From: Williamsia muralis NBRC 105860
GTDB lineage: Bacteria; Actinomycetota; Actinomycetes; Mycobacteriales; Mycobacteriaceae
Length of the DNA stretch: 64,000 nucleotides
Reading direction: 5' to 3'
NCBI RefSeq assembly: GCF_001598915.1
Contig: NZ_BDAP01000001.1
Location: forward strand, 558,001 to 622,000
The notes beneath the pieces are model-generated. The model did no database searches. It had not been told where the DNA came from and saw only the letters and a program-made list of their open reading frames with translations. Below, piece after piece: positions 1 through 64,000 of the stretch (its first letter is position 1; the number at the start of each line of letters is the position of its first letter). The translations under genes and the position numbers were made by a program.

Positions 1-1611
1 GACAACGGGGATGTCGCGTCGGGCGTACTGCCGCCAGGCCACGGCGACGCCGGCCAGCACCACCGCGAGTGTGCCGGCGGTGATCACCCAGATGGGAACG
101 GGCAGCTCGTCGTGGTGCTCACCGACCACCGGTTCGAGCCAGTGCTGCAGTGAACCACCGAATGCCAAGAACCCACCGGCAAAAACGGATCCGAGGGCCA
201 GCAGGACCATCGGTCCGGTCATCAAGGCAGGCGACTCGTGTGGGTGCGCGGTCACCCCGTGGGTGTCAGCCGGCCAGCGCTTCGTGCCGAAGAAGGTCAT
301 CAGCATCACGCGTGTCATGTAGAACGCGGTGATACCGGCACCGAGCACGGTGACGATGCCCAGGATCACGCCTTTCACACCACCTGCTGCCCAGGCTGTT
401 TCGATGATCTTGTCCTTGGAGAAGAAGCCTGCGAACGGCGGGATCCCGATGATGGCCAGATAGCCGAACCCAAAGGTGACGAAGGTGATCGGCATCAGCG
501 CACGCAAGCCGCCGAAACGGCGCATGTCGGTCTCGTCGTTCATTGCATGCATCACCGACCCGGCGCCGAGGAACAGACCGGCCTTGAAGAAGCCGTGTGT
601 GATGAGATGCATGATGGCGAAGGCATATCCGGCCGGCCCCAGTCCGGCGGCGAGCACCATGTAACCGATCTGGCTCATGGTGGAGGCGGCGAGGGCCTTC
701 TTGATGTCGTCCTTGGCGCAGCCGATGATCGCGCCGAACAAGAGCGTGACCGCGCCGACGACCACCACCGCGAGTTGCGCTCCGGGCGCCAGGTCGAAGA
801 TCGGGCCCGACCGGGTGATGAGGTAGACGCCTGCGGTCACCATGGTCGCGGCGTGGATGAGCGCGGACACCGGCGTGGGGCCCTCCATGGCATCCCCGAG
901 CCAGGATTGCAGCGGCACCTGCGCCGATTTGCCACACGCGGCGAGCAGCAACATCAGGCCTAGGAAGGTCAGTACTGTCTCACCGGCCTCGTCGGCTCCG
1001 GCGAACACCTCGGCGAAGCCCACCGACCCGAACGTCGCGAACATGATCATCATCCCGATGGCAAGACCCATGTCGCCGACGCGGTTGACCACAAAAGCCT
1101 TCTTCGCGGCTGCGGCCGCCGACGGACGCTGATGCCAGAATCCGATCAGCAGATAGGAGGCGAGTCCGACGCCCTCCCAGCCGAGGTAGAGACCGAGGTA
1201 GTTGTCGGCGAGGACCAGCAGAAGCATGGCTGCCAGAAAGAGGTTGAGGTAGGCGAAGAACCGCCGGCGATCAGGGTCATCGGCCATGTAGCTGATCGAA
1301 TAGACGTGGATGAGCGAGCCCACACCGGTGATCAGCAGGACAAAACACATCGACAACTGGTCGAGTTGCAGACCGAAGTCCACACGCAGCTCACCGACGG
1401 GCACCCACGTGAAGAGGTCCTCGTGGACGGCGCGTTCGTCGCCGCGGCGTCCGAGCATGTCGGTGAACAGCACCAACCCGTAGACGAAAGAGGCGATCGC
1501 CATGAGGGAGCCGAGCAGATGACCCCACGGGTCGGTGCGCCTGCCTGCGAGCAGCAACACGATCGACCCGACGAGCGGGAGCGCCGGCAGGATCCAGATG
1601 GTTGTGTTCAT
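1..1611 (-). CDS. nuoL: NADH-quinone oxidoreductase subunit L (3' end outside window)
   Basis: Largest proton-pumping antiporter-like membrane subunit of Complex I. The 537 codons visible cover the N-terminal and central part of a family usually about 620-640 residues long; the C-terminal part lies beyond the left edge. It starts [13 protein letters not shown] and contains the conserved features [38 protein letters not shown] (given here in two halves: [11 protein letters not shown] and [12 protein letters not shown]) and the transmembrane lysine/histidine residues around [12 protein letters not shown]. It lies 7 bases after nuoK, as last visible gene of the nuo operon; nuoM and nuoN are expected outside the window. 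Confidence 0.97.
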
Positions 1612-1618
1612 CCGTGTC

Positions 1619-1918
1619 TCATAGCTTCAGCAGGTCGGCATCGTCGACCGAGGCCGAGTGGCGGGTCCGGAAAATGGTCATGATGATCGCCAGTCCGACA
1701 ACAACTTCGGTGGCCGCGACGACCATGGTGAAGAAGGCGATGACCTGACCGTCCAGGTTGCCGTGCATCCGGGCGAAGGTGACGAAGGCCAGGTTGCAGG
1801 CGTTGAGCATCAGTTCCACGCACATGAACACGACCACGGCATTGCGGCGGATCAGTACGCCGGATGCCCCGATCGTGAACAGCAGAGCCGAGACGTACAG
1901 GTAGTTCTCGGGATTCAT
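1619..1918 (-). CDS. nuoK: NADH-quinone oxidoreductase subunit K
   Basis: Small membrane subunit of Complex I (99 residues, normal for NuoK) with three transmembrane segments. Residues around [27 protein letters not shown] contain the two conserved membrane glutamate positions of the family (ELMLNA). The start ATG overlaps the nuoJ stop by four bases (ATGA), so translation is probably coupled. Confidence 0.97.
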
Positions 1919-2733
1919 GACCGCCGCCGCCCACCGGCGCGATCCGACTTGGCCGACCCGAGGTTGGGGCCCGCCGGATCCCGGGGCTCGAGAACATCAC
2001 TCACCGACAGATCGGAGAACGAGCCGTCGGGTAGCAAGGCCGGCATGTCGACGGCGTTGTGCCGGGCGTAGACACCGGGATTCGGCAGAGGTGTGCGGCG
2101 CCCGGCTTCGCGAAAGCGTCGGACGGAGAGCTCGCGCTGACTGTCCCGATCGCCGAGGCGTTCGCGGTGGGCCAGCACCATCGCTCCGATGGTCGCGGTG
2201 ATGAGCAACGCGCCGGTGAGCTCGAACGCCCACAGGTACCGGACGAAGATCAGCTCGGCGAGTCCTTCGACGTTGCCTCCGGTCGCGGCTCCCGGTGAAC
2301 GGTCCGACACCACCGTCGTCGAGTCGTCGACTCCGGCAAAGGCTGTGACCGTGGCACTTCCGATCCCCGCGATCAGCAGGATCCCGAATCCGAGCCCGGC
2401 GCAGATGGCACCGAGTCGTTGTCCACGTAGTGTCTCGACCAGTGAATCGGACGAATCCACCCCGACCAGCATGAGAACAAAAAGGAACAGCATCATCACC
2501 GCGCCGGTGTAGACGACGATCTGAGCCACACCCAGGAACAGCGCGCCCTGCGCGATGTAGAAGACCGCAACGATGATCATCGTCATGGCCAGGAACACCG
2601 CCGAGTACACAGCCTTGGTTGCGCACACCACACCCAGCGCGCCCAGGACGGCGACAGTGCCGAGTACCCAGAACTGGACCGCCTCGCCCGTGGACGTTCG
2701 GGTGAGTGACTCAGCTGCCCACGCTGGGTTCAT
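1915..2733 (-). CDS. nuoJ: NADH-quinone oxidoreductase subunit J
   Basis: Membrane subunit of Complex I with five hydrophobic segments; the pattern [30 protein letters not shown] is the NuoJ signature region. The start [12 protein letters not shown] is chosen because its ATG overlaps the nuoI stop (ATGA); the frame is open much further upstream, inside nuoI, but that is a shadow. At 272 residues it is longer than the enterobacterial protein (about 185) because of a hydrophilic C-terminal tail of roughly 80 residues rich in Arg, Pro and Asp, as is common in actinobacteria. Confidence 0.95.
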
Positions 2734-3254
2734 TGCGGCACTTCGTTTGTGGCGATCACCGAGCCGCGGTAGTAGTCCTCGTCGGTGCTGCCCGGTTGCA
2801 TCGGGTGGGGCGGTGACTCCATGCCCGGTTCGAGCGGGGCGAGGAGTTTGTCCTTGCCATAGATGAGGTCGGCCCGGTTGTCGTCGGCCATCTCGTACTC
2901 GTTTGTCATGGTGAGGGCCCGGGTGGGGCAGGCTTCGATGCACAGCCCGCATCCGATGCAGCGTAGGTAGTTGATCTGATAGACGCTCCCGTACCGCTCA
3001 CCGGGTGAGAAGCGTTCCTCTTCGGTGTTGTCCGCACCCTCGACGTAGATCGCGTCGGCCGGGCACGCCCAGGCGCACAGCTCGCAGCCTATGCACTTCT
3101 CGAGTCCGTCGGCGTAGCGGTTGAGCTGGTGTCGCCCGTGATAGCGCGCCGCCGTCGGAGCCTTCTCCTCCGGATACAACTCGGTGTTGTTCTTCTTGAA
3201 CATCGACGAGAACGTGACCCCGAAACCGGCAAGTGGTTCAAGCGGATTACGCAT
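2730..3254 (-). CDS. nuoI: NADH-quinone oxidoreductase subunit I (two [4Fe-4S] clusters)
   Basis: Peripheral-arm ferredoxin-like subunit carrying clusters N6a and N6b. Two classical motifs are visible, [12 protein letters not shown] and [12 protein letters not shown], with the start [15 protein letters not shown] matching the amphipathic N-terminal helix that sits on the membrane. 174 residues, normal length. Its start overlaps the 3' end of nuoH by 8 bases and its stop overlaps the start of nuoJ. Confidence 0.97.
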
Positions 3255-4590
3255 CGCTGCTCTCCTTCATCGGAACGGGTTGCGAGGCCGGTGTCGGCTC
3301 CGAACGTGTTGTGGCCGGTAGCGCCGATCCGGTTTGTCCCCGCGATGTCTGGCCGGGCCGGCTCTGCCCGGTCAGTGGCGGCACCGGGAATCCTCCGGCC
3401 ATGGGATCGAACGGTGCGGAAAGGTCGGGGCCTGCGTTCGCCTCACCGGCTCGACGTCGCTTGGAACGACTCATCGCCCAGAACACAGCCAGCAAGGCGA
3501 TCGCGAAGACCACACCGGCGATGACGTCGACCACTGAACCGATGTCGTGGCCCTCCACCCGCAGAGCACGGATGGTTGCGACGACCATGACCCATCCCAG
3601 TGACACCGGGATGAGGATCTTCCACCCCAGCGTCATGAACTGGTCGTAGCGCAGCCGTGGCAGCGTGGCCCGCAACCAGATGAAGAAGAAGAGGAAACCC
3701 CAGACCTTGGCGACAAACCAGATCAGTGGGACCCAGCCGGAGTTGGCGCCATCCCAGATCGAAAGGGGCCACGGCGCATGCCATCCGCCGAGAAACATCG
3801 TCGCGGCGAGGGCCGATACCGTGGCCATGTTGATGTACTCCGCCAGCATGAACATCGCGAACCGCAGCGATGAGTACTCGGTGTGGAAGCCGCCGACCAG
3901 TTCGCCTTCTGCCTCGGGGAGGTCGAAGGGCGCCCGGTTGGTCTCGCCGACCATCGAGAACACATAGACGACAAACGAGGGGAGGAGGAGAAAGACGTAC
4001 CAGGTGTCGAGTTGACCGTCGACTATCCCCGACGTGGACATGGTGCCGGCATGGAGGAAGACCGCCGCGAACGTCAAACCCATTGCGATCTCGTACGAGA
4101 TGACCTGCGCCGTCGAACGCAACCCACCGAGTAGTGGATACGTTGAGCCGGAGGCCCATCCGGCGAGAACGATGCCGTACACGCCTACCGAGGTGACGGC
4201 GAGGATGTACAGCACGGCCACCGGAAGATCGGTCATTTGAAGTGGTGTTCGGTGACCGAACACCGAGACCACCGGTCCGAACGGGATCACGGCAAACGCC
4301 ATGATGGCCGGGATGACGGCGATGATCGGCGCGAGCAGATAGATCGGCTTGTCGATCCCGCGGGGAATGATGCCCTCTTTGAGGGCGAGCTTCACACCGT
4401 CGGCCAGGCTCTGCAGCAATCCCATGGGCCCGACACGGTTGGGTCCGACGCGGGTTTGCATCCACGCCATCACCTTTCGTTCGGCGAGAATGGCGACCAG
4501 TGTGGTCAGCAGTAGGAAGACGAAGACGATCAACGCCTTGGCGAGGATGAGCCACCAGGGGTCGTGGCCGAACTCGGACAGGTCGTTCAT
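3247..4590 (-). CDS. nuoH: NADH-quinone oxidoreductase subunit H
   Basis: Membrane subunit that forms part of the quinone-binding chamber of Complex I. Conserved stretches include [22 protein letters not shown] (positions about 46-67) and [26 protein letters not shown] (about 215-240), which line the quinone channel. At 447 residues it is about 100 longer than the E. coli protein; the extra sequence is a Pro/Ser/Thr-rich, charged C-terminal tail after the last transmembrane helix. Start ATG overlaps the nuoG stop by four bases. Confidence 0.97.
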
Positions 4591-6998
4591 GGCCGCACCC
4601 CCCCGTCCGCACGGTGGACCTTCACGATGCTGCCGATCGCCGGCCCGAGTTCGGCGTAGACCTGACTGCCCGGTGAGTTCAGCGGCAGCCAGACCACCCG
4701 ATCGGGCATGTCGACCATGTCCACCGGGAGAGTGATGGCCCCGCGGTCCGTGCTGACCGTGACGAGATCGTCTGCGGCGAGGCCGTTTTCGACGGCGGTG
4801 ACCGCCGACATGCGTGCCACCGGTCGCCGAGCCGTACCCGCGAGGTGGGGCTCACCGTCTTGCAGACGACCGGAGTCGAGCAACAAGCGCCAGCCGGTCA
4901 GGATGGCCTCGCCACGCCGAGCTGTGGGCAGTTCTGCCGCAGAGGCGTCGGGCGCCGGGGCGCCGGCACCCGACCAGGCTCCGAGACCGGCCAACTCAGC
5001 TCGGGCTCTGCCAGGGTCGGGGAGCCCGAGATCCATACCCATCTGCCGCGCAATTGCATCGAGGACGCGGAGATCGGGCATCGAGTCGGTGGCGGGCAGT
5101 GCGGTTGCGAACGATCTGGGGCGTCCCTCCCAGTCCACGAAGGTGCCGCTCTTCTCGACCACCGGTGCCACCGGGAACACCACGTCGGCGCGATCGGTGA
5201 CGTCGCTGGTCCGCACTTCCAGACTCACGACGAAAGGTGCGGTGTCCAGTGCGGAGCGTGCGGCGTCAGGGTCGGGAAGGTCGTCGAGTTCGACGCCGCC
5301 CACGAGCAGCGCCCCCAGTGACCCGGCACCCGCCGCCGCCAGGATCTGTCCGGTGTCCAAGCCGGGTTCCTCCGGCAGATCGGGCCCCCACACGGTGGCG
5401 AGCTCTGCGCGTGCCTCGGGGTCGGCCACGGGCCGCCCACCCGGCAGAAGACCGGGCAGCGCACCGACTTCCAGTGCGCCACGGTCACCGGCTCTGCGGG
5501 GGATCCACGCGAGTCTGGCGCCGGTCGCGCGGGATAGAGCGGCCGCCGCCGACAGTGCGCCGCGCACCGACGCGAGGCGTTCGCCGACCACGATGATGGA
5601 GCCGGGCCGGGCGAGGGGAGCCGAGTCGGTGAGCGCGGTGAGTGCGCCGGGTTCATCGCCCGGTACCACTGGGATCACCCGGGCCGACAGCTTCTCCAGG
5701 CCACGGCTGCGATAGGGCGCGATGGCCAGCACCACCATTCCCTTCGTGCGTACCGCTTTGCGCAGTCGGAGGAACACGATCGGCGATTCCTCTTCGGGTT
5801 CGAGGCCGGCGAGTAGTACCGAGGGCGCGTTCTCGAGGTCGGTGTAGGTGACGTCCAGGAGACGTCCGGCCACATGCGCCGCCAGGAACTGTGCCTCCTC
5901 GACCGAATGGTCGCGGCTACGGAAATCGATGTTGTTGGTGTGCAGCCCTGTTCGAGCGAACTTGGCGTAGGCATACGCGTCCTCGACCGTTGCGCGTCCA
6001 CCGACGAGAACCCCGGCCCGACCGCGGGCCGCGCGCAGTCCGCGTGCGGCGATGTCCAGCGCATGTGACCAGGATGCCGGCACCAACTCTCCGTCCGCGT
6101 CGCGGATGAGGGGTGTGGTGATGCGGTCGCGAGCAGTGGCATAGGTGAATGCCCACCGGCCTTTGTCGCAGTTCCACTCTTCGTTCACCTCTGGGTCGTC
6201 CCCGGCCAGTCGGCGCATCACCTTGCCCCGCCGATGATCGGTGCGCTGTGCGCATCCGCTTGCGCAGTGCTCACAGACGCTGGGGCTGGAAACGAGGTCG
6301 AACGGTCGGGCACGAAAGCGATACGCCGCACCCGTCAATGCCCCCACCGGACAGATCTGCACGGTGTTACCCGAGAAATAGGACTCGAATGGTTCGTCTG
6401 CCGCGATCCCCACCTGCTGCTGGGCTCCTCGTTCGAGGAGATCGATGAACGGGTCGCCGGCGACTTGTTCGGAAAACCGGGTGCATCGTGCGCACAGTAC
6501 GCACCGCTCGCGGTCGAGCAACACCTCGCTCGACAGTGGAATCGGTTTGGGGAAGGTACGTTTGACCCCTTCGAAGCGAGACTCTGCCCGCCCGGTGGAC
6601 ATCGCCTGGTTCTGTAGCGGGCACTCACCGCCCTTGTCGCACACCGGGCAGTCCAGCGGGTGGTTGATCAAGAGCAGTTCCATCACCCCACGCTGGGCCT
6701 TCTCCGCAATCGGCGAGGTGATCTGGGTGCGCACCACCATGCCCTCGGTTGCCGTGGTGGTGCAGGAGGCGAGGGGTTTGCGTTGACCCTCCACCTCCAC
6801 CAGGCATTGCCTGCATGCCCCGACGGGTTCGAGCAGGGGATGGTCGCAGAACCTCGGGATCTGTATGCCGATCAGTTCAGCGGCGCGAATCACCAGGGTG
6901 CCCTTGGGCACACTGAGCTCGACGCCATCGATGGTGATCGTCACGAGATCGAGGGCCGCCGAGCCCCCCGACGCCGGGCTGTTGTCGACGGCCGTCAT
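4587..6998 (-). CDS. nuoG: NADH-quinone oxidoreductase subunit G (Fe-S, molybdopterin-like fold)
   Basis: Large iron-sulfur subunit of the electron-input arm, 803 residues. The N-terminal [2Fe-2S] domain has [10 protein letters not shown]...CRQCLVEV; then the HxxxC-type region [14 protein letters not shown], the [4Fe-4S] motif [10 protein letters not shown], and the extra N7 cluster motif CEHCASGC with a later Cys in WNCDKGRW. The C-terminal part is the degenerate molybdopterin-oxidoreductase fold, Ala/Gly rich and poorly conserved. ATGA overlaps occur with nuoF upstream and nuoH downstream. Confidence 0.96.
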
Positions 6999-8314
6999 CG
7001 CGCACCTGCGTTCATGGGAGCACCTGCTGACGCGAACAGTGTTGCTCGCGCCGGATCGAACGGGCAGCCGCCGTGCTCGGCATGGGCCACGTATTCGTCA
7101 CGGAAATACTTGAGAGACGACATGATCGGGCTGGCTGCACCGTCACCGAGAGCGCAGAACGACTTGCCGAGAATGCTGTCGGAGATGTCGAGGAGCTTGT
7201 CGAGGTCGGCTTCGGAACCGCTGCCGTTCTCGAGATCTCGGAGGATCTGCACCAGCCAATAGGTGCCCTCGCGGCAGGGAGTGCACTTTCCACACGACTC
7301 GTGGGCATAGAACTCGGTCCACCGCAGAACTGCGCGGACGATGCAGGTGGTCTCGTCGAAGATCTGTAAGGCCTTGGTGCCCAGCATCGATCCGGCTGCG
7401 CTGACGCCTTCGTAGTCCAGGGCGACGTCGAGGTGCTCATCGGTGAAGATCGGGGTGGACGAGCCACCGGGGGTCCAGAACTTGAGTTGGTGCCCGGCGC
7501 GAACACCGCCTGCGTAGTCGAGCAGCTCGCGCAGCGTGATGCCCAACGGTGCCTCGTACTGTCCCGGATGTGTCACATGGCCGGACAACGAGTACAGGGT
7601 GAACCCCGGCGACTTCTCACTTCCCATCGATCGGAACCATTCGTTGCCGTACTGGATGATCGGCGGCACGCTGGCGATGGACTCGACATTGTTGACCACG
7701 GTGGGGCTGGCGTAGAGGCCGGCGACGGCGGGGAAGGGAGGACGCAGACGCGGTTGTCCGCGGCGCCCTTCCAGCGAATCGAGCAGCGCGGTCTCCTCAC
7801 CACAGATGTAGGCGCCGGCACCGGCGTGCACCACCACGTCGAGATGGAAACCACTGCCGAGGATGTTGTCGCCGAGGTATCCGGCGGCGTATGCCTCGGC
7901 GACGGCGTTGTGCAATCGGCGTAGCACCGGGACCACCTCGCCGCGCACGTAGATGAAAGCGTGTGCCGCGCGAATGGCATACGCGGCGATGATGATCCCC
8001 TCGATCAGCACGTGTGGGGTGGCGAGGAGGAGCGGCATGTCCTTGCAGGTACCCGGTTCGGATTCGTCGGCGTTGACCACGAGGTAGTGGGGCTTGCCGT
8101 CGCCCTGGGGAATGAACGACCACTTCATCCCGGTGGGGAATCCGGCCCCTCCCCGTCCTCGCAGGCCCGACTCCTTGATCGTGGCGATGACCGTGTCGGG
8201 CTCCATCGCCAGCGCCTTCGACAGTGCCTGGTAGCCCTCGTGTTCGCGGTAGGTGTCGAGCGTCCAGGACTCGGGCTCGTCCCAGTAACGGCTCAGGACC
8301 GGTGCCAGTGGCAT
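6995..8314 (-). CDS. nuoF: NADH-quinone oxidoreductase subunit F (NADH/FMN-binding)
   Basis: Subunit that oxidises NADH and passes electrons through FMN to cluster N3. FMN/NADH-binding glycine-rich motif [15 protein letters not shown] and the cluster motif [12 protein letters not shown] with a later Cys in [11 protein letters not shown] are visible. The start [14 protein letters not shown] is chosen because AGGAGG lies 8 bases upstream, inside nuoE; the frame stays open upstream but without homology. 439 residues, normal length. Separated from the nuoE stop by one base. Confidence 0.97.
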
Positions 8315-8315
8315 C

Positions 8316-9185
8316 TCACACCTCCTTGCTGTCCGTGGTCGCAGTGTGATCGTGCGGCTGCGCATCCGGCGCCGGTGCCGGCTTGTCTGCGGCCGTCCGG
8401 GATGCTTCGGCTTCATCTGCCTCACCCGAACGGCCCGCGTAGGGGGAGGCATTGTTCGGAAGGTCTGGGCGATCGGTGGCGGGGGCCTGCATACCCCGGT
8501 CCCGGGCGATGAGGAGGCCGGCCAGGCTGGGATCACCGGCACTCCCGGCAGCGTCCGAGCTACCAGGCCGGGAATCAGGGAAACCTGCCAGGATGCGGGC
8601 TGTTTCGCGAAAGGTGCACAGCGGCGCACCCCGTGTCGGGGTGACCTGTTCGCCTGAACGCAGTGCGTCCACGAGCTCGCGGCCCGACTCCGGCGTCTGA
8701 TTGTCGAAGAACTCCCAGTTCACCATCACCACGGGTGCGAAGTCGCACGCCGCATTGCACTCGAGATGTTCGAGCGTGATCGACCCGTCCGCGGTGGTCC
8801 CTCCCGGGGCCACCCCGAGGTGGTCGATGAGGTCGGCAAGGATCTCATCACCGCCCATGACCGCGCACAAGGTGTTGGTGCAGACCCCGACCAGGAAATC
8901 CCCGGTCGGCCGCCGCCGGTACATCGAGTAGAACGTGGACACGGCGGTCACCTCCGCCGGCGTCAGCTCGAGAAGCCCTCCGCAGAAGGCGATCCCGGCC
9001 GGCGTGATGTACCCGTCCTCGCTCTGGACCAGGTGCAGCAGCGGCAGCAGTGCGGACCGCGCATCGGGATATCGGGCGATGATCTCGCGGGCGTCCGGCT
9101 CGAGCCGGGCCACCACATCGGCGGGATAGCGCCGCTCCGGTGGCACCGGATCACCGAAGGTGAGGAAGACGGGCTCAGCAGTCAT
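8316..9185 (-). CDS. nuoE: NADH-quinone oxidoreductase subunit E ([2Fe-2S])
   Basis: Thioredoxin-like [2Fe-2S] subunit (cluster N1a). Ligands are visible as CTNTLC and CNAAC. The start [17 protein letters not shown] overlaps the nuoD stop (ATGA). The protein has 289 residues, against about 160-250 in the family: the last 90 or so residues form a low-complexity Ala/Asp/Pro tail with no recognisable fold, probably disordered. Confidence 0.95.
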
Positions 9186-10489
9186 CGGTCCACTCCGCCC
9201 ATCACAGGGTCGATGCTCGCGACCGCAGCGATCACGTCCGAGATCATCCCGCCCTCGCACATGGCAGCCACCGCTTGCAGATTGGTGAAGGAGGGGTCGC
9301 GGAAGTGGACCCGGTGCGGTCGGGTCCCGCCGTCACTGACCATGTGCACACCCAGCTCACCCCGCGGCGATTCGACCGACACGTACACCTGGCCCGGCGG
9401 CACCCTCATGCCCTCCGTGACCAGTTTGAAGTGGTGGATGAGCCCCTCCATCGACGAGCCCATGATCTCGGAGATGTGTTCGCGTGAATTGCCCAACCCG
9501 TCGCTGCCCACAACAAGATCGGCAGGCCATGCGATCTTCTTGTCCTCCACCATGATCGGGCCGGGGCGCAATCGGTCGAGGCATTGCTCGACGATCTTCA
9601 GGGACTCCTTCATCTCCTTGACACGAATCAGGTAGCGACCGTAGGAATCGCACGCCACATCGGTGATCACGTCGAACTCATAGTTCTCGTAACCGCAGTA
9701 CGGCGCAGACCGTCGGAGGTCGTGCGCCAGACCGGTCGCGCGGAGAATCGGGCCGGTGACCCCCAATGCCATACAGCCGGTGAGGTCCAGGTAGCCGATC
9801 CCCTGAGTGCGTGCCTTCCAGATGTAGTTCTCGCTCAACAGGTCTTCCATGTCCCGTAGTCGCCCGGGGAGCACCTCGAGAACTTCGCCGATCTTCTCCA
9901 CCGCCCCGTCGGGCAGATCTTGAGCCAGACCACCCGGCCGGATGAAGGCGTGATTCATCCGCAATCCGGTGATCATCTCGAAGATGTCGAGGATCAGTTC
10001 GCGCTCGCGAAAGCCGAACAGCATGGCGGTCACCGCGCCGAGTTCCATGCCGCCGGTCGCCAGCGCGACCAGATGCGAGGAGATGCGATTCAACTCCATC
10101 AGCAACACCCGGATCACGTTCACCCGTTCCGGTATCTGATCGGTGATGTCGAGGAGCTTCTCCACGCCCAGGCAGTAGGCGGTTTCGTTGAAGAACGGCG
10201 ACAGGTAGTCCATCCGGGTCACGAACGTGACACCTTGCGTCCAGTTGCGGAACTCGAGATTCTTCTCGATACCGGTGTGGAGGTAGCCGATTCCGCAGCG
10301 GGCCTCGGTGACCGTTTCTCCTTCGAGGACCAGGATCAACCGCAGCACACCGTGAGTCGAGGGATGCTGCGGCCCCATGTTCACCACGATGCGTTCCTCG
10401 CCGGACTCAGCGGCCGAACTCACGATGTGGTCCCAGTCCTGGCCTGTGGCAGTGAACAGGTTGCTGCCCGTGTCGATGTTGTCGCTCAT
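9182..10489 (-). CDS. nuoD: NADH-quinone oxidoreductase subunit D
   Basis: 49-kDa type subunit that forms the quinone-binding site with NuoB and NuoH. Conserved stretches include [22 protein letters not shown] (around residue 36) and [18 protein letters not shown], with [15 protein letters not shown] near the C-terminus. 435 residues, normal length. The start codon overlaps the nuoC stop by one base (TGATG) and the stop overlaps the nuoE start. Confidence 0.97.
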
Positions 10490-11196
10490 CAGTTGTACGA
10501 CCTCCGCTGATCAGGCGGCGGTATACGCGCGCCCTTGAACTCCACAGGGATTCCGCCGAGGGGGTAGTCCTTGCGCTGTGGATGTCCCGCCCAGTCGTCC
10601 GGCATCTCGATCCGCGTCAGTGACGGATGGCCGTCGAAGACGATGCCGAAGAAGTCGTAGGTCTCGCGTTCATGCCAGTCGGTGGTGGGGTAGATCGCGT
10701 GCAGCGACGGGATGTGGGGGTCGGCGTCGGGAACGGCGACCTCGAGCCGGACTCGCCGGTTATGGGTGATCGACATGAGCGGGTAGACCGCATGGAGTTC
10801 GCGGCCGGTCTCGTCGGGGTAGTGCACTCCGCTGACACCCAGGCACAGCTCGAAGCGCAACTTCGGGTCGTCGCGCAGTGTCTGTGCGATCACCGGCAGA
10901 TGCGCGGGAAAGACATGCAGGGTGAGTTCCTCGCGGTAGACCACGATCTTCTCGAGGGCGTCGAAGATCTCGACAGGTGCGTCGGCCTTCTCCAGCGCCT
11001 GCCCGAGGGTGTCCACCACTTCGTCGAAGTAGCCACCGTACGGACGAGGAGTGCTGCCCGGCAGGGTGATCGGCCGGATGAGGCGACCGTAACCAGACGT
11101 GTCGCCGCTGCCTCGTACGCCGAACAGCCCCCGACGGACACCGATGACCTCGCCGGGAGCGTCGTCGCGGGTGGGCCCGTCATCGGGCGGCGTCAT
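10489..11196 (-). CDS. nuoC: NADH-quinone oxidoreductase subunit C
   Basis: 30-kDa type subunit of the peripheral arm. The signature [20 protein letters not shown] is followed by [26 protein letters not shown], both near the C-terminus, as expected. 235 residues. An Arg/Gly-rich N-terminal stretch of about 40 residues before the conserved domain is typical of actinobacterial NuoC. Overlaps nuoB upstream (ATGA). Confidence 0.96.
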
Positions 11197-11747
11197 CGGA
11201 GCAACCCCTTCATCTCGATGGTGGGGGTGGCGGTGAGTGCTGCGGCCTCAGCGGCTTTGACGGCCTCCACCCGGTCGACCCCGAGCGGCATGTCCTGAAT
11301 CTTCTCGTGCAGCTTGAGAATGGCGTGCAACAGCATCTCGGGCCGCGGCGGACAGCCGGGCAGGTAGATGTCGACCGGAACGACGTGGTCGACGCCCTGC
11401 ACGATCGCGTAATTGTTGAACATGCCGCCCGATGAGGCGCAGACACCCATGGCCAGAACCCATTTGGGTTCAGCCATCTGGTCGTAGATCTGCCGGAGCA
11501 CCGGTGCCATCTTCTGGCTGACCCGGCCGGCGACGATCATCAGGTCAGCCTGCCTCGGCGACGCCCGGAACGCTTCCATGCCGAACCTGGCGATGTCGAA
11601 GCGCCCGCCGCTGGTGGCCATCATCTCGATTGCGCAGCAGGCCAATCCGAAGGTGGCGGGCCACAGGGAACCCTTGCGCATGTATCCGGCGAGACCTTCG
11701 ACGGTGCTCAGCAGGAACCCGCTCGGCAGCTTCTCTTCGAGTCCCAT
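11193..11747 (-). CDS. nuoB: NADH-quinone oxidoreductase subunit B (cluster N2)
   Basis: Carries cluster N2, the last Fe-S centre before quinone. The tandem cysteines are seen in [14 protein letters not shown] (about residues 35-48), with the other ligands in GVCASSGG and [10 protein letters not shown]. 184 residues, normal. A ribosome-binding site of the GAGAG type lies within the 37 bases separating it from nuoA. Confidence 0.97.
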
Positions 11748-11784
11748 GGTGGTTACTCTCTTTTCGAATGTGTCTAGCAGACAA

Positions 11785-12177
11785 TCAATCCCAGCTCAGG
11801 CCGCCCCGCCTCCATTCGTACGCGTAGGCAACCGAGACGTTGAAGATGAACAGCGCCATGGCAATCAAGCCGAACAAGCCGAGCGAGTCGAAGTAGATCG
11901 CCCACGGGTACAGGAAGACGATCTCGATGTCGAAGATGATGAAGAGCATGGCTGTGAGGTAGTACTTGACGGGTATCCGCTGGCCGGCAGATAGCCCGGC
12001 ACTCCCAGAGTCTTTGCCTCGCAGGGGGTTCGGAATGGGTTCTATCCCGCATTCATACGCTTCGAGTTTGGCGCGGTTGTAGCGGCGGGGCCCCACCGCA
12101 GAGGCGAGCATTGCCGAAAAGACCGCGAAGGCGGCGGCGATGGCACCGAGAACGAGGATCGGCACGTAGAGATTCAT
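11785..12177 (-). CDS. nuoA: NADH-quinone oxidoreductase subunit A
   Basis: Small membrane subunit, 130 residues, three transmembrane helices. The conserved [18 protein letters not shown] loop (quinone-site loop containing the critical Cys) and [19 protein letters not shown] (in two parts) identify it. The start [11 protein letters not shown] is supported by AAAGGAGG eight bases upstream; the frame extends further upstream without support. First gene of the nuo operon. Confidence 0.96.
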
Positions 12178-12276
12178 GGCACCGAATCCTCCTTTCCCGC
12201 GAGTGGCGGTGGAGCGGCGGTCATCGACCGGGCGGATGAGCACGCTGTCCGAGGGTGCGACCGCACATGGGCTGTG

Positions 12277-12292
12277 TGTGATCTGAGACACA
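12277..12292. promoter_or_regulatory. CRP/GlxR-like half-palindrome upstream of nuoA
   Basis: TGTGATCTGAGACACA lies about 100 bases before the nuoA start. Read on the minus strand it is TGTGTCTCAGATCACA, one base from the TGTGA-N6-TCACA consensus of CRP/GlxR-type cAMP-responsive regulators in this order. It is the only clear symmetrical element in the 224-base gap between the receiver gene and nuoA (12178-12401). Whether it is occupied is inference. Confidence 0.4.
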
Positions 12293-12401
12293 CGCTACTC
12301 GTGAGACCTCGGTGCTCGGCAGGGTTCTCGCGGTGACACGGGTTGCCGATTTGTCATCCCAGTTATCTCGATCGCGCATAAATGTGCGGGTCGGAGGGGA
12401 G

Positions 12402-12818
12402 TCAGCGTGAGGGACGCAGGACTTCCACAACGGCCTGGGTGAGGGTGAACGGATCAAGAGGCCGGGGGACAACCGCTTCGGCCTGCGACCAGTTGGCAAG
12501 CCAACTGTCCTCGGCACGGCCGGTGAGAACGACCACGGGAGGGCAGCGGTCCACCTCGTCTTTGAGTTGTTTGGCGATACCCATGCCACCCGCGGGAGAC
12601 GCCTCACCATCGAGGATGACCAGATCGATGCCGCCCTCGTCCATCCTGGCTTGAACGGCGGGCTGAGTTGCCACCTCGACATAGGTGAACGGGGCGAGTC
12701 CGGAAGGGGGGTGGTCGCCCAGTGCCTCGATGACCTGCCGGCGGGTGGCAGCGTCGCTGCTGTAGACCAGAACCCGCAGCACATCAAGACGATTGGAACG
12801 CGACGGTGCCTCTGTCAC
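12402..12818 (-). CDS. Atypical single-domain response regulator upstream of nuo
   Basis: A 138-residue stand-alone receiver (CheY-like) domain with no output domain. The phosphoacceptor Asp is present (LVILDGEAS, about residue 68) and the switch Thr (VVVLTGRAED), but the acidic pair at the end of strand 1 is reduced to SSD and the conserved Lys of the KP motif is Arg (VVPRPLD). It lies 225 bases upstream of nuoA on the same strand; I recall a response regulator (Rv3143) in the corresponding place in M. tuberculosis. GTG start, with TAGCAT (12826-12831) seven bases before it and no Shine-Dalgarno, so the mRNA may be leaderless. Role unknown. Confidence 0.8.
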   Translation of the reverse strand: MTEAPSRSNRLDVLRVLVYSSDAATRRQVIEALGDHPPSGLAPFTYVEVATQPAVQARMDEGGIDLVILDGEASPAGGMGIAKQLKDEVDRCPPVVVLTGRAEDSWLANWSQAEAVVPRPLDPFTLTQAVVEVLRPSR

Positions 12819-12845
12819 CAGGCCGATGCTACGCGCCGGGCACCG

Positions 12846-15047
12846 TCAGAAACGGGCAGTTGATGAATCTGCGGGGCCGCTGGCAGTCGAGTCGCCATCG
12901 GGCCCCGAGGGTGGTGACTGCTTCGGCCCGCCTGGCACGTCGTTCGCCGGCCACCAGAACGCCTTGCGCTGCAACACCGAGAGAGCAGGCACCAGCGTGG
13001 GTGCCATCACAAGCGATGCGAGCAGGACACCGATCGCGACTCCCGCGCCGAGCTCCTTCAGGTTGTCGAGTCCGGTGAGTGTGAGCGAGGCGAAGGTCAG
13101 CGCCAAGATGGTGCCCGCCGCGGCGACTGTCGGACCGTCGTTGGCGATCGCTATCCGCGCAGCGTCCGGAGGTGAATGGCCGTCGCGGAACTCCTCTCGT
13201 AAGCGCTCGGCGAGCAGGATGTTGTAGTCGGTGCCGATTGCGACCACGAACAGATAGAGGACGATCGGCGTCGAGAAGTCGATACCTGCGAGGCCGGCGG
13301 CGTGCAGGAAGACGATGACAAGAGCGCCGAGTGTGGCGGCGAAAGTGAGCCCCACACAGATGAGCAGGTTGATCGGTGCGAGAACCGACATCAGGAGCAG
13401 TCCGAGGATCACACCGACGATCACCACGGCCACCGGGAACACCAGACCGGTGTCGGAACCGAGCTGTTTGCGCACGTCGACCAAGGTCGACGTCTGTCCG
13501 CCGACGTAGACCTCGGCCCCGGGGATCGAATCGTGTGCTGTCTGCCGCACAGGGCCTTCCACCGTGTCGAGAGCGTCGGTTGTGTACGGACTCTGGGTCA
13601 AGATGACGTTGATCAGGGCGGCCGTGCCGTCCTGACTGATCCTGGGTGGCTGCACCGACGCCACGCCGGGGACCTTCGCGAGGTTTGCCTCGAGCGTGGC
13701 CAACTGGTCCTGTGGGACCGGGCCAGGTGTCTTGACGTACACCTGGGTGGGGCTCAGCGCCCCTGGGGGCAGTGAGTCGGCGAGCGTGTCGAACGCTTGC
13801 TGAGACGGTGTGTCCGAGGGCATCTCGGCCAGGGTGTCGTAGGTGGCCTTGTACCCGGTGCTGAAGACCGCCAGCACGATCAGGCCCGCCACCACCGTGC
13901 CGACCACGATGATCGGCCGGCCGCCCACGAATCGGCCGATCCCGGCGAATGGCGAGCGTCTGGGGTCGTGGCCCGGTCCGAGGGGCCAGAAGAGATGGCG
14001 ATGCAGGACGGTGAAAATGGCGGGGATGAGCGTCAGGGCGGTCATCAGCATGACTGCCACGGCGATGATCAGGCCTGGTGCCAGCGAACTGAGTGAGCCC
14101 AGCTTGGCGAGGAACAGCGCGGAGAATGCCCCGATCACCGTCAGTGCCGACGACGCGACCACCCGGCCGACAACTCGCGTCGAGAGAATGATCGCCGGAT
14201 TGTGAGAGTCGCCCTGCCGCAACTCCTCCCGGTAGCGGAAGAGCAGGAAGACGATGTAGTCGGTGCCGACGCCGAAGAGTACGACCACCAGAATCGCGTC
14301 GAGGGTGGTGCTCACCTCGAAGTCGAATAGGCCTGCCGCCATGGCTGTCACACCACGAACAGCGATGAAGACCACTCCGATCACGACTATGGGCAGGATC
14401 GCGATGATGGGACTGCGGAACACCAGCCCGAGTGTGAGCAGGATGATGACCACCGTCGCAATGGTGATGACCTGCTCGGCATCAGCGTAGGCGGCGTTGC
14501 TGTCGACAGATATCGCGGCGTTGCCGGTGAGACCCGCTGCGAGCCCGGTGCCTTCGAGGTCCTTGGTGGCATCGTCGCGCACATCGGCCACCGCATCGTT
14601 GACCGTCTCGTCACCGGGCTGCCCGGCGAAGGTCACCTGGAGCGCGGCCACCTTGCCGTCCGGCGAGAACGATTGGGGACTGCCGACGACGCTCGTGACG
14701 CCGGGAATCTTGGCGTCCTGCAACGTTGTTGCCAAACCCAGCGCGGTCTGTTGATCATCCGGCGTGAGTGGGGCACCGTCCGGACGAGATACCACCAGGC
14801 TGCCGCTGGCCCCGGCCGTGGCCGGAAAGTACTCGTTACCCAACTCCTGAGCGTGGACCGATTCGAACGACGATGGCAGGAAGTCTTGCTGATTGTTGCT
14901 CGTGCGGTCCTCGAGGTTGGGCGAGAACAGGATGATCAACACGGCGATGACCACCCAACCGGCGATGAACCGCCACGGATGAGCGACAACTGTGCGGGCG
15001 ATGACAGCGAACATGGGCACTTCCGTCCGAAGGTCGGGCACGTACAT
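12846..15047 (-). CDS. MMPL/RND family transporter
   Basis: Large integral membrane exporter of the MmpL type, about 733 residues, with two homologous halves, each beginning with a transmembrane helix, a periplasmic domain and a helix bundle. The proton-relay Asp-Tyr pairs are in GTDYIVFLLFRYREE and GTDYNILLAERLREE. The start MYVPDLRTEVPM is preferred because GGAG lies 6 bases before it; the second Met (MFAVIARTVV, at 15014) is an alternative. C-terminus is Pro/Ser-rich. Such transporters carry lipids or siderophores across the inner membrane; the cargo is not evident. Divergent from the crotonase gene. Confidence 0.88.
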   Translation of the reverse strand: MYVPDLRTEVPMFAVIARTVVAHPWRFIAGWVVIAVLIILFSPNLEDRTSNNQQDFLPSSFESVHAQELGNEYFPATAGASGSLVVSRPDGAPLTPDDQQTALGLATTLQDAKIPGVTSVVGSPQSFSPDGKVAALQVTFAGQPGDETVNDAVADVRDDATKDLEGTGLAAGLTGNAAISVDSNAAYADAEQVITIATVVIILLTLGLVFRSPIIAILPIVVIGVVFIAVRGVTAMAAGLFDFEVSTTLDAILVVVLFGVGTDYIVFLLFRYREELRQGDSHNPAIILSTRVVGRVVASSALTVIGAFSALFLAKLGSLSSLAPGLIIAVAVMLMTALTLIPAIFTVLHRHLFWPLGPGHDPRRSPFAGIGRFVGGRPIIVVGTVVAGLIVLAVFSTGYKATYDTLAEMPSDTPSQQAFDTLADSLPPGALSPTQVYVKTPGPVPQDQLATLEANLAKVPGVASVQPPRISQDGTAALINVILTQSPYTTDALDTVEGPVRQTAHDSIPGAEVYVGGQTSTLVDVRKQLGSDTGLVFPVAVVIVGVILGLLLMSVLAPINLLICVGLTFAATLGALVIVFLHAAGLAGIDFSTPIVLYLFVVAIGTDYNILLAERLREEFRDGHSPPDAARIAIANDGPTVAAAGTILALTFASLTLTGLDNLKELGAGVAIGVLLASLVMAPTLVPALSVLQRKAFWWPANDVPGGPKQSPPSGPDGDSTASGPADSSTARF

Positions 15048-15066
15048 GCTCGCTCCGCGTCTCGCG

Positions 15067-15092
15067 ATCTTGCGCGGGTGCCGTCGCAAGAT
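15067..15092. promoter_or_regulatory. Inverted repeat between divergent MmpL and crotonase genes
   Basis: ATCTTGCG and CGCAAGAT form a perfect 8-bp inverted repeat separated by 10 bases, in the 110-base region between the divergent MmpL and echA-type starts. It lies in the 5' leader of the MmpL gene, so it could be an operator or an mRNA hairpin. No regulator gene is adjacent. Confidence 0.4.
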
Positions 15093-15157
15093 GTTGCCCG
15101 GGTCGAAGCGGGAAAAGCATATCGTCTGACGGCGGGCGAAGGGGGAGAATCCATTGC

Positions 15158-15985
15158 ATGACCAACCCCAACGATGTGACCGGGTCACATGAAGTCGTCG
15201 TCGCCCATACCGAGGACAGCATCACCACCTGGACGCTCAACATGCCCGAAGCCCGCAACCCCATCTCAGGCGACGAGGTCGTGTCCCGGATGGTCGACCT
15301 TGCCGCGGCCGCCAACGCGGACCGGAACGTACGGGTGGTGATCCTCACCGGAGCGGGGTCGGCGTTCTCGGCCGGCGGCAATGTCAAGGACATGGTGGAC
15401 CGGGTCGGCATGTTCGGCGGCAATCAGGCCGACATCCAGCACGGCTACACCAGCGGGATACAGCGACTGACGCGGGCAATTTACGGTTGCGAGGTGCCGA
15501 TCATCGCAGCGGTGAACGGACCTGCAGTGGGCGCCGGATGTGATCTGGCCTTGATGGCAGACATGCGAATCGCTTCGGAGAAAGCCTTTTTCGCGGAGAG
15601 CTTCGTGAAGCTGGGCCTGATACCAGGCGATGGTGGAGCATGGCTGCTGCCGCGTGCGGTGGGTGCGGCACGCGCCGCGGAGATGGCCTTCACCGGCGAC
15701 CGCGTGGATGCGGCGACCGCGCTGGAGTGGGGACTCGTGTCGCGGGTGGTGGCCGCCGACGCCCTCATGGACACCGCCAAACAGTTGGCCGCCCGCGTGG
15801 CCTCGAATCCGCCGAATGCGTTGCGTCTCACGAAGAAGCTGTTACGCGAAGCGGATACGCAACACCTCGGCGGCATCCTGGAGTTGTCGGCCGCCATGCA
15901 GGCGATCTCGCACGGCACGGCTGATCACCGCGAAGCGCTGTCCGCCTTTGTCGAACGTAGGCCCGGGCAGTTCACGGGAGACTGA
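15158..15985 (+). CDS. Enoyl-CoA hydratase/isomerase family protein
   Basis: Crotonase-fold acyl-CoA enzyme of 275 residues. The oxyanion-hole segments are SAFSAGGNVKDM and PAVGAGCDLALMADMRIA. The two glutamates of true enoyl-CoA hydratases are not present: the first position is Asp (AGCDLAL) and the second falls in FVKLGLIPGDGGAWLLPR, a sequence typical of PaaG-like and delta3-delta2 isomerase-type members, so an isomerase or another acyl-CoA activity is more likely than hydration. AAGGGGGAG precedes the ATG. It converges on a thiolase/acyl-CoA dehydrogenase pair, consistent with fatty acid or side-chain degradation. Confidence 0.85.
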   Translation: MTNPNDVTGSHEVVVAHTEDSITTWTLNMPEARNPISGDEVVSRMVDLAAAANADRNVRVVILTGAGSAFSAGGNVKDMVDRVGMFGGNQADIQHGYTSGIQRLTRAIYGCEVPIIAAVNGPAVGAGCDLALMADMRIASEKAFFAESFVKLGLIPGDGGAWLLPRAVGAARAAEMAFTGDRVDAATALEWGLVSRVVAADALMDTAKQLAARVASNPPNALRLTKKLLREADTQHLGGILELSAAMQAISHGTADHREALSAFVERRPGQFTGD

Positions 15986-16015
15986 CGGACCAACTCAAAC
16001 CCGTTGACGCACAGA

Positions 16016-16044
16016 GCGGCTGCCACCGGTCCGGTGGCAGCCGC
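16016..16044. terminator. Perfect hairpin between convergent genes
   Basis: GCGGCTGCCACCGG and CCGGTGGCAGCCGC are perfectly complementary 14-base arms around one base, in the 77-base gap between the convergent crotonase and thiolase genes. No strong T-run follows on either side, as is common in high-GC actinobacteria. Probably terminates both transcripts. Confidence 0.75.
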
Positions 16045-16062
16045 CTGAACGGCTCGATCGGG

Positions 16063-17229
16063 TCAGAGTAATTCGAGGATGGTCGCGTTGGCCATGCCGC
16101 CGCCCTCGCACATCGACTGCAGTCCGTACTGGATGCCCTGCGCCCGCATCCGGTGGATCATCGTGGTCATCAGTCGCGCACCGGACCCGCCCAGCGGGTG
16201 GCCGAGCGCCATGGCGCCGCCGTCCGGATTGAGTAGCTTGTAGTCGGCGCCCGTGCTCTTCTGCCAGCCGAGGGACACCGACGCGAACGCCTCGTTGATC
16301 TCGAAGGTGCCGATCTGGTCGAGGGACATCCCGGAGCGCTGCAACACCTTCGCGGTGGCCGGGATCGGGCCTTTCAGCATCGTGATCGGGTCGGCGCCCA
16401 CCACCGCCACCGAATGCACGCGGGCGATGGGGGTCCATCCGTACACCGACGCAAGTTCACTGGTGGTGACCAGAAGCGCGGCAGCGCCGTCGGAGATCTG
16501 AGAGGCGTTGCCCGCGGAGATCACCCCGTCTTCCTTGAACGGTGTCTTGAGTCCCGCCAGCTTCTCGAGTGTGCCGCCTCGGCGAACCCCCTCGTCGGTG
16601 GTGACCACTGTTGTGGTGCCGTCTTCGGCCGTGACGGTGATGGGTGCGATCTGGTCGACGAAACGTCCTTCATCGATGGCATTGCCCGCCTTCTCGTGGG
16701 AGTCGAGGGCGTGCTGGTCCAGATCTGTTCTGCTCAAACCGAATTCCTCGGCGATCATCTCCGCGCCGATACCCTGGTTGAACACGAAGTTGTCGTATCG
16801 CTTGCGCACCATCGGCCCGAAGGGTTCGCCGTGTTCGCCACTGGCACGGGCCGCACCCATCACCACACGCGACATCGACTCCACACCGCCGGCAACAGCC
16901 ACGTCGTAGTGGCCCGCGACAACTCCGGCCGCAGCCAGATGTACTGCCTGCTGCGAAGATCCGCACTGGCGGTCCACGGTGAGCCCGGGCACCGACTCGG
17001 GCCAGCCGGCAGCCAGCACCGAATACCGGCCGATGCAGCCGGCCTGTTCACCGACCTGGGAAACGCATCCCCAGATCACGTCGTCCACCCGTTCGGGATC
17101 GAGACCGTTACGGGCGGCGAGCGCCTGCAACACCTGGGCGGACAGATCGACCGGGTGGATACCGGACAGGCCGCCACCACGTTTGCCGACTGGACTTCGA
17201 ACGGCATCGACGATCACTGCATCACGCAT
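16063..17229 (-). CDS. Acetyl-CoA C-acyltransferase (thiolase, FadA type)
   Basis: Thiolase superfamily enzyme, 388 residues, cleaving 3-ketoacyl-CoA. Catalytic Cys89 is in DRQCGSSQQA, the NEAFAS motif and GHPLGGSGARL supply the catalytic His, and the second Cys is in SMCEGGGMANA. AGGAG lies before the ATG. It is 45 bases downstream of the acyl-CoA dehydrogenase gene on the same strand, so both probably form one beta-oxidation operon. The precise chain length or sterol specificity cannot be told. Confidence 0.93.
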   Translation of the reverse strand: MRDAVIVDAVRSPVGKRGGGLSGIHPVDLSAQVLQALAARNGLDPERVDDVIWGCVSQVGEQAGCIGRYSVLAAGWPESVPGLTVDRQCGSSQQAVHLAAAGVVAGHYDVAVAGGVESMSRVVMGAARASGEHGEPFGPMVRKRYDNFVFNQGIGAEMIAEEFGLSRTDLDQHALDSHEKAGNAIDEGRFVDQIAPITVTAEDGTTTVVTTDEGVRRGGTLEKLAGLKTPFKEDGVISAGNASQISDGAAALLVTTSELASVYGWTPIARVHSVAVVGADPITMLKGPIPATAKVLQRSGMSLDQIGTFEINEAFASVSLGWQKSTGADYKLLNPDGGAMALGHPLGGSGARLMTTMIHRMRAQGIQYGLQSMCEGGGMANATILELL

Positions 17230-17274
17230 TGTTTGTTCTCCTGCTGTTTCGGATCACTGAGATGGGACGGGCTT

Positions 17275-18432
17275 TCAGATGCCCAGGGATTTGGCGATGA
17301 TTGTCTTCATGACTTCGCTTGTGCCACCGTAGATTCGGGACACACGCGTGTCCGCATAGAGACGGGCGATGGGGTATTCGGTGACGTACCCGTATCCGCC
17401 GTGCAGTTGCAGGCACTTGTCGATCACCCGCCCCGCGCCTTCGGTGCAGAACAGCTTGACCTTGGCCGCATCGGCCACGGTGAGGTCACCCGAATCGTGG
17501 AGTTCGAGCGCACGGTCGGCCATCAACACGATGGCTTCGACGTCGGTGGCGCACTCGGCGAGTACGAACTTGGTGTTCTGGAAAGCCGCCAGCGGCTTCC
17601 CGAAGATGTTGCGGTCTTTGACGTAGTCCAGCGCATGCCGCAACGCGGCCTGGGCGGCGGCCGACGACTGCAACGCGATCGTCAGGCGTTCCTGCGCGAG
17701 GTTGTGGGTGAGGTAGTTGAAGCCCTCGCCCTCCTCGCCGAGTCGGTCTTCTACCGGGACGCGGACGTTGTCGAACGAGAGTTCAGCAGTGTCAGAGGCT
17801 TTGAGCCCGATCTTCTGCAGCTTGCGTCCCACCGAATATCCCTGCGATGTGGTGTCGACACACAAGATGCTCAGACCGCCGCGCCGGTTCTCGGGGGTGC
17901 TCGCCGCGGTTCGGCAGACCACCAGGACAAGATCGGCAAGGGCGCCGCCGGTGATGAAGGTCTTGGCGCCGTTGAGGAGATAGTGACTGCCGTCATCGGA
18001 CAGCTTTGCGGTGGTTGCGATGTTGGCCAGATCCGAGCCGGTCCCGGGTTCGGTCATCGCGATCGACGTCATGATGTCGCCGGAGATGAATCCGGGAAGC
18101 CAGCGCTTCTTCTGTTCGTCGGTTGCGTACTTCACCAGGTACGGCAGGATGAGGTTCGAGTGAACCGAGTAGGTGCCGAACGTGACACCTGCGCGTGCCG
18201 CCTCTTCGGTGACCACGGCACTGAACTTGAAGGTGTCCGCTCCACCTCCGCCGAACTCTTCGGGCGCCTCGATCCCGAGGATGCCCATCTCGCCGAGACG
18301 GCGATAGAAGTCGCGGGGCGGATGGCCCTGCTCCTCCCATTCGTGGTGCACCGGTGCGACTTCGCGTGCGATGAAGTCGCGCACCACCTTTCGGAAAGCT
18401 TCATGTTCTTCGTCGAACACCGTGCGGAGCAT
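17275..18432 (-). CDS. Acyl-CoA dehydrogenase (FadE type)
   Basis: FAD-dependent acyl-CoA dehydrogenase, 385 residues. Signature stretches are MTEPGTGSDLANI, FGKPLAAFQNTKF and QLHGGYGYVTEYPIARLYADTRVSRIYGGTSEVMK (in parts), the last containing the region before the catalytic base, which is in RIYGGTSE. Start MLRTVFDEEHEAFRK is chosen because GGAGGA is six bases upstream. Co-transcribed with the thiolase gene that follows. Confidence 0.93.
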   Translation of the reverse strand: MLRTVFDEEHEAFRKVVRDFIAREVAPVHHEWEEQGHPPRDFYRRLGEMGILGIEAPEEFGGGGADTFKFSAVVTEEAARAGVTFGTYSVHSNLILPYLVKYATDEQKKRWLPGFISGDIMTSIAMTEPGTGSDLANIATTAKLSDDGSHYLLNGAKTFITGGALADLVLVVCRTAASTPENRRGGLSILCVDTTSQGYSVGRKLQKIGLKASDTAELSFDNVRVPVEDRLGEEGEGFNYLTHNLAQERLTIALQSSAAAQAALRHALDYVKDRNIFGKPLAAFQNTKFVLAECATDVEAIVLMADRALELHDSGDLTVADAAKVKLFCTEGAGRVIDKCLQLHGGYGYVTEYPIARLYADTRVSRIYGGTSEVMKTIIAKSLGI

Positions 18433-18538
18433 TGCTCCTCCATCTTCAAGTGCACCGATCGCGGTCGGTCCGCGACGCAAGGTTCACTTAGCAAACTAGA
18501 ACACCAGGTGATGGAGGGTGAGCGCTATCGCCGGAATC

Positions 18539-18574
18539 GGGGCCCGAAACTCACATGGATGAGTCTCGGGCCCC
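18539..18574. terminator. Hairpin downstream of the secreted-protein gene
   Basis: GGGGCCCGAAACTCA and TGAGTCTCGGGCCCC form 15-base arms with one mismatch around a 6-base loop, 7 bases after the stop of the secreted-protein gene on the minus strand and about 110 bases before the acyl-CoA dehydrogenase start. It should separate the two transcripts. Confidence 0.7.
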
Positions 18575-18580
18575 AACCGG

Positions 18581-19027
18581 TCAGCCGAGTGGGATCTGGG
18601 TGGTGCCGTTGTTGAAGCAGCCGCTCCAGGTCTGGAAGTCCCCGGCGAAGCTGATCCCGTCAGTGCACTGCACCCGGTTCTGGCCGTCGACCACCACGGT
18701 CGCTCCCGGCCCCGCGATACCGATGGACAACCCCGGATTCACGCCCTGCATCTCAACAACCGCCCCTGGTCCCAGCGCGATGGCAGCGGGGCCTGAAAAG
18801 TTGTTGCCGGTGGACACGGCGACGCCGCCATCTGCGGTGATGGCGAGTGTGAGGCCGGTCGGACCCGAGGACGAGTAGCAGTTCGCACCTGCACTGGTCT
18901 GGCCGGGCAGGCTCGGGCAGATCTCAGGAGCGGCGGTGGCGGTAGGTGCGGCGGCGAAGGTGAGTGCGGCGGCACCCGCGCCTGCTGCTGCGGCGGCGAC
19001 GACGGACTTGCGAGTGAAACGAATCAT
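18581..19027 (-). CDS. Small secreted protein of unknown function
   Basis: 148 residues with a clear Sec signal peptide: MIRFTRKSVV, a hydrophobic Ala-rich core, and a predicted cleavage at ATAAPEICP. The mature part of about 105 residues contains several Cys (ICPSLPG, ANCYSSS, VQCTDG, SGCFNN) that could form two disulfides. I do not recognise the family; similar small exported proteins are common in Gordonia and Rhodococcus. AAGGAG lies before the ATG, and it has its own promoter and terminator. Confidence 0.75.
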   Translation of the reverse strand: MIRFTRKSVVAAAAAGAGAAALTFAAAPTATAAPEICPSLPGQTSAGANCYSSSGPTGLTLAITADGGVAVSTGNNFSGPAAIALGPGAVVEMQGVNPGLSIGIAGPGATVVVDGQNRVQCTDGISFAGDFQTWSGCFNNGTTQIPLG

Positions 19028-19063
19028 TCTCGAGCTCCTTTTTCGATGCGGCATTTTGTGACG

Positions 19064-19092
19064 ACTACCACACGTGTTCGGAGCCGAAACAA
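19064..19092 (-). promoter_or_regulatory. Candidate promoter of the secreted-protein gene
   Basis: On the minus strand TTGTTT (19087-19092) and GGTAGT (19064-19069) are separated by 17 bases, in an unusually AT-rich stretch 37 bases before the start of the secreted-protein gene. Inferred from pattern only. Confidence 0.45.
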
Positions 19093-19211
19093 CGGTGGAT
19101 TGCCTGGGTATGAAAAAAGTCGAAATAGGTGGTTTCGGGCGTTGGGATTCTCGCCGAGGTTCGGTGTGGGGAGTACGTGGTGCGGTTTACCTAGCGGCGA
19201 TTCTCGTCGTT

Positions 19212-19415
19212 GCTCGGTCTGCGGGGCGAGCGTTTGCCGGTTAGCCGAGCGCCGCTGACGGCCTGCTCGCGAGTTTCGCCGATGCTTGGTCTGCGGGGCG
19301 AGCTTTTGCCGGTTGGGTGAGCGCCGCTGACGGCCAGCTCGCGATTCTGGCCGACGCTCGGTCTGCAGGGCGAGCGTGTGCCGGTTAGCCGAGCGGCTCG
19401 CAATCCTCGCCAACG
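19212..19415. repeat. 72-bp tandem repeat (about 3 copies, MIRU-like)
   Basis: Units begin at 19212, 19284 and 19356, each with GCTCGGTCTG or one-base variants, giving an exact 72-base period. Shared blocks include GGGCGAGC, TTGCCGGTT and GAGCGCCGCTGACGGCC. The third unit has lost about 12 bases, and a fragment of a preceding unit is visible at 19199-19211. Because 72 is a multiple of three, the minus strand stays open through the repeat as a 24-residue Arg/Gln-rich repeat whose reading frame ends with ATGA exactly at the start of the secreted-protein gene. I do not call that frame a gene. Apart from the promoter above, the region 19028-19460 contains only this. Confidence 0.85.
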
Positions 19416-19460
19416 TCAGCCCGTCAGCCACGCGACCCCACCTGCGACAGACCAGCTAGA

Positions 19461-19976
19461 TCACTCGATGGCAAAACCGAAGGCGTCCGATCCACGGGTG
19501 CATCGAGAGAGCACCCCGCGGGTTTGTGACGGGCCGCAATCCCAGCCGCTGACCTGCTGCGGAGTTCCTGTCGCGATCTTCGGGCCGTACTCCCTGGCGA
19601 CCGGCATCACTGCGGCGCAGTCGACGCCGCTGCCGGCGAAGATGACGACTTGTAGCGCGCCGTCGGGACCGTTGACCGTCTCGCACCGGACGCCCTCGAT
19701 GGCGGGAAGTCGCTTCGAGTCGGGAATCGAGGTGGCCGGCGGCAATGATGGGCCGGGTACGGCGGGTGCGTTCGAGTTCTCGGTCGACGGCGTGCGCGAC
19801 GAGGTGGTGCCGGGCTCGGCCGGAGAACTCGAACCGATCGCGGCGTTGCCCGAACTCTGCGCGGTCGACGAATTGCCAGGCGCGGTCGAGTCGTCCCCGC
19901 CGCAGGCGGAAAGCGTGACGACCGCGCCCGTGGCGATCACCAATGGTCCGGCAAGTCGGAGAAGAGCGGTACGCAT
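19461..19976 (-). CDS. Putative lipoprotein of unknown function
   Basis: 171 residues. The N-terminus MRTALLRLAGPLVIATGA ends in the lipobox LSACGGDDS, so it should be lipidated and anchored outside the membrane. A Ser/Thr/Pro-rich linker of about 60 residues precedes a compact C-terminal domain with four Cys (VRCETVNG, GVDCAAVM, GWDCGPS, SRCTRGS). Family not recognised. TACGGT (19983-19988) lies six bases before the ATG and no Shine-Dalgarno is seen, suggesting a leaderless message. Divergent from the TetR gene. Confidence 0.7.
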   Translation of the reverse strand: MRTALLRLAGPLVIATGAVVTLSACGGDDSTAPGNSSTAQSSGNAAIGSSSPAEPGTTSSRTPSTENSNAPAVPGPSLPPATSIPDSKRLPAIEGVRCETVNGPDGALQVVIFAGSGVDCAAVMPVAREYGPKIATGTPQQVSGWDCGPSQTRGVLSRCTRGSDAFGFAIE

Positions 19977-20097
19977 GGGGCAACCGTAGCGAACCGCATC
20001 CCGGCCTACATGACGGCGACGCGTCCACCGCGCCGGGTGATGCCCGCCACTCCAGCGGTCCTGTGTGACGTGTTCTATATTTTTGCACCCGACAGAA

Positions 20098-20128
20098 AAG
20101 TTGCAGAACTCTGCAACTTCCGTACGGT
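20098..20128 (+). promoter_or_regulatory. Perfect palindromic operator and -10 of the tetR gene
   Basis: AAGTTGCAG and CTGCAACTT (20098-20119) form a perfect 9-bp inverted repeat with a 4-base spacer. TACGGT (20123-20128) follows 3 bases later and ends 7 bases before the TetR start, so the palindrome covers the -15 to -35 region of a leaderless promoter. This placement fits autorepression by the adjacent TetR protein. Confidence 0.65.
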
Positions 20129-20135
20129 GGAAGTC

Positions 20136-20756
20136 ATGCAAGAAATGGGCTTACGCGAATCCAAGAAGGCAGCCACGCGGCTGGCTCTGGCGACTGCGGT
20201 GCTCCGTCATGCATCGGACGCCGGCCTCGAGTCGGTGTCCGTGGAGACCGTTGCCGCCGAGGTCGGAGTATCCGCAAGGACTTTCCACAACTACTTCCCG
20301 AGCAAAGAGGATGCGCTGATCTATTTCGTCGGCGTCATGCTCGACCGCCTGGCCGATCTGATCGAGTCGCGACCCGGGGGAGAGGTGCTGTGGGACTCGG
20401 TCGAGTACGCCTTGACCGAGATCGCCTGCGACACCGAAGCCGATCCGGGGCAGTTCCTGACCCTGATCCGTCTGCTCGAGACCGAGCCGACACTGGCCGA
20501 CCACAAACACAGTGACGGACTGGCCGCGGAACAGAAGGCCCGGTTCGAGTCGGTCGTCGGATGCCGCGGTGAATCCACCGACTTGGGCCTGTACGAACGC
20601 CTGGTCTTCGGCAACGAGCTGGTGACCCTGCGAGTGGGGTTGGAGATGTGGAGCGAAGGGCTCGCCCCGCACACCGACCTCCGTGAATTCCTCGGCGAAG
20701 CATTCCGTCTCACGAAGTGCGGCTTGTCCCGCCCGATGTCGACACCAAATCCCTGA
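20136..20756 (+). CDS. TetR family regulator, probably controlling the adjacent MmpL gene
   Basis: 206-residue TetR protein. The N-terminal helix-turn-helix is SVETVAAEVGVSARTFHNYFPSKED (residues about 32-56), the rest an all-helical ligand domain. Start MQEMGLRESKKAATR is chosen because the perfect palindrome and a -10 element lie just upstream; the open frame extends further upstream through the operator. It is 57 bases before an MmpL transporter gene on the same strand, so the pair probably forms one autoregulated operon responding to a transported compound. Confidence 0.85.
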   Translation: MQEMGLRESKKAATRLALATAVLRHASDAGLESVSVETVAAEVGVSARTFHNYFPSKEDALIYFVGVMLDRLADLIESRPGGEVLWDSVEYALTEIACDTEADPGQFLTLIRLLETEPTLADHKHSDGLAAEQKARFESVVGCRGESTDLGLYERLVFGNELVTLRVGLEMWSEGLAPHTDLREFLGEAFRLTKCGLSRPMSTPNP

Positions 20757-20813
20757 CCTGACGCCTACCGGCGCACCCAAACCTCCCGAAGACCCACTGG
20801 AAGGACCAGCACC

Positions 20814-23159
20814 ATGGCCACTTATCTCTATCGAATAGGCAAATGGGCCTATTTGAACAAGTTCAAGATGATCGCGATCTGGCTACTCGTGCTGGTCGCG
20901 ATGGGTGTGGCGGCCGCAACGTTGTCGAAGCCAAATTCCGAGAGCTTCTCGATTCCGGGCATTCCGTCGGAAAAAGCTCAGAATCAGATGGTCGAGGCCT
21001 TCCCGGAAAAGCCGAAGTTCTCCGAGGACACGTCGGTCAAGTACGTGGTGAAGGCCCCGGATGGTTCGAACCTGAACACTCCGCAGAATCAGGCCACCAT
21101 CAACCGCATGGTCGAGCAGATGAAGCAGTTCGACAAGGTCAAGCAGCCTGATTCGATCGCCAATCCATTCGAGACCTACGGAACACCTGACAGTCCCGGG
21201 CCCGGCTGGAACGCGGTCACCGAGTTCCAGACCCAGCAGTTCGGGAAGTCGCCCGTGGAAGCGGCGGCCGACGCCCAGGCCGGGTCGCCGATCAACAAAG
21301 ACCAGAACATGGCCCAGCTCGGTGCGTCCTTCGACGTCGAGGCCAGCGCGGATGTGAGCGCAAAGGCTCACGAGCAGATGGAAGACGTCGCCGATCAAGC
21401 GCGCAAGGGGGGTCTCACGGTCGAGATGTCGGGTACGGCCCTGCCGCAACCCGCGATCGGTCTCACCTCTGAGCTCATCGGTATGGGCGTCGGTGCGATC
21501 GTCATGATCCTCACCTTCGCGTCGCTGGTCGCCTGGGGCATGCCGCTCATCACCGCGATCGTCGGTGTGGTGATCGGCATGATGGGAGTCACGGCAGCCA
21601 CGTTCTTCTTCGATCTCAGCTCGGAGACCCCGATCCTCGCGACGATGATCGGTCTCGCGGTCGGCATCGACTACGCGCTGTTCATCCTGTCCCGGTACCG
21701 GCATGAGGTGCACACCTCCAAGTCTCGTGCCGAAGCAGCCGGAAAGGCCGTCGGCACAGCGGGTTCGGCCGTTGTCTTCGCCGGTGCAACCGTGTTCATC
21801 GCGCTCGCAGCCCTTTTCATCGTCAACATCCCGTTCCTCACGGCGATGGGCCTGGCCGCGGCCGGCACGGTGCTGGTAGCGGTCCTCGTCGCTCTCACGT
21901 TGCTGCCTGCGATCCTCGGGCTCTTCGGCGGCAAGGTGTTCGCAGGCCGGATCAAGGCCCTCAACGCACCCGATGTGACGCCCGCCGATCCGGCGCGCCG
22001 CCACAACGGCCAGCGTTGGATCAACCAGGTGGTCAAGCGGCCCGCGCTCTTCGCGATCGCACCGATCATCCTGCTCGCGCTGATCGCACTTCCGATGGCC
22101 GGTCTGAAGTTGGCTCTGCCCAACGACGGCAGCGGCGACCCCAGCACCACGCAGCGCAAGGCGTACGAGCTGGTGGCCGAGGGCTATGGTCCGGGCCAGA
22201 ACAACCCGTTTGTGGTTGTTGTCGACGGCAGCGCCATCGCGGACGAGACGCAGCGGATCGACGCGTTCAACGGTCTGGTCAACCAGATCAAGGGCGTCGA
22301 CGATGTCGCCACGGCGTTGATCAGCCCCGGTGACGTGAACGCATCCGGCGACACCGCGATCATCTCGGTGCTCCCCGCGAGTTCGTCGGGAGAAGAGGCC
22401 ACGCAGCAGCTCGTGAAGGATTTGCGAGGCCTGGAATCGAGTGTCACCGAGTCGACCGGCCTCACCTACGGTGTCACCGGGCAGACAGCGATCGAGATCG
22501 ATGTGTCCGATCAGCTCAGCTCGGCACTCATTCCGTACCTGATCGTGGTGGTCGGACTGGCGTTCATCCTGTTGATGATCGTGTTCCGCTCGATCCTGGT
22601 CCCGCTGACCGCCGCACTGGGCTTCCTGCTCAGCGTGGGCGCCACCTTCGGTGCCACGGTGGCGATCTTCACCAACGGTGACCTCGGGCTGATCGGCAAT
22701 CCGCAGCCTCTGGTCAGCTTCCTGCCGATCATGCTCATCGGCGTGGTGTTCGGACTCGCGATGGATTACCAGGTGTTCCTGGTGACCCGGATGCGCGAGG
22801 CGTACGTCCACGGTTCGTCGGCCAAGGATGCGATCGTGTCGGGCTTCAGTCACAGTGCCCGCGTGGTGGCAGCCGCGGCCGCCATCATGATCTCGGTGTT
22901 CGCCGCCTTCATGCTGCAGGAGATGGTGTTCATCAAGGCGATGGGATTTGCGCTGGCGATCGCGGTGTTCTTCGACGCCTTCATCGTCCGTATGACGCTG
23001 ATCCCGGCCGTGCTCGCCCTTCTGGGTGACAAGGCGTGGTCGCTGCCCAAGTGGCTGGACAAGATCCTGCCCAACGTCGACATCGAGGGCGAGAAGCTCA
23101 ACAAGACGTTGGCCGCCGAGCAAGCGGAAATCGACAGGCGCGAACAAGTGTCCGTCTGA
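20814..23159 (+). CDS. MMPL/RND family transporter (second copy)
   Basis: Membrane exporter of 781 residues with the same two-half organisation as the MmpL gene at 12.8-15.0 kb but a distinct subfamily. The proton-relay motifs are VGIDYALFILSRYRHEV and LAMDYQVFLVTRMREAY. The N-terminal extracytoplasmic domain holds an alpha/beta substrate domain after FSIPGIPSEKAQNQ. GGAAGGA lies before the ATG. A cytoplasmic tail of about 45 charged residues ends the protein. Encoded behind a TetR regulator, which suggests drug or lipid efflux induced by substrate. Confidence 0.9.
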   Translation: MATYLYRIGKWAYLNKFKMIAIWLLVLVAMGVAAATLSKPNSESFSIPGIPSEKAQNQMVEAFPEKPKFSEDTSVKYVVKAPDGSNLNTPQNQATINRMVEQMKQFDKVKQPDSIANPFETYGTPDSPGPGWNAVTEFQTQQFGKSPVEAAADAQAGSPINKDQNMAQLGASFDVEASADVSAKAHEQMEDVADQARKGGLTVEMSGTALPQPAIGLTSELIGMGVGAIVMILTFASLVAWGMPLITAIVGVVIGMMGVTAATFFFDLSSETPILATMIGLAVGIDYALFILSRYRHEVHTSKSRAEAAGKAVGTAGSAVVFAGATVFIALAALFIVNIPFLTAMGLAAAGTVLVAVLVALTLLPAILGLFGGKVFAGRIKALNAPDVTPADPARRHNGQRWINQVVKRPALFAIAPIILLALIALPMAGLKLALPNDGSGDPSTTQRKAYELVAEGYGPGQNNPFVVVVDGSAIADETQRIDAFNGLVNQIKGVDDVATALISPGDVNASGDTAIISVLPASSSGEEATQQLVKDLRGLESSVTESTGLTYGVTGQTAIEIDVSDQLSSALIPYLIVVVGLAFILLMIVFRSILVPLTAALGFLLSVGATFGATVAIFTNGDLGLIGNPQPLVSFLPIMLIGVVFGLAMDYQVFLVTRMREAYVHGSSAKDAIVSGFSHSARVVAAAAAIMISVFAAFMLQEMVFIKAMGFALAIAVFFDAFIVRMTLIPAVLALLGDKAWSLPKWLDKILPNVDIEGEKLNKTLAAEQAEIDRREQVSV

Positions 23160-23177
23160 GCGTCGTCGCGCACCACA

Positions 23178-23212
23178 CTCACCCCACCAGCTCGCTGAGC
23201 TGGTGGGGTGAG
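23178..23212. terminator. Strong bidirectional terminator
   Basis: CTCACCCCACCAGCTC and GAGCTGGTGGGGTGAG are perfect 16-base arms around GCT, followed by TTCGTTTGTT on the plus strand. It sits between the convergent MmpL and aldo/keto reductase genes. Confidence 0.9.
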
Positions 23213-23238
23213 TTCGTTTGTTGGAGAGAATCTCTCGG

Positions 23239-24114
23239 CTAGGGCCCAGCTATCGTGCCCAGCTCGGCATAGTCGGCGTCGGACAGCTGCATCCCGGCGC
23301 CGGCAGCGTTGTCGCGCAGGTGGGTGACCGATGAGGTGCCAGGGATCAGCAGGATGTTCGGTGAACGCCGGAGGAGCCACGCCAGAGCAACCGATATCGG
23401 TGTCGCGTCGAGCCGAGTCGCCACCGAGCTCAGCACCGCCGACTGCAACGGGCTGAAACCGCCGAGGGGAAAGAACGGTACGTAGGCGATGCCGTCGGAG
23501 TTCAACGAGTCGATCAGCTCATCGTCGTGTCGGTTGGCCACGTTGTAGAAGTTCTGGACGCAGACGATCGGCGCGAGCGCGCGTGCCTCGGCGACCTGGT
23601 CAGGTGTCACGTTGCTGAGCCCGAGGTGCCGGATCAGCCCGTCCTGCTGCAACTCCGCCAGGGTCGTGAAGGCCTCTTTGATGGATCCCGACTCCGGGCC
23701 CGTGGGACTGCCCACCCGCAGATTGACCACGTCGAGCGCATCGAGTCCGAGGTTCTCGAGATTGGAATGGACGCTGACGCGCAGCTGCTGAGGCGATCGA
23801 GCCGGCGGCCAGCCGCCCTGGGCGTCACGATGCGCGCCGACCTTCGTGATGACGCGGAGCGAGTCGGGGTACGGGTGAAGTGCCTGTCTGATGAGCTGAT
23901 TGGTGATGTAGGGCCCGTACGCGTCGCTGGTGTCGATGTGGGTGATGCCCAGCTCCACCACCTCGCGCAGGACATTGACCGCAGCGCTGCGGTCGGCCGG
24001 AGGCCCCATCACGCCGGGGCCTGCCAGTTGCATTGCGCCGTAGCCGAAACGGGTGAGCTCGAGCTGATCGGTGAGCGGAAAGACCCCGCCGGGTAGTTGT
24101 GTTGCGTTTGTCAT
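23239..24114 (-). CDS. Aldo/keto reductase family oxidoreductase
   Basis: 291-residue TIM-barrel oxidoreductase using NADPH. Catalytic Asp and Tyr lie in HIDTSDAYGP and Lys in VITKVGAHR. At the place where most family members have the catalytic His (DLYLIHW) this protein reads DVVNLRV, so the tetrad is D-Y-K-R. The cofactor end is visible as LIPGTSSVTHLRDN. Start MTNATQLPGG is chosen by homology and by GGTGGGGA upstream. Divergent from an XRE regulator gene, which may control it. Confidence 0.87.
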   Translation of the reverse strand: MTNATQLPGGVFPLTDQLELTRFGYGAMQLAGPGVMGPPADRSAAVNVLREVVELGITHIDTSDAYGPYITNQLIRQALHPYPDSLRVITKVGAHRDAQGGWPPARSPQQLRVSVHSNLENLGLDALDVVNLRVGSPTGPESGSIKEAFTTLAELQQDGLIRHLGLSNVTPDQVAEARALAPIVCVQNFYNVANRHDDELIDSLNSDGIAYVPFFPLGGFSPLQSAVLSSVATRLDATPISVALAWLLRRSPNILLIPGTSSVTHLRDNAAGAGMQLSDADYAELGTIAGP

Positions 24115-24169
24115 GTCCCCACCGTGCGAGACGCGAGGTGACCGTGCCAGTGCCCCGGTCTTCCTGGGA

Positions 24170-24186
24170 GTGACAGGGACAGTCAC
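24170..24186. promoter_or_regulatory. Inverted repeat between divergent reductase and XRE genes
   Basis: GTGAC and GTCAC flank seven bases (GTGACAGGGACAGTCAC) in the 102-base divergent region. It lies 19 bases upstream of the TACGGT hexamer (24205-24210) that precedes the XRE start by six bases. It is a plausible operator for the XRE protein; short arms keep confidence low. Confidence 0.35.
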
Positions 24187-24216
24187 GCCGAGCGCAAGTC
24201 TGAGTACGGTCGACAT

Positions 24217-25080
24217 ATGGGCGGCAACGGACAACTCGGCGACTACCTTCGTGCCCGACGGGAGCTCGTTCGGCCAGAGGACGTCGGGCTGCCGGTGATG
24301 GGGCAGCGCCGCGTGTCGGGGTTACGCCGCGAGGAGGTGGCGATGCTCGCCGGCATCAGCTCCGACTACTACCTCCGGCTGGAGCAAGGGCGCGACCACA
24401 ACCCGTCGGTGCAGGTACTCGAATCACTCGGCCGCGTACTGCAACTCGACGAGACGGCCACGTCCTATCTCATCGGACTCGCTGCGCCCCAGACACGCAA
24501 ACGCACGCGACGTCACCGCCGCGAGACGGTGCCCGAGGGAATCCGCCAACTACTTGCCACCATCGGAATGCCGGCCTTCGTGGAGAGTCGACACTTCGAC
24601 GTGCTCGCCGCCAACGACCTTGCGCGCGCCGTGTCACCTAATCTGCGTGTCGGTCAGAACCGCATGAAAGCGTTGTTCCTCGACCCCGGCGAACAAGCAC
24701 TCTGCCCGAATCATGAACTGGCCATGAGCCACCTCGTCGCGGGCTTCCGACAGTCGGTCGGCACCGACGTCGATGATCCGCGTGTTGTGCAGATAGTGGG
24801 GGAGCTCTCCCTGGCGAGCGAGCAGTTCCGTCGACTGTGGGCTCGGCACGACGTGCAGGTTCGGGCGGGCACTCAGACCCCGATGTACCACCCGCAGGTC
24901 GGCGAGCTGATGCTCTACAAAGACCGGCTTGCCGTCGATGCTTCCGAAGGTCTTGTCTTGGTGATCTATCACGCGGCGCCCGGAACCGACAGCGCAGAGA
25001 AGCTCGCTCTGCTCGCATCGCTGGCCGCGCCGTCGGCGCGGGAGTTGTCGGCGCGTGCAGTGGACGTGACGGACGGCTGA
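24217..25080 (+). CDS. XRE family regulator with MmyB-like ligand domain
   Basis: 287 residues. N-terminal helix-turn-helix at about residues 30-55 (LRREEVAMLAGISSDYYLRLEQGRDHNPS, read in parts) followed by a PAS-like MmyB domain of about 170 residues, a combination common in actinobacterial regulators that sit divergently next to the oxidoreductase they control. The recognisable C-terminal part contains FRRLWARHDV and HPQVGEL. Leaderless start likely (TACGGT six bases before ATG). Confidence 0.87.
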   Translation: MGGNGQLGDYLRARRELVRPEDVGLPVMGQRRVSGLRREEVAMLAGISSDYYLRLEQGRDHNPSVQVLESLGRVLQLDETATSYLIGLAAPQTRKRTRRHRRETVPEGIRQLLATIGMPAFVESRHFDVLAANDLARAVSPNLRVGQNRMKALFLDPGEQALCPNHELAMSHLVAGFRQSVGTDVDDPRVVQIVGELSLASEQFRRLWARHDVQVRAGTQTPMYHPQVGELMLYKDRLAVDASEGLVLVIYHAAPGTDSAEKLALLASLAAPSARELSARAVDVTDG

Positions 25081-25163
25081 TCGCCGGGCCTCTGGTCGAA
25101 GAAGTCTCGCCGCCACACCCCGGCGTTTTGCCCGGTGGTGCGGCGCACTGGGAAGATGCATCG

Positions 25164-26426
25164 GTGAACGATCCCCAACAAGGCCCCGACCGCAGCTTCA
25201 CCCTCGGGACCAGCCTGGCCGGCACACTCGGACGAACCGGGACGATCAATACGCCGCACGGGCAGATCAAGACGCCGGCATTCGTGCCGGTCGGGACCAA
25301 GGCGACGGTGAAGACCGTGGTTCCCGAGGCGGTGCGCGACCTCGGTGCTCAGGCAGTCCTGGCCAACGCCTATCACCTGTATCTGCAGCCCGGTCCGCAC
25401 ATCATCGACGAGGCGGGTGGCCTCGGGAAGTTCATGAATTGGCCCGGCCCCACCTACACCGACAGTGGCGGCTTCCAGGTGATGTCGCTCGGGGCCGGCT
25501 TCAAGAAGGTCATCGCGATGGACGTGACCGGCATGCAGAACGACGAGGTGATCGCCGAGGGCAAGGAACGATTGGCCCGCGTCGACGACGACGGGGTCAC
25601 GTTCAAATCGCATCTGGATGGTTCGCCCCATCGGTTCACCCCTGAGGTGTCGATGCAGATCCAACACCAGTTGGGCGCCGACATCATCTTTGCGTTCGAT
25701 GAACTCACCACGTTGATGAACACCCGTGAGTACCAGGAGACGTCGCTCGAGCGGACGCGGCTCTGGGCGATCAGGTGCCTGGCCGAACACAACCGGCTGA
25801 CTGCCGAACGCAGCCATCGACCGACCCAGTCGCTCTGGGGAGTGCTGCAGGGCGCGCAGTACGAAGACCTGCGGCGCAAGGCGGCGCGTGATCTGGTTGC
25901 GATGAGCGAACGCGACGTCGACAACGGCGGCCGCGGTTTCGGTGGCTACGGAATCGGGGGCGCACTGGAGAAACAGAACCTGGGCACCATCGTCCGGTGG
26001 GTGAACGAGGAACTGCCACAGGACAAAGCGCGACATCTACTGGGGATCAGCGAACCGGACGACATCTTCACCGCGATCGAGAACGGGGTCGACACGTTCG
26101 ACTGCGTGTCGCCGTCGCGGGTGGCGCGCAACGGGGCCATCTATTCACTCGATGGTCGCTACAACGTGACGAACAGCCGGTTCCGCAACGACTTCGGACC
26201 ACTGGATCCCGAGATCGAGAACTACACAACGCAATACACCCGGGCGTACATCCACCACTTGTTCAAAGCCAAAGAAGGCCTGGCGGCCACACTCTGCACC
26301 ATCCACAATGAACACTTCATCGTGACGTTGGTGGAGCGGGCGCGCCAGGCCATCGAAGACGGGACCTACTTCGAGTTCCGGGACGAGTTCCTCGGCCGGT
26401 ACTACGCGCAGGCGAAAACCTCGTGA
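25164..26426 (+). CDS. tgt: tRNA-guanine transglycosylase (queuosine), lacking the zinc cysteines
   Basis: Exchanges guanine 34 for a 7-deazaguanine base in tRNAs with GUN anticodons. 420 residues from a GTG preceded by GGGAAG. The nucleophile/base aspartates are in TDSGGFQVMSLG and GVDTFDCVSPSRVARNG, and VLQGAQYEDLR and GIGGALEKQN line the substrate pocket. Two departures: about 20 extra residues follow SLGAGFKKV, and the C-terminal zinc motif CxCxxC of E. coli Tgt (in PECDCYTC) reads PEIENYTT, so all three Cys are absent although RAYIHHLFKAKE and the CTIHNEHF His remain. I believe an actinobacterial subgroup has this form. gluQRS lies 1.0 kb further on. Confidence 0.85.
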   Translation: MNDPQQGPDRSFTLGTSLAGTLGRTGTINTPHGQIKTPAFVPVGTKATVKTVVPEAVRDLGAQAVLANAYHLYLQPGPHIIDEAGGLGKFMNWPGPTYTDSGGFQVMSLGAGFKKVIAMDVTGMQNDEVIAEGKERLARVDDDGVTFKSHLDGSPHRFTPEVSMQIQHQLGADIIFAFDELTTLMNTREYQETSLERTRLWAIRCLAEHNRLTAERSHRPTQSLWGVLQGAQYEDLRRKAARDLVAMSERDVDNGGRGFGGYGIGGALEKQNLGTIVRWVNEELPQDKARHLLGISEPDDIFTAIENGVDTFDCVSPSRVARNGAIYSLDGRYNVTNSRFRNDFGPLDPEIENYTTQYTRAYIHHLFKAKEGLAATLCTIHNEHFIVTLVERARQAIEDGTYFEFRDEFLGRYYAQAKTS

Positions 26427-26427
26427 A

Positions 26428-27144
26428 CTAGCCGGTCTTGACGACCTTGGTGCCACCGGCGAACTTGTCGTGGATGCCCTGGTTGTTCGGGTCACTGTTG
26501 ATGGTGACACCGATGGCGATCAGGATTCCGAGCGAGGCGAGGCTCAACAGGAACGGCAAGATCGGCACGAACGAGAGCAGCGACGACAGGAAGCCGATCA
26601 GCATCCAGGAGTTCCGCTTGAGTGACTCTTCCTGGGTGGGCAGTCCGCCCGAAACGCCCTGAACCTTCAGCTTCAGGAGCTGCTTGCCCAACGTTGCGCC
26701 CGAACGGGTTTCGAAGAACACGAAGTAGGCCAACCCGGCGAGGCTCAGGATCAGGGAGACGATCAGCGACACGATGAAGATGTCGACGACCAGCACGACG
26801 ATAGTCGAAACGATGGCCAAGACCACGCCGACGATGATGGCGTCGATGATCCTGGCGCCCAAGCGAATTCCGGCGCCTGCGGTCTGCCCGAATCCGGCGC
26901 CCGCCTGCGGCTGTCCGTAGCTGGACTGGTCGCCGAACTGGGGCGGCGGGGGGTAGCTGCCCTGCGAGGGCGGAGGATAGTTGCCCTGCGGCGGCGGGTA
27001 AGAACCTGCCGGCGGCGGGGTGCCTGGCTGCTGGTAGGAACCGGGAGGCGGACCTGCCGGGCCGCCTTTACCCAGGTCCGGGTTCGGCGGGGGATTGTTG
27101 CCCGGGTAGTTGGGGTCGGGGCCTGGATACTGCGGTCCGCTCAT
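26428..27144 (-). CDS. RDD family membrane protein with proline-rich N-terminus
   Basis: 238 residues. The first 90 or so are a cytoplasmic Pro/Gly/Tyr-rich low-complexity stretch with repeats of the type GSYPPPQ, followed by an RDD domain with about three to four transmembrane helices; the characteristic Arg-Asp is in RLGARIIDAIIVG and the second conserved segment is GATLGKQLLKLKV. Function unknown; related proteins occur throughout Mycobacteriales. GAGGAAAC lies upstream of the ATG. Its stop is one base from the convergent tgt stop. Confidence 0.85.
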   Translation of the reverse strand: MSGPQYPGPDPNYPGNNPPPNPDLGKGGPAGPPPGSYQQPGTPPPAGSYPPPQGNYPPPSQGSYPPPPQFGDQSSYGQPQAGAGFGQTAGAGIRLGARIIDAIIVGVVLAIVSTIVVLVVDIFIVSLIVSLILSLAGLAYFVFFETRSGATLGKQLLKLKVQGVSGGLPTQEESLKRNSWMLIGFLSSLLSFVPILPFLLSLASLGILIAIGVTINSDPNNQGIHDKFAGGTKVVKTG

Positions 27145-27467
27145 GACGTTCGTTTCCTCTCGCGGCGAAGGCACGCTTCGCACCTACCTGATGGTCGTGA
27201 CGAGTCTAAACCGGACAAAGGTGGGTTGCCGGTTGTTTGGACCCCTGAGGGGTGTCTAGCCAGCGTTGATTCGAGTAAGCGATCATCGACCGTCACTTGG
27301 CGTTTGAGCAGGTCAGTCGATTTTCGGCGTCCATCGGTTGCCTGCGTCAGCGGCGATCGCCGGTTACCGGCACCGTGAATCCAAGGCCGGACCGCTATTC
27401 CATTCGAATGATCGCTCGGCGTGCCGTCTGCCCGTGGACTTCTCATGGCGCGGCGTTCTGGTGCCGA
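27145..27467. other. 323-base gap without a convincing gene
   Basis: Lies between the end of gluQRS and the start of the RDD gene, both minus strand. The only structure I see is a short stem ACCCC-TGA-GGGGT near 27241-27253. Open frames crossing it have Arg/Ser-rich sequences without family features and are taken as chance. It presumably holds the RDD promoter. Confidence 0.5.
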
Positions 27468-28412
27468 TCAACAACTCAGCATTGCGCTCGGTTCGAGGAC
27501 CCAGGGATCGCGCGGCAGATCGTCGGGATCGAAACGGGCGAGCAGCTGATCGATGGTCACCGGCTCGTTCGGGGCTGCCATATTCAACGACGCGGCGATG
27601 AGTGACAGAACACGCTGTGTGTCAATGCCGCCCAGGGCCAGGTCCGACAACGTGACAGCGCCGTCGCGTTTGGCGAGCCTTGCGCCCTCCGTGTTGAGGA
27701 CCAGTGGCACATGGGCGTAGACAGGCGGCGAAATGTGAAGCAGCGTAGCCAGATAACTTTGTCGGGGAGCGGAGCTGAGGAGGTCGTCGGCACGAACCAC
27801 CTGATCCACTCCCTGGGCGTCGTCGTCGATGACCACGGCCAGGTTGTATGCCGGTGTGCCATCGCCGCGGCGGAGGACGAAGTCGTCGACCATGCCGGTA
27901 TGACTGCCGAGAAGTGTGTCGACGACGGTGAACTCGGCAACCTCCGCGCGAAGCCGGATGGCCGGCGGGCGGCCAGTATCGCGTTTGGCTTGTCGTTGCG
28001 CTTCGGAGAGGTCGCGGCAGGTCCCCGGGTAGGCGCCCGCCGGCGCATGCGGGGCCGACGGGGCTTCGAGGATCTCGCGTCGAGTGCAGAAGCACTCGTA
28101 CGTCAGTCCCCGTAGCTGCAGGTCGTCGATGGCGACGTCGTAGGAGAGTCGACGTTGCGACTGCCACATCACCGGAGGGTCCCAGGTGATCCCCATTGCC
28201 GCCAGATCGGCGAGCTGCCGGTCTGCTGCCCCCGGTGCCACCCGATCGAGATCTTCCATTCGCACCGCGAAGCGGCGGCCGGTGGAACGGGCAAACAACC
28301 AGGCGAGCAATGCGGTACGGAGATTGCCGATGTGCAGATCACCCGACGGCGACGGCGCGTACCGTCCCGCACCGCTCGGGCGGCCCGGTTCGTCTCGGCG
28401 GCAATCGTTCAC
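27468..28412 (-). CDS. gluQRS: Glutamyl-Q tRNA(Asp) synthetase
   Basis: Truncated glutamyl-tRNA synthetase paralogue (314 residues, no anticodon-binding domain) that attaches glutamate to queuosine in tRNA-Asp. Class I signatures are PSPSGDLHIGNLRTALLAW (HIGH-like) and LAKRDGAVTL (KMSKS-like). The zinc site CFC...YPGTC of this subfamily is intact. GTG start (VNDCRRDEPG) with TACCCT seven bases upstream suggests a leaderless message. Divergent from the ligase gene with only 34 bases between starts. Its presence close to tgt supports a real queuosine pathway. Confidence 0.92.
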   Translation of the reverse strand: MNDCRRDEPGRPSGAGRYAPSPSGDLHIGNLRTALLAWLFARSTGRRFAVRMEDLDRVAPGAADRQLADLAAMGITWDPPVMWQSQRRLSYDVAIDDLQLRGLTYECFCTRREILEAPSAPHAPAGAYPGTCRDLSEAQRQAKRDTGRPPAIRLRAEVAEFTVVDTLLGSHTGMVDDFVLRRGDGTPAYNLAVVIDDDAQGVDQVVRADDLLSSAPRQSYLATLLHISPPVYAHVPLVLNTEGARLAKRDGAVTLSDLALGGIDTQRVLSLIAASLNMAAPNEPVTIDQLLARFDPDDLPRDPWVLEPSAMLSC

Positions 28413-28446
28413 CCGAACGAGGGTACAAGTGCAAGGATGGGACATC

Positions 28447-29487
28447 ATGGACCTTCCTGTGATGCCGCCGGTGGTACCGATGCTGGCCAAATCCGCTGCC
28501 AAGATCCCCGATGAGACCGGCGCCGCGGTGTGGTCGCATGAGCCCAAATGGGACGGGTTTCGGGCCATCATCTTTCGCGATGGTGATGAGGTGGTCATCG
28601 GGTCGCGCGGTGGCAAGGACCTCGGACGGTACTTCCCCGAACTGATCGAGGCGGCCCGAGAGGAATTGCCGGACAGGGTGGTTGTCGACGGTGAGATCGG
28701 CGTACAGGCCGATCTCGGTGGGGTTCGCCGGCTCAGCTGGGACGCCCTGTCCATCCGGATCCATCCCGCGAAATCCCGGGTCACGATGCTCGCCGAGCAG
28801 ACCCCGGCGATGTTCATCGGATTCGACGCACTGGCCACCGGCGACAGGGATCTCACCCGGGAGCCGTTCTCCACCCGCCGCGAGGTCCTCCTCGAGTCGA
28901 TCCCCGGCGCCGGGCGTTGCCGGGTGAGTCGGGTGACCACCGATGCCGACCTTGCGCAGAACTGGTTCTCCGAGTTCGAAGGCGCAGGTCTCGACGGCGT
29001 CGTCAGCAAGCGCCTCGACGGGATCTACCTGCCGGGCAAGCGGGAGATGATCAAGGTCAAGCACAAGCGCAGCGCCGACTGCGTCGTGATCGGGTACCGC
29101 GTCCACAAGAGTGGTACCGGTCTGGGTTCGATGTTGCTGGGGCTCTACAGAGACGGTGATCTCCGCATGGTCGGCGGAGCCGGCGCGTTCTCGGACGCGA
29201 AGCGAATCGAGTTGCAGGAGATGCTCGAACCGATGCGGCTCGACCCCGACAACGTCGCCGAGGGTGAACCGAGCCGCTGGAAAGAGAAGGGGTCGTCGCA
29301 GTGGATCCCCATCCGCCCGGAACTCGTCGTCGAGGTCGCCTACGACCAGATGGAGGGCGACAGGTTCCGGCACACCGTGCAATTCGTGCGGTGGCGTCCC
29401 GACCGTGAACCCGAGAGCTGTGGCTATGAACAACTCGAGGTCCCGCTCACCTACGACCTTTTCGACGTCCTGGAGGGACAAGACTGA
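28447..29487 (+). CDS. ligC: ATP-dependent DNA ligase, LigC type
   Basis: 346-residue ligase with nucleotidyltransferase and OB-fold domains only. The adenylated lysine is in EPKWDGFRAI (motif I, about residue 35), motif III FIGFDALA, motif IV LDGVVSKRLDG, motif V MIKVKHKR, and the C-terminal PELVVEVAYDQM. In mycobacteria LigC with its polymerase partner serves in base excision and back-up end-joining repair. Start MDLPVMPPVVPM chosen from homology. The stop overlaps the polymerase start by one base (TGATG). Confidence 0.92.
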   Translation: MDLPVMPPVVPMLAKSAAKIPDETGAAVWSHEPKWDGFRAIIFRDGDEVVIGSRGGKDLGRYFPELIEAAREELPDRVVVDGEIGVQADLGGVRRLSWDALSIRIHPAKSRVTMLAEQTPAMFIGFDALATGDRDLTREPFSTRREVLLESIPGAGRCRVSRVTTDADLAQNWFSEFEGAGLDGVVSKRLDGIYLPGKREMIKVKHKRSADCVVIGYRVHKSGTGLGSMLLGLYRDGDLRMVGGAGAFSDAKRIELQEMLEPMRLDPDNVAEGEPSRWKEKGSSQWIPIRPELVVEVAYDQMEGDRFRHTVQFVRWRPDREPESCGYEQLEVPLTYDLFDVLEGQD

Positions 29488-30530
29488 TGGCGAAAGCTCC
29501 GGCCGAAGAACTCGATGTCGACGGGACCGCGGTGCGGTTGTCCAACCCCGACAAGATCTACTTCCCTCAGCTCGGCGAGAAGGGCGGCCGGAAAAGGGAT
29601 TTGGTGGAGTACTACCGCACCGTGGCGCAGCAGGGTGCAATGTTGACGGCCCTGCGCGACCGACCGACCTTCTTGCAGCGTTTCCCCGACGGCATCGAAG
29701 GTGAAGAGATCTACCAGAAGCGTGTGGCGGCCAAACGCCCCGACTTCGTGGAGTCGACGTCGATCACCTTTCCCTCCGGCCGCACGGCCGACGCCATCCG
29801 GACCACCAGCGCGCCGGTCATCGTGTGGGCGGCCAATCTGGGGACTGTCACATTTCATCCGTGGCCCACGATCGCCCCGGACAACGACCATCCCGACCAG
29901 CTCCGGATCGACCTCGATCCGCAGCCGGGCACGGACTTCGCCGACGCGCGCCGTGTTGCCATCGACGTGTTGCGGCCACTGCTCGACGAATTGGGTCTCG
30001 TCGGTTTCCCCAAGACCTCGGGCGGACGCGGTCTGCACGTGTTCGTGCCCATCGAGCCGCGCTGGGATTTCATCGAGACCCGGCGTGCGGTGATCGCCCT
30101 GGCTCGTGAGCTTGAACGCCGCGACAGTGCGTCGGTCACCACCTCGTGGTGGAAGGAAGAGCGCGGAGAGCGGCTCTTCATCGACTTCAATCAGAACGCC
30201 CGCGACCGCACGATGGCCGCCGGATATTCGGCGCGGCGCACCCCGACGGCGACGGTGTCGACGCCGGTGACCTGGGAGGAACTGGCCGACGTCGATCCTC
30301 TGGACTGCACCATCGCCACTGTCCCGGCGCTGCTGGAACGAAGGGGAGATCCCATGGCGGACATCGGCGATCATCCTGGGAGTCTCGAGCCGCTGCTCGA
30401 ATGGGTGGCGCGCGACGAGAAGGACGGGCTGGGCGACATGCCCTATCCGCCGAGCTACCCGAAAATGCCGGGTGAACCCAAGCGTGTGCAGCCGTCGAGG
30501 GCCCGTCACGACGACGAGTCGGAGTCCTGA
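29487..30530 (+). CDS. Stand-alone LigD-type primase-polymerase (PolD1-like)
   Basis: 347 residues, archaeo-eukaryotic primase superfamily. The metal-binding Asp pair is in RIDLDPQPG, the third Asp in FIDFNQNARD and the nucleotide-binding loop in TSGGRGLHVFVP. It corresponds to the polymerase domain of LigD but is a separate protein coupled to LigC, as PolD1 is to LigC1 in mycobacteria. Fills gaps with dNTPs or rNTPs during repair. No ku gene is present in the window. Confidence 0.92.
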   Translation: MAKAPAEELDVDGTAVRLSNPDKIYFPQLGEKGGRKRDLVEYYRTVAQQGAMLTALRDRPTFLQRFPDGIEGEEIYQKRVAAKRPDFVESTSITFPSGRTADAIRTTSAPVIVWAANLGTVTFHPWPTIAPDNDHPDQLRIDLDPQPGTDFADARRVAIDVLRPLLDELGLVGFPKTSGGRGLHVFVPIEPRWDFIETRRAVIALARELERRDSASVTTSWWKEERGERLFIDFNQNARDRTMAAGYSARRTPTATVSTPVTWEELADVDPLDCTIATVPALLERRGDPMADIGDHPGSLEPLLEWVARDEKDGLGDMPYPPSYPKMPGEPKRVQPSRARHDDESES

Positions 30531-30558
30531 GCCGTTCCTTTGGTCCCCGTGAGACCCG

Positions 30559-30581
30559 GCCGAGGGCGTATTGCCCTCGGC
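30559..30581 (+). terminator. Hairpin after the polymerase gene
   Basis: GCCGAGGGC and GCCCTCGGC are perfect 9-base arms around GTATT, 28 bases after the stop codon. No T-run follows. Confidence 0.65.
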
Positions 30582-30681
30582 GGGCCGCCACGGGACGATC
30601 CGTGCGGGCGAACCCCGCGGGCCGGTGAATCCAGCAGGTTCACGGCGAGCAGACTCGGACATCACCTGACAGAATCCGGCC

Positions 30682-32406
30682 ATGGAACTGCTGCTTCTGG
30701 TACTTCTCGGCGCGGTTGTCGTCACGGCCTTCGCGGATCGTCGCGGAATGCAGCCCGCGCTCATCATTCTGGTGGTCGGACTCCTGGTGTCGTTCATCCC
30801 CGGTCTGCCCCGGGTGGAGCTGGAGTCCGACATCCTGCTGACGGTGGTGTTGCCGCCCTTGCTCTATTCGGCGGCGCTGAACTTCTCGTTCCCGAGCTTC
30901 CTGCGCAACATCAAACCGATCCTCGGTCTCGGTGTGGCGATGGTTGTGGTCACAGCGTTCGCGGTGGGAGCCGTTGCCACGGTCGCCATTCCGGAGTTCA
31001 CCTTCCTTCTCGCACTGTTGCTCGGGGCCATCGTCGCCCCGCCCGATGCCGTGACGGCCGTCGCGATCGGCCGCAAACTGGGTCTGCCGAAGCGGGTGAT
31101 GGCCATCCTGACCGGCGAGTCCCTGGTGAACGACGCAGCCGCGTTGTCGTTGTTCGCGATCGCCGTGTCGCAGATCGCGCACACCCACGCGTTCATCGGG
31201 AATCCGTTGCTGCTCTTCAGCTACAGCGCGGTACTCGGGCCCGTCGTCGGAATCGTCATCGGGTTCGGCACCCTGTGGATCCGGCGTCACCTGCAGAACC
31301 CGGCGCTGGAAACGGTTCTCGGCTTCACCGTCCCGTTCGCGGCTTTTGTTGCCGCCGAACACATCCACGCGTCTGGGGTGCTCGCGGTGGTGATCGCCGG
31401 ATTCGTGGTCGGGTCGGGTTCGGTTCATGCCGGCTACCAGACTCGTCTGCAGGAGCGCTATGTGTGGAACTCGGTGGATGTGCTCCTGGAAGCATTTGTG
31501 TTCGCCTACATAGGTTTACAGCTCAGGTTCATCATCGACGAGCTGCGAGAGGCGCGTGAGTCGCTCGTCGGGGTGGCGGTGGCCTCGGTTGTTGTCCTGC
31601 TCGTGGTGCTTGTCATCCGCCCGTTCGCCGTGTTCCTCATGTTCGGCCGGGGCTTGTTGCAACGGCACGTCGAGAAGACGGTCAGCTCGTCGCAGATCGC
31701 TGCGGGCCCTCGCGTTCCGCGACGGATCAGTGAGTCGGGCAGAGATCCGACCGCGAAGCGCGAGAAGAAACGGCCGGCTGCCGTCAAACGCCTGACCGCC
31801 TCGATGGACAAGCGGACGCTGACCTTCCAGGAGAGTCTGGTGGTGTCGTGGACGGGTATGCGCGGTGTGGTGACCTTGGCTGCGGCGTCCGGCATCCCGG
31901 CGACCCTGGAATCGGGGGAGCCGTTTCCGGAGCGTGCTGCGATCCAGGCGATCGCGTTTGTAGTCGCGGTGGGCACCATCTTGATCCAGGGCACCAGCCT
32001 GCCCTGGCTGATCGCACGCTTGCATCTGCACTCCGAGGAGGAAGAGCAGTACGCAGCTCGCGAGACGTCGAAAGCGGAGAGCATCGTGCACTTCGCCGGA
32101 GATGGGGTGATCGAGGACTTCGTGGCCGAACCGCCCGCCACCCTGGATGCGAAGACGGTCGAGTTCATCCGGTCGACCGTCGCGCGCCAGGTGCGTGATG
32201 CCGAGGAGATGCCCGACCCCGAAGCGCACACCGAGCGTGCGGAGACGTTCGCCAAGCTCTATCGGGAGGTGCTGGCGGCCCAGCGTCATGCCCTGATCGC
32301 CAGTCGTGACGCCGGTGAGGTGGACGACGAAGCAGTCCGCGCGATGCTCGAACGTCTCGATCTGCAGGAAGCCGGCCTGTCGGCGAGGCTCGAAAGCCGC
32401 CTCTGA
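30682..32406 (+). CDS. Na+/H+ antiporter, CPA1 (NhaP) family
   Basis: 574 residues: about 12 transmembrane helices followed by a cytoplasmic tail of about 170 residues. The ion-binding ND-type motif is in GESLVNDAAALSLF and the preceding APPDAVTAVAIGR is also characteristic. SWTGMRGVVTLAAA is the family's C-terminal helix signature. Extrudes sodium in exchange for protons, contributing to pH and salt tolerance. CAGAAT lies six bases before the ATG with no Shine-Dalgarno, another leaderless candidate. Confidence 0.92.
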   Translation: MELLLLVLLGAVVVTAFADRRGMQPALIILVVGLLVSFIPGLPRVELESDILLTVVLPPLLYSAALNFSFPSFLRNIKPILGLGVAMVVVTAFAVGAVATVAIPEFTFLLALLLGAIVAPPDAVTAVAIGRKLGLPKRVMAILTGESLVNDAAALSLFAIAVSQIAHTHAFIGNPLLLFSYSAVLGPVVGIVIGFGTLWIRRHLQNPALETVLGFTVPFAAFVAAEHIHASGVLAVVIAGFVVGSGSVHAGYQTRLQERYVWNSVDVLLEAFVFAYIGLQLRFIIDELREARESLVGVAVASVVVLLVVLVIRPFAVFLMFGRGLLQRHVEKTVSSSQIAAGPRVPRRISESGRDPTAKREKKRPAAVKRLTASMDKRTLTFQESLVVSWTGMRGVVTLAAASGIPATLESGEPFPERAAIQAIAFVVAVGTILIQGTSLPWLIARLHLHSEEEEQYAARETSKAESIVHFAGDGVIEDFVAEPPATLDAKTVEFIRSTVARQVRDAEEMPDPEAHTERAETFAKLYREVLAAQRHALIASRDAGEVDDEAVRAMLERLDLQEAGLSARLESRL

Positions 32407-32478
32407 CTTCCCGAAATGGTGGGTTCGGGTGAGGCTCACCTGGGCGAATGCTCACCCGAAGCCACCACTTTCGGAAGT
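32406..32478. repeat. Long imperfect inverted repeat between antiporter gene and tRNA-Ser
   Basis: Two 28-base arms (32406-32433 and 32451-32478) match in 24 positions, with a 17-base loop. The left arm begins in the last base of the antiporter stop codon and the right arm ends one base before the encoded CCA of the convergent tRNA. Probably a terminator for both transcripts. Confidence 0.7.
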
Positions 32479-32567
32479 TGGCGGAGGATAGGGGATTCGA
32501 ACCCCTGAGGGCTGTTAACCCAACCCGCGTTCCAGGCGAGCGCCATAGGCCACTAGGCGAATCCTCC
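32479..32567 (-). tRNA. tRNA-Ser (anticodon GGA)
   Basis: The acceptor arms GGAGGAT and ATCCTCC pair, followed by discriminator G and an encoded CCA. The anticodon loop CTGGAAC places GGA at positions 34-36, the T-loop GGTTCGAATC is standard, and the long variable arm (CGGGTTGGGTTAACAGCCCTC) is typical of serine tRNAs. 86 bases plus CCA. I looked for a duplicated 3' end as evidence of integration and saw none. Confidence 0.95.
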
Positions 32568-32586
32568 GTGGGGGAGCTTACCGGTC

Positions 32587-32624
32587 GTGAGGTGACCTGC
32601 CAAAAACGGGCTGGTGAGGTGACC
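32587..32624. repeat. Direct repeat upstream of tRNA-Ser and ffs
   Basis: GTGAGGTGACC occurs at 32587-32597 and 32614-32624, a period of 27 bases, in the short divergent promoter region between tRNA-Ser and the SRP RNA gene. Purpose unknown; could be an activator site or chance. Confidence 0.4.
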
Positions 32625-32662
32625 AGTTTCCGGCACCGCGCACCGGGCGGCTACACTCGATC

Positions 32663-32752
32663 CCGGATCCCGCGCGGCGTGCATCCTGTGAACTCCCCCA
32701 GGGCCGGAAGGCAGCAAGGGTCAGCGGGCTCTCTCGGGTGCGCGGGGTCCCC
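32663..32752 (+). ncRNA. ffs: Signal recognition particle RNA (4.5S type)
   Basis: The apical domain is unmistakable: CAGGGCCGGAAGGCAGCAAG contains the GGAA tetraloop and the asymmetric loop bound by Ffh. The flanks GGATCCCGCGC and GCGCGGGGTCC pair to form the long stem. TACACT (32652-32657) is a good -10 element placing transcription start near 32665. Ends are estimated from the helix. Confidence 0.92.
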
Positions 32753-32782
32753 TACTTTGTTCCCCAGCGAAGCGCGCGATGA

Positions 32783-34102
<1,320 letters not shown>

Positions 34103-34142
34103 CATCACGCAGGAACCCTCGCTCGGTGATCGAGAAGGGCCG

Positions 34143-35495
34143 ATGGTCGAGAAAGGCGCATCCCGGTTGGGCATCGAGTCCGCTCCGCACGTCCGTTCGC
34201 AGGAGCGCGCAGCAGTGACAAACGGCCCGGTGTTGCCGAGGCCTGCCGTTGTTGTCGCGGTGTCCCTCGCGCTCGGCCTGCTCGCGGTGTATCTGCAACA
34301 TCTGGCCGTCCCGATCGACACCCCGTACTGGGGAGTCTTCGGTAACCAACTCGACCTGGCGGTGTATCGAGAAGGCGCGCAAGCGGTACTCGACGGTGAC
34401 CGCCTGTACGAGGCCAAACTCGTGGGCGTCATGGATTACACCTATGCGCCGGTGTCGGTAATCCTGTTCATGCCGTTCGCGGCGATGTCGCTTGAACTCG
34501 CGCGGATCGTCTGGATGGCCGGCATCTTCGTCGCCCTCTATCTCTGTATCACTCTGAGCTTCAAAAGCCTGCGGTACCAGATCAATTGGTCGGTTCGGAT
34601 CTTTGCCGGCGCACTTGTCCTGGTGAGCGCGCTGATGGAGCCGGTCCGCACCACCATGTGGTACGGCCAGATCAACGTGTTCCTCATGCTGCTCATCCTC
34701 TGGGATCTCCTGCAGGGCAGGCACAGTCGCATCCGCGGTCTCGGGGTGGGGATCGCTGCCGGGATCAAGCTGACGCCCCTGATCTTCGTGTTCTATCTCC
34801 TGATCAACCGCAACTGGCGTGCGGTGTGGCTGGCGGGTGCGGGGTTCGTGGGCACCATCGCGCTCGGGTTCGCGGTGATGCCCCGTGATTCCTGGAAGTA
34901 CTGGAGCGGGACGTTCATCGACTCCAAGCGGGTCGGTGCCCCCAACACCGTCGGCAATCAATCGATCAGGGGAGCGTTGGCGAACCTGTGGCAGACCGAC
35001 GCACCCAACCCGTTGGTGTGGATCACCTTGGCCGTTGCGGCGCTCGCGCTCGGGATGACTGCGGCCTCACTGGCTCATCGAGCCGGGCATGAGCTGCTCG
35101 CCGTCACCCTCGTCGGTATGACGGGGACCGCGGTGTCGCCGATGTCGTGGGGACACCACTGGGTGTGGTTCGTCCCGGCCCTCGTGATCGGAATCCACCT
35201 GACGCTGCAGGCGCGGGGTGCTTTTGCCAAAGCGCTGGCGGCGACGGCGGTGGTCGCTTTGATGGCGACGACATTCATCTGGCGCACATACCGTTCGTTT
35301 CCGGTATTGCAGATCGAACGGGTTCTGCCGGACGGTTACTTCACCGGGCTGTACCACAAGGTCGGCATCCCTGAGCTGCGGTGGTTCACCTACGACCCTT
35401 ACAACTGGGTGTTCGTGGTGACAGCGGTGGCTGCCATCGTGTGTCTCACCTGGCGGCGCCGCGTCGAGACTCCGGAGCCGGTCGCGGCGGGTTAG
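34143..35495 (+). CDS. GT87 family (GT-C) mannosyltransferase, copy 1
   Basis: 450-residue polytopic glycosyltransferase using a polyprenyl-phosphate sugar. The first extracytoplasmic loop has NQLDLAVYREGAQAVLDG, with the acidic residue expected to be catalytic. Further family stretches are MEPVRTTMWYGQINVFLM, GIAAGIKLTPLIF and SWGHHWVWFVPAL. Members in mycobacteria (PimE, Rv2181) add alpha-1,2-mannose to PIM and lipoarabinomannan. AGAAGG precedes the ATG. A close paralogue follows 30 bases later. Acceptor unknown. Confidence 0.85.
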   Translation: MVEKGASRLGIESAPHVRSQERAAVTNGPVLPRPAVVVAVSLALGLLAVYLQHLAVPIDTPYWGVFGNQLDLAVYREGAQAVLDGDRLYEAKLVGVMDYTYAPVSVILFMPFAAMSLELARIVWMAGIFVALYLCITLSFKSLRYQINWSVRIFAGALVLVSALMEPVRTTMWYGQINVFLMLLILWDLLQGRHSRIRGLGVGIAAGIKLTPLIFVFYLLINRNWRAVWLAGAGFVGTIALGFAVMPRDSWKYWSGTFIDSKRVGAPNTVGNQSIRGALANLWQTDAPNPLVWITLAVAALALGMTAASLAHRAGHELLAVTLVGMTGTAVSPMSWGHHWVWFVPALVIGIHLTLQARGAFAKALAATAVVALMATTFIWRTYRSFPVLQIERVLPDGYFTGLYHKVGIPELRWFTYDPYNWVFVVTAVAAIVCLTWRRRVETPEPVAAG

Positions 35496-35525
35496 CATCC
35501 CTGGACACGGGGTGAGGAGTAATGG

Positions 35526-36839
35526 GTGACAGCGGATCAAGCGCGCGCTGAGACAACGGACGACACGAGGGCACAGCAGCGATTTCCGAGTCACCCACTT
35601 CTGCTGATCGCGTTTGTGGTGGGCGCGGCCATTGCGCTGCTCGTGCAAGTCCGGTTCATTCCTCTGGACGCCCCCATCTTCGGGTTGTTCAAGAACCAGG
35701 TCGACCTCGACGTGTACCGCGCCGGGGCCCAGCACCTGTTGCACGGCCGGCAGCTCTACGACTTGCCGATGCTCCGGAACGGCCTGCTGTACACCTACAC
35801 CCCGTTCTCGACCATCGTCTTCCAGCCTTTCGGCTGGATGAGCGCCGAGATGGCCGTGGACGTGTGGAGTGGCCTCATCTTCGTCACCCTGTACTGGGTC
35901 ATCGTGGCCTCGTTCCGGAGTCTGGGCTACGAGATGAGCTGGTCGCTGGCCATCGTGGCCGCGTCGATGGTCTGCGCCGTCACCTTGATGGAGCCGGTCC
36001 GCACCACGATCTGGTACGGGCAGATCAACGTCTTCTTGATGGCGATCGTCCTGTGGGACCTGCTTCGGCCAGATGGCAGTCGGCTCAAGGGCATCGGTGT
36101 GGGTGTCGCGGCGGGCATCAAACTGACCCCCGCATTCTTTGTCGTCTACCTCGCCGTCACGAGACGGTGGCGCGCGGTGGTCGTGGTGATCGCGACATTC
36201 GGCGCCACGATCCTGATCGGCTTCCTCGCGACGCCCCGGCAGTCGTGGAACTACTGGACCGCCCGGGTGGTGAACTCCGACCGCGTCGGACCCACAGACG
36301 CTCCCAGCAATCAGTCGATCAAGGGCGCCCTGGCCACGGTGTTCGATACGACCACGCCCAGCAACGTGCTGTGGATTGCGTGTTCTGCACTCGCGGTGGT
36401 CCTCGGGATCGGCGCGGCCTGGCTGGCGCACCGTGCGGGCCAGGAGCTGCTCGCCCTGTGCCTGACCGGGATGACCACTGCGGCAGTGTCACCGTTCAGC
36501 TGGGGCCATCACTGGGTGTGGTTCGTGCCTCTGCTGGTGTTCGCGGTGCACCTGCCCATCGCGGCGTGGCGCGCCGGGTCGCGACCACTCGCCGGATTGT
36601 TGTGCCTCGCTCCGCCCGCGCTCTTCACCGCCGTGTTCATCTGGCGCAATCACCTCCCCGGAGGCGCCATGGGCTTCAAGCCCTTCTACGGCACCGGCAT
36701 GTTCATGACGCCGTTCCCGGACTGGCTCCGATGGTTTTCCGCCGAGCCCTACCTGTGGGTGTTCGGCGTGACCGCGGTGTTGTGCATCGCCGTCTGGGGC
36801 CCGGGCGAAGTGCGGGTCAGGGGTGTCGCCCGTCGTTAG
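35526..36839 (+). CDS. GT87 family (GT-C) mannosyltransferase, copy 2
   Basis: 437 residues from GTG, with GAGGAG upstream. Same architecture as the preceding gene and clearly a tandem duplicate: NQVDLDVYRAGAQHLLHG, MEPVRTTIWYGQINVFLM, GVAAGIKLTPAFFV and SWGHHWVWFVPLL align directly. N-terminal cytoplasmic tail differs. An out-of-frame ATG four bases upstream is not the start. The two may act successively on one polymer or on different acceptors. Converges on the GntR gene. Confidence 0.85.
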   Translation: MTADQARAETTDDTRAQQRFPSHPLLLIAFVVGAAIALLVQVRFIPLDAPIFGLFKNQVDLDVYRAGAQHLLHGRQLYDLPMLRNGLLYTYTPFSTIVFQPFGWMSAEMAVDVWSGLIFVTLYWVIVASFRSLGYEMSWSLAIVAASMVCAVTLMEPVRTTIWYGQINVFLMAIVLWDLLRPDGSRLKGIGVGVAAGIKLTPAFFVVYLAVTRRWRAVVVVIATFGATILIGFLATPRQSWNYWTARVVNSDRVGPTDAPSNQSIKGALATVFDTTTPSNVLWIACSALAVVLGIGAAWLAHRAGQELLALCLTGMTTAAVSPFSWGHHWVWFVPLLVFAVHLPIAAWRAGSRPLAGLLCLAPPALFTAVFIWRNHLPGGAMGFKPFYGTGMFMTPFPDWLRWFSAEPYLWVFGVTAVLCIAVWGPGEVRVRGVARR

Positions 36840-36859
36840 CTGCCCGACATCGGAACGGG

Positions 36860-37567
36860 TCACTCGCGGAGTATCGCCTCGAACGCCATCCGATCGCCGC
36901 GATACACGGTCCGCACCCTCTCGATCGGCCGACCGTCGGTATCCAGGGAACGCCGGTGCATCAGCAACATGGGCATGGCCGTGGTGGTTTCGAGTAACCG
37001 TGCCTCTTGGGGGGAGGGCAGCACGGTCTCGATCCGTTCCAGGGCGCTCCCGAAGACAACACCCGCATTGCGGATGGCCGCATACAGCGACGTGCTGGGG
37101 TCGAACGTCTCCGTGAAAGAACCGAACCGGGTTTTCGGTAGGTACGTGCTCTCCAGACCGAGACGTGCGCCGTCTGCGAGCAACACGCGCTGCAGATGCA
37201 TCACTTTCGACCCCGCGGGCACCTCCAGGTCGGCGCACATCTCGGCGTCGGCGGGCACGTCCTCCCAGGTGACCAACAGGCGGGCGGGGACTCGTCCCTG
37301 ACTTTGGGCGCCCTCGGTGTAGGACCGAAGCGACAGTGGCTGAACCAGTTTGGGTGCGGACACCACGGTTCCGCGACCCCGGCGCTCGATGCGGCCCTCG
37401 ACCAACAGCTCGTGCAAAGCCTGGCGGACGGTCTCTCGCGATACCTCGAACCGCTCGGCGAGTTCGCGCTCGGGTGGCACCGTGTCACCTTCGGTGAGCT
37501 TGGCCAGTATCTGTTCGAGCTCGGTGCGCACGAGGTAGTACTTGGGAACGCGCTCCTGTGCGGTCAT
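36860..37567 (-). CDS. GntR/HutC family regulator of the phosphonate locus
   Basis: 235 residues. Winged helix-turn-helix at residues about 30-68 (ELAERFEVSRETVRQALHELL), followed by a UTRA ligand domain (SKVMHLQRVLLADG, GLESTYLP, ERVRTVYRGDRMAFEA). Lies in an operon behind the HD gene (ATGA overlap) and divergent from the catabolic genes. The intergenic region carries two palindromes of the HutC type, so this protein probably represses both transcripts until a phosphonate ligand binds the UTRA domain. Confidence 0.88.
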   Translation of the reverse strand: MTAQERVPKYYLVRTELEQILAKLTEGDTVPPERELAERFEVSRETVRQALHELLVEGRIERRGRGTVVSAPKLVQPLSLRSYTEGAQSQGRVPARLLVTWEDVPADAEMCADLEVPAGSKVMHLQRVLLADGARLGLESTYLPKTRFGSFTETFDPSTSLYAAIRNAGVVFGSALERIETVLPSPQEARLLETTTAMPMLLMHRRSLDTDGRPIERVRTVYRGDRMAFEAILRE

Positions 37568-38088
37568 GACGGCAACCGACTGTCGACGCGGCGGGCGACG
37601 TCGAGCAGGTCACCGATCGACATCATCGGTGCGCCGGGCACTTTCGCGGCGTCGTCGTACCGGCGCAGCCGAAGCGCATCGGGCCAGCGAGGGTCCTCGA
37701 GGTACGCGACGGAGACCGCCGCACCGCCCTGTGCCCGTAGCGAGTGGATCGAGGTACCCGACAACGTTCCCGCATACCCGGAGGCGGTCGCGGCAAGATG
37801 GCGCTTGGCGGCGACGTGGGCTCCGGCGAGCCAACCCACACGGGGTCCGAAACGCGGCGTCAGCCACTGTTCTGCTGCCCGGTCATGATGTTCGGCGGCG
37901 GCCGCGCCGAGCAGGGGACTGTGGCCGACGTCGTGAAGTGCTGTGGCCAGGGTCAATTCGTCATCGGCGTTGTCGATGGTGGCGAGGTGGGCCGCCTGCA
38001 ATGCGTGGTCGAGTTCGTCCACGGCCTCTTCGTCCCACACGCCCCGCAGTGATCGCAATACGGCCTCGGTCTCCCCGATCGAATCCAT
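37564..38088 (-). CDS. HD-domain protein of phosphonate operons (PhnZ/TmpB-like)
   Basis: 174 residues. Metal ligands: His in HALQAAH, HD in ALHDVGHSPLLG, further His in HHDRAAEQWL and GAHVAAKRHL, and the C-terminal RLRRYDDAAKVPG segment characteristic of diiron HD oxygenases (MIOX, PhnZ, TmpB), which cleave 1-hydroxyphosphonates, rather than HD phosphohydrolases. It resembles the family annotated as phosphonate-degradation-associated HD protein. TATGCT (38095-38100) lies six bases before the ATG: a leaderless promoter with an operator just upstream. Exact substrate unknown. Confidence 0.8.
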   Translation of the reverse strand: MDSIGETEAVLRSLRGVWDEEAVDELDHALQAAHLATIDNADDELTLATALHDVGHSPLLGAAAAEHHDRAAEQWLTPRFGPRVGWLAGAHVAAKRHLAATASGYAGTLSGTSIHSLRAQGGAAVSVAYLEDPRWPDALRLRRYDDAAKVPGAPMMSIGDLLDVARRVDSRLPS

Positions 38089-38104
38089 GCCCCCAGCATA
38101 GCCT

Positions 38105-38124
38105 CAATTGGTCTATACCAATTG
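38105..38124. promoter_or_regulatory. HutC-type operator 1 (HD/gntR side)
   Basis: CAATTGGTCTATACCAATTG is a 20-base palindrome broken only at the centre. It lies directly upstream of the TATGCT -10 of the HD/gntR transcript, covering the -35 region. The core GGTCTATACC matches the general GGT-CTA-ACC pattern of DasR, NagR and PhnF operators. Confidence 0.75.
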
Positions 38125-38153
38125 TTAACCCGAAGTTCGCGCATTGGTCCTTT

Positions 38154-38169
38154 ATTGGTCTAGACCAAT
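38154..38169. promoter_or_regulatory. HutC-type operator 2 (oxidoreductase side)
   Basis: ATTGGTCTAGACCAAT is a perfect 16-base palindrome 17 bases before the oxidoreductase start. A half-site ATTGGTC at 38143 lies 11 bases upstream of its left arm, one helical turn. With operator 1 the intergenic region of 98 bases contains three ATTGGTC copies on the plus strand. Confidence 0.8.
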
Positions 38170-38186
38170 CGGGCAGGGTGAACGTC

Positions 38187-39314
38187 ATGCGAGTGATGAT
38201 CGTCGGCGGTGGGATCCTGGGCACTGCCCATGCGTGGGCCGCGTTGCGGCGCGGACATGAAGTGTTTCACGTGGAGCGCGAAGCGGAGGCGCGAGGCGCC
38301 ACGGTCCGGAACTTCGGCCTTGTCTGGGTGTCGGGGCGGTCGTCGGCCGAACTGTCGATGGCCCAGCGTTCCCGTGACCTCTGGGCCGAGATCGGTGGCT
38401 TGGTAACGGATGTCGGGTTCCGCGACATCGGATCGATCACTCTGGTCCGCACCGCGGCGGAACTCTCGGTGGCCGAGGAGATGGTCAGCAGATCAGATGC
38501 CACCGCCCGCGGCTTCGAACTCCTCACCCCCGACGACGTGGTGCGGAAGAACCCGGCGTTGCGGGGCGACTTCATCGCCGGGTTGTACTGTTCCCGCGAC
38601 GCCGCAGTCGAGTCGCGACAGGCACTTCCGGCACTACGCGCGTACTTGTCGGAGTCCGGACGTTATCGGTTCGAGGCAGGCACCGAGATCCGTGGTGTCG
38701 AGCGCACGGGATCTGGTGTGAGTGCCCGGGATGACAGGGGCCGGACGCACACCGCTGACGCCATCATCGTGTGCCCCGGGGCGGCGCATGGCGGTCTGGC
38801 CCGAGAACTGGCCGGGGACATGCCGGTTCGCCGGGTGCGGTTGCAGATGATGCAGACAGCGCCGTTGGGCGAAACGCTCACCACGGCGATCGCGGATGCG
38901 GACAGCTTCCGCTACTACCCGGCATTCGCGGGGGGGAACCTCGACCGTCTCCGGAACACGCAGCCGCAGAATCCGATTGCCGACACCCACAAGATGCAGT
39001 TGCTGTGTGTTCAGCGACTGCACGGCGGCCTGACCATCGGCGACACGCACGAGTACGCCGAACCGTTCGGGTTCGACGTCGCCGAGGACCCCTACCGGCT
39101 GCTCAGCGACGTGGTCGAGGGATTTCTCGGACGCAAGCTACCGCCGGTCGTGCGCCGCTGGGCGGGTGTGTACTCGCAGTGCGTCGACCCAGAGGCGATC
39201 GTGCACCGCACCCAGGTTGCGGACGGCATCTGGGTGGTCACTGGTCCAGGAGGCCGGGGGATGACCCTGGGTCCGGCCATCGGCGAACAAACCATCGACC
39301 TCATCGACTCTTGA
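38187..39314 (+). CDS. FAD-dependent oxidoreductase of phosphonate loci (DAO family)
   Basis: 375 residues, D-amino-acid-oxidase fold. The Rossmann motif is MIVGGGILGTAHAWAALRRGHEV; ATVRNFGLVWVSGR and the C-terminal VTGPGGRGMTLGP complete the FAD site. It matches the family described as TIGR03364, linked to phosphonatase-like hydrolases. By family and position it likely oxidises the C-N bond of 2-aminoethylphosphonate or an N-methyl derivative to phosphonoacetaldehyde. Start ATG preferred to a GTG nine bases upstream that would leave no room for GGCAGG. First gene of a six-gene transcript. Confidence 0.85.
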   Translation: MRVMIVGGGILGTAHAWAALRRGHEVFHVEREAEARGATVRNFGLVWVSGRSSAELSMAQRSRDLWAEIGGLVTDVGFRDIGSITLVRTAAELSVAEEMVSRSDATARGFELLTPDDVVRKNPALRGDFIAGLYCSRDAAVESRQALPALRAYLSESGRYRFEAGTEIRGVERTGSGVSARDDRGRTHTADAIIVCPGAAHGGLARELAGDMPVRRVRLQMMQTAPLGETLTTAIADADSFRYYPAFAGGNLDRLRNTQPQNPIADTHKMQLLCVQRLHGGLTIGDTHEYAEPFGFDVAEDPYRLLSDVVEGFLGRKLPPVVRRWAGVYSQCVDPEAIVHRTQVADGIWVVTGPGGRGMTLGPAIGEQTIDLIDS

Positions 39315-39328
39315 AGGGACGTAGAACA

Positions 39329-40009
39329 TTGAGCGACAACTCGATTCGCCTGGCCGTACTCGACATGGCAGGCACCACGGTGGCCGACGACGGCCTCGTG
39401 ATGAAAGCCTTCGACGCGGCGGCTTCGGCGGCCGGCATCCCCGACTCGGGTCCGGAGCACGAAGCGGCCCGTCAATACGTCATCGACACCATGGGGCAGT
39501 CGAAGATCACCGTCTTCCGCGCCCTGGTCGACTCGGAAGACCTGGCACAACAGGCGAATCGGGCATTCGAACAGGCATATGACGCGCTGATCGACGGTGG
39601 CGCTGCGGCCCCGATCGACGGCGCGGCGGCAGCCATCGGACGCCTGCGTGAAGGGGGCGTGAAGGTCGCGCTCACCACCGGCTTCAGCAAGCCCACCAAA
39701 GACCGGTTGCTCAAAGCCCTGGGATGGGAGTCGATCGCGGATCTGACCCTGGCGCCATCGGAAGCCGGGCGCGGGCGTCCCTACCCCGACCTCATCTTGA
39801 CCGCTCTGCTCCGCTTGGAGATCGACGATGTCCGCCAGGTTGCGGTGTTGGGCGACACCGCAAACGACATAGTGAGCGGGCATCGCGCCGGGGCCCGCGT
39901 CGTGGCAGGGACGCTCACGGGGGCACATGACGAAGGCCAATTGCGTGCCGCAGAACCGACTCACCTCGTCCCGACGGTTGCCGACTTCGCCGACCTCCTG
40001 ATCGGTTGA
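39329..40009 (+). CDS. Phosphonatase-like HAD hydrolase (PhnX-like)
   Basis: 226 residues from a TTG start preceded by GAAGGGA; no ATG or GTG lies before the nucleophile motif. The motif is LDMAGTTV (Asp12), with the DxAGT form special to phosphonoacetaldehyde hydrolases. MGQSKITVFRAL aligns with PhnX MGLLKIDHVRAL, so the Schiff-base lysine (here Lys59) is kept. GRPYPD carries the Arg replacing the usual HAD lysine, and LGDTANDI is the metal-binding motif. Expected to cleave phosphonoacetaldehyde to acetaldehyde and phosphate. It lies 14 bases after the oxidoreductase gene. Confidence 0.87.
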   Translation: MSDNSIRLAVLDMAGTTVADDGLVMKAFDAAASAAGIPDSGPEHEAARQYVIDTMGQSKITVFRALVDSEDLAQQANRAFEQAYDALIDGGAAAPIDGAAAAIGRLREGGVKVALTTGFSKPTKDRLLKALGWESIADLTLAPSEAGRGRPYPDLILTALLRLEIDDVRQVAVLGDTANDIVSGHRAGARVVAGTLTGAHDEGQLRAAEPTHLVPTVADFADLLIG

Positions 40010-40089
40010 GCCGGGTTGCCATGTCGATCGCTTCACCTCACGAATCATCCCCAGCCCTCACGCGACCACACGACACCCAAGGAAAAGCA

Positions 40090-41148
40090 ATGCGCATGAA
40101 GCCGCGTCACCCCCACCCGTCCCGACTCATCGCGATAACAGCTGCTGCTGTTGCGATTTCACTCACCGCCGCGTGCGGCGGCACCGGTTCGTCGAGCACA
40201 GACGGCAAGACCGTCACCGTCTACAGTGCCGACGGACTCGCCTCCTGGTACGAGTCCGAGTTCAAGAAGTTCACCGACGACACCGGCATAGCGGTCGACG
40301 TCGTCGAGGCAGGTTCGGGAGAGGTGGTCTCCCGGGTCCAGAAGGAGCAATCCAACCCGCAGGCCGACCTGCTCGTCACCTTGCCTCCGTTCATCCAGAA
40401 GGCCGACGCCGATGGGCTGCTGGTGGAAACCGATGTGGACACCACCGGTGTGGCACCCGAAGGTATCGGTCCGGCAAACAAATACGTGTCCGTGGTGAAC
40501 AATTACCTCACCTTCATCGCCAATCCGGGAGCCGAGCCCCCACCCCAGACGTGGGACGACCTCCTCGATCCGCGGTTCAAGGGAAAGATCCAGTACTCCA
40601 CACCCGGTCAAGCAGGTGACGGTACGGCCGTGCTCCTGCTCCTGCAGCATCTCCTCGGGAAACAAGGCGCCCTGGACTATCTGAAGAAGCTGCAGACAAA
40701 CAACGTCGGGCCGTCGAGTTCCACCGGGAAACTCCAGCCCAAGGTCAGCAATGGCGAACTCCTGGTGGCCAACGGCGACGTGCAGATGAACCTGGCGTCG
40801 ATCCGTGACGATGGATCGAAGTTCGAATTGTTCTTCCCCGCAGCCGCCGACGGCACCCGTACCACCGTGTCGCTGCCCTACGTCGCAGGCGTCACCAAGG
40901 GAGCGCCACACGCCGACGAAGCAGAGCAACTGCTCGCCTTCCTGCTCTCGCAGGACGTCCAGAACGGCGTGGGCGAGGCAGCAATGGGCGTCTCGGTACG
41001 AACCGACGTGCAGCCCGGAGCCGGCGACGGCGGGCCCACCCCCGCGAAGGCGATCGAGGGAGTCGAGATCTGGAATCCGGACTGGAACGCGGTGCTGGCC
41101 GACCTCGACGCCGATATCGCCGCCTATCAGCAGGCCACCGGTAACTGA
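40090..41148 (+). CDS. Phosphonate (2-aminoethylphosphonate-type) ABC substrate-binding lipoprotein
   Basis: 352 residues. Signal peptide with lipobox LTAACGG, then a type II periplasmic-binding fold beginning TVTVYSADGLASWYESEF and containing TWDDLLDPRFKGKIQYSTPGQAG (in parts) and a FFPAAADGTRTTVSLPYVAGV stretch. This is the ferric/AEP-binding (PhnS) class. AAGGA lies 5 bases before ATG. Followed by its ATPase with 2 bases between. Confidence 0.87.
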   Translation: MRMKPRHPHPSRLIAITAAAVAISLTAACGGTGSSSTDGKTVTVYSADGLASWYESEFKKFTDDTGIAVDVVEAGSGEVVSRVQKEQSNPQADLLVTLPPFIQKADADGLLVETDVDTTGVAPEGIGPANKYVSVVNNYLTFIANPGAEPPPQTWDDLLDPRFKGKIQYSTPGQAGDGTAVLLLLQHLLGKQGALDYLKKLQTNNVGPSSSTGKLQPKVSNGELLVANGDVQMNLASIRDDGSKFELFFPAAADGTRTTVSLPYVAGVTKGAPHADEAEQLLAFLLSQDVQNGVGEAAMGVSVRTDVQPGAGDGGPTPAKAIEGVEIWNPDWNAVLADLDADIAAYQQATGN

Positions 41149-41150
41149 TC

Positions 41151-42311
41151 ATGACCGACCCCATCGCAGCCGGTTCGAGGACGCTCTCAGCACATGCGCT
41201 CGCGAAGACCTCGACGGCTCCGGCCATCAGCTTCGACCGCGTGACGGTCACCTACGGTCGCGGCAAGAAGGCGACCGATGCGCTGGTCGACTTCAGCCTA
41301 CGGGTGGCCAAGGGTGAGACCGTGGCTCTGCTGGGGCCGAGTGGGTCGGGCAAATCGACCGCGCTCAAGGCGCTGGCCGGGTTCGTCCGCCCCTCCTCGG
41401 GCCGGGTGCGGTTGAACGATCGCGACGTCACCGACCTCCCGCCGGCCAGGCGGGGGATCGGTGTGGTCGTCCAGTCGTATGCGCTGTTCCCGCACATGCG
41501 GGTGGGTGACAACGTCGCATTCGGTCTCCGGGCCCGGCGAGTTCGTGGCGGCGAGCTGAAAGATCGTGTGGCAGAGGCGCTTGCCATGGTGAGTATGTCC
41601 GAGTATGTCAACCGTCTGCCGAAAGAACTGTCCGGAGGTCAGCAGCAGCGGGTGGCGATAGCCAGGGCATTGGCCATCCGGCCGGACGTGCTGTTGCTGG
41701 ACGAGCCGCTCGCGGCTCTCGATGCCCAACTGCGCCAATCGATGCTCGGCGAATTGCAGCGGTTGAGGGACGCGTTGCCGGACACCGCGATGCTGTATGT
41801 GACCCACGACCAGAGCGAGGCGCTGGCCTTGGCGGACCGGATTGTGGTGATGCGTGATGCCAGACTGATCGATGTCGACACGGCGGAGAACCTCTGGAAC
41901 CGCCCGCCGACGACGTTCACCGCAGCATTTCTCGGTGGGGCAAACCTCATTCCGTGCAAGGTCGGAAGGGTCAGCGGCTCAGCGGCATTGGTCACCGTCG
42001 GAGACCTCACGCTGAGCGCGCATGCGCCTGCTTCGACTGCGTGGCCGCCCGGCTCCGACGCGTACCTGTGCGTTCGACCGCACACCCTCACGGTGGGTTC
42101 ACCCACGGCGCGCGGCGCGTTGCGGGCGAGGGTCGCGACGCAGGTGTGGCGTGGCGCGTCCACGCGTCTGTCGCTGTCGATCAACGGACTGCCGGACGTG
42201 TTGGTGGAAGCCGACGTCCCCGGACATTCCCGGCACCCCGCCGGTGCGGAGGTCGGCGTGGTCCTGCCTGCTCAGGCGGGCACACTGGTGCCGGCGGACG
42301 CCGCGCGATGA
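41151..42311 (+). CDS. Phosphonate ABC transporter ATP-binding protein (PhnT-like)
   Basis: 386 residues. Walker A GPSGSGKST, Q-loop VVQSYALFPHM, signature LSGGQQQR, Walker B LLLDEP and the H-loop THDQSEA are all present, followed by a C-terminal TOBE domain (residues about 270-380). An unusual Ser/Ala-rich N-terminal extension of about 25 residues precedes the first strand. Overlaps the permease start (ATGA). Confidence 0.92.
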   Translation: MTDPIAAGSRTLSAHALAKTSTAPAISFDRVTVTYGRGKKATDALVDFSLRVAKGETVALLGPSGSGKSTALKALAGFVRPSSGRVRLNDRDVTDLPPARRGIGVVVQSYALFPHMRVGDNVAFGLRARRVRGGELKDRVAEALAMVSMSEYVNRLPKELSGGQQQRVAIARALAIRPDVLLLDEPLAALDAQLRQSMLGELQRLRDALPDTAMLYVTHDQSEALALADRIVVMRDARLIDVDTAENLWNRPPTTFTAAFLGGANLIPCKVGRVSGSAALVTVGDLTLSAHAPASTAWPPGSDAYLCVRPHTLTVGSPTARGALRARVATQVWRGASTRLSLSINGLPDVLVEADVPGHSRHPAGAEVGVVLPAQAGTLVPADAAR

Positions 42312-43219
42312 CCGCAACGCTCGAGCGTGACCGCACCTCGCCACCGGCGTCGCCTCCCCGTCGGGCCGAGGGGTACTGGTCACGCATCGCTTGGACCGCA
42401 ACACCTTTGCTGGTGGTTGCCCTCTTCGCGGTCTATCCGCTGATCCGTGTGCTCCTCAGCTCGACCGAAGGAACAGGCACCAGCTCATGGAGCGGAGTCC
42501 TCGGATCTGAGATCTTCCGCACCGCTCTGCTGCGGACGGCCCAGATCGCCATCTGCTCCACTGCCGGGTGCCTGATTCTGGGGATCTTCGTGGCAGTGGT
42601 GCTCGCGTTCGTGCCGTTCCCTGGATCGCGGGTCGTCGGCAGGCTCATCGACACCGTGCTCGCCTTGCCGTCCTTCTTGATCACCCTGGCCTTCACCTTC
42701 CTCTACGGAACGGCAGGCGCTCTGAACGCCCTGATCATGGAGATCACCGGACGCGACACCGCATTGGTCAATTTTCTCAACACACCCGCGGGGGTGATCG
42801 CGGCCGAGATCACCTTCTTCACACCGTTTGTGGTCCGTCCTCTGCTGGCCGCCTTTGCCCTCGTCTCGCGTGAACAGCTCGATGTCGCGGCCAGTCTCGG
42901 CGCCTCGCCCTGGCGAGTACTGCGCACCGTCGTGATGCCCGAGGCGTGGCCCGCCTTGATGGCCGGTGGCAGCCTGGTGCTGCTGCTGACGCTGAACGAG
43001 TTCGGCATAGTGCTGTTCACCGGAGCCAAAGATGTTGTGACACTGCCGGTGCTGATCTACACGAGGGGAATCGTCACCTTCGATCTGCCGGGCGCCGCCG
43101 TCATCGGCACGGTTCAGGTGGTGCTGTCGCTGACGCTCTACCTGACCTATCGCCTCATCTTCGCCCGACTGCTGAGTGGACGTAAAGGACAACCCGATGT
43201 TGTTGTGGACAAGCCGTAG
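42308..43219 (+). CDS. Phosphonate ABC transporter permease 1
   Basis: 303 residues, about six transmembrane helices. The EAA loop is DVAASLGASPWRVLRTVVMPEAWPAL (in parts), where the ATPase docks. N-terminus is Pro/Arg-rich. Start ATG overlaps the ATPase stop. The last 23 bases overlap the second permease. Confidence 0.9.
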   Translation: MTATLERDRTSPPASPPRRAEGYWSRIAWTATPLLVVALFAVYPLIRVLLSSTEGTGTSSWSGVLGSEIFRTALLRTAQIAICSTAGCLILGIFVAVVLAFVPFPGSRVVGRLIDTVLALPSFLITLAFTFLYGTAGALNALIMEITGRDTALVNFLNTPAGVIAAEITFFTPFVVRPLLAAFALVSREQLDVAASLGASPWRVLRTVVMPEAWPALMAGGSLVLLLTLNEFGIVLFTGAKDVVTLPVLIYTRGIVTFDLPGAAVIGTVQVVLSLTLYLTYRLIFARLLSGRKGQPDVVVDKP

Positions 43220-43994
43220 CAAGGCCATCGTCTGGACCGTGTTCGCGATTGTGGTGCTGACCGTGTTCGCGGCGCCGATCGCCACGGTGGTGCTCGCCGC
43301 GCTGGCAGGGTCGTGGACCGGACCTCTGCCCAGCGACCTCGGGACAACCCACTTCGACCAGGCGATGTCGGGCGACGAACTCGCCAGTCTCTCGGTGAGC
43401 CTGCAGACCGCCGTGATCTCCGGTGCGATCGCGCTGCTGCTCGGCGCGTGGGCGGCCATCGCCGCTCGACGGACCCCGACCTGGCTCCGCCGGATGACCG
43501 ACGCCGTGTTCCACCTGCCGATCGCGATCCCCTCGGTGGTTGTCGGGCTGGGAACCCTCATCGCGTTCAACGCCGGGCCGGTCCCATTGGGCGGCACCAA
43601 ATGGATCGTGATCGTGGCGCACACCGTGCTCGTCCTGGCTTTTGCCTTCAGCGCGGTGTCGGCGGCGCTGGAGCGACTCGATCCCGCGTACGAACAAGCG
43701 GCGGAGTCGCTGGGGGCCGGGCCGGTGCGTGTGCTCACCCGCATCACCCTGCCGTTGCTGTTGCCCGCACTGGGCGCCGCCGCCGGCCTGGCGATCGCGC
43801 TGTCGATGGGTGAGCTCGGGGCCACCGTGATGGTGTACCCCGCCACCTGGAAAACGCTTCCGGTGACCATCTTCGGCCTGTCCGATCGTGGCCAGGTGTT
43901 CTCTGCCGCCGCCTGCACCACGGTTCTGCTCGTCGTCACGCTGGTGGCTCTCCTCGCGTTGGGCAGGATCCGCGGTCGAGTCGTTGCCCGTTGA
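43197..43994 (+). CDS. Phosphonate ABC transporter permease 2
   Basis: 265 residues, six transmembrane helices, EAA loop in EQAAESLGAGPVRVLTRITLPLLLPAL (in parts). The start ATG is chosen because AAGGA lies 7 bases upstream; an in-frame GTG at 43176 is an alternative. Two separate permeases with one ATPase and one binding protein give a complete importer. It is the last gene of the phosphonate transcript. Confidence 0.88.
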   Translation: MLLWTSRSKAIVWTVFAIVVLTVFAAPIATVVLAALAGSWTGPLPSDLGTTHFDQAMSGDELASLSVSLQTAVISGAIALLLGAWAAIAARRTPTWLRRMTDAVFHLPIAIPSVVVGLGTLIAFNAGPVPLGGTKWIVIVAHTVLVLAFAFSAVSAALERLDPAYEQAAESLGAGPVRVLTRITLPLLLPALGAAAGLAIALSMGELGATVMVYPATWKTLPVTIFGLSDRGQVFSAAACTTVLLVVTLVALLALGRIRGRVVAR

Positions 43995-44047
43995 TGTCCG
44001 GTGACCACCGTCTTCGGGCGCCGGTGCCGAACGTCGGACCGCGCCGG

Positions 44048-44053
44048 TAGGCT
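44048..44053 (+). promoter_or_regulatory. -10 element of dnaX (leaderless)
   Basis: TAGGCT is followed by GCCACC and then the GTG start. With no Shine-Dalgarno in the 65 bases upstream, transcription probably begins at the start codon. Confidence 0.5.
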
Positions 44054-44059
44054 GCCACC

Positions 44060-46342
44060 GTGGCTCTCTACCGGACGTATCGACCCGCGACCTTTGCCGA
44101 GGTCGTCGGGCAGGAACATGTCACCGAGCCGCTCGGTCGCGCGCTCGACTCCGGCCGCATCAATCACGCGTATCTGTTCTCCGGTCCGCGTGGTTGCGGT
44201 AAGACCTCGTCGGCGCGCATCTTGGCCCGGTCGCTCAACTGTGAACAAGGGCCGACGTCCACCCCATGCGGGGTGTGTTCGTCATGTGTGGCCCTGGCCC
44301 CGGGTGGCCCCGGCAATCTCGACGTGATCGAACTCGACGCCGCCAGCCATGGCGGTGTCGAAGACACCCGCGAACTCCGCGATCAGGCCTTCTATGCGCC
44401 GGCGGAGTCGCGCTACCGGGTGTTCATTATCGACGAGGCGCACATGGTGAGCAACGCGGGATTCAACGCCTTGCTCAAGATCGTCGAGGAACCACCCGAG
44501 CACCTCATCTTCGTCTTCGCCACCACCGAGCCGGAGAAGGTGCTGCCCACCATCCGCTCGCGCACCCATCACTACCCGTTCCGCCTGTTGGCTCCGGCCG
44601 TGATGCGTACCCTGCTCGAACGCATCTGTGCCAGCGAGAAAGTCACGGTGGAGCCGCCGGTGTTCCCCCTGGTGATCCGTGCCGGCGGTGGCTCACCCCG
44701 TGATTCGCTCAGCGTCCTGGATCAGCTGCTGGCCGGGGCGTCGGCGGAAGGCGTCACCTACCAACGCGCACTGACCCTCCTCGGTGTCACCGACGTCGCG
44801 TTGATCGACGACGCCGTCAACGCCCTCGCAGACCACGACGGGGCGAAGCTGTTCGGAACCATCGAGTCGGTTGTCGATGCCGGCCACGACCCGCGCCGAT
44901 TCGCTGTCGACCTCCTCGAACGTCTCCGCGACCTGATCCTGATGGACGCGGTACCCGACGCCGCCGAGCGCGGACTCGTGGAAGCGCCCGACGACCAGGT
45001 CGAGCGGATGACCGAGCAGGTGGCCAAGCTGGCGCCGGGAACGTTGGCGCGTTTCGCCGAGACCGTGCACGACGCGCTCGGTGAGATGCGAGGAACCACG
45101 TCGCCGCGGCTCCTGCTCGAGGTGATGTGTGCCCGGATGCTGCTTCCGGCGGCGTCCGACGCCGAGTCTGCGGTGCTGCAACGGATCGAGCGCATCGAGG
45201 CGCAGCTGGCGGGAGGCGCGGCGATTCCGGCTGCACCCCTCGGCTCCTCATCGGGAGGGGCGCCCGCGGAACCGCCTCCGAGCAAGTTCGTCCGCGCGTC
45301 ACAGCGCAAACAATCCGAGGGTTCGGCCGAATCAACCTCTCCCGCGGCCGCTTCGGCGGCGGTTCCCGCACCCGCGCCGATCCCGGCCCCTGCGCCTGAA
45401 CCCACTCCCACGCCGGAACCGGCACCGAGCCCAGAACCCACCCCGGCTCCCGAGCCCACCCCGACGCCGGAACCGGCCCCGGCTCCCGAACCCACCCCGA
45501 CGCCGGAACCGGCCCCGGCGCCCCAGCGGACGCCAACCGCGAAGTCGGCCCCTGCTCCGGAGCCGGCTGCAGCCCCCGAGCCGGTCGTCCGCACGCCCGA
45601 ACCGTCTGCCGGCCCCGCGGCCGAATCGCCCGTCGACACAGCGGTGTCCGTCCCCGATGAAGCGGACGTCCCACTACCGCCGGAACCCGACTACGAGCCC
45701 GAGCCGGAACCCGCTGTCGAGTCGGCTGCAGCGCCTGCCGAGCCTGCCGGAGCTCCCGCCGCCGGAGGCCCTGATCTCGCTGCGGTGCAGGCGAAGTGGC
45801 AGGAAGTGCGCACCGAGGTCCGCACCGCCAACAAGGTCACCGAGGTGATGCTGTCCGGCGCCACGGTTCGCGGCGTCAACGGCACCACGCTTGTGCTCAG
45901 TCACGACTCCGCGCCACTCGTGCAGCGGCTCAGCTCTCCGCATGCGGTCGAAGTGCTCACCGGAGCGATGTCGAAAGTATTCGGTGGTAGCTGGGAGATC
46001 TCGGTGCACGCGGCGGCGTCGCTGCCCGCAGACACCGCCAAGCCTCAGGCCGCCGCGCCTGGGAGCACCCGCAAGCCCGAGGCGAAGGCGCCCTATGTCC
46101 GCCCGAGCCGCGGCGCGGGTGCCGCGAGCGCCTCGGGTGACGCGCCCGAACCGGAGCCCGAACCCGAACCTGAACCGGTACAAGCACCACCCGAGCCCGT
46201 TGACGACGAAGACCTCACCGATGCCGAACGCGACGAGATGATCGCCACGGCAAGAGATTCCACGCCGGATCCGCGACAGGATCCCGAACAGGTGGCAATC
46301 GAACTCCTTGCCACCGAGCTGGGCGCCCGCCCGATCACCTGA
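44060..46342 (+). CDS. dnaX: DNA polymerase III subunit gamma/tau
   Basis: Clamp-loader ATPase, 760 residues. Walker A GPRGCGKTSS, zinc motif CEQGPTSTPCGVCSSC, Walker B VFIIDEAHM and the SRC-like IRSRTHHYPF identify it. A long Pro/Glu/Thr/Ala linker (about residues 430-560, many EPTPTPEPAP repeats) separates the clamp-loader part from a conserved C-terminal domain (KWQEVRTEVRTANKVTEVMLSGATV, in parts), expected to contact the polymerase. I see no A-rich slippery site, so a frameshifted gamma form is unlikely. GTG start. Confidence 0.96.
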   Translation: MALYRTYRPATFAEVVGQEHVTEPLGRALDSGRINHAYLFSGPRGCGKTSSARILARSLNCEQGPTSTPCGVCSSCVALAPGGPGNLDVIELDAASHGGVEDTRELRDQAFYAPAESRYRVFIIDEAHMVSNAGFNALLKIVEEPPEHLIFVFATTEPEKVLPTIRSRTHHYPFRLLAPAVMRTLLERICASEKVTVEPPVFPLVIRAGGGSPRDSLSVLDQLLAGASAEGVTYQRALTLLGVTDVALIDDAVNALADHDGAKLFGTIESVVDAGHDPRRFAVDLLERLRDLILMDAVPDAAERGLVEAPDDQVERMTEQVAKLAPGTLARFAETVHDALGEMRGTTSPRLLLEVMCARMLLPAASDAESAVLQRIERIEAQLAGGAAIPAAPLGSSSGGAPAEPPPSKFVRASQRKQSEGSAESTSPAAASAAVPAPAPIPAPAPEPTPTPEPAPSPEPTPAPEPTPTPEPAPAPEPTPTPEPAPAPQRTPTAKSAPAPEPAAAPEPVVRTPEPSAGPAAESPVDTAVSVPDEADVPLPPEPDYEPEPEPAVESAAAPAEPAGAPAAGGPDLAAVQAKWQEVRTEVRTANKVTEVMLSGATVRGVNGTTLVLSHDSAPLVQRLSSPHAVEVLTGAMSKVFGGSWEISVHAAASLPADTAKPQAAAPGSTRKPEAKAPYVRPSRGAGAASASGDAPEPEPEPEPEPVQAPPEPVDDEDLTDAERDEMIATARDSTPDPRQDPEQVAIELLATELGARPIT
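45455..45526 (+). repeat. 36-bp tandem repeat inside dnaX
   Basis: CCCACCCCGACGCCGGAACC recurs at 45455 and 45491 in a 36-base unit (12 codons) encoding Pro-Thr-Pro-Thr-Pro-Glu-type peptide; a less exact copy precedes it. Being in frame it only lengthens the linker, and copy number is likely to vary between strains. Confidence 0.7.
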
Positions 46343-46379
46343 CCTTCGCTGCCGCGGGACGCGCGACACCGACCGGTTC

Positions 46380-46457
46380 CCAGAAATTCGCGCCATTTAC
46401 CGGCGGACGCGCCGGTTGCAACTGGCGCGTGCGTCGGTAGCCGGCGCGAATTTCTGG
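46380..46457. repeat. 78-bp near-perfect palindrome between convergent genes
   Basis: The arms 46380-46413 and 46424-46457 (34 bases each) match at all but five positions, beginning CCAGAAATTCGCGCC and ending GGCGCGAATTTCTGG. The loop centre contains GTTGCAAC, itself a palindrome, so symmetry runs through the whole element (centre 46418.5). It lies between the convergent dnaX and methyltransferase genes. It is longer than needed for a terminator. Confidence 0.85.
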
Positions 46458-46488
46458 AGGCGGCGGGGAACCGGAGGGTCAGGTCAGA

Positions 46489-47811
46489 TCAGGCATTCCA
46501 CCACGGGCGCAGCGGCAGATCGCCGTTGCCGCCCTTGTCGTCCAGTTTCACCGCGAGAACCTGATGTAGCTGAATGATGTTGCGCTCGAATCCGATCCGG
46601 CATCCGGCCATGTACAGACCCCAGAGCCGCGCGGTGCCGATGCCCACTTCTTCGACTGCCTCGTCCCAGTGGTCGACCAGGTTCTTGTTCCAGTCGCGAA
46701 GGGTCATCGCGTAGTGCTCGCGCAGGTTCTCCTCGTGCACCACCTCCATCGCACCGATGTTCTGGATGGCCGAGATGATGGTGCCCGAGCCGGTCAACTC
46801 CCCGTCGGGGAACACATAGCGGTCGATGAACGGTCCGGCCTTGCCTCGGCTCACGTTGTTCGACCGGGTGATGCAGTGGTTCAGCAGGATTCCGCCATCA
46901 CGCAGCTTGCTGCGGATGAACTTGAAGTACGACGGGTAGTTCTGGATACCGATGTGCTCGGTCAATCCGATGGACGAGACCGCGTCGAACTCGTTTTCGG
47001 TGACGTCGCGGTAATCGCTGTGCCGCACTTCGGCGAACTCACTCAGACCCTCGTCGATGATTGCCTGCTGTGCCCACTGGGCCTGCTCGGCCGACAAGGT
47101 CACGCCGATGACGTGTACACCGCGACGTGCCGCGTACCGCACCATCGAACCCCAACCGCAGCCGATGTCGAGCAGTCGGTCGCCGGCCTTGAGCTTCAGC
47201 TTCTCGAACACGAGGCGATACTTGTTGTCCTGCGCCTCTTCCAGGCTCGCCTCATGATTCGGATAGCAGGCGCACGTGTACGTCATCGACGGCCCGAGCA
47301 CCCATTCGTAGAAGGTGTTCGAGACGTCGTAGTGATAGTGGATCGCTTCGGCGTCACGAGTCTTGCTGTGCCGCAAACCCTCAGCGATTCGGCGCCACCG
47401 GGGGAGCTGCTCCTGGGGCGGGGGTGTGATGGGCTTGAAATGCTCGAGTCCCAGTGACCGGGTGATCTGTGCCAGCGTGCGGGCCGACGGCCTGGAGAAC
47501 TGCACGTCCTCGGAGATCGCTCGCAATGCGGGGTAGGGGTCGCCCTCGTGGCACCCCTTCAGCGAGAGGTCGCCAGCGATGTATGCGCGGGCCAACCCGA
47601 GGTCGCTGGGTGCGGTGGCCAGATAGCGGGTACCCCGCGGGGTGAGCAGTTCGAGCCCGTACTCGGCATCGGCCGGGCCGGCCGAACTGCCGTCGTAGGC
47701 GGTGACGCTGATCTGCAGATCGCCGCCCGCGACGGCCTCCACCACCTCGGCCAGGCTGAGTTTCGGCCCGACCACCGACCCGGGCACCTCGTTGTTCTTC
47801 ACAGTTGTCAT
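46489..47811 (-). CDS. Cyclopropane-fatty-acid-synthase-like methyltransferase (BfaB/TmsB candidate)
   Basis: 440 residues. The C-terminal two-thirds is an S-adenosylmethionine methyltransferase acting on phospholipid acyl chains: SAM motif LLDIGCGWGSMVRYAAR, HYHYDVSNTFYEWVLGPSMTYTCAC (in parts) and LTEHIGIQNYPSYF. It is translated after the FAD oxidase (ATGA overlap). A methyltransferase plus FAD reductase/oxidase pair makes 10-methyl branched acids such as tuberculostearic acid in related bacteria, so this is the leading hypothesis; simple cyclopropanation is the alternative. I recall Rv3720 in this position. Confidence 0.88.
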   Translation of the reverse strand: MTTVKNNEVPGSVVGPKLSLAEVVEAVAGGDLQISVTAYDGSSAGPADAEYGLELLTPRGTRYLATAPSDLGLARAYIAGDLSLKGCHEGDPYPALRAISEDVQFSRPSARTLAQITRSLGLEHFKPITPPPQEQLPRWRRIAEGLRHSKTRDAEAIHYHYDVSNTFYEWVLGPSMTYTCACYPNHEASLEEAQDNKYRLVFEKLKLKAGDRLLDIGCGWGSMVRYAARRGVHVIGVTLSAEQAQWAQQAIIDEGLSEFAEVRHSDYRDVTENEFDAVSSIGLTEHIGIQNYPSYFKFIRSKLRDGGILLNHCITRSNNVSRGKAGPFIDRYVFPDGELTGSGTIISAIQNIGAMEVVHEENLREHYAMTLRDWNKNLVDHWDEAVEEVGIGTARLWGLYMAGCRIGFERNIIQLHQVLAVKLDDKGGNGDLPLRPWWNA

Positions 47812-49220
47812 TGCCGCTTCACCGCCTTTGAGTACAGGTCGAGTAACCGCGACCCGGGATCGTAACGTTTCTTGAGCAGGCGGTAGGGCTCACCGCCATA
47901 GAGCTGATCGAATTCCTCTTCGCCATAGAACGACTCGGAATACAGCGATTTGTGTCCGTCGAGTTCGGAGACCTTGATCTCGATCTGCCGGTTGGCGTAA
48001 CCCTCCGGCTTGTCCTCGCGTTTGGGCACCGCAGACCAGAACCCCACGTTGACGTAGGTGCGGTGGGGCTCGAGGGGATACAGCGGCCACGGGCGGTGTG
48101 CGTCGGCACCGGCGGGGGAGGGGTCGCGAAGTCGCAGCGGGCACAACCAGATCGGCTCGATCGGGATGTTCTCCAAGAACCAGTGGACGAACTCGGAGGT
48201 GCGCTCGATCGGGACCTCGATGTCCTGGACCACCCGTTCGCCGGGCGGTCGACCTTTGCGGGCATTGAGCTTGTCGCCGATGTCGAACCGGTGGTCGAGC
48301 GCGATCAACTTCCAGTAGAAGCTGCTGCGCAGCAGTGGCTTTGGCCACAGACGGCGGATGCGGGGGTTCTGCGCGCCGAATGCCCGCGAGCACCAGAACC
48401 AGTCGGTGTCCCAGCGCCACAGGTAGTCGGCGATGGTGAGCCGGTCGCGGATGGGAGTGGAATCGGCGCTGTGCTGGATCGACCGGTAGTAGATCTGATC
48501 GCCGGTGTAGTCACTGACCGGGCCCGGCACGCTCGTCTGCGCGCCCAGAACGAGGTAGCTCTCGGTGGCGGAGAACACGACACCGTCGAGATAGTCGACG
48601 CGTTCGCCGGCGTAGGTGCCCTGCTCGACGATGTCGTTCATCGTGGACTGCAGGCTGTCGACGTCGGTGAACCGTACGTGGCGCAACTCGACGTAGGGCG
48701 CGACCTCCTCGAGCTCGATGCGTAGCCGCGTCGAATAGCCAAGTGTGCCATAAGAATTGGCGAATCCGAAGAAAAGATCTGAGTTCTCACTGGTGGCCGA
48801 GGTGGTGACGATCTCGCCTGCTCCGGTCAAGATGTCGATCTCGAGTACCGATTCGTGGGGGAGTCCGTTGCGGAAAGAAGTCGACTCGATGCCGAGGCCG
48901 GTGACCGCGCCGCCCAAGGTGATGGTCTTGAGCTGGGGAACGACCTTGGGCGCCAGACCATATTTCAGCGTCGTCGCCACAAGTTCTTCGTACGTACACA
49001 TTCCGGCCACGTCGGCCGTACGGGCCTGCCGGTCAACCGAGATCACCCGGTCCAGCCCGGAAACGTCCAGTCCGGGATAAGGGTTCTTCGCCCGCTTGCG
49101 GAACAGGTTCGACGTCTTCTTGGCCAGCCGGACACGGCCAGAGGTCGGGATGGCCCGGTAGCTGGCCAGCAACCTCTCGACGCCTTCGTCGAAAACCTCT
49201 CGCCCTGTTTCGGAACCCAT
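47808..49220 (-). CDS. FAD-binding oxidoreductase, DHCR24-like (BfaA/TmsA candidate)
   Basis: 470 residues. PCMH-type FAD-binding domain with GMCTYEELVATTLKYG, PQLKTITLGGAVTGLGIES and the TLGYSTRLRIELEEV segment; C-terminal part resembles sterol delta-24 reductase. In the 10-methyl fatty acid pathway such a protein reduces the methylene intermediate made by the partner methyltransferase. Start MGSETGREVFDEG is my choice; an in-frame GTG at 49232 is possible as the Shine-Dalgarno is weak. I recall Rv3719 in the same place. Confidence 0.85.
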   Translation of the reverse strand: MGSETGREVFDEGVERLLASYRAIPTSGRVRLAKKTSNLFRKRAKNPYPGLDVSGLDRVISVDRQARTADVAGMCTYEELVATTLKYGLAPKVVPQLKTITLGGAVTGLGIESTSFRNGLPHESVLEIDILTGAGEIVTTSATSENSDLFFGFANSYGTLGYSTRLRIELEEVAPYVELRHVRFTDVDSLQSTMNDIVEQGTYAGERVDYLDGVVFSATESYLVLGAQTSVPGPVSDYTGDQIYYRSIQHSADSTPIRDRLTIADYLWRWDTDWFWCSRAFGAQNPRIRRLWPKPLLRSSFYWKLIALDHRFDIGDKLNARKGRPPGERVVQDIEVPIERTSEFVHWFLENIPIEPIWLCPLRLRDPSPAGADAHRPWPLYPLEPHRTYVNVGFWSAVPKREDKPEGYANRQIEIKVSELDGHKSLYSESFYGEEEFDQLYGGEPYRLLKKRYDPGSRLLDLYSKAVKRQ

Positions 49221-49397
49221 TACCCGCGACACGCCTAAGAGCCTAGGACCCTCGTCCAGTAGTTGCCAGCTCACCCACCACATGACCGATTTGCCGTTGT
49301 TCGGTTCCGCACGGGCCGGCTGCGCCGCGCGAAGTCATCCGATGGCGTTCTGGCAGGCTCGACGTGACACCTACCAACAACCGAAAGGTGATATCTC

Positions 49398-49838
49398 GTG
49401 GCACAGGTAACCGCATCCGAGTCGATCGTCATCAATGCCGCGCCGGAGAAGGTGCTCGCGGCACTATCCGACTACCAGACGGTGCGTCCCAGCATCCTCC
49501 CCGGCCAGTACCGCGACTACAAGGTCGTCGAGGGTGGCGTCGGCGCAGGCACCGTCGCCTCCTGGACCCTCCAGGCAACAAAGAAGCGCTCGCGCAACGT
49601 CCAGGCCCGCGTGGGCGTGGTCGGCTCCACCGTCACCGAGACCGACGTCAATTCGTCGATGGTGACCACGTATCAGGTCGATGCCTCCGGGGCCAGCTCG
49701 AAGGTCACCACCACCACCACGTGGCAGGGAGCGGGCGGTATCGGCGGATTCTTCGAGAAGACGTTTGCACCCAAGGGACTGGCGAAGATCCAGGCCGAAC
49801 TGCTCGGCAACCTCAAGTCGCACGTCGAACGCGTCTGA
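49398..49838 (+). CDS. SRPBCC family protein (Rv3718c-like)
   Basis: 146 residues, START/Bet v 1 helix-grip fold: begins ESIVINAAPEKVLAALSDYQ, the strand-rich middle ends in a long C-terminal helix (APKGLAKIQAELLGNLKSHVER). Such proteins bind hydrophobic ligands or act as lyases; no catalytic signature is visible. GTG start with GAAAGG upstream. It is divergent from the FAD oxidase, in the order found in M. tuberculosis. Confidence 0.85.
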   Translation: MAQVTASESIVINAAPEKVLAALSDYQTVRPSILPGQYRDYKVVEGGVGAGTVASWTLQATKKRSRNVQARVGVVGSTVTETDVNSSMVTTYQVDASGASSKVTTTTTWQGAGGIGGFFEKTFAPKGLAKIQAELLGNLKSHVERV

Positions 49839-49878
49839 GCCGGATCGCGCCGAGAACGACTTCCAGAAGACGACCCGA

Positions 49879-50796
49879 GTGCGACACCGCAAACCAGCGC
49901 CGCTCCCATTGCGCGACGGTGTGGACCCCACTCGGGTCGTTCTGCGTTCCGCTGATCGCACGATCGGCGAGGCGATGCTGGCCGCACCGGCGTGTGAGGG
50001 CCTGACGCTCCACGATCTGCTGACCCGGGCCGAGCGCGGTGAGGTGCTCGGCATCGGTGGTGAACCCGTCGATCTGGCTGCACCGGCCGAGATCGGACGG
50101 CCGGTCTACTTTTACCGCGACCTGCCCGTGGAGACGGAGATACCGTTCGACCTGCCGATCATCCATCAGGACAACGATCTGGTGGTCGTGGACAAACCGC
50201 ACTATCTGGCGACGATGCCTCGGGGAACGCACGTGGTGCAGACCGCACTGGTCCGGTTGCGCCGAGAACTCGACAACCCATCGATCAGCCCGGTGCACCG
50301 GCTGGACCGGCTCACGGCCGGAGTGCTCATGTTCACCGTGCGCCCGCAAGCGCGCGCCCCCTACCAACAGCTCTTCGCCGACCGTGCGGTGAACAAGGAA
50401 TACCGTGCCCGCGCACCGATCCACCCCGGCCTGCAATTGCCGGTCACCGTTCGCAACCGCATCCTCAAAGACGCCGGCGACCTGCGAGCTCGGGTGGAAC
50501 CTGGGGAGGTCAACGCTGTCTCGACCATCGATCTCCTGAGCGCCTCGCACGATCGGGGGGTCTACCGGCTGAGGCCGCAGACCGGTCGCACACATCAGCT
50601 CAGACTGCACATGGCGGGTTTGGGTGTCCCGATCGACGGAGACCCGCTGTACCCGGAGGTCCGGCCCGACGTGGCCGCAGCCCCGGACCGCGGTGATTTC
50701 TCCGATCCGCTTCGCCTACTTGCCTACTCTGTCGAGTTCACCGACCCGTTCAGCGGCGAGCTGCGACGCTTCGTCAGTACCCGCGAACTGCTCTGA
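49879..50796 (+). CDS. RluA family pseudouridine synthase
   Basis: 305 residues from a GTG. The catalytic Asp is in HRLDRLTAGV, with LRPQTGRTHQLRLHM the RluA C-terminal signature. The N-terminal part resembles RluA members with a degenerate S4-like segment. Isomerises uridines in rRNA or tRNA; target site unknown. This gene replaces the amidase (Rv3717) that I recall between Rv3718c and Rv3716c in M. tuberculosis. Confidence 0.88.
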   Translation: MRHRKPAPLPLRDGVDPTRVVLRSADRTIGEAMLAAPACEGLTLHDLLTRAERGEVLGIGGEPVDLAAPAEIGRPVYFYRDLPVETEIPFDLPIIHQDNDLVVVDKPHYLATMPRGTHVVQTALVRLRRELDNPSISPVHRLDRLTAGVLMFTVRPQARAPYQQLFADRAVNKEYRARAPIHPGLQLPVTVRNRILKDAGDLRARVEPGEVNAVSTIDLLSASHDRGVYRLRPQTGRTHQLRLHMAGLGVPIDGDPLYPEVRPDVAAAPDRGDFSDPLRLLAYSVEFTDPFSGELRRFVSTRELL

Positions 50797-50808
50797 GAGG
50801 AGAACCGA

Positions 50809-51219
50809 GTGGCAATCATCGTCTCCTACGACCGCTACCCGGACCTGCGTTGCGAGGTGGTGCTCTTCCTCGACGACGAGAGTGGGGATTGTTTCCAGGT
50901 CCAGCGCGACCTCCCCGCCGGCGACAACGGCTACGAGATCAGTGCCGGGGTCGGGCCGCCGGTACGAGGGGGTATCGCCGCGTGGCAACGGGTCGGCGAC
51001 GAGTTCCAGTTCGCGCTGACACCCAAGGCGTCGATGATGTTCGGTGGCAACGCGCGACTGCGGTTCGAGGCCGAGTCGGCGGGCGGCGATACCATCGACA
51101 GCATTGCTGCTCATCTCGAACGCATGATGCGCCCGCAAGACAACCCGCCCGACGGCCCGATCAGGCCCGAAGACCCCGATCAGCCCTATGAGACAGAGGA
51201 CAGCAGTGGAACCAGATAA
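50809..51219 (+). CDS. Hypothetical protein next to ybaB/recR
   Basis: 136 residues from GTG with GAGAGGAG seven bases upstream, so a real gene. Alternating beta strands ([22 protein letters not shown], in parts) followed by one helix ([14 protein letters not shown]) and an acidic, Pro-rich tail. I do not recognise the family with certainty; the compact beta-plus-helix outline recalls Imm10-type immunity proteins, but no toxin gene is nearby. Its end overlaps the ybaB start by 14 bases. Confidence 0.6.
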
Positions 51220-51544
51220 CCCGATGGCCGGACTCCTGCAGCAGGCTCAGCAGATGCAGCAGCAGTTGCTGGCCGCGCAGGAACAGATCGCCGCCGCCGA
51301 GGTCACCGGAACCGCCGGTGGAGGGCTCGTCACGGTCACCGGTAGCGGCACCGGCGAGGTCACCGCGGTGACCATCGACCCCAAGGTCGTGGACGCCGAC
51401 GACGTCGAGACCCTGCAAGATCTCATCGTCGGTGCTCTTGCCGATCTGAACAGCAAACGCGACGAGCTCACCCAGCAGAAGATGGGTCCGCTCGCCGGCG
51501 GACTCGGCGGCCTGGGCGGCGGGTTCCCCGGTCTGGGTGGATAG
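51206..51544 (+). CDS. ybaB: YbaB/EbfC family nucleoid-associated protein
   Basis: 112 residues. N-terminal coiled coil [23 protein letters not shown], then the DNA-binding beta sheet ([24 protein letters not shown]) and helix ([19 protein letters not shown]), ending in a Gly-rich tail. GTG start with GAGGA 5 bases upstream. Found next to recR in most bacteria and possibly involved with it in DNA binding. Confidence 0.92.
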
Positions 51545-51551
51545 CTGACCC

Positions 51552-52163
51552 GTGTATGAAGGACCGATCCAGGATCTGATCGACGAGCTGGCGAAGCTGC
51601 CAGGGCTCGGTCCCAAGGGTGCCCAGAGGATCGCGTTCCATCTGCTGGCCGTTCCGGCAGGCGACATCGACCGGTTGACCGCCGCGTTGGTGCACGTCCG
51701 CGACGACGTCGTCTTCTGCGAGGTGTGCGGCAACGTGTCGGCGCAGGTGCGTTGCCGGATCTGCCGTGATGCCCGGCGTGATGCGAGCAAGATATGTGTG
51801 GTCGAAGAGCCCAAGGACGTGCAGGCCATCGAACGAACCAAGGAGTTCACCGGCCGCTACCACGTTCTCGGTGGGGCCCTGGACCCGCTCGGCGGGGTGG
51901 GCCCGGACCAACTGCGGATCCGAGAGTTGTTGCGTCGCTTGGGTAATCAGGAAGATGGCGTGGACGTCAGCGAGGTGATCGTCGCCACCGACCCCAACAC
52001 GGAGGGCGAGGCGACGGCGACCTACCTGCAACGGATGTTGCGGGACTTCCCCGGTCTGTCGGTGACCCGGCTGGCGTCGGGTCTGCCGATGGGCGGCGAC
52101 CTCGAGTTCGCCGACGAATTGACGCTCGGGCGGGCACTGTCCGGTCGCCGGATCCTGACGTAG
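51552..52163 (+). CDS. recR: Recombination mediator protein RecR
   Basis: 203 residues. Helix-hairpin-helix [20 protein letters not shown], zinc finger [16 protein letters not shown], Toprim domain with [14 protein letters not shown] and the C-terminal [19 protein letters not shown]. Loads RecA at gaps with RecF and RecO. GTG start, 8 bases after ybaB. Confidence 0.96.
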
Positions 52164-52168
52164 CTCTC

Positions 52169-52726
52169 ATGGTCGACGACGCGTGGATCGAACATTTCGC
52201 CCGGCAACTCAAGTCGGGCATCGTGGCCATCGACGGCCCGTCCGGCGCGGGCAAGTCGACGTTCGCGGACCGATTGATGGCCGTGCTCCACGATGTCGGG
52301 ACCCCGGCGGTGCTGGTGCGTACCGACGACTTCGCGACGTGGGACGACCCGGTCGGTTGGTGGCCCGAGCTCGACGAAGAGGTGATCCGGTCGTACTGGC
52401 GTGGACACGACTTCCGCTACCACCCGCGGGTGTGGCGGGACGGCCGTCCCGAAACCGGTCCTCGCGTCTGGGTGAGATGGGAGCCGTTGCTGGTGATCGA
52501 GGGTGTGTCCAGTGCTCGTGCGCCGGTTCGCAGGCAGCTCACCAGGGCGCTGTGGCTCGATGGCGGCGACGAATCGGAACGTCTGGAACGAGCGGTCGCC
52601 CGCGACGGTGAGGACGAACGCCGGCACCTGATCCGTTGGCAGAACTTCGAGCGCGGCTGGTTCGCGGTCGACCGCACCCGCGAGCACTGTGAAGTGGTAC
52701 CCGAGTTCGCGCCGGAATCGGTCTGA
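52169..52726 (+). CDS. Uridine kinase-like P-loop protein
   Basis: 185 residues, Walker A DGPSGAGKST and a later ERLERAV and HLIRWQNFE region matching small actinobacterial uridine/pantothenate-kinase-like proteins. It probably phosphorylates a nucleoside or similar small molecule. It is only 5 bases after recR and its stop is 4 bases from the convergent phosphoribosyltransferase stop. Confidence 0.8.
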   Translation: MVDDAWIEHFARQLKSGIVAIDGPSGAGKSTFADRLMAVLHDVGTPAVLVRTDDFATWDDPVGWWPELDEEVIRSYWRGHDFRYHPRVWRDGRPETGPRVWVRWEPLLVIEGVSSARAPVRRQLTRALWLDGGDESERLERAVARDGEDERRHLIRWQNFERGWFAVDRTREHCEVVPEFAPESV

Positions 52727-52730
52727 CCCG

Positions 52731-53465
52731 TCAGTCTGGTTCGGTCGTCGGGGTGCGCAGCAGCTCCTGCACCTCTCCGTCGGACACCTGAGTGTAGTCG
52801 CGGTATGACCGCCCGACCGCCGTGAAGTCGTCAGGTAGTGCGCCGCAGACGATTTCGTCGGCGGCCCCGGTGAGCAGCGAGCAGGTGGACTCAGGTGCGG
52901 TGCCGGCGGCGACGATCACCTGTGCGGGCCGGCGGCTGCGCACCGCGTCGACCGCCACACGCATGCTGGCCCCCGTCGCCAGTCCGTCGTCGACGAGGAT
53001 GACAACCTTGCCGGTCACCTCGGCGGGTGGGCGCCCCTCCCGATAGACCTTTTCGCGGCGCATCAGCTCCCGGGTCTCGGTCTCCAGGACGCGCTGGACG
53101 TCGTCGCGGCTGACACCGAATTCGCGGATCATCCGATGATTGAGCACCGGTTCGCCGCCCGAGGCCACCGCGCCCATCGCGAGCTCCTCGCGTCCGGGTA
53201 CCCCCAGTTTTCGGACCACCATCGCATCGAGTGGGGCATTGAGCGCATAGGCGATCTCCCAGGCGACCGGCACGCCTCCGCGGGCCAGCCCGAGCACGAG
53301 GACGTCGCTGCGGTCGGCCAGCTCGAGTTCGCCGAACTTGAGCTGGTCGCCGAGAGCGCGGCCTGCTGCACGGCGATCCAAGAACTCGCGTGCTTCATCA
53401 CGGCTGTGTCGCAGTCGCATCTGCCTGTCCACCTGCTCCCGTTCACGCTCGGTCTCGGCCGACAT
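52731..53465 (-). CDS. Phosphoribosyltransferase family protein
   Basis: 244 residues. PRTase I fold with the PRPP loop VVILVDDGLATGASMRVAVD and, at the N-terminus, GLARGGVPVAWEIAYAL, typical of the stand-alone PRTases that may be fused to hydrolases. The PPi loop and flexible loop suggest true PRTase activity; substrate unknown. Start MSAETEREREQ is chosen 20 bases after the upstream gene; MRLRHSRDE (53420) is an alternative with better Shine-Dalgarno spacing. Confidence 0.82.
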   Translation of the reverse strand: MSAETEREREQVDRQMRLRHSRDEAREFLDRRAAGRALGDQLKFGELELADRSDVLVLGLARGGVPVAWEIAYALNAPLDAMVVRKLGVPGREELAMGAVASGGEPVLNHRMIREFGVSRDDVQRVLETETRELMRREKVYREGRPPAEVTGKVVILVDDGLATGASMRVAVDAVRSRRPAQVIVAAGTAPESTCSLLTGAADEIVCGALPDDFTAVGRSYRDYTQVSDGEVQELLRTPTTEPD

Positions 53466-53484
53466 CTCCACCGGCGCGGCGTTG

Positions 53485-54027
53485 CTAGAAGAACTGGGCG
53501 GTGGTGATGCACGGCCGGCCGGCTTCGTCGGCCACCTGATACACCGCCCGCGTATTCTCCGAGATGTCACCTTGCTCCCACGAGAATGCCACGATCACCT
53601 CGACTTGGGCAGAGGGCGCAGGGCGCGGCACCACCGCCATCGAATCGATGGTCAGGGTGCTCGACGAATTACGCGTCTTGAGCTGGTCGGTGGACGTGAT
53701 CAGGTCAGGCAACGTCTTCTTGGCGAACTCGCCACAACTGTTCGCCTTGAACACCGCAACCTGCCCGTCCGCGGTCGCCGGGCCGACGTCGTACATGCTG
53801 CGCGTCACCGCGGTCGCGATGTCGCGGGCCTGCTGATCGGTGATCGTCGGGCCGGCCGGCGTCGTCGGTGACCGTGTCTCGTCGTCACCGTTGTCGGGAG
53901 CGGTGAGTGTCGCGACGACGGCGGTGAGTGCCACGAGCACGATCAGCACGCCCCCGAGGACCAGTAGCAGTCGGAGGCGGCGGTGTGACCCGGGCGGACG
54001 GGTCGGGCGCACATGTGGGTCCGTCAT
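53485..54027 (-). CDS. Single-pass membrane protein, Mce-associated-like
   Basis: 180 residues. Short Pro/Arg-rich cytoplasmic end, one transmembrane helix (LLLVLGGVLIVLVALTAVVATL), a Thr/Pro-rich linker and an extracytoplasmic domain of about 120 residues with TITDQQARDIATAVTRSMYD and a final Cys pair (NSCGEF, RPCITT), like the NTF2-like domain of Mce-associated proteins. The start overlaps the stop of the upstream gene by one base (TGATG), and the two look like paralogues. No mce genes are near. Confidence 0.65.
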   Translation of the reverse strand: MTDPHVRPTRPPGSHRRLRLLLVLGGVLIVLVALTAVVATLTAPDNGDDETRSPTTPAGPTITDQQARDIATAVTRSMYDVGPATADGQVAVFKANSCGEFAKKTLPDLITSTDQLKTRNSSSTLTIDSMAVVPRPAPSAQVEVIVAFSWEQGDISENTRAVYQVADEAGRPCITTAQFF

Positions 54028-54584
54028 CACAGCACCTTCATCATGTTGACGCACAGGGGGATTGCGGAGCGGCTCACGGTGAACTCGATGGCAGCGGGTT
54101 CGATGGGGGCCGGTTCGGAGTTGTCCTGACTCGCGGACACCTCGAAGACCGCGAGCACGGTCACCGACTCCGCATCTTGCCGGGCGATGCCGTAGTGCGC
54201 ATTGCTGGTCACCAGGCTGCGGCCGGTGGTGGTGACCGTCTGCAGCAGCGAATCGGCGGTGTCGTTCCACTCCTGAAGGGCCGTTCCACAGAGCAGGGCC
54301 TGCGCGGACTTCATCGTCGATCTGATGGTGTCAGGGGTGAAGTTGTAGATCGATTCCGTGGTGGCGCGCACCGTGTCGAGGATGGTGTCTTCGTTCGACA
54401 CGGTGGTAGACGCGGTAGGAGCGCTGGTGGGCGAATCGTCTTCGCCCACAACCGACCACGTGATCATCCACGTTGCGGTGACCACCACTGCGACCACCAC
54501 CAGGGCGACGGCGAACAACGCAGGAGCGGCGCGGCGTTGGCCGCCCGGATGTGGTGATGTGGACGTGGACCGGGGAGATGTCAT
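54027..54584 (-). CDS. Single-pass membrane protein, Mce-associated-like (second copy)
   Basis: 185 residues with the same layout: basic N-terminus, transmembrane helix (ALFAVALVVVAVVVTATW), Ser/Thr-rich linker, then a domain of about 120 residues (NEDTILDTVRATTESIYNF) with two Cys (LLCGTAL, PLCVNMM). Start MTSPRSTSTSPHPGG assumed; an in-frame GTG further upstream (54638) would overlap gatD. Sits immediately after gatD on the same strand. Confidence 0.65.
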   Translation of the reverse strand: MTSPRSTSTSPHPGGQRRAAPALFAVALVVVAVVVTATWMITWSVVGEDDSPTSAPTASTTVSNEDTILDTVRATTESIYNFTPDTIRSTMKSAQALLCGTALQEWNDTADSLLQTVTTTGRSLVTSNAHYGIARQDAESVTVLAVFEVSASQDNSEPAPIEPAAIEFTVSRSAIPLCVNMMKVL

Positions 54585-54606
54585 CGGTGCCGGGGTCTGG
54601 AGTCGT

Positions 54607-55332
54607 TCACCCTCGACGGCCCGCGGCAAGGCGCTCACGGCGCAGCAGATCGACCTCTGCCAACGGCAGTGGATCGAGTTGTTCGACGCCCAGTGCGCGG
54701 GCGAGCAGCATGTCGGCCAGCTCGGGATTGCGGGCCAGGGCGGGGCCGTGCATGTAGGTTCCGATCACCGAACCCTGCACCACGCCTTCCACCTTCTCGC
54801 CCGCGCCGTTGCCGACGCCGTGCTTCACCTTGCCCAGCGCGTGGGCGTCCGGCCCGAGAGTGGTTCCACCGCGGTGGTTTTCGAATCCCGTCAGTGGGGT
54901 GGTGAGCCCGGAGGCCGGTGACGGTTCGGTGATCAGCTCGCCGATGCTGCGTTTGTCCTGCGGTGTGGTGGTCACGTCGAGCATCGAGATCCCCTCGACG
55001 CGCTCACCGGAAGATGTCTCGTACCAGTGCCCGAGTACCTGGATGGCGGCACAGATGGCGAGAACGGGCCGGCCTGTTTCTGCCGCGCGCTGCAGGCCCG
55101 GGTATTTGGTCAGGTGTCGCGTGGCCAGCCGTTGTGCGTAGTCCTCGGCGCCGCCGAGGGTATAGACGTCGAGTGATTCGGGCACGGGATCGGTGAGGTT
55201 GATCTGGATGATCTCCGCCTCGATGCCTCGCATGCGTGCGCGCTGGCGCAACACCAGGGCGTTGCCGCCGTCGCCGTAGGTGCCCATCACATCGGGGAGT
55301 ACCAGTCCGATGCGCAGTGTGGAGTCGGACAT
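54607..55332 (-). CDS. gatD: Lipid II isoglutaminyl synthase, glutaminase subunit
   Basis: 241 residues, class I glutamine amidotransferase. Catalytic Cys94 in LAICAAIQVLG and His in GTYMHGPALARNPELAD. It releases ammonia from glutamine for MurT, which amidates D-glutamate in the peptidoglycan stem peptide. The start overlaps the murT stop by one base. Normal length; essential in staphylococci and mycobacteria. Confidence 0.95.
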   Translation of the reverse strand: MSDSTLRIGLVLPDVMGTYGDGGNALVLRQRARMRGIEAEIIQINLTDPVPESLDVYTLGGAEDYAQRLATRHLTKYPGLQRAAETGRPVLAICAAIQVLGHWYETSSGERVEGISMLDVTTTPQDKRSIGELITEPSPASGLTTPLTGFENHRGGTTLGPDAHALGKVKHGVGNGAGEKVEGVVQGSVIGTYMHGPALARNPELADMLLARALGVEQLDPLPLAEVDLLRRERLAAGRRG

Positions 55333-56603
55333 CAGCGAATTCCCTTCTGCGCGCGCGCCAGTGCGTTGTTGAGGTCGCGAAAAGCGGTGTAGTTGGCGAG
55401 TACCTCCACCCGGCCGGGCGGGCAGGACTCGATGGCGGCCATCGGATCACCGATGGTGGTGTGCTCGGCGCCCGCATAGATCAGCCGGACACCGAGGTCG
55501 GTGGCGCGTTCGCCGGAAGCGACCACCTGCATGTTCTCGAATGCTTCGAAACGGACGTCCCACAGCCACGAGAGGTCCTCGCCGTCCGGCACCTGACCGT
55601 TGACGGCAATGACCAGGCCGTCGGCGTCCTGGTCGATCATCGCCATCGCCTCCTGCCATCCCGCAGGGTTTTTCGCCAGCAGCATGCGGACGCGATGTTG
55701 GCCGATCTGCTGTACCGAGTATCGGCCCGCGACCTCGCCGACGGTGCCCACCGCGGCAATGGCTTTTACGGGGTCGGCGCCCAATGCCACTGCCGCGGCA
55801 ACGGCCTGCGCTGCGTTGCCGCGGTTGGCGTTGCCGGGCACCGCGAGCGTCATCGGGTGCTCGAAACCGTCTGGTCCGTAGAGGTTCTTGTCGTCGAACC
55901 ACCAGTCGGGGGCCGGCCGCTCGAAATCGGTTCCGGTGGAATACCAGTGCGAACCGTCACGCAGAATCGGCTCACCCGAACGCGGACAGCTCACCGAATC
56001 GCCGGCCCATCCTGCGCCCGCGGCGACCCACACCACCTTCGGTGCGTCGTAGGCGGCGGAGGTCACCAGCACGTCATCGCAATTGGCGATCACGGTGGTC
56101 TCCGGGTGCCGTGCGATCCCGTCACGCAGCCGGCGCTCGATCATGTTGATCTCGCCGACCCGATCGAGCTGGTCTCGTGAGAGGTTCAGCAAGATCAGCG
56201 CTTCGGGGTTCACGGCGTCGCTCACGTGGGGGACGTGCAGTTCGTCGACTTCCAACGCAGCCCACTCGGCGGGCCGGTTCAACGACAGGGCGGCGACGAT
56301 GCCTGCGTCCATGTTGGCGCCGTCGGCTTGCGAAGCCACCTCGCCGAGATCGGCCAGCGCTGCCGCGGTCATACGGGTGGTGGTCGATTTTCCGTTCGTT
56401 CCGGTTACGACCACCGATCGCTTCCCGCGCGCGAGCGCAGCCATCAGGGTGGGGTCGATCTTGAGGGCCACCAGGCCGCCGATCATCGAGCCCTTGCCGC
56501 GACCGGTTTTCTGCGACGCCCATCGCGCCGTGGCAGCGGCTCGCAGGGCGAGTCGTGCCCGCATCGGCAAGCCTGTGGAACTCTTTCGGTCCTCGTCACG
56601 CAT
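55332..56603 (-). CDS. murT: Lipid II isoglutaminyl synthase, Mur ligase subunit
   Basis: 423 residues from MRDEDRKSSTG; MRARLALRAAATARW (56564) is an alternative giving 410. Mur-ligase ATP site GTNGKSTTTRM, EVDELHVPHV, and the C-terminal catalytic-Asp region DGEDLSWLWDVRFE are visible. The zinc ribbon found in staphylococcal MurT is degenerate: only one Cys (VSCPRSGEPI) remains. First gene of a gatD-containing operon; acts on lipid II at the membrane. Confidence 0.93.
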   Translation of the reverse strand: MRDEDRKSSTGLPMRARLALRAAATARWASQKTGRGKGSMIGGLVALKIDPTLMAALARGKRSVVVTGTNGKSTTTRMTAAALADLGEVASQADGANMDAGIVAALSLNRPAEWAALEVDELHVPHVSDAVNPEALILLNLSRDQLDRVGEINMIERRLRDGIARHPETTVIANCDDVLVTSAAYDAPKVVWVAAGAGWAGDSVSCPRSGEPILRDGSHWYSTGTDFERPAPDWWFDDKNLYGPDGFEHPMTLAVPGNANRGNAAQAVAAAVALGADPVKAIAAVGTVGEVAGRYSVQQIGQHRVRMLLAKNPAGWQEAMAMIDQDADGLVIAVNGQVPDGEDLSWLWDVRFEAFENMQVVASGERATDLGVRLIYAGAEHTTIGDPMAAIESCPPGRVEVLANYTAFRDLNNALARAQKGIR

Positions 56604-56650
56604 GGCTGCGAGTTTGTCATATGCCGCGCGGCGTCCGCCGTATGTGCAAG

Positions 56651-57589
56651 TCAGGGGACCGCCATCGGTTCGTCCGTGGACGAGGGTTCGACGTTCTTCT
56701 CTTTGGCGGGTTTCGACTTGGCGCCGGTCACTCCCGCGAAGCAGCCGATGATCACCACTGCTCCGCCGACCAACTCCCAGGCCGTCGGTGTCTCCCCGAG
56801 AATCGCCCAGGCCGCGCTGATGCCGACTATCGGGACGAGCAACGAGAACGGTGCGACCTTGGATGCCGGATGCCGTGTCATCAGGTATGCCCAGAGCCCT
56901 GCGCCACCGATGGTGCCGAGAACCACGATGTAGGCCAGGCCACCGAGGGCCACGAGGCCTGTGTGTGTTCCCACCGTGGCGATCGACTCGAACCCGGCGG
57001 ACGGTCCCTCGACAGCCAAGCTGAGGGCATAGAGCGGGATCGGTGGGATCACGGACATCCACAACGCCATGTAGAGGGCGTTGCGGGGGTGGGCAAGCCG
57101 TGACCCGATGTTGCCGAAGGCCCAGCCGAGCCCGGCGAGAAGTGTGAGCAGGACCGGGATCAATCCCGCTGAGGCCCCGTGTGCGGCGCGGTCCACGCCG
57201 ATCACCACCATGCCGCCGACGGCCACGGTGATCCCGACCGTCTGTCGCAGCGACATCTTCTCGCCGAGTAGGAGGACACACAGGATGACCGTGAACGGGG
57301 CCGACGACTGCAGCACCAGGGATGCCAACCCGGTTGGCATTCCCTGGTCCATCGCGAGGAACAGGAAAGCGAATTGCAGCGTGCCGAAACCGAATCCGTA
57401 GAGCAGGAACCAGCGCAGGGGAACATCGGGTCGCGGTACGAACAGGATCACCGGAATGGCCATCACCGCAAAACGCAACGCCGCGAAGAACAGTGGCGGA
57501 AAGTGTTCGAGCCCGGCGTGGATCGCGAGGAAGTTCAGGCCCCAGAACACCACGACGGTCAGTGCCAGCAGGCGATCGCGGAGTGTCAT
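56651..57589 (-). CDS. DMT superfamily (EamA) transporter
   Basis: 312 residues with about ten transmembrane helices in two EamA repeats. First repeat contains FWGLNFLAIHAG and GLASLVLQSSAPFTVIL, typical of drug/metabolite or amino-acid exporters (YdcZ/RhaT-like). Cytoplasmic Lys/Glu-rich tail ends the protein. Start MTLRDRLLAL chosen from homology; an ATG seven codons upstream (57610) is possible. Substrate unknown. Confidence 0.83.
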   Translation of the reverse strand: MTLRDRLLALTVVVFWGLNFLAIHAGLEHFPPLFFAALRFAVMAIPVILFVPRPDVPLRWFLLYGFGFGTLQFAFLFLAMDQGMPTGLASLVLQSSAPFTVILCVLLLGEKMSLRQTVGITVAVGGMVVIGVDRAAHGASAGLIPVLLTLLAGLGWAFGNIGSRLAHPRNALYMALWMSVIPPIPLYALSLAVEGPSAGFESIATVGTHTGLVALGGLAYIVVLGTIGGAGLWAYLMTRHPASKVAPFSLLVPIVGISAAWAILGETPTAWELVGGAVVIIGCFAGVTGAKSKPAKEKNVEPSSTDEPMAVP

Positions 57590-57659
57590 GGGGACAATTC
57601 TCGGGGCCATTGATGGTTCAGTTCAATCGAATTAAACTGCATCGGTTGTGTAGATGAAC

Positions 57660-58898
57660 TTAACCTTTGGTGGCGATCGGCCCACACGGTTCATTCGGCC
57701 CGAATGCCAGCCAATCGGGCAGCGCCGCGGTGAACTCCGCACGGATGGGCGGATCGGCCATCGTCCGCCAGTCGACCTGCGTGTCCGCCTCGGGTTCGTA
57801 CCTGTCCCATTCGACCCAGTTGACCATCTTCAGCAGGGGGAACTCGTCGGGCACCGTGGGCGCGAAGATCTGGGTCCACCACGACTTCTTGATCGCGAGG
57901 GCGCCGGGACCTTCGGGCTCGCCGGGATTGAACAGAGCTGCAGTCTCCGGGATCGCCACCGGCTTGTTCCGCTGGGTGCCGTATTCGTCGTAGAAGTCGG
58001 GCAACACGGTGTCGTCGCCATTTGCCCCGACATAGCTCCCCGTCAGTTGCTGTGCGAACTTGTTCGGTTCGGCGAGTTCGTTCTCGCTCCAGGGAAAGCG
58101 GTTGCCCCAGTGATAGAGCGACATCCCGACCCAATCAACCGATTCATCGCCGGGGTAGAAGGCGGCGTAGGGGTCGTCCTCTCGCGTCAGCTGTCCGTTG
58201 CGATCACTGTCCAGGTCTGTGAACTCGGCTGTGCCGGGCGCCGGCGAGTATTCACCGTCAGCGAAGGGATATCCACCGGCATAACTGGGAGCCCACATCA
58301 TTGCCGAGCCGGGAGCGGCGGCGTGCACGGCTGTCGCGACGCGAGCGAAAGTCTCTTTGTAGAGCGCCGGTTGCTGACCCCACGGATACCAGGAACCGTT
58401 CATCTCATGGGCGAAGCGGACGACAACCGGGACTCCGGATTCATTGAACTCTGCGAGATCGGCGGCAAAGGCCTCGGCGACCTCAGGGGTTACCGTGCGC
58501 AGACCACCCGATGGCTGCACTGTCAGCAACAAAACTCTTCCGTCTTCGCGGACGGTGTCAACGGTCTGTTTCAGGTCGGCTCGCGCGGCATCGTCGTAGG
58601 GGATCTCGGTGAAGAACACCGTCACCGCGGGATGGCTACCGAGGTTTTCCGAGTAGTCCGCGATCGTTGTCTTCTCCCAGTCGAAACTGGCGCCGTACCA
58701 GACCCCTGTGGACGGTGACACGGATTCTGACACCGCTGCCGCGCAGTCGGTTGCCTTGTCGTCGGCTTCCGAGTCGGAGGTCACGTAGATGTTGCCGACT
58801 CCGATGGCCAACGCCACCACTCCCGCCGCGATCGGCGCCCAGAACGTCCTGACGAAATACCCGAGCCGGCGACCGAACGTTTTGAGATGAAGCGTCAC
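57660..58898 (-). CDS. Membrane-anchored GH26-type glycosidase (beta-mannanase-like)
   Basis: 412 residues from GTG. An N-terminal signal anchor (FWAPIAAGVVALAIGVGNIYV) exposes a TIM barrel. Acid/base Glu165 in RFAHEMNGSWYPWG and nucleophile Glu318 in VAIPETAALF are the GH26 catalytic pair; the third conserved region is DWVGMSLYHWGN. Between them DSDRNGQLTRED (residues 230-241) fits an EF-hand calcium loop. GH26 enzymes cleave beta-1,4-mannan or related glycans; in actinobacteria the polymer may be a self-made exopolysaccharide. The start overlaps the anti-sigma gene stop (GTGA). Confidence 0.82.
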   Translation of the reverse strand: MTLHLKTFGRRLGYFVRTFWAPIAAGVVALAIGVGNIYVTSDSEADDKATDCAAAVSESVSPSTGVWYGASFDWEKTTIADYSENLGSHPAVTVFFTEIPYDDAARADLKQTVDTVREDGRVLLLTVQPSGGLRTVTPEVAEAFAADLAEFNESGVPVVVRFAHEMNGSWYPWGQQPALYKETFARVATAVHAAAPGSAMMWAPSYAGGYPFADGEYSPAPGTAEFTDLDSDRNGQLTREDDPYAAFYPGDESVDWVGMSLYHWGNRFPWSENELAEPNKFAQQLTGSYVGANGDDTVLPDFYDEYGTQRNKPVAIPETAALFNPGEPEGPGALAIKKSWWTQIFAPTVPDEFPLLKMVNWVEWDRYEPEADTQVDWRTMADPPIRAEFTAALPDWLAFGPNEPCGPIATKG

Positions 58899-59347
58899 CC
58901 TGCTGACGATAACGAATATGCCCGCACTTGGACCCACTCGAGAGTCAAAGTGGTGCCAGACGCTTCCTTGACGAACACGGGCCGGTCGCAAAGGGCTCGG
59001 ATGAGCGGAATCCCCCGACCCCGGAAGCGGTTGTGCGCGGGCGGTCGCCATCTGCCTCGATCGGACACGGTCACCGAGAGGCGGTCACTCGAGGGGGAGT
59101 GGCGTGCCTCGATCGACATGGTCCCCGGGTGCGGGTCACCGACGTAGGCGTGTTCGGCCGCATTGGCGAGAGCCTCATATGCCGCCAGGACAATGGCGTA
59201 CAGGTGCTCGTCCGAGATCGCGAAGTTCTCGTTGAGCCATCGTCCGAACTCCTGACGCAGGTGGCTGGCTCCCGCAGCGGTCGCCGGCACGTCCGGACGG
59301 CTGAACGCGGTGTCGTCATATGAGTCTGCTACCGGTTGTAGGGACAT
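58895..59347 (-). CDS. RsbW-like anti-sigma factor serine kinase
   Basis: 150 residues, GHKL ATPase of the RsbW/SpoIIAB class. N box EALANAAEHAYV, G1-type DRGRWRPP, G2-type RGRGIPLIRAL and SGTTLTLEW are present. Such proteins bind a sigma factor and phosphorylate an antagonist; neither a sigma factor nor an antagonist gene is in the window, so it may act on a distant partner. The stop overlaps the GH26 start, so both are translationally coupled. Confidence 0.85.
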   Translation of the reverse strand: MSLQPVADSYDDTAFSRPDVPATAAGASHLRQEFGRWLNENFAISDEHLYAIVLAAYEALANAAEHAYVGDPHPGTMSIEARHSPSSDRLSVTVSDRGRWRPPAHNRFRGRGIPLIRALCDRPVFVKEASGTTLTLEWVQVRAYSLSSAG

Positions 59348-59603
59348 GGTCTTTGCCTACCCAGTCGCTCGCGAACTATGCACGAATGCGGTGGAGAGCC
59401 CCCGAATGAGTGGCCCGGATCACTCACACAACCGATGAGTGCCGATGAGTCTGCGATCGGGGAAGGTCCGGCCTCCACGGTTCCGCGTTGATACAGTCAG
59501 GTGATTTTTTCGGTGGTGCGGGCGCAGAGCGTTGCTACACATCACGGCTGTCGGGGGGCGGCCAGTACGTCGATGCAGTAGTGACCTGGGGGAGTCCATC
59601 ACC

Positions 59604-60713
59604 GTGGAGTTTCTTCGTTCGTGGTGGCGGCAGCCGTTCGACTACCAGTGGACGGTCAACTATCACCGCGTGCGTGGAACGCTGGCAGTCAATCGCATAT
59701 CCGTCGGGCTGTGGTGCTGCTGCTTCAGCGTCGGAGCCTTCTGTGCACTGACGTCGCCTGCCGGTCCCCGAGGTGGCGTTGCGATCGACATCCTCGTCGG
59801 CGTACTCGCGGTCGCCTGTGCTGTCATCGGAGTCGTCTGGCTCGCCGGGCGCTGGCCCCGCCAGTGGATGACCCGGCTGTTCGTCGTCTACACCGATGTC
59901 GGCGTCGCGGTGGTGCTGTTCACCTTCGCGGACCTGTTCATCGCGATGATGGGTTGCTCGCTGTTCTCGGTGACCGGTGCACATGTGACCGCCTTCCACA
60001 GTCCGCGGTGGCTGCTCGGGCACCTGAGTTTCGCAACGGCGGTGACGCTGGCTCTCTACGCGTGCGTGGTGTTGGGCTCGGACGCGGACAAGGGCATCGC
60101 CACGGCACTGTTGATGGTATTGCTGCCGGTTCTGCTGGCAGCGCCGATCATCATGCAGTCGGGCCTGCTGGATCTGCGCGAGGACGCCAATGACGCATTC
60201 CGGGACCACCTGACCCAGCTACGCAATCGTCGTGGACTCGAAGCGGGATTTCATCAGCTCCAGTACAGCGGGATCCCGGTGGGGCTGGCGGTGCTGATGC
60301 TCGACATCGACGGCTTCAAAAAGATCAACGACCAGCACGGACACAGCGGCGGAGACGCGGTACTCGAACTCGTCGCAGCCCGGCTGATGGAAGTCGCCGG
60401 TACTCACGCGCTGATCGCCCGAGTGGGCGGCGAGGAGTTCGCGATCACGCTCGTCGGCACCCCCGAGCAGGCGATCGCATTGGCGCATCGGGTGCGTTCG
60501 ACGCTGCACAACACGGACGATCGACATCCGATCACGGTGAGCGTCGGGGTTGCGGTCGCCACCCACCAGCAGCTGCGGGCGAACAAGCGGCAGCCGAGCA
60601 CGGCAACCCTGAGGGCGCTGATGAGGTCTGCGGACATTGCCATGTACCAGGCGAAAAAGCTTGGTGGTAATGGTGTTTCGGTCGATTCCGATCTCGATGA
60701 CGCGACCTGCTGA
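59604..60713 (+). CDS. Membrane-bound diguanylate cyclase (GGDEF)
   Basis: 369 residues from GTG with GGGGGAG nine bases upstream. Six hydrophobic helices (residues about 35-190), then a GGDEF domain: DIDGFKKINDQHGHSGGDAVL and the active-site GGEEF in ARVGGEEFAITL, so it should make cyclic di-GMP from GTP. The RxxD inhibitory site five residues before GGEEF is absent (THAL), so no product inhibition is expected. 256 bases separate it from the anti-sigma gene (59348-59603); I see no clear promoter there. Confidence 0.9.
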   Translation: MEFLRSWWRQPFDYQWTVNYHRVRGTLAVNRISVGLWCCCFSVGAFCALTSPAGPRGGVAIDILVGVLAVACAVIGVVWLAGRWPRQWMTRLFVVYTDVGVAVVLFTFADLFIAMMGCSLFSVTGAHVTAFHSPRWLLGHLSFATAVTLALYACVVLGSDADKGIATALLMVLLPVLLAAPIIMQSGLLDLREDANDAFRDHLTQLRNRRGLEAGFHQLQYSGIPVGLAVLMLDIDGFKKINDQHGHSGGDAVLELVAARLMEVAGTHALIARVGGEEFAITLVGTPEQAIALAHRVRSTLHNTDDRHPITVSVGVAVATHQQLRANKRQPSTATLRALMRSADIAMYQAKKLGGNGVSVDSDLDDATC

Positions 60714-60723
60714 CCCTCGGGGA

Positions 60724-61662
60724 TCAGTGGGGATCGGCCAGTAGGTCGCACGCCATCTGCTCGTATCCCTCGCGAACGCTCGGGTAACGGGGTTGCCAGT
60801 TCGCCGCATCCCGAAAGCGTGCGTTGGTCGCCCGTAGCGACCGGGTCATCGACGTCAGCCGATCCCCCAGGAGTAGGCCGAGGCGACCGGGACCCTTGAT
60901 CCAGGCAGCGGCGCCCGTTGCGTCGGCACACGCCTGCGCGTGTTGGCCCTTGGTGAGAGGCTCGTCGTCGACAACGTTGTAGGTGCCGCCCGCACATGCC
61001 AGTGCGGCAGCAACGGCATCGCCGGCATCAGCGACGTGTATGGACGACATGAAGCTGTCCCGTGGGCCCGGCACAAAGCCGATGTGGCGGCGGGCGAGGG
61101 CCACGATCTGCTCACTGTGAGCCGCGCCGATGCCGTAGAACAGGCCGAAGCGCAAAACAATCGCCTGGCCGCCGGCACCAGCGAATCGGGCGGCGTTTGC
61201 CTCGGCGGCGTTTGCCTCGGCGGCGTGGTTCCCCTTGGTGATCGGATAATGATCGACAGGATGGTCCTCATCGATCCATCGGCCACCTCCGTCGCGATAG
61301 AGCATGACCACCGACTCCTGAATGACCCGCGGCACACCGGCGTCGAGGCAGGCCTGGACGACAGTTGCCGATCCCTCCGTGCGCACCCGTTCACACTCGC
61401 GCCAGGCCGACCGTCGGACGAAGGAGGCGGTCGACGGTAACGCGGTGGCGAGATTGACCACGGCGTCGTGCCCGGCGATGGCAACGGTCAGTCCTGGCCT
61501 GTCGAACAACGACACCAGCACCGGTCGCGCACCCTGGCGCTCGAGGATCCGGGCCTTCTCCGAGCCGCGCGCCATCGCAGTGACGTCGTGTCCGGCCGCG
61601 ACCAGCGCAGGCACTGCGCGAGTGCCCACGGCGCCTGTGCCCCCGGTTACGAAGACCCGCAT
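60724..61662 (-). CDS. NAD(P)-dependent epimerase/dehydratase (extended SDR)
   Basis: 312 residues. N-terminal nucleotide-binding motif VTGGTGAVGTRAVPALVAAGH; active-site Ser/Tyr/Lys are replaced around QESVVMLYRDGG and the YxxxK (YPITKGN) motif, indicating an atypical SDR. Substrate unknown; related proteins act on sugar nucleotides or ketones. GAGGAGG precedes the ATG. A duplicated AAEAN peptide (61191-61225) comes from a 15-base tandem repeat. Confidence 0.85.
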   Translation of the reverse strand: MRVFVTGGTGAVGTRAVPALVAAGHDVTAMARGSEKARILERQGARPVLVSLFDRPGLTVAIAGHDAVVNLATALPSTASFVRRSAWRECERVRTEGSATVVQACLDAGVPRVIQESVVMLYRDGGGRWIDEDHPVDHYPITKGNHAAEANAAEANAARFAGAGGQAIVLRFGLFYGIGAAHSEQIVALARRHIGFVPGPRDSFMSSIHVADAGDAVAAALACAGGTYNVVDDEPLTKGQHAQACADATGAAAWIKGPGRLGLLLGDRLTSMTRSLRATNARFRDAANWQPRYPSVREGYEQMACDLLADPH

Positions 61663-61767
61663 GGCTACCTCCTCGCCGACCTCGAGTTCGGCTAGCACCG
61701 AACATAGTTCACCAACGATGGAGTTCCCGGGGATTCGCGCGACTGGCTCCCTCCGGCGGCGACACCC

Positions 61768-61974
61768 TCAGTCGTCGATCCATTCCAGTAGATCCCCGGG
61801 CTGGCATTCGAGTACCCGGCACATGGCTTCCAGGGTGCTGAATCGGACTGCCTTGGCACGGCCGTTCTTCAGCACCGCGACATTCGCGGGAGTGAGCCCC
61901 ACGCGCTCGGCAAACTCCCCGACACTCATCTTCCGCTTCGCCAACTCCACGTCGATACGCACGACGATCGACAT
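61768..61974 (-). CDS. Small XRE family regulator (YozG-like)
   Basis: 68 residues, essentially one Cro/CI helix-turn-helix (MSVGEFAERVGLTPANVAVLKNGRAKAVRFSTLEAMCRVL, in parts) and a short tail. The start overlaps the DUF2975 stop by one base (TGATG). Such HTH proteins next to DUF2975 membrane proteins are common and probably regulate the pair. Confidence 0.87.
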   Translation of the reverse strand: MSIVVRIDVELAKRKMSVGEFAERVGLTPANVAVLKNGRAKAVRFSTLEAMCRVLECQPGDLLEWIDD

Positions 61975-62453
61975 CAGATCACCGCGTCCATGTCCGACCG
62001 CAGCGTGGTGGCCTGGCGCAGCAGTGCGCGCATCACAACCATCAACAGGCCCAAGACGGCCCCGCCCATCAGCATCAGGAAGAGGAGAAGCGGCAAGCCT
62101 GGATCGTTCGCGTTGAAACCGACGAAGAGGAACACGCCGAGAAGTGTGAGCCAACCGGCGCCGATCGCCCAGACGATTGCCGTGACCCAGACGAGTGAGG
62201 CGTGGGTGAAGATGCGGTCGCTGCGCACCAGGGTGAGCAACTTCCAGGTGCAGACGATGACCACCTGGGCGCAGAGCACCCAGAACACGGTGACGGCTGT
62301 CGCCGGCCAACGCAGGTAGGCCTGATCGGGTGATTCCTCGGCCATGTGTGCGAATTGTCCTGGCAGGGACATGGTTTGGAACAAAACCAGTATTGCGAAG
62401 AGCGATACGAGGAAGACTCGCAGTGCGGTGACGACCCAGCGTTCATTGAACAT
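61974..62453 (-). CDS. DUF2975 family membrane protein
   Basis: 159 residues, four transmembrane helices (TALRVFLVSLFAILVLF, TAVTVFWVLCAQVVIVC, WVTAIVWAIGAGWLTLL, LPLLLFLMLMGGAVLG) with a conserved RSDRIFTHAS loop. Function unknown. Starts at an ATG six bases after a -10 element, so leaderless; promoter described below. Confidence 0.85.
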   Translation of the reverse strand: MFNERWVVTALRVFLVSLFAILVLFQTMSLPGQFAHMAEESPDQAYLRWPATAVTVFWVLCAQVVIVCTWKLLTLVRSDRIFTHASLVWVTAIVWAIGAGWLTLLGVFLFVGFNANDPGLPLLLFLMLMGGAVLGLLMVVMRALLRQATTLRSDMDAVI

Positions 62454-62459
62454 GCATCG

Positions 62460-62488
62460 ACTATCACGGTAAATCCATCGAATGTCAA
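62460..62488 (-). promoter_or_regulatory. Consensus promoter of the DUF2975/XRE operon
   Basis: On the minus strand a perfect TTGACA (62483-62488), 17 bases, GATAGT (62460-62465), then CGATGC and the ATG. The spacing places transcription start at the start codon, one of the clearest promoters in the window. Confidence 0.75.
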
Positions 62489-62554
62489 TAGGTCGTTCCG
62501 AGCGACGAACAAGGGGGTCTGTCCGGGGTCGGTGATATGGGTGGGCTGGGGAAC

Positions 62555-63319
62555 TCAGCGTGGCGCGGGGAAAAGCGTTGACGCCAAGGTGATTTCGCCC
62601 TCACGTTCGTTCACGAACTCTCCGGGACACCCGCCGCTCAACGCGCTCGAGACGGCAGCGATCACGCGGTCGTCTGCGGGCTCGACCGCATGCTCGAGGT
62701 TCGGAATCGGGGCCAGCCTGCACTGGCCGCCATCGAGCCGCCCGTCGGCCAGTTCTTCGTTGCTCCTGATCGAGTAGTACTCGACGTCTCCGGGTGTGTC
62801 GTCGCCGTTGTTGAGTTCGGCGATGAACGGGGTCACCGGGCAGCCGTCGAAGCCGAATCCGGGCAATTGGACGCAGCCACCGGGCGAGCCGTACTGAGGG
62901 GTGCCGATTGCGACGTAGTCGTCGATACGCTCGGAACCGCCCAGCGCTTTCAGATAATGGCGCGACGACAAACCCCCGTAACTGTGCGCCACCAGCGACA
63001 GGCTCTCCACTTCGACTCCGGCCGCGGCACTTTCGACCGACTCCTGGATGGCCTGCGAGTCCGCGTAGAGGTCGAGGCCCTTCACGTCGACCGTGTCGAC
63101 GGTGTACCCGTCGGCAGCCAACTCGTCCGCCATGTCCTGAAAGAGGTCCACGCTGGAGGTTCCCGGGGCCGGTTGCTGGCCGGGTACCAGCAGCACGATG
63201 CGTTGAGGCTGACTCGGCGTCGACCCGGCCGATGCGGTGGCGGAGCCGATGAGTGTGGCCACCGAAGCAATCGCGAGCGCGCCCATGAGTTTTGTGAGGG
63301 CACCCTTAGTGGAAGTCAT
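62555..63319 (-). CDS. Secreted lipase-like alpha/beta hydrolase
   Basis: 254 residues. Signal peptide with cleavage near ATASAGSTP. The nucleophile elbow is LVAHSYGGLSSRH (AHSYG instead of GHSxG, as in lipase class 2), with preceding TVDTVDVKGLDLYADS and a late His in NLEHAVEPADDR. Substrate unknown; probably cleaves extracellular lipids. TACCTT six bases before the ATG suggests a leaderless message. Confidence 0.83.
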   Translation of the reverse strand: MTSTKGALTKLMGALAIASVATLIGSATASAGSTPSQPQRIVLLVPGQQPAPGTSSVDLFQDMADELAADGYTVDTVDVKGLDLYADSQAIQESVESAAAGVEVESLSLVAHSYGGLSSRHYLKALGGSERIDDYVAIGTPQYGSPGGCVQLPGFGFDGCPVTPFIAELNNGDDTPGDVEYYSIRSNEELADGRLDGGQCRLAPIPNLEHAVEPADDRVIAAVSSALSGGCPGEFVNEREGEITLASTLFPAPR

Positions 63320-63351
63320 GGAGGGAAGGTACCTGCCGGGCGGCGTCAGAG

Positions 63352-63645
63352 CTAGGCCCCCTCCACAAACCTCCCATCGGGATATTTGCGACCGAACCGC
63401 GACACGGCCTTTCCGAACAGCGAGCGCCGGCCGGTCTCGGTGACACGAACCCCGAGGGTGTAGACGTTCGCTCCCTGTTCACGCCACACGGTTGATTGGA
63501 CCGTGTAGTGAACGCCGTCCTCGACCACTTCCCGGCTGGTCGTCGATTCGTTGTCGTCCGCCCATGCGAGTTCGGTGTAGTCCACGCGCCGGCCCCATTC
63601 GGCCAAGTGGGTGTCTGCGAGCCTGCCGGCCACATGTTTGTCCAT
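63352..63645 (-). CDS. Hypothetical protein
   Basis: 97 residues from MDKHVAGRLADTHLAEW. Mixed alpha/beta with HYTVQSTVWREQGANVYTLGVRVTETGRRSLFG. No family recognised. The frame continues upstream with a Tyr/Arg-rich stretch lacking a good start. Real by codon use, but support is modest. Confidence 0.5.
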   Translation of the reverse strand: MDKHVAGRLADTHLAEWGRRVDYTELAWADDNESTTSREVVEDGVHYTVQSTVWREQGANVYTLGVRVTETGRRSLFGKAVSRFGRKYPDGRFVEGA

Positions 63646-63716
63646 GGGCAGCAATACTAGGCGCCGCCGACGGGACGCGACGTAGTACAAGACCTACAAA
63701 AGAGCTGCCGGACAGA

Positions 63717-64000
63717 TTATTTCGGCAATCGACCGACATCGAGCATGGGTACGAGGAATTGCCACGCGATCGCGGCGAGTTGCTCGTCGTCGTCGAGGTC
63801 GACGACATCGCTGCGGATCGTCAGGAACGACGCGGAGATGCGAACCATCATTTCGGCGATGAGGTCGATGTTCAGTTGTTTGTCGACGTTGCCTGCCTGT
63901 TGCTCGCGACGGAGCTGACCCGCCACGAACTCGCGGACCGCCGCGACCATGCGGCCGTCGTCGCCGATCATCGATCCGGCGACCAGGCCGGGTTCGGCGT
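63717..64000 (-). CDS. TetR family regulator, C-terminal part (5' end outside window)
   Basis: The last 94 residues of a protein that continues beyond the right edge. The helical segment DKQLNIDLIAEMMVRISASFLTI and the ending QFLVPMLDVGRLPK resemble the C-terminal ligand domain of TetR proteins. The DNA-binding domain is not visible. Confidence 0.6.
   Translation of the reverse strand, partial: AEPGLVAGSMIGDDGRMVAAVREFVAGQLRREQQAGNVDKQLNIDLIAEMMVRISASFLTIRSDVVDLDDDEQLAAIAWQFLVPMLDVGRLPK

Follow-up and report, generated by a model that had tools for sequence, protein, structure and literature searches.

Gene content of the locus

The window analysed here is a 64,000-nt stretch of the Williamsia muralis NBRC 105860 genome (GCF_001598915.1, contig NZ_BDAP01000001.1, positions 558,001-622,000). 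Within its section 36860-43994, genes for a regulator and an HD-domain protein on the reverse strand are divergent from genes for an FAD protein, a HAD hydrolase and four importer components on the forward strand (Table 1). Curated family models and the annotation of the window recovered the gene families named in a preceding sequence-only reading, among them the GntR/UTRA family of the HutC-type regulator proposed to stand over the two divergent units. The importer had been called complete and 2-aminoethylphosphonate (AEP)-type, and the whole PhnSTUV set of binding protein, ATPase and two permeases was indeed present; the binding protein exceeded the NF011620 AEP cut-off (473.3 versus 310 bits) and the PhnU-type permease that of NF011624 (393 versus 247 bits). 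The locus is not a chance arrangement, since 35 of the 66 named loci compared around an HD gene show the same complete gene order. Most parts of the gene set are known from relatives.

Table 1. Features of the locus (window positions)
Feature	Position	Strand	Basis or remark
GntR/HutC (UTRA) repressor, PhnF-like	36860..37567	-	3f8m match 228.2 bits, residues 3-233
PhnZ/TmpB-like HD-domain oxygenase, 174 aa, Trp for iron-capping Tyr	37564..38088	-	ligands, model, PhnZ 4n71
Operator-like palindrome TGGTCTATACCA	38109..38120	.	~20 bp before HD start codon
Operator-like palindrome TGGTCTAGACCA	38156..38167	.	47 bp from first, ~20 bp before FAD start codon
FAD-dependent amine oxidase, TIGR03364 (HpnW/PbfD type)	38187..39314	+	TIGR03364 345.6 bits; PF01266
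Phosphonatase-like HAD hydrolase, TIGR03351	39329..40009	+	likely TTG start; Asp12, Lys59 kept, Val62 at PhnX His56
2-aminoethylphosphonate-type ABC importer, binding protein	40087..41148	+	NF011620; 4r6y 2.2e-84
Importer ATPase, PhnT-like	41151..42311	+	PhnT best family, below cut-off 344.8/499.15
Importer permease, PhnU type	42308..43219	+	NF011624; overlaps ATPase stop
Importer permease, PhnV-like	43176..43994	+	PhnV best family, below cut-off 223.2/358.7; start perhaps few codons later

The lack of PhnW and PhnY noted at the locus was checked in the whole W. muralis genome. For PhnW no TIGR02326 match at E 1e-20 was obtained, and among 150 genomes of the order 37 gave weak matches and none exceeded the cut-off. 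PhnA was likewise not found by model search in the W. muralis genome; both negatives rest on the models, as no control genome scored over the cut-off. The C-P lyase component PhnJ was not found in the genome either, with E. coli as control. A TmpA-like PhyH hydroxylase of the PhnY kind gave no match at 1e-10 when one Rhodococcus PhyH partner was used as query, a protein that matched in 1 of 61 family genomes.

The FAD oxidase and the PhnX-like hydrolase

The FAD protein matched TIGR03364 over its full length (residues 2-366) and above the curated cut-off of 285.1 bits. PbfD enzymes, one of them a TIGR03364 protein, convert N-methyl-AEP and AEP to phosphonoacetaldehyde: PbfD1, the assayed TIGR03364 member, does so with N-methyl-AEP, and PbfD2, from a genome without PhnW, has an oxidation efficiency with AEP only 4-fold below that with N-methyl-AEP (PMC10590968). 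Each of the 18 genomes of the order that matched TIGR03364 also carried TIGR03351, no more than about 3 kb away on that contig. These data support an oxidase that would take the place of PhnW by oxidising the amine of AEP or of N-methyl-AEP. To that extent the earlier proposal of an oxidoreductase making phosphonoacetaldehyde stood; the intermediate itself was not secured, since the hydrolase is PhnX-like without His56. Among the observations against our preferred reading are the identity of only 25-27% to Acinetobacter TIGR03364 proteins and the M. tusciae genome, in which FAD and HD genes were present and no TIGR03351 protein exceeded the cut-off. When 13 genomes chosen for an HD locus missing a module were searched, TIGR03364 was over cut-off in 12 and TIGR03351 in 11. 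In a region taken from five of the 13, the TIGR03364 gene beside the resident TIGR03351 gene belonged to a remoter subtype, scoring 78-96 bits against the oxidase of the window, and these five therefore say little about the window-type oxidase.

The HAD protein scored above the TIGR03351 cut-off (231.3 versus 218.9 bits) and far below that of PhnX, TIGR01422 (75.5 versus 220 bits). The catalytic residues of PhnX are named as Asp12, Lys53 and His56 in the available text of PMC11203657. Asp12 and the Schiff-base lysine (Lys59, equivalent to PhnX Lys53) were retained here. In 73 rows, of which 71 are distinct, the His56 column held 63 Val, 8 Ala, one Met and a single gap, hence His in none of 72, compared with His in 3/3 annotated PhnX proteins aligned. 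The placement of Lys53 and His56 was taken from the pairwise match and a separate alignment, as the PhnX fragment added with MAFFT was misplaced at its first ~25 residues. Duplicate records (L097=L075, L142=L065) occur in the 73-row HAD and 70-row HD sets. The PhnX Tyr128 is missing as well, and the lack of both residues argues against plain phosphonoacetaldehyde as the substrate. The hydrolase is thus PhnX-like, as had been claimed, and its identification as an ordinary PhnX was rejected on the TIGR01422 score and the missing His56. No published assay of TIGR03351 hydrolases was found in the literature searched.

The HD oxygenase

The HD gene overlaps the regulator gene by 4 bp. Its product fell below the TIGR03276 cut-off (121.9 versus 214.6 bits), and the TmpB and PhnZ1 equivalog models were not matched either. 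The predicted structure (pLDDT 93.7) matched PhnZ 4n71 with E 1.8e-9 and TM 0.88, and all ten PDB chains under E 0.001 were PhnZ or TmpB. For comparison, 66 HD loci were collected using two peptide patterns over HD residues 21-29 and 84-91. The diiron ligands H...HD...H...H...D were kept in 66/66 sequences, the last Asp in 65 plus one gap. Besides Tyr24 and Glu27, the PhnZ pocket has Lys108, Ser126, Gln133, Arg158 and His62, which were placed on the protein by pairwise alignment; the Lys, Ser, Gln and Arg were invariant or nearly so in the 66 loci, and the His62 column was Arg in 13/66.

PhnZ/TmpB-type enzymes carry a YxxE substrate loop motif (PMC8177086), and the window protein has WxxE in its place. 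At the Tyr column (residue 18) we counted W55 F6 Y5, hence Trp or Phe in 61/66. The Glu column (residue 21) held E44 D15 V4 A1 L1 P1 and was acidic in 59/66; conservation of this residue and of His28 and His91 is partly by construction, because the search patterns cover them, while Trp18 is outside both. Fold and conserved residues support the earlier suggestion that the HD enzyme may act on a hydroxylated phosphonate; the TIGR03276 score and the Trp at the gating position count against our preferred reading. No published assay of HD oxygenases without a PhnY* partner was found in the literature searched.

Regulator and operator-like sites

The nearest solved structure of the regulator is M. 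smegmatis PhnF (3f8m); its score remained below the PhnF cut-off of TIGR02325 (123.9 versus 156.8 bits). A 12-mer similar to the two palindromes is bound by M. smegmatis PhnF. The exact pattern of both intergenic palindromes is absent from the rest of the W. muralis genome, and an operator-like site preceded the HD gene in 62 of 66 loci, compared with 20 matches in 993 kb outside. Most mycobacterial loci had no second site at a distance of 47 bp. Of 16 other regions with a TIGR03351 gene, 8 had that gene next to the same operator-like site and a PhnC-like ATPase gene. On the strength of this co-conservation, the palindromes are putative targets of the PhnF-like regulator. No published description of the 12-mer operator was found in the literature searched. 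That M. smegmatis PhnF controls a phosphate and not a phosphonate transporter, according to the available text of PMC7866108, counts against our preferred reading.

Separability of the modules in relatives

The locus can do without the HD gene, and HD can accompany the importer by itself. At the locus of R. jostii and of R. opacus, importer and HD genes were found with neither FAD nor HAD, and 6 of 20 order-genome regions as well as a Tsukamurella plasmid held the whole core without HD. In Variovorax the HD gene adjoins C-P lyase genes. Conversely, three loci (L083, L081 and L088, the last from M. tusciae) kept FAD and HD as open genes after HAD and importer had gone from the locus. It was considered whether such losses mean that FAD feeds HD as a general rule; this was rejected, since in 4 of 5 genomes having FAD and HD without HAD at the locus, TIGR03351 was found elsewhere beside the same operator-like site.

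Proposed function and alternatives

From the genes, residues, operator-like sites and conservation observed, we infer substrates, products and regulation as follows. The locus probably, if by no means firmly, scavenges phosphorus from natural aminophosphonates, FAD and HAD forming one route and HD an independent second one on phosphonates that are already hydroxylated. The PhnF-like repressor would hold the locus down through a pair of operators in the gap separating the two divergent units, and AEP-type phosphonates would enter by the ABC importer. The oxidase would deaminate AEP or N-methyl-AEP oxidatively to phosphonoacetaldehyde or a close relative plus H2O2, and the hydrolase would break the C-P bond via an imine at Lys59 with phosphoryl transfer to Asp12. 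The diiron oxygenase would act on phosphonates that arrive with a hydroxyl on the carbon bound to phosphorus; (R)-1-hydroxy-2-aminoethylphosphonate is the likeliest of them and would be cleaved to give glycine and phosphate; as these would be imported ready-made, no PhnY*-type hydroxylase would be needed. The importer family is named after AEP, and hydroxy-AEP as a presumptive cargo is a point against this scheme.

Both branches might instead serve hydroxy-AEP, with FAD and HAD specialised to turn 1-hydroxy-AEP into 1-hydroxy-phosphonoacetaldehyde and then glycolaldehyde and phosphate. In the description of TIGR03364 that PMC10590968 quotes, 1-hydroxy-AEP is proposed as FAD substrate; the hydrolase departs from PhnX at a catalytic position in every sequence compared, and its locus also encodes an HD protein of a family needing an alpha-hydroxyl. 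However, the assayed PbfD1 yields phosphonoacetaldehyde from N-methyl-AEP (PMC10590968), and FAD with a PhnX-like hydrolase but no linked HD is common, so we regard this specialisation as unlikely. Still less probable is a changed role of the HD protein, which would then be a phosphohydrolase or would oxygenate an alpha-hydroxyphosphonate without an amine, for example hydroxymethylphosphonate: its sub-cut-off TIGR03276 score, the replaced Tyr and the Arg at the His62 column would fit, whereas the six metal ligands, the near-invariant pocket, the mostly acidic amine-binding Glu column (this column and two His being partly by construction) and the best folds, PhnZ and TmpB, speak against it.

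An arrangement in series, in which FAD makes or trims the HD substrate (for instance by removing the N-methyl group of N-methyl-hydroxy-AEP) and HAD is a side branch, seems very improbable to us. It would explain the head-to-head FAD and HD genes with their common operator region and the three loci keeping this pair without HAD and importer, among them that of M. tusciae with no TIGR03351 over cut-off in its genome, and is also raised in the available text of PMC11203657; against it stand the HAD genes located elsewhere beside the same site, the two Rhodococcus loci retaining HD without FAD, and the deamination to phosphonoacetaldehyde by published PbfD enzymes. A bolder form of the two-route scheme, which we consider doubtful as a whole, would be an actinobacterial system combining a Trp-gated, hydroxylase-independent PhnZ-like clade that cleaves imported hydroxyphosphonates alone, an FAD enzyme feeding a His56-less phosphonatase whose substrate would be a relative of phosphonoacetaldehyde, e.g. 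1-hydroxy-phosphonoacetaldehyde (an undescribed C-P hydrolysis route), and a PhnF-type regulon also taking in phnDCE-type loci in other genomes.

Comparison with published systems

Novelty is lower than the sequence-only reading had supposed, as both the FAD chemistry and a cluster from Achromobacter equivalent to this one have already been published. According to the available text of PMC11203657 (2024), Achromobacter carries hpnW, phnX, importer and phnHD genes together (hpnW-phnSXUT/phnHD). This cluster resembles ours in its TIGR03364 FAD protein, importer, C-P hydrolase and TIGR03276 HD protein, with no phnW in the cluster and PhnY* absent; a similar one is mentioned for O. anthropi GPK 3, a strain with no phnW anywhere in its genome. 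The same text gives Achromobacter a true PhnX with His56, a LysR regulator, an HD protein with all known substrate-binding residues by the authors' alignment, and phnW elsewhere in the genomes, in contrast to the PhnX-like TIGR03351 protein, the PhnF-like GntR regulator with twin operator-like sites, the Tyr to Trp exchange and the lack of a detected phnW here. The locus differs from published ones in a hydrolase that is not PhnX, Trp or Phe for the HD Tyr, an optional HD gene, and the linkage of TIGR03351, operator-like site and PhnC-like ATPase.

In Mariniblastus, PbfD2 accompanies phnX alone, and there too an FAD oxidase replaces PhnW upstream of a C-P hydrolase; the hydrolase subfamily is another one, and the HD oxygenase is added here (PMC10590968). 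The main text of that paper does not contain the word actinobacteria; it mentions Terrabacteria, for the most part cyanobacteria, as having PbfD homologs that do not belong to phnWX/phnWYA clusters. The HD protein shares the diiron oxygenase fold and ligands with the PhnY*/PhnZ and TmpA/TmpB systems, and unlike these has Trp for the gating Tyr; a hydroxylase partner is missing from the locus and, by the one query used, from the genome. The background without detected PhnW, PhnA and PhnJ suits W. muralis for settling the substrates of TIGR03351 hydrolases and PhnY*-less HD oxygenases, both widespread. As for M. smegmatis phnF-phnDCE, the nearest solved regulator, the divergent layout and the two operator sites are alike, whereas a phosphate transporter there, in the available text of PMC7866108, contrasts with the AEP-type importer and enzymes here; a regulator type known from that transporter is now tied to phosphonate enzymes.

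Layout and recurrence of the locus

The locus (36860-43994) consists of two divergent units with eight genes in all, the rightward one having overlaps or gaps of no more than 77 bp. Family scans, with scores set against cut-offs, bore out the gene families that the sequence-only reading had named. The importer binding protein scored over the cut-off of NF011620 (2-aminoethylphosphonate, AEP, binding protein) and one permease over that of NF011624; for the ATPase and the second permease the best family match fell short of its cut-off. Just ahead of the locus lie two adjacent glycosyltransferase genes, apparently tandem paralogues, and the dnaX gene behind it contains a long run of PEPTPTPEPAPAP-like repeats of low complexity.

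Features in and around the locus (window coordinates)
Feature	Position	Unit	Remark
Two GT87 glycosyltransferase genes	33969-36839		PF09594
GntR/UTRA regulator	36860-37567	leftward	below cut-off of best family
HD-domain gene (HD)	37564-38088	leftward	end overlaps regulator by 4 bp; below cut-off of best family
Operator-like palindromes	38109-38167		between HD and FAD
FAD oxidoreductase (FAD)	38187-39314	rightward	TIGR03364, over cut-off
HAD hydrolase (HAD)	39329-40009	rightward	TIGR03351, over cut-off
ABC importer: binding protein, then ATPase and two permeases	after HAD, up to 43994	rightward	
dnaX (DNA polymerase III gamma/tau)	44060-46342		next gene after the locus

A single scan of genome contigs, its query built from four aligned HD proteins, yielded 66 loci, in which gene presence was scored by thresholds of our own setting and some incomplete loci end at contig ends. 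HD was present in 65/66 (L145 has a fragment only), the regulator in 59, FAD in 55, HAD in 51, the ATPase in 45, the binding protein in 43 and the permeases in 41 and 40; the window's complete gene order was found in 35/66. Most loci come from Mycolicibacterium or Mycobacterium, others from Rhodococcus, Prescottella, Gordonia, Williamsia and Antrihabitans, which include the two genera, Gordonia and Rhodococcus, proposed earlier for comparison. The importer differs from the AEP type in four loci (L086, L101, L107, L124) and in genome G034; the L086 proteins were identified by family, its binding protein being PF12974 (Phosphonate-bd), and the others by similarity to L086. The locus is real, conserved and coherent as an aminophosphonate locus.

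The nearest named record (L080; 96.2% identity to the window over 16 kb) is titled Kitasatospora arboriphila, a label that looks doubtful because the other close relatives in the HD-centred scan are Mycobacteriales. A 5.7-kb contig titled Candidatus Melainabacteria (L142) carries an actinobacterial-type FAD-HAD-HD cluster. Its HD and HAD do not differ from their G005:C211 counterparts, which belong to a genome placed in Mycobacteriales; L142 is likely a mislabelled bin.

FAD and HAD belong together

Of 150 Mycobacteriales genomes, 18 have a TIGR03364 match, which passes the cut-off in 17 and in the remaining one is split into two pieces that score below it. Every one of the 18 also has a TIGR03351 match no more than about 3 kb away on that contig. 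FAD and HAD belong together. HD adjoins them in 4/18 (G000, G005, G034, G095). Within Williamsia, TIGR03364 occurs in 4/9 genomes, with HD inside the 1.5-kb flanks in the W. muralis genome and G219 and not in the other two.

A further sample consisted of 13 genomes in which, by our own thresholds, the HD locus was missing HAD, FAD or both; some such loci were left out. Anywhere in the genome, TIGR03364 was over cut-off in 12/13 and TIGR03351 in 11/13; M. tusciae has FAD without HAD, and one metagenome bin has neither. In 5/13 a FAD gene of a more distant subtype, adjoining a HAD gene of its own, turned up in a fetched region, and these five are therefore no test of the window-type FAD. Twice the FAD gene was matched as two abutting pieces (L113:6764-7878 and G033:C26:61810-62884), possibly through a frameshift or sequencing error.

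Published PbfD enzymes, among them a TIGR03364 protein, have been shown to convert N-methyl-AEP and AEP to phosphonoacetaldehyde, and one probably stands in for the AEP transaminase PhnW (PMC10590968). In line with the earlier reading, PhnW had no match in the W. muralis genome at 1e-20; in 150 Mycobacteriales genomes it gave weak matches in 37 and none over cut-off. PhnJ was found in 0/21 genomes, W. muralis among them, with E. coli as positive control, and PhnA was not found in the W. muralis genome in a search without a control over cut-off. This genome holds single copies of TIGR03351 (at 1e-20) and TIGR03276 (at 1e-3), both the window's own.

The hydrolase lacks the PhnX histidine

The nucleophile Asp12 is kept in HAD, and Lys59 aligns with the Schiff-base Lys53 of PhnX (MGLLKIDHVRAL vs MGQSKITVFRAL); in an alignment of 73 rows (71 distinct), 72 have Asp and 72 have Lys, the remaining row in each case being a gap. 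At the position of His56, a catalytic residue of PhnX according to PMC11203657, the alignment has Val in 63 rows, Ala in 8, Met in 1 and one gap. Since His56 is absent from every aligned row with a residue there, the assignment of HAD as PhnX was rejected. His56 is kept in annotated PhnX of Asticcacaulis, Comamonas and Acinetobacter. At PhnX Tyr128, Phe (71) prevails over Tyr (1). The predicted HAD model (pLDDT 94.0) matches HAD folds including PhnX 1swv (TM 0.81), above which ranks a Pseudomonas hydrolase, the top match, whose record states no function.

HD is a separate module, mostly with Trp in place of the PhnZ Tyr

By sequence, PhnZ and TmpB were the best structures for HD, and all ten chains under E 0.001 for its predicted model (pLDDT 93.7) were PhnZ or TmpB. 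Across 66 sequences, those of 65 loci plus the window's own, His28, His52, Asp53, His68, His91, Lys95, Ser113 and Gln120 are invariant, and Arg142 and Asp145 occur in 65 each, with one gap; conservation at residues 21-29 and 84-91 is partly by construction, because the search patterns cover them. PhnZ Glu27 aligns with Glu (44), Asp (15), Val (4) or other residues (3), and PhnZ His62 with His (53) or Arg (13). Tyr24 of PhnZ is reported to bind the second iron as long as no substrate is present (PMC8177086); its column, outside both patterns, holds Trp 55, Phe 6 and Tyr 5. Four further HD proteins found independently of the patterns have Trp (two), Tyr (one) and, in a main-clade protein, Arg beside its own Tyr.

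HD is a separate module. At the R. jostii and R. opacus loci FAD and HAD are absent, though present elsewhere in these genomes, and what is left is the importer with operators, regulator and HD; core and importer occur without HD in 6/20 Mycobacteriales genome regions (L069-L074) and on a Tsukamurella plasmid. HD genes adjoin C-P lyase genes in Variovorax; in Asticcacaulis and Comamonas they run divergently to TIGR03364-phnX. A search with a single query, the Rhodococcus NJ-530 dioxygenase adjoining an HD gene, found a TmpA/PhnY*-type partner in 1/61 Mycobacteriaceae genomes and none in the W. muralis genome. That an HD oxygenase accompanies C-P systems of different kinds with no hydroxylase present would fit direct use of imported hydroxy-AEP. 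On the NJ-530 plasmid (L150:5102-6498), a phytanoyl-CoA-dioxygenase-family gene directly precedes a Tyr-type HD gene, resembling a PhnY*/PhnZ or TmpA/TmpB pair in Rhodococcus.

The locus is a new form of a locus type already published: in Achromobacter, hpnW, phnX, an importer and phnHD occur together, and a similar cluster is mentioned for O. anthropi GPK 3, whose genome is without phnW (PMC11203657). A literature search, with most subscription papers outside its reach, found PhnHD described and TIGR03351 mentioned nowhere; for actinobacterial genera and phosphonates, this locus was not described among the matches listed. Of interest are the compounds on which two enzymes act: the hydrolase lacking His56, and the HD oxygenase that has Trp at the gating position and no hydroxylase partner.

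Operators and regulator

The palindromes TGGTCTATACCA and TGGTCTAGACCA between HD and FAD are 47 bp apart, and about 20 bp separate each of them from a start codon. In the 5.54 Mb genome the pattern TGGTMTAKACCA occurs at these two places only; its number alone is not unusual, as a reversed control pattern has as many matches, but its placing is. Upstream of HD, 62/66 loci have one TGGTNNNNACCA site or more (75 matches in about 18.5 kb, vs 20 in 993 kb elsewhere). The 47 bp spacing is seen in all 13 loci with two TGGTNNNNACCA sites, and five more have a one-mismatch site 47 bp from a TGGTNNNNACCA site; most mycobacterial HD loci have a single operator-like site.

Among solved structures, M. 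smegmatis PhnF (3f8m) is nearest to the regulator. PhnF acts there at two sites as repressor of the divergent phnDCE operon (PMC7866108). Seventeen regions were fetched around TIGR03351 genes of the 13-genome sample, one of them (L177) an HD locus. In eight of the other 16 (L161-L164, L167, L174-L176) the same operator adjoins HAD and a PhnC-like ATPase, and seven of the eight have a PhnF-like regulator as well; this hints at a link between the mycobacterial phnF-phnDCE system and phosphonate enzymes. Operator pairs in four of these regions (L167, L174-L176) are spaced 58 bp apart, which exceeds the 47 bp of HD loci by about one helical turn.
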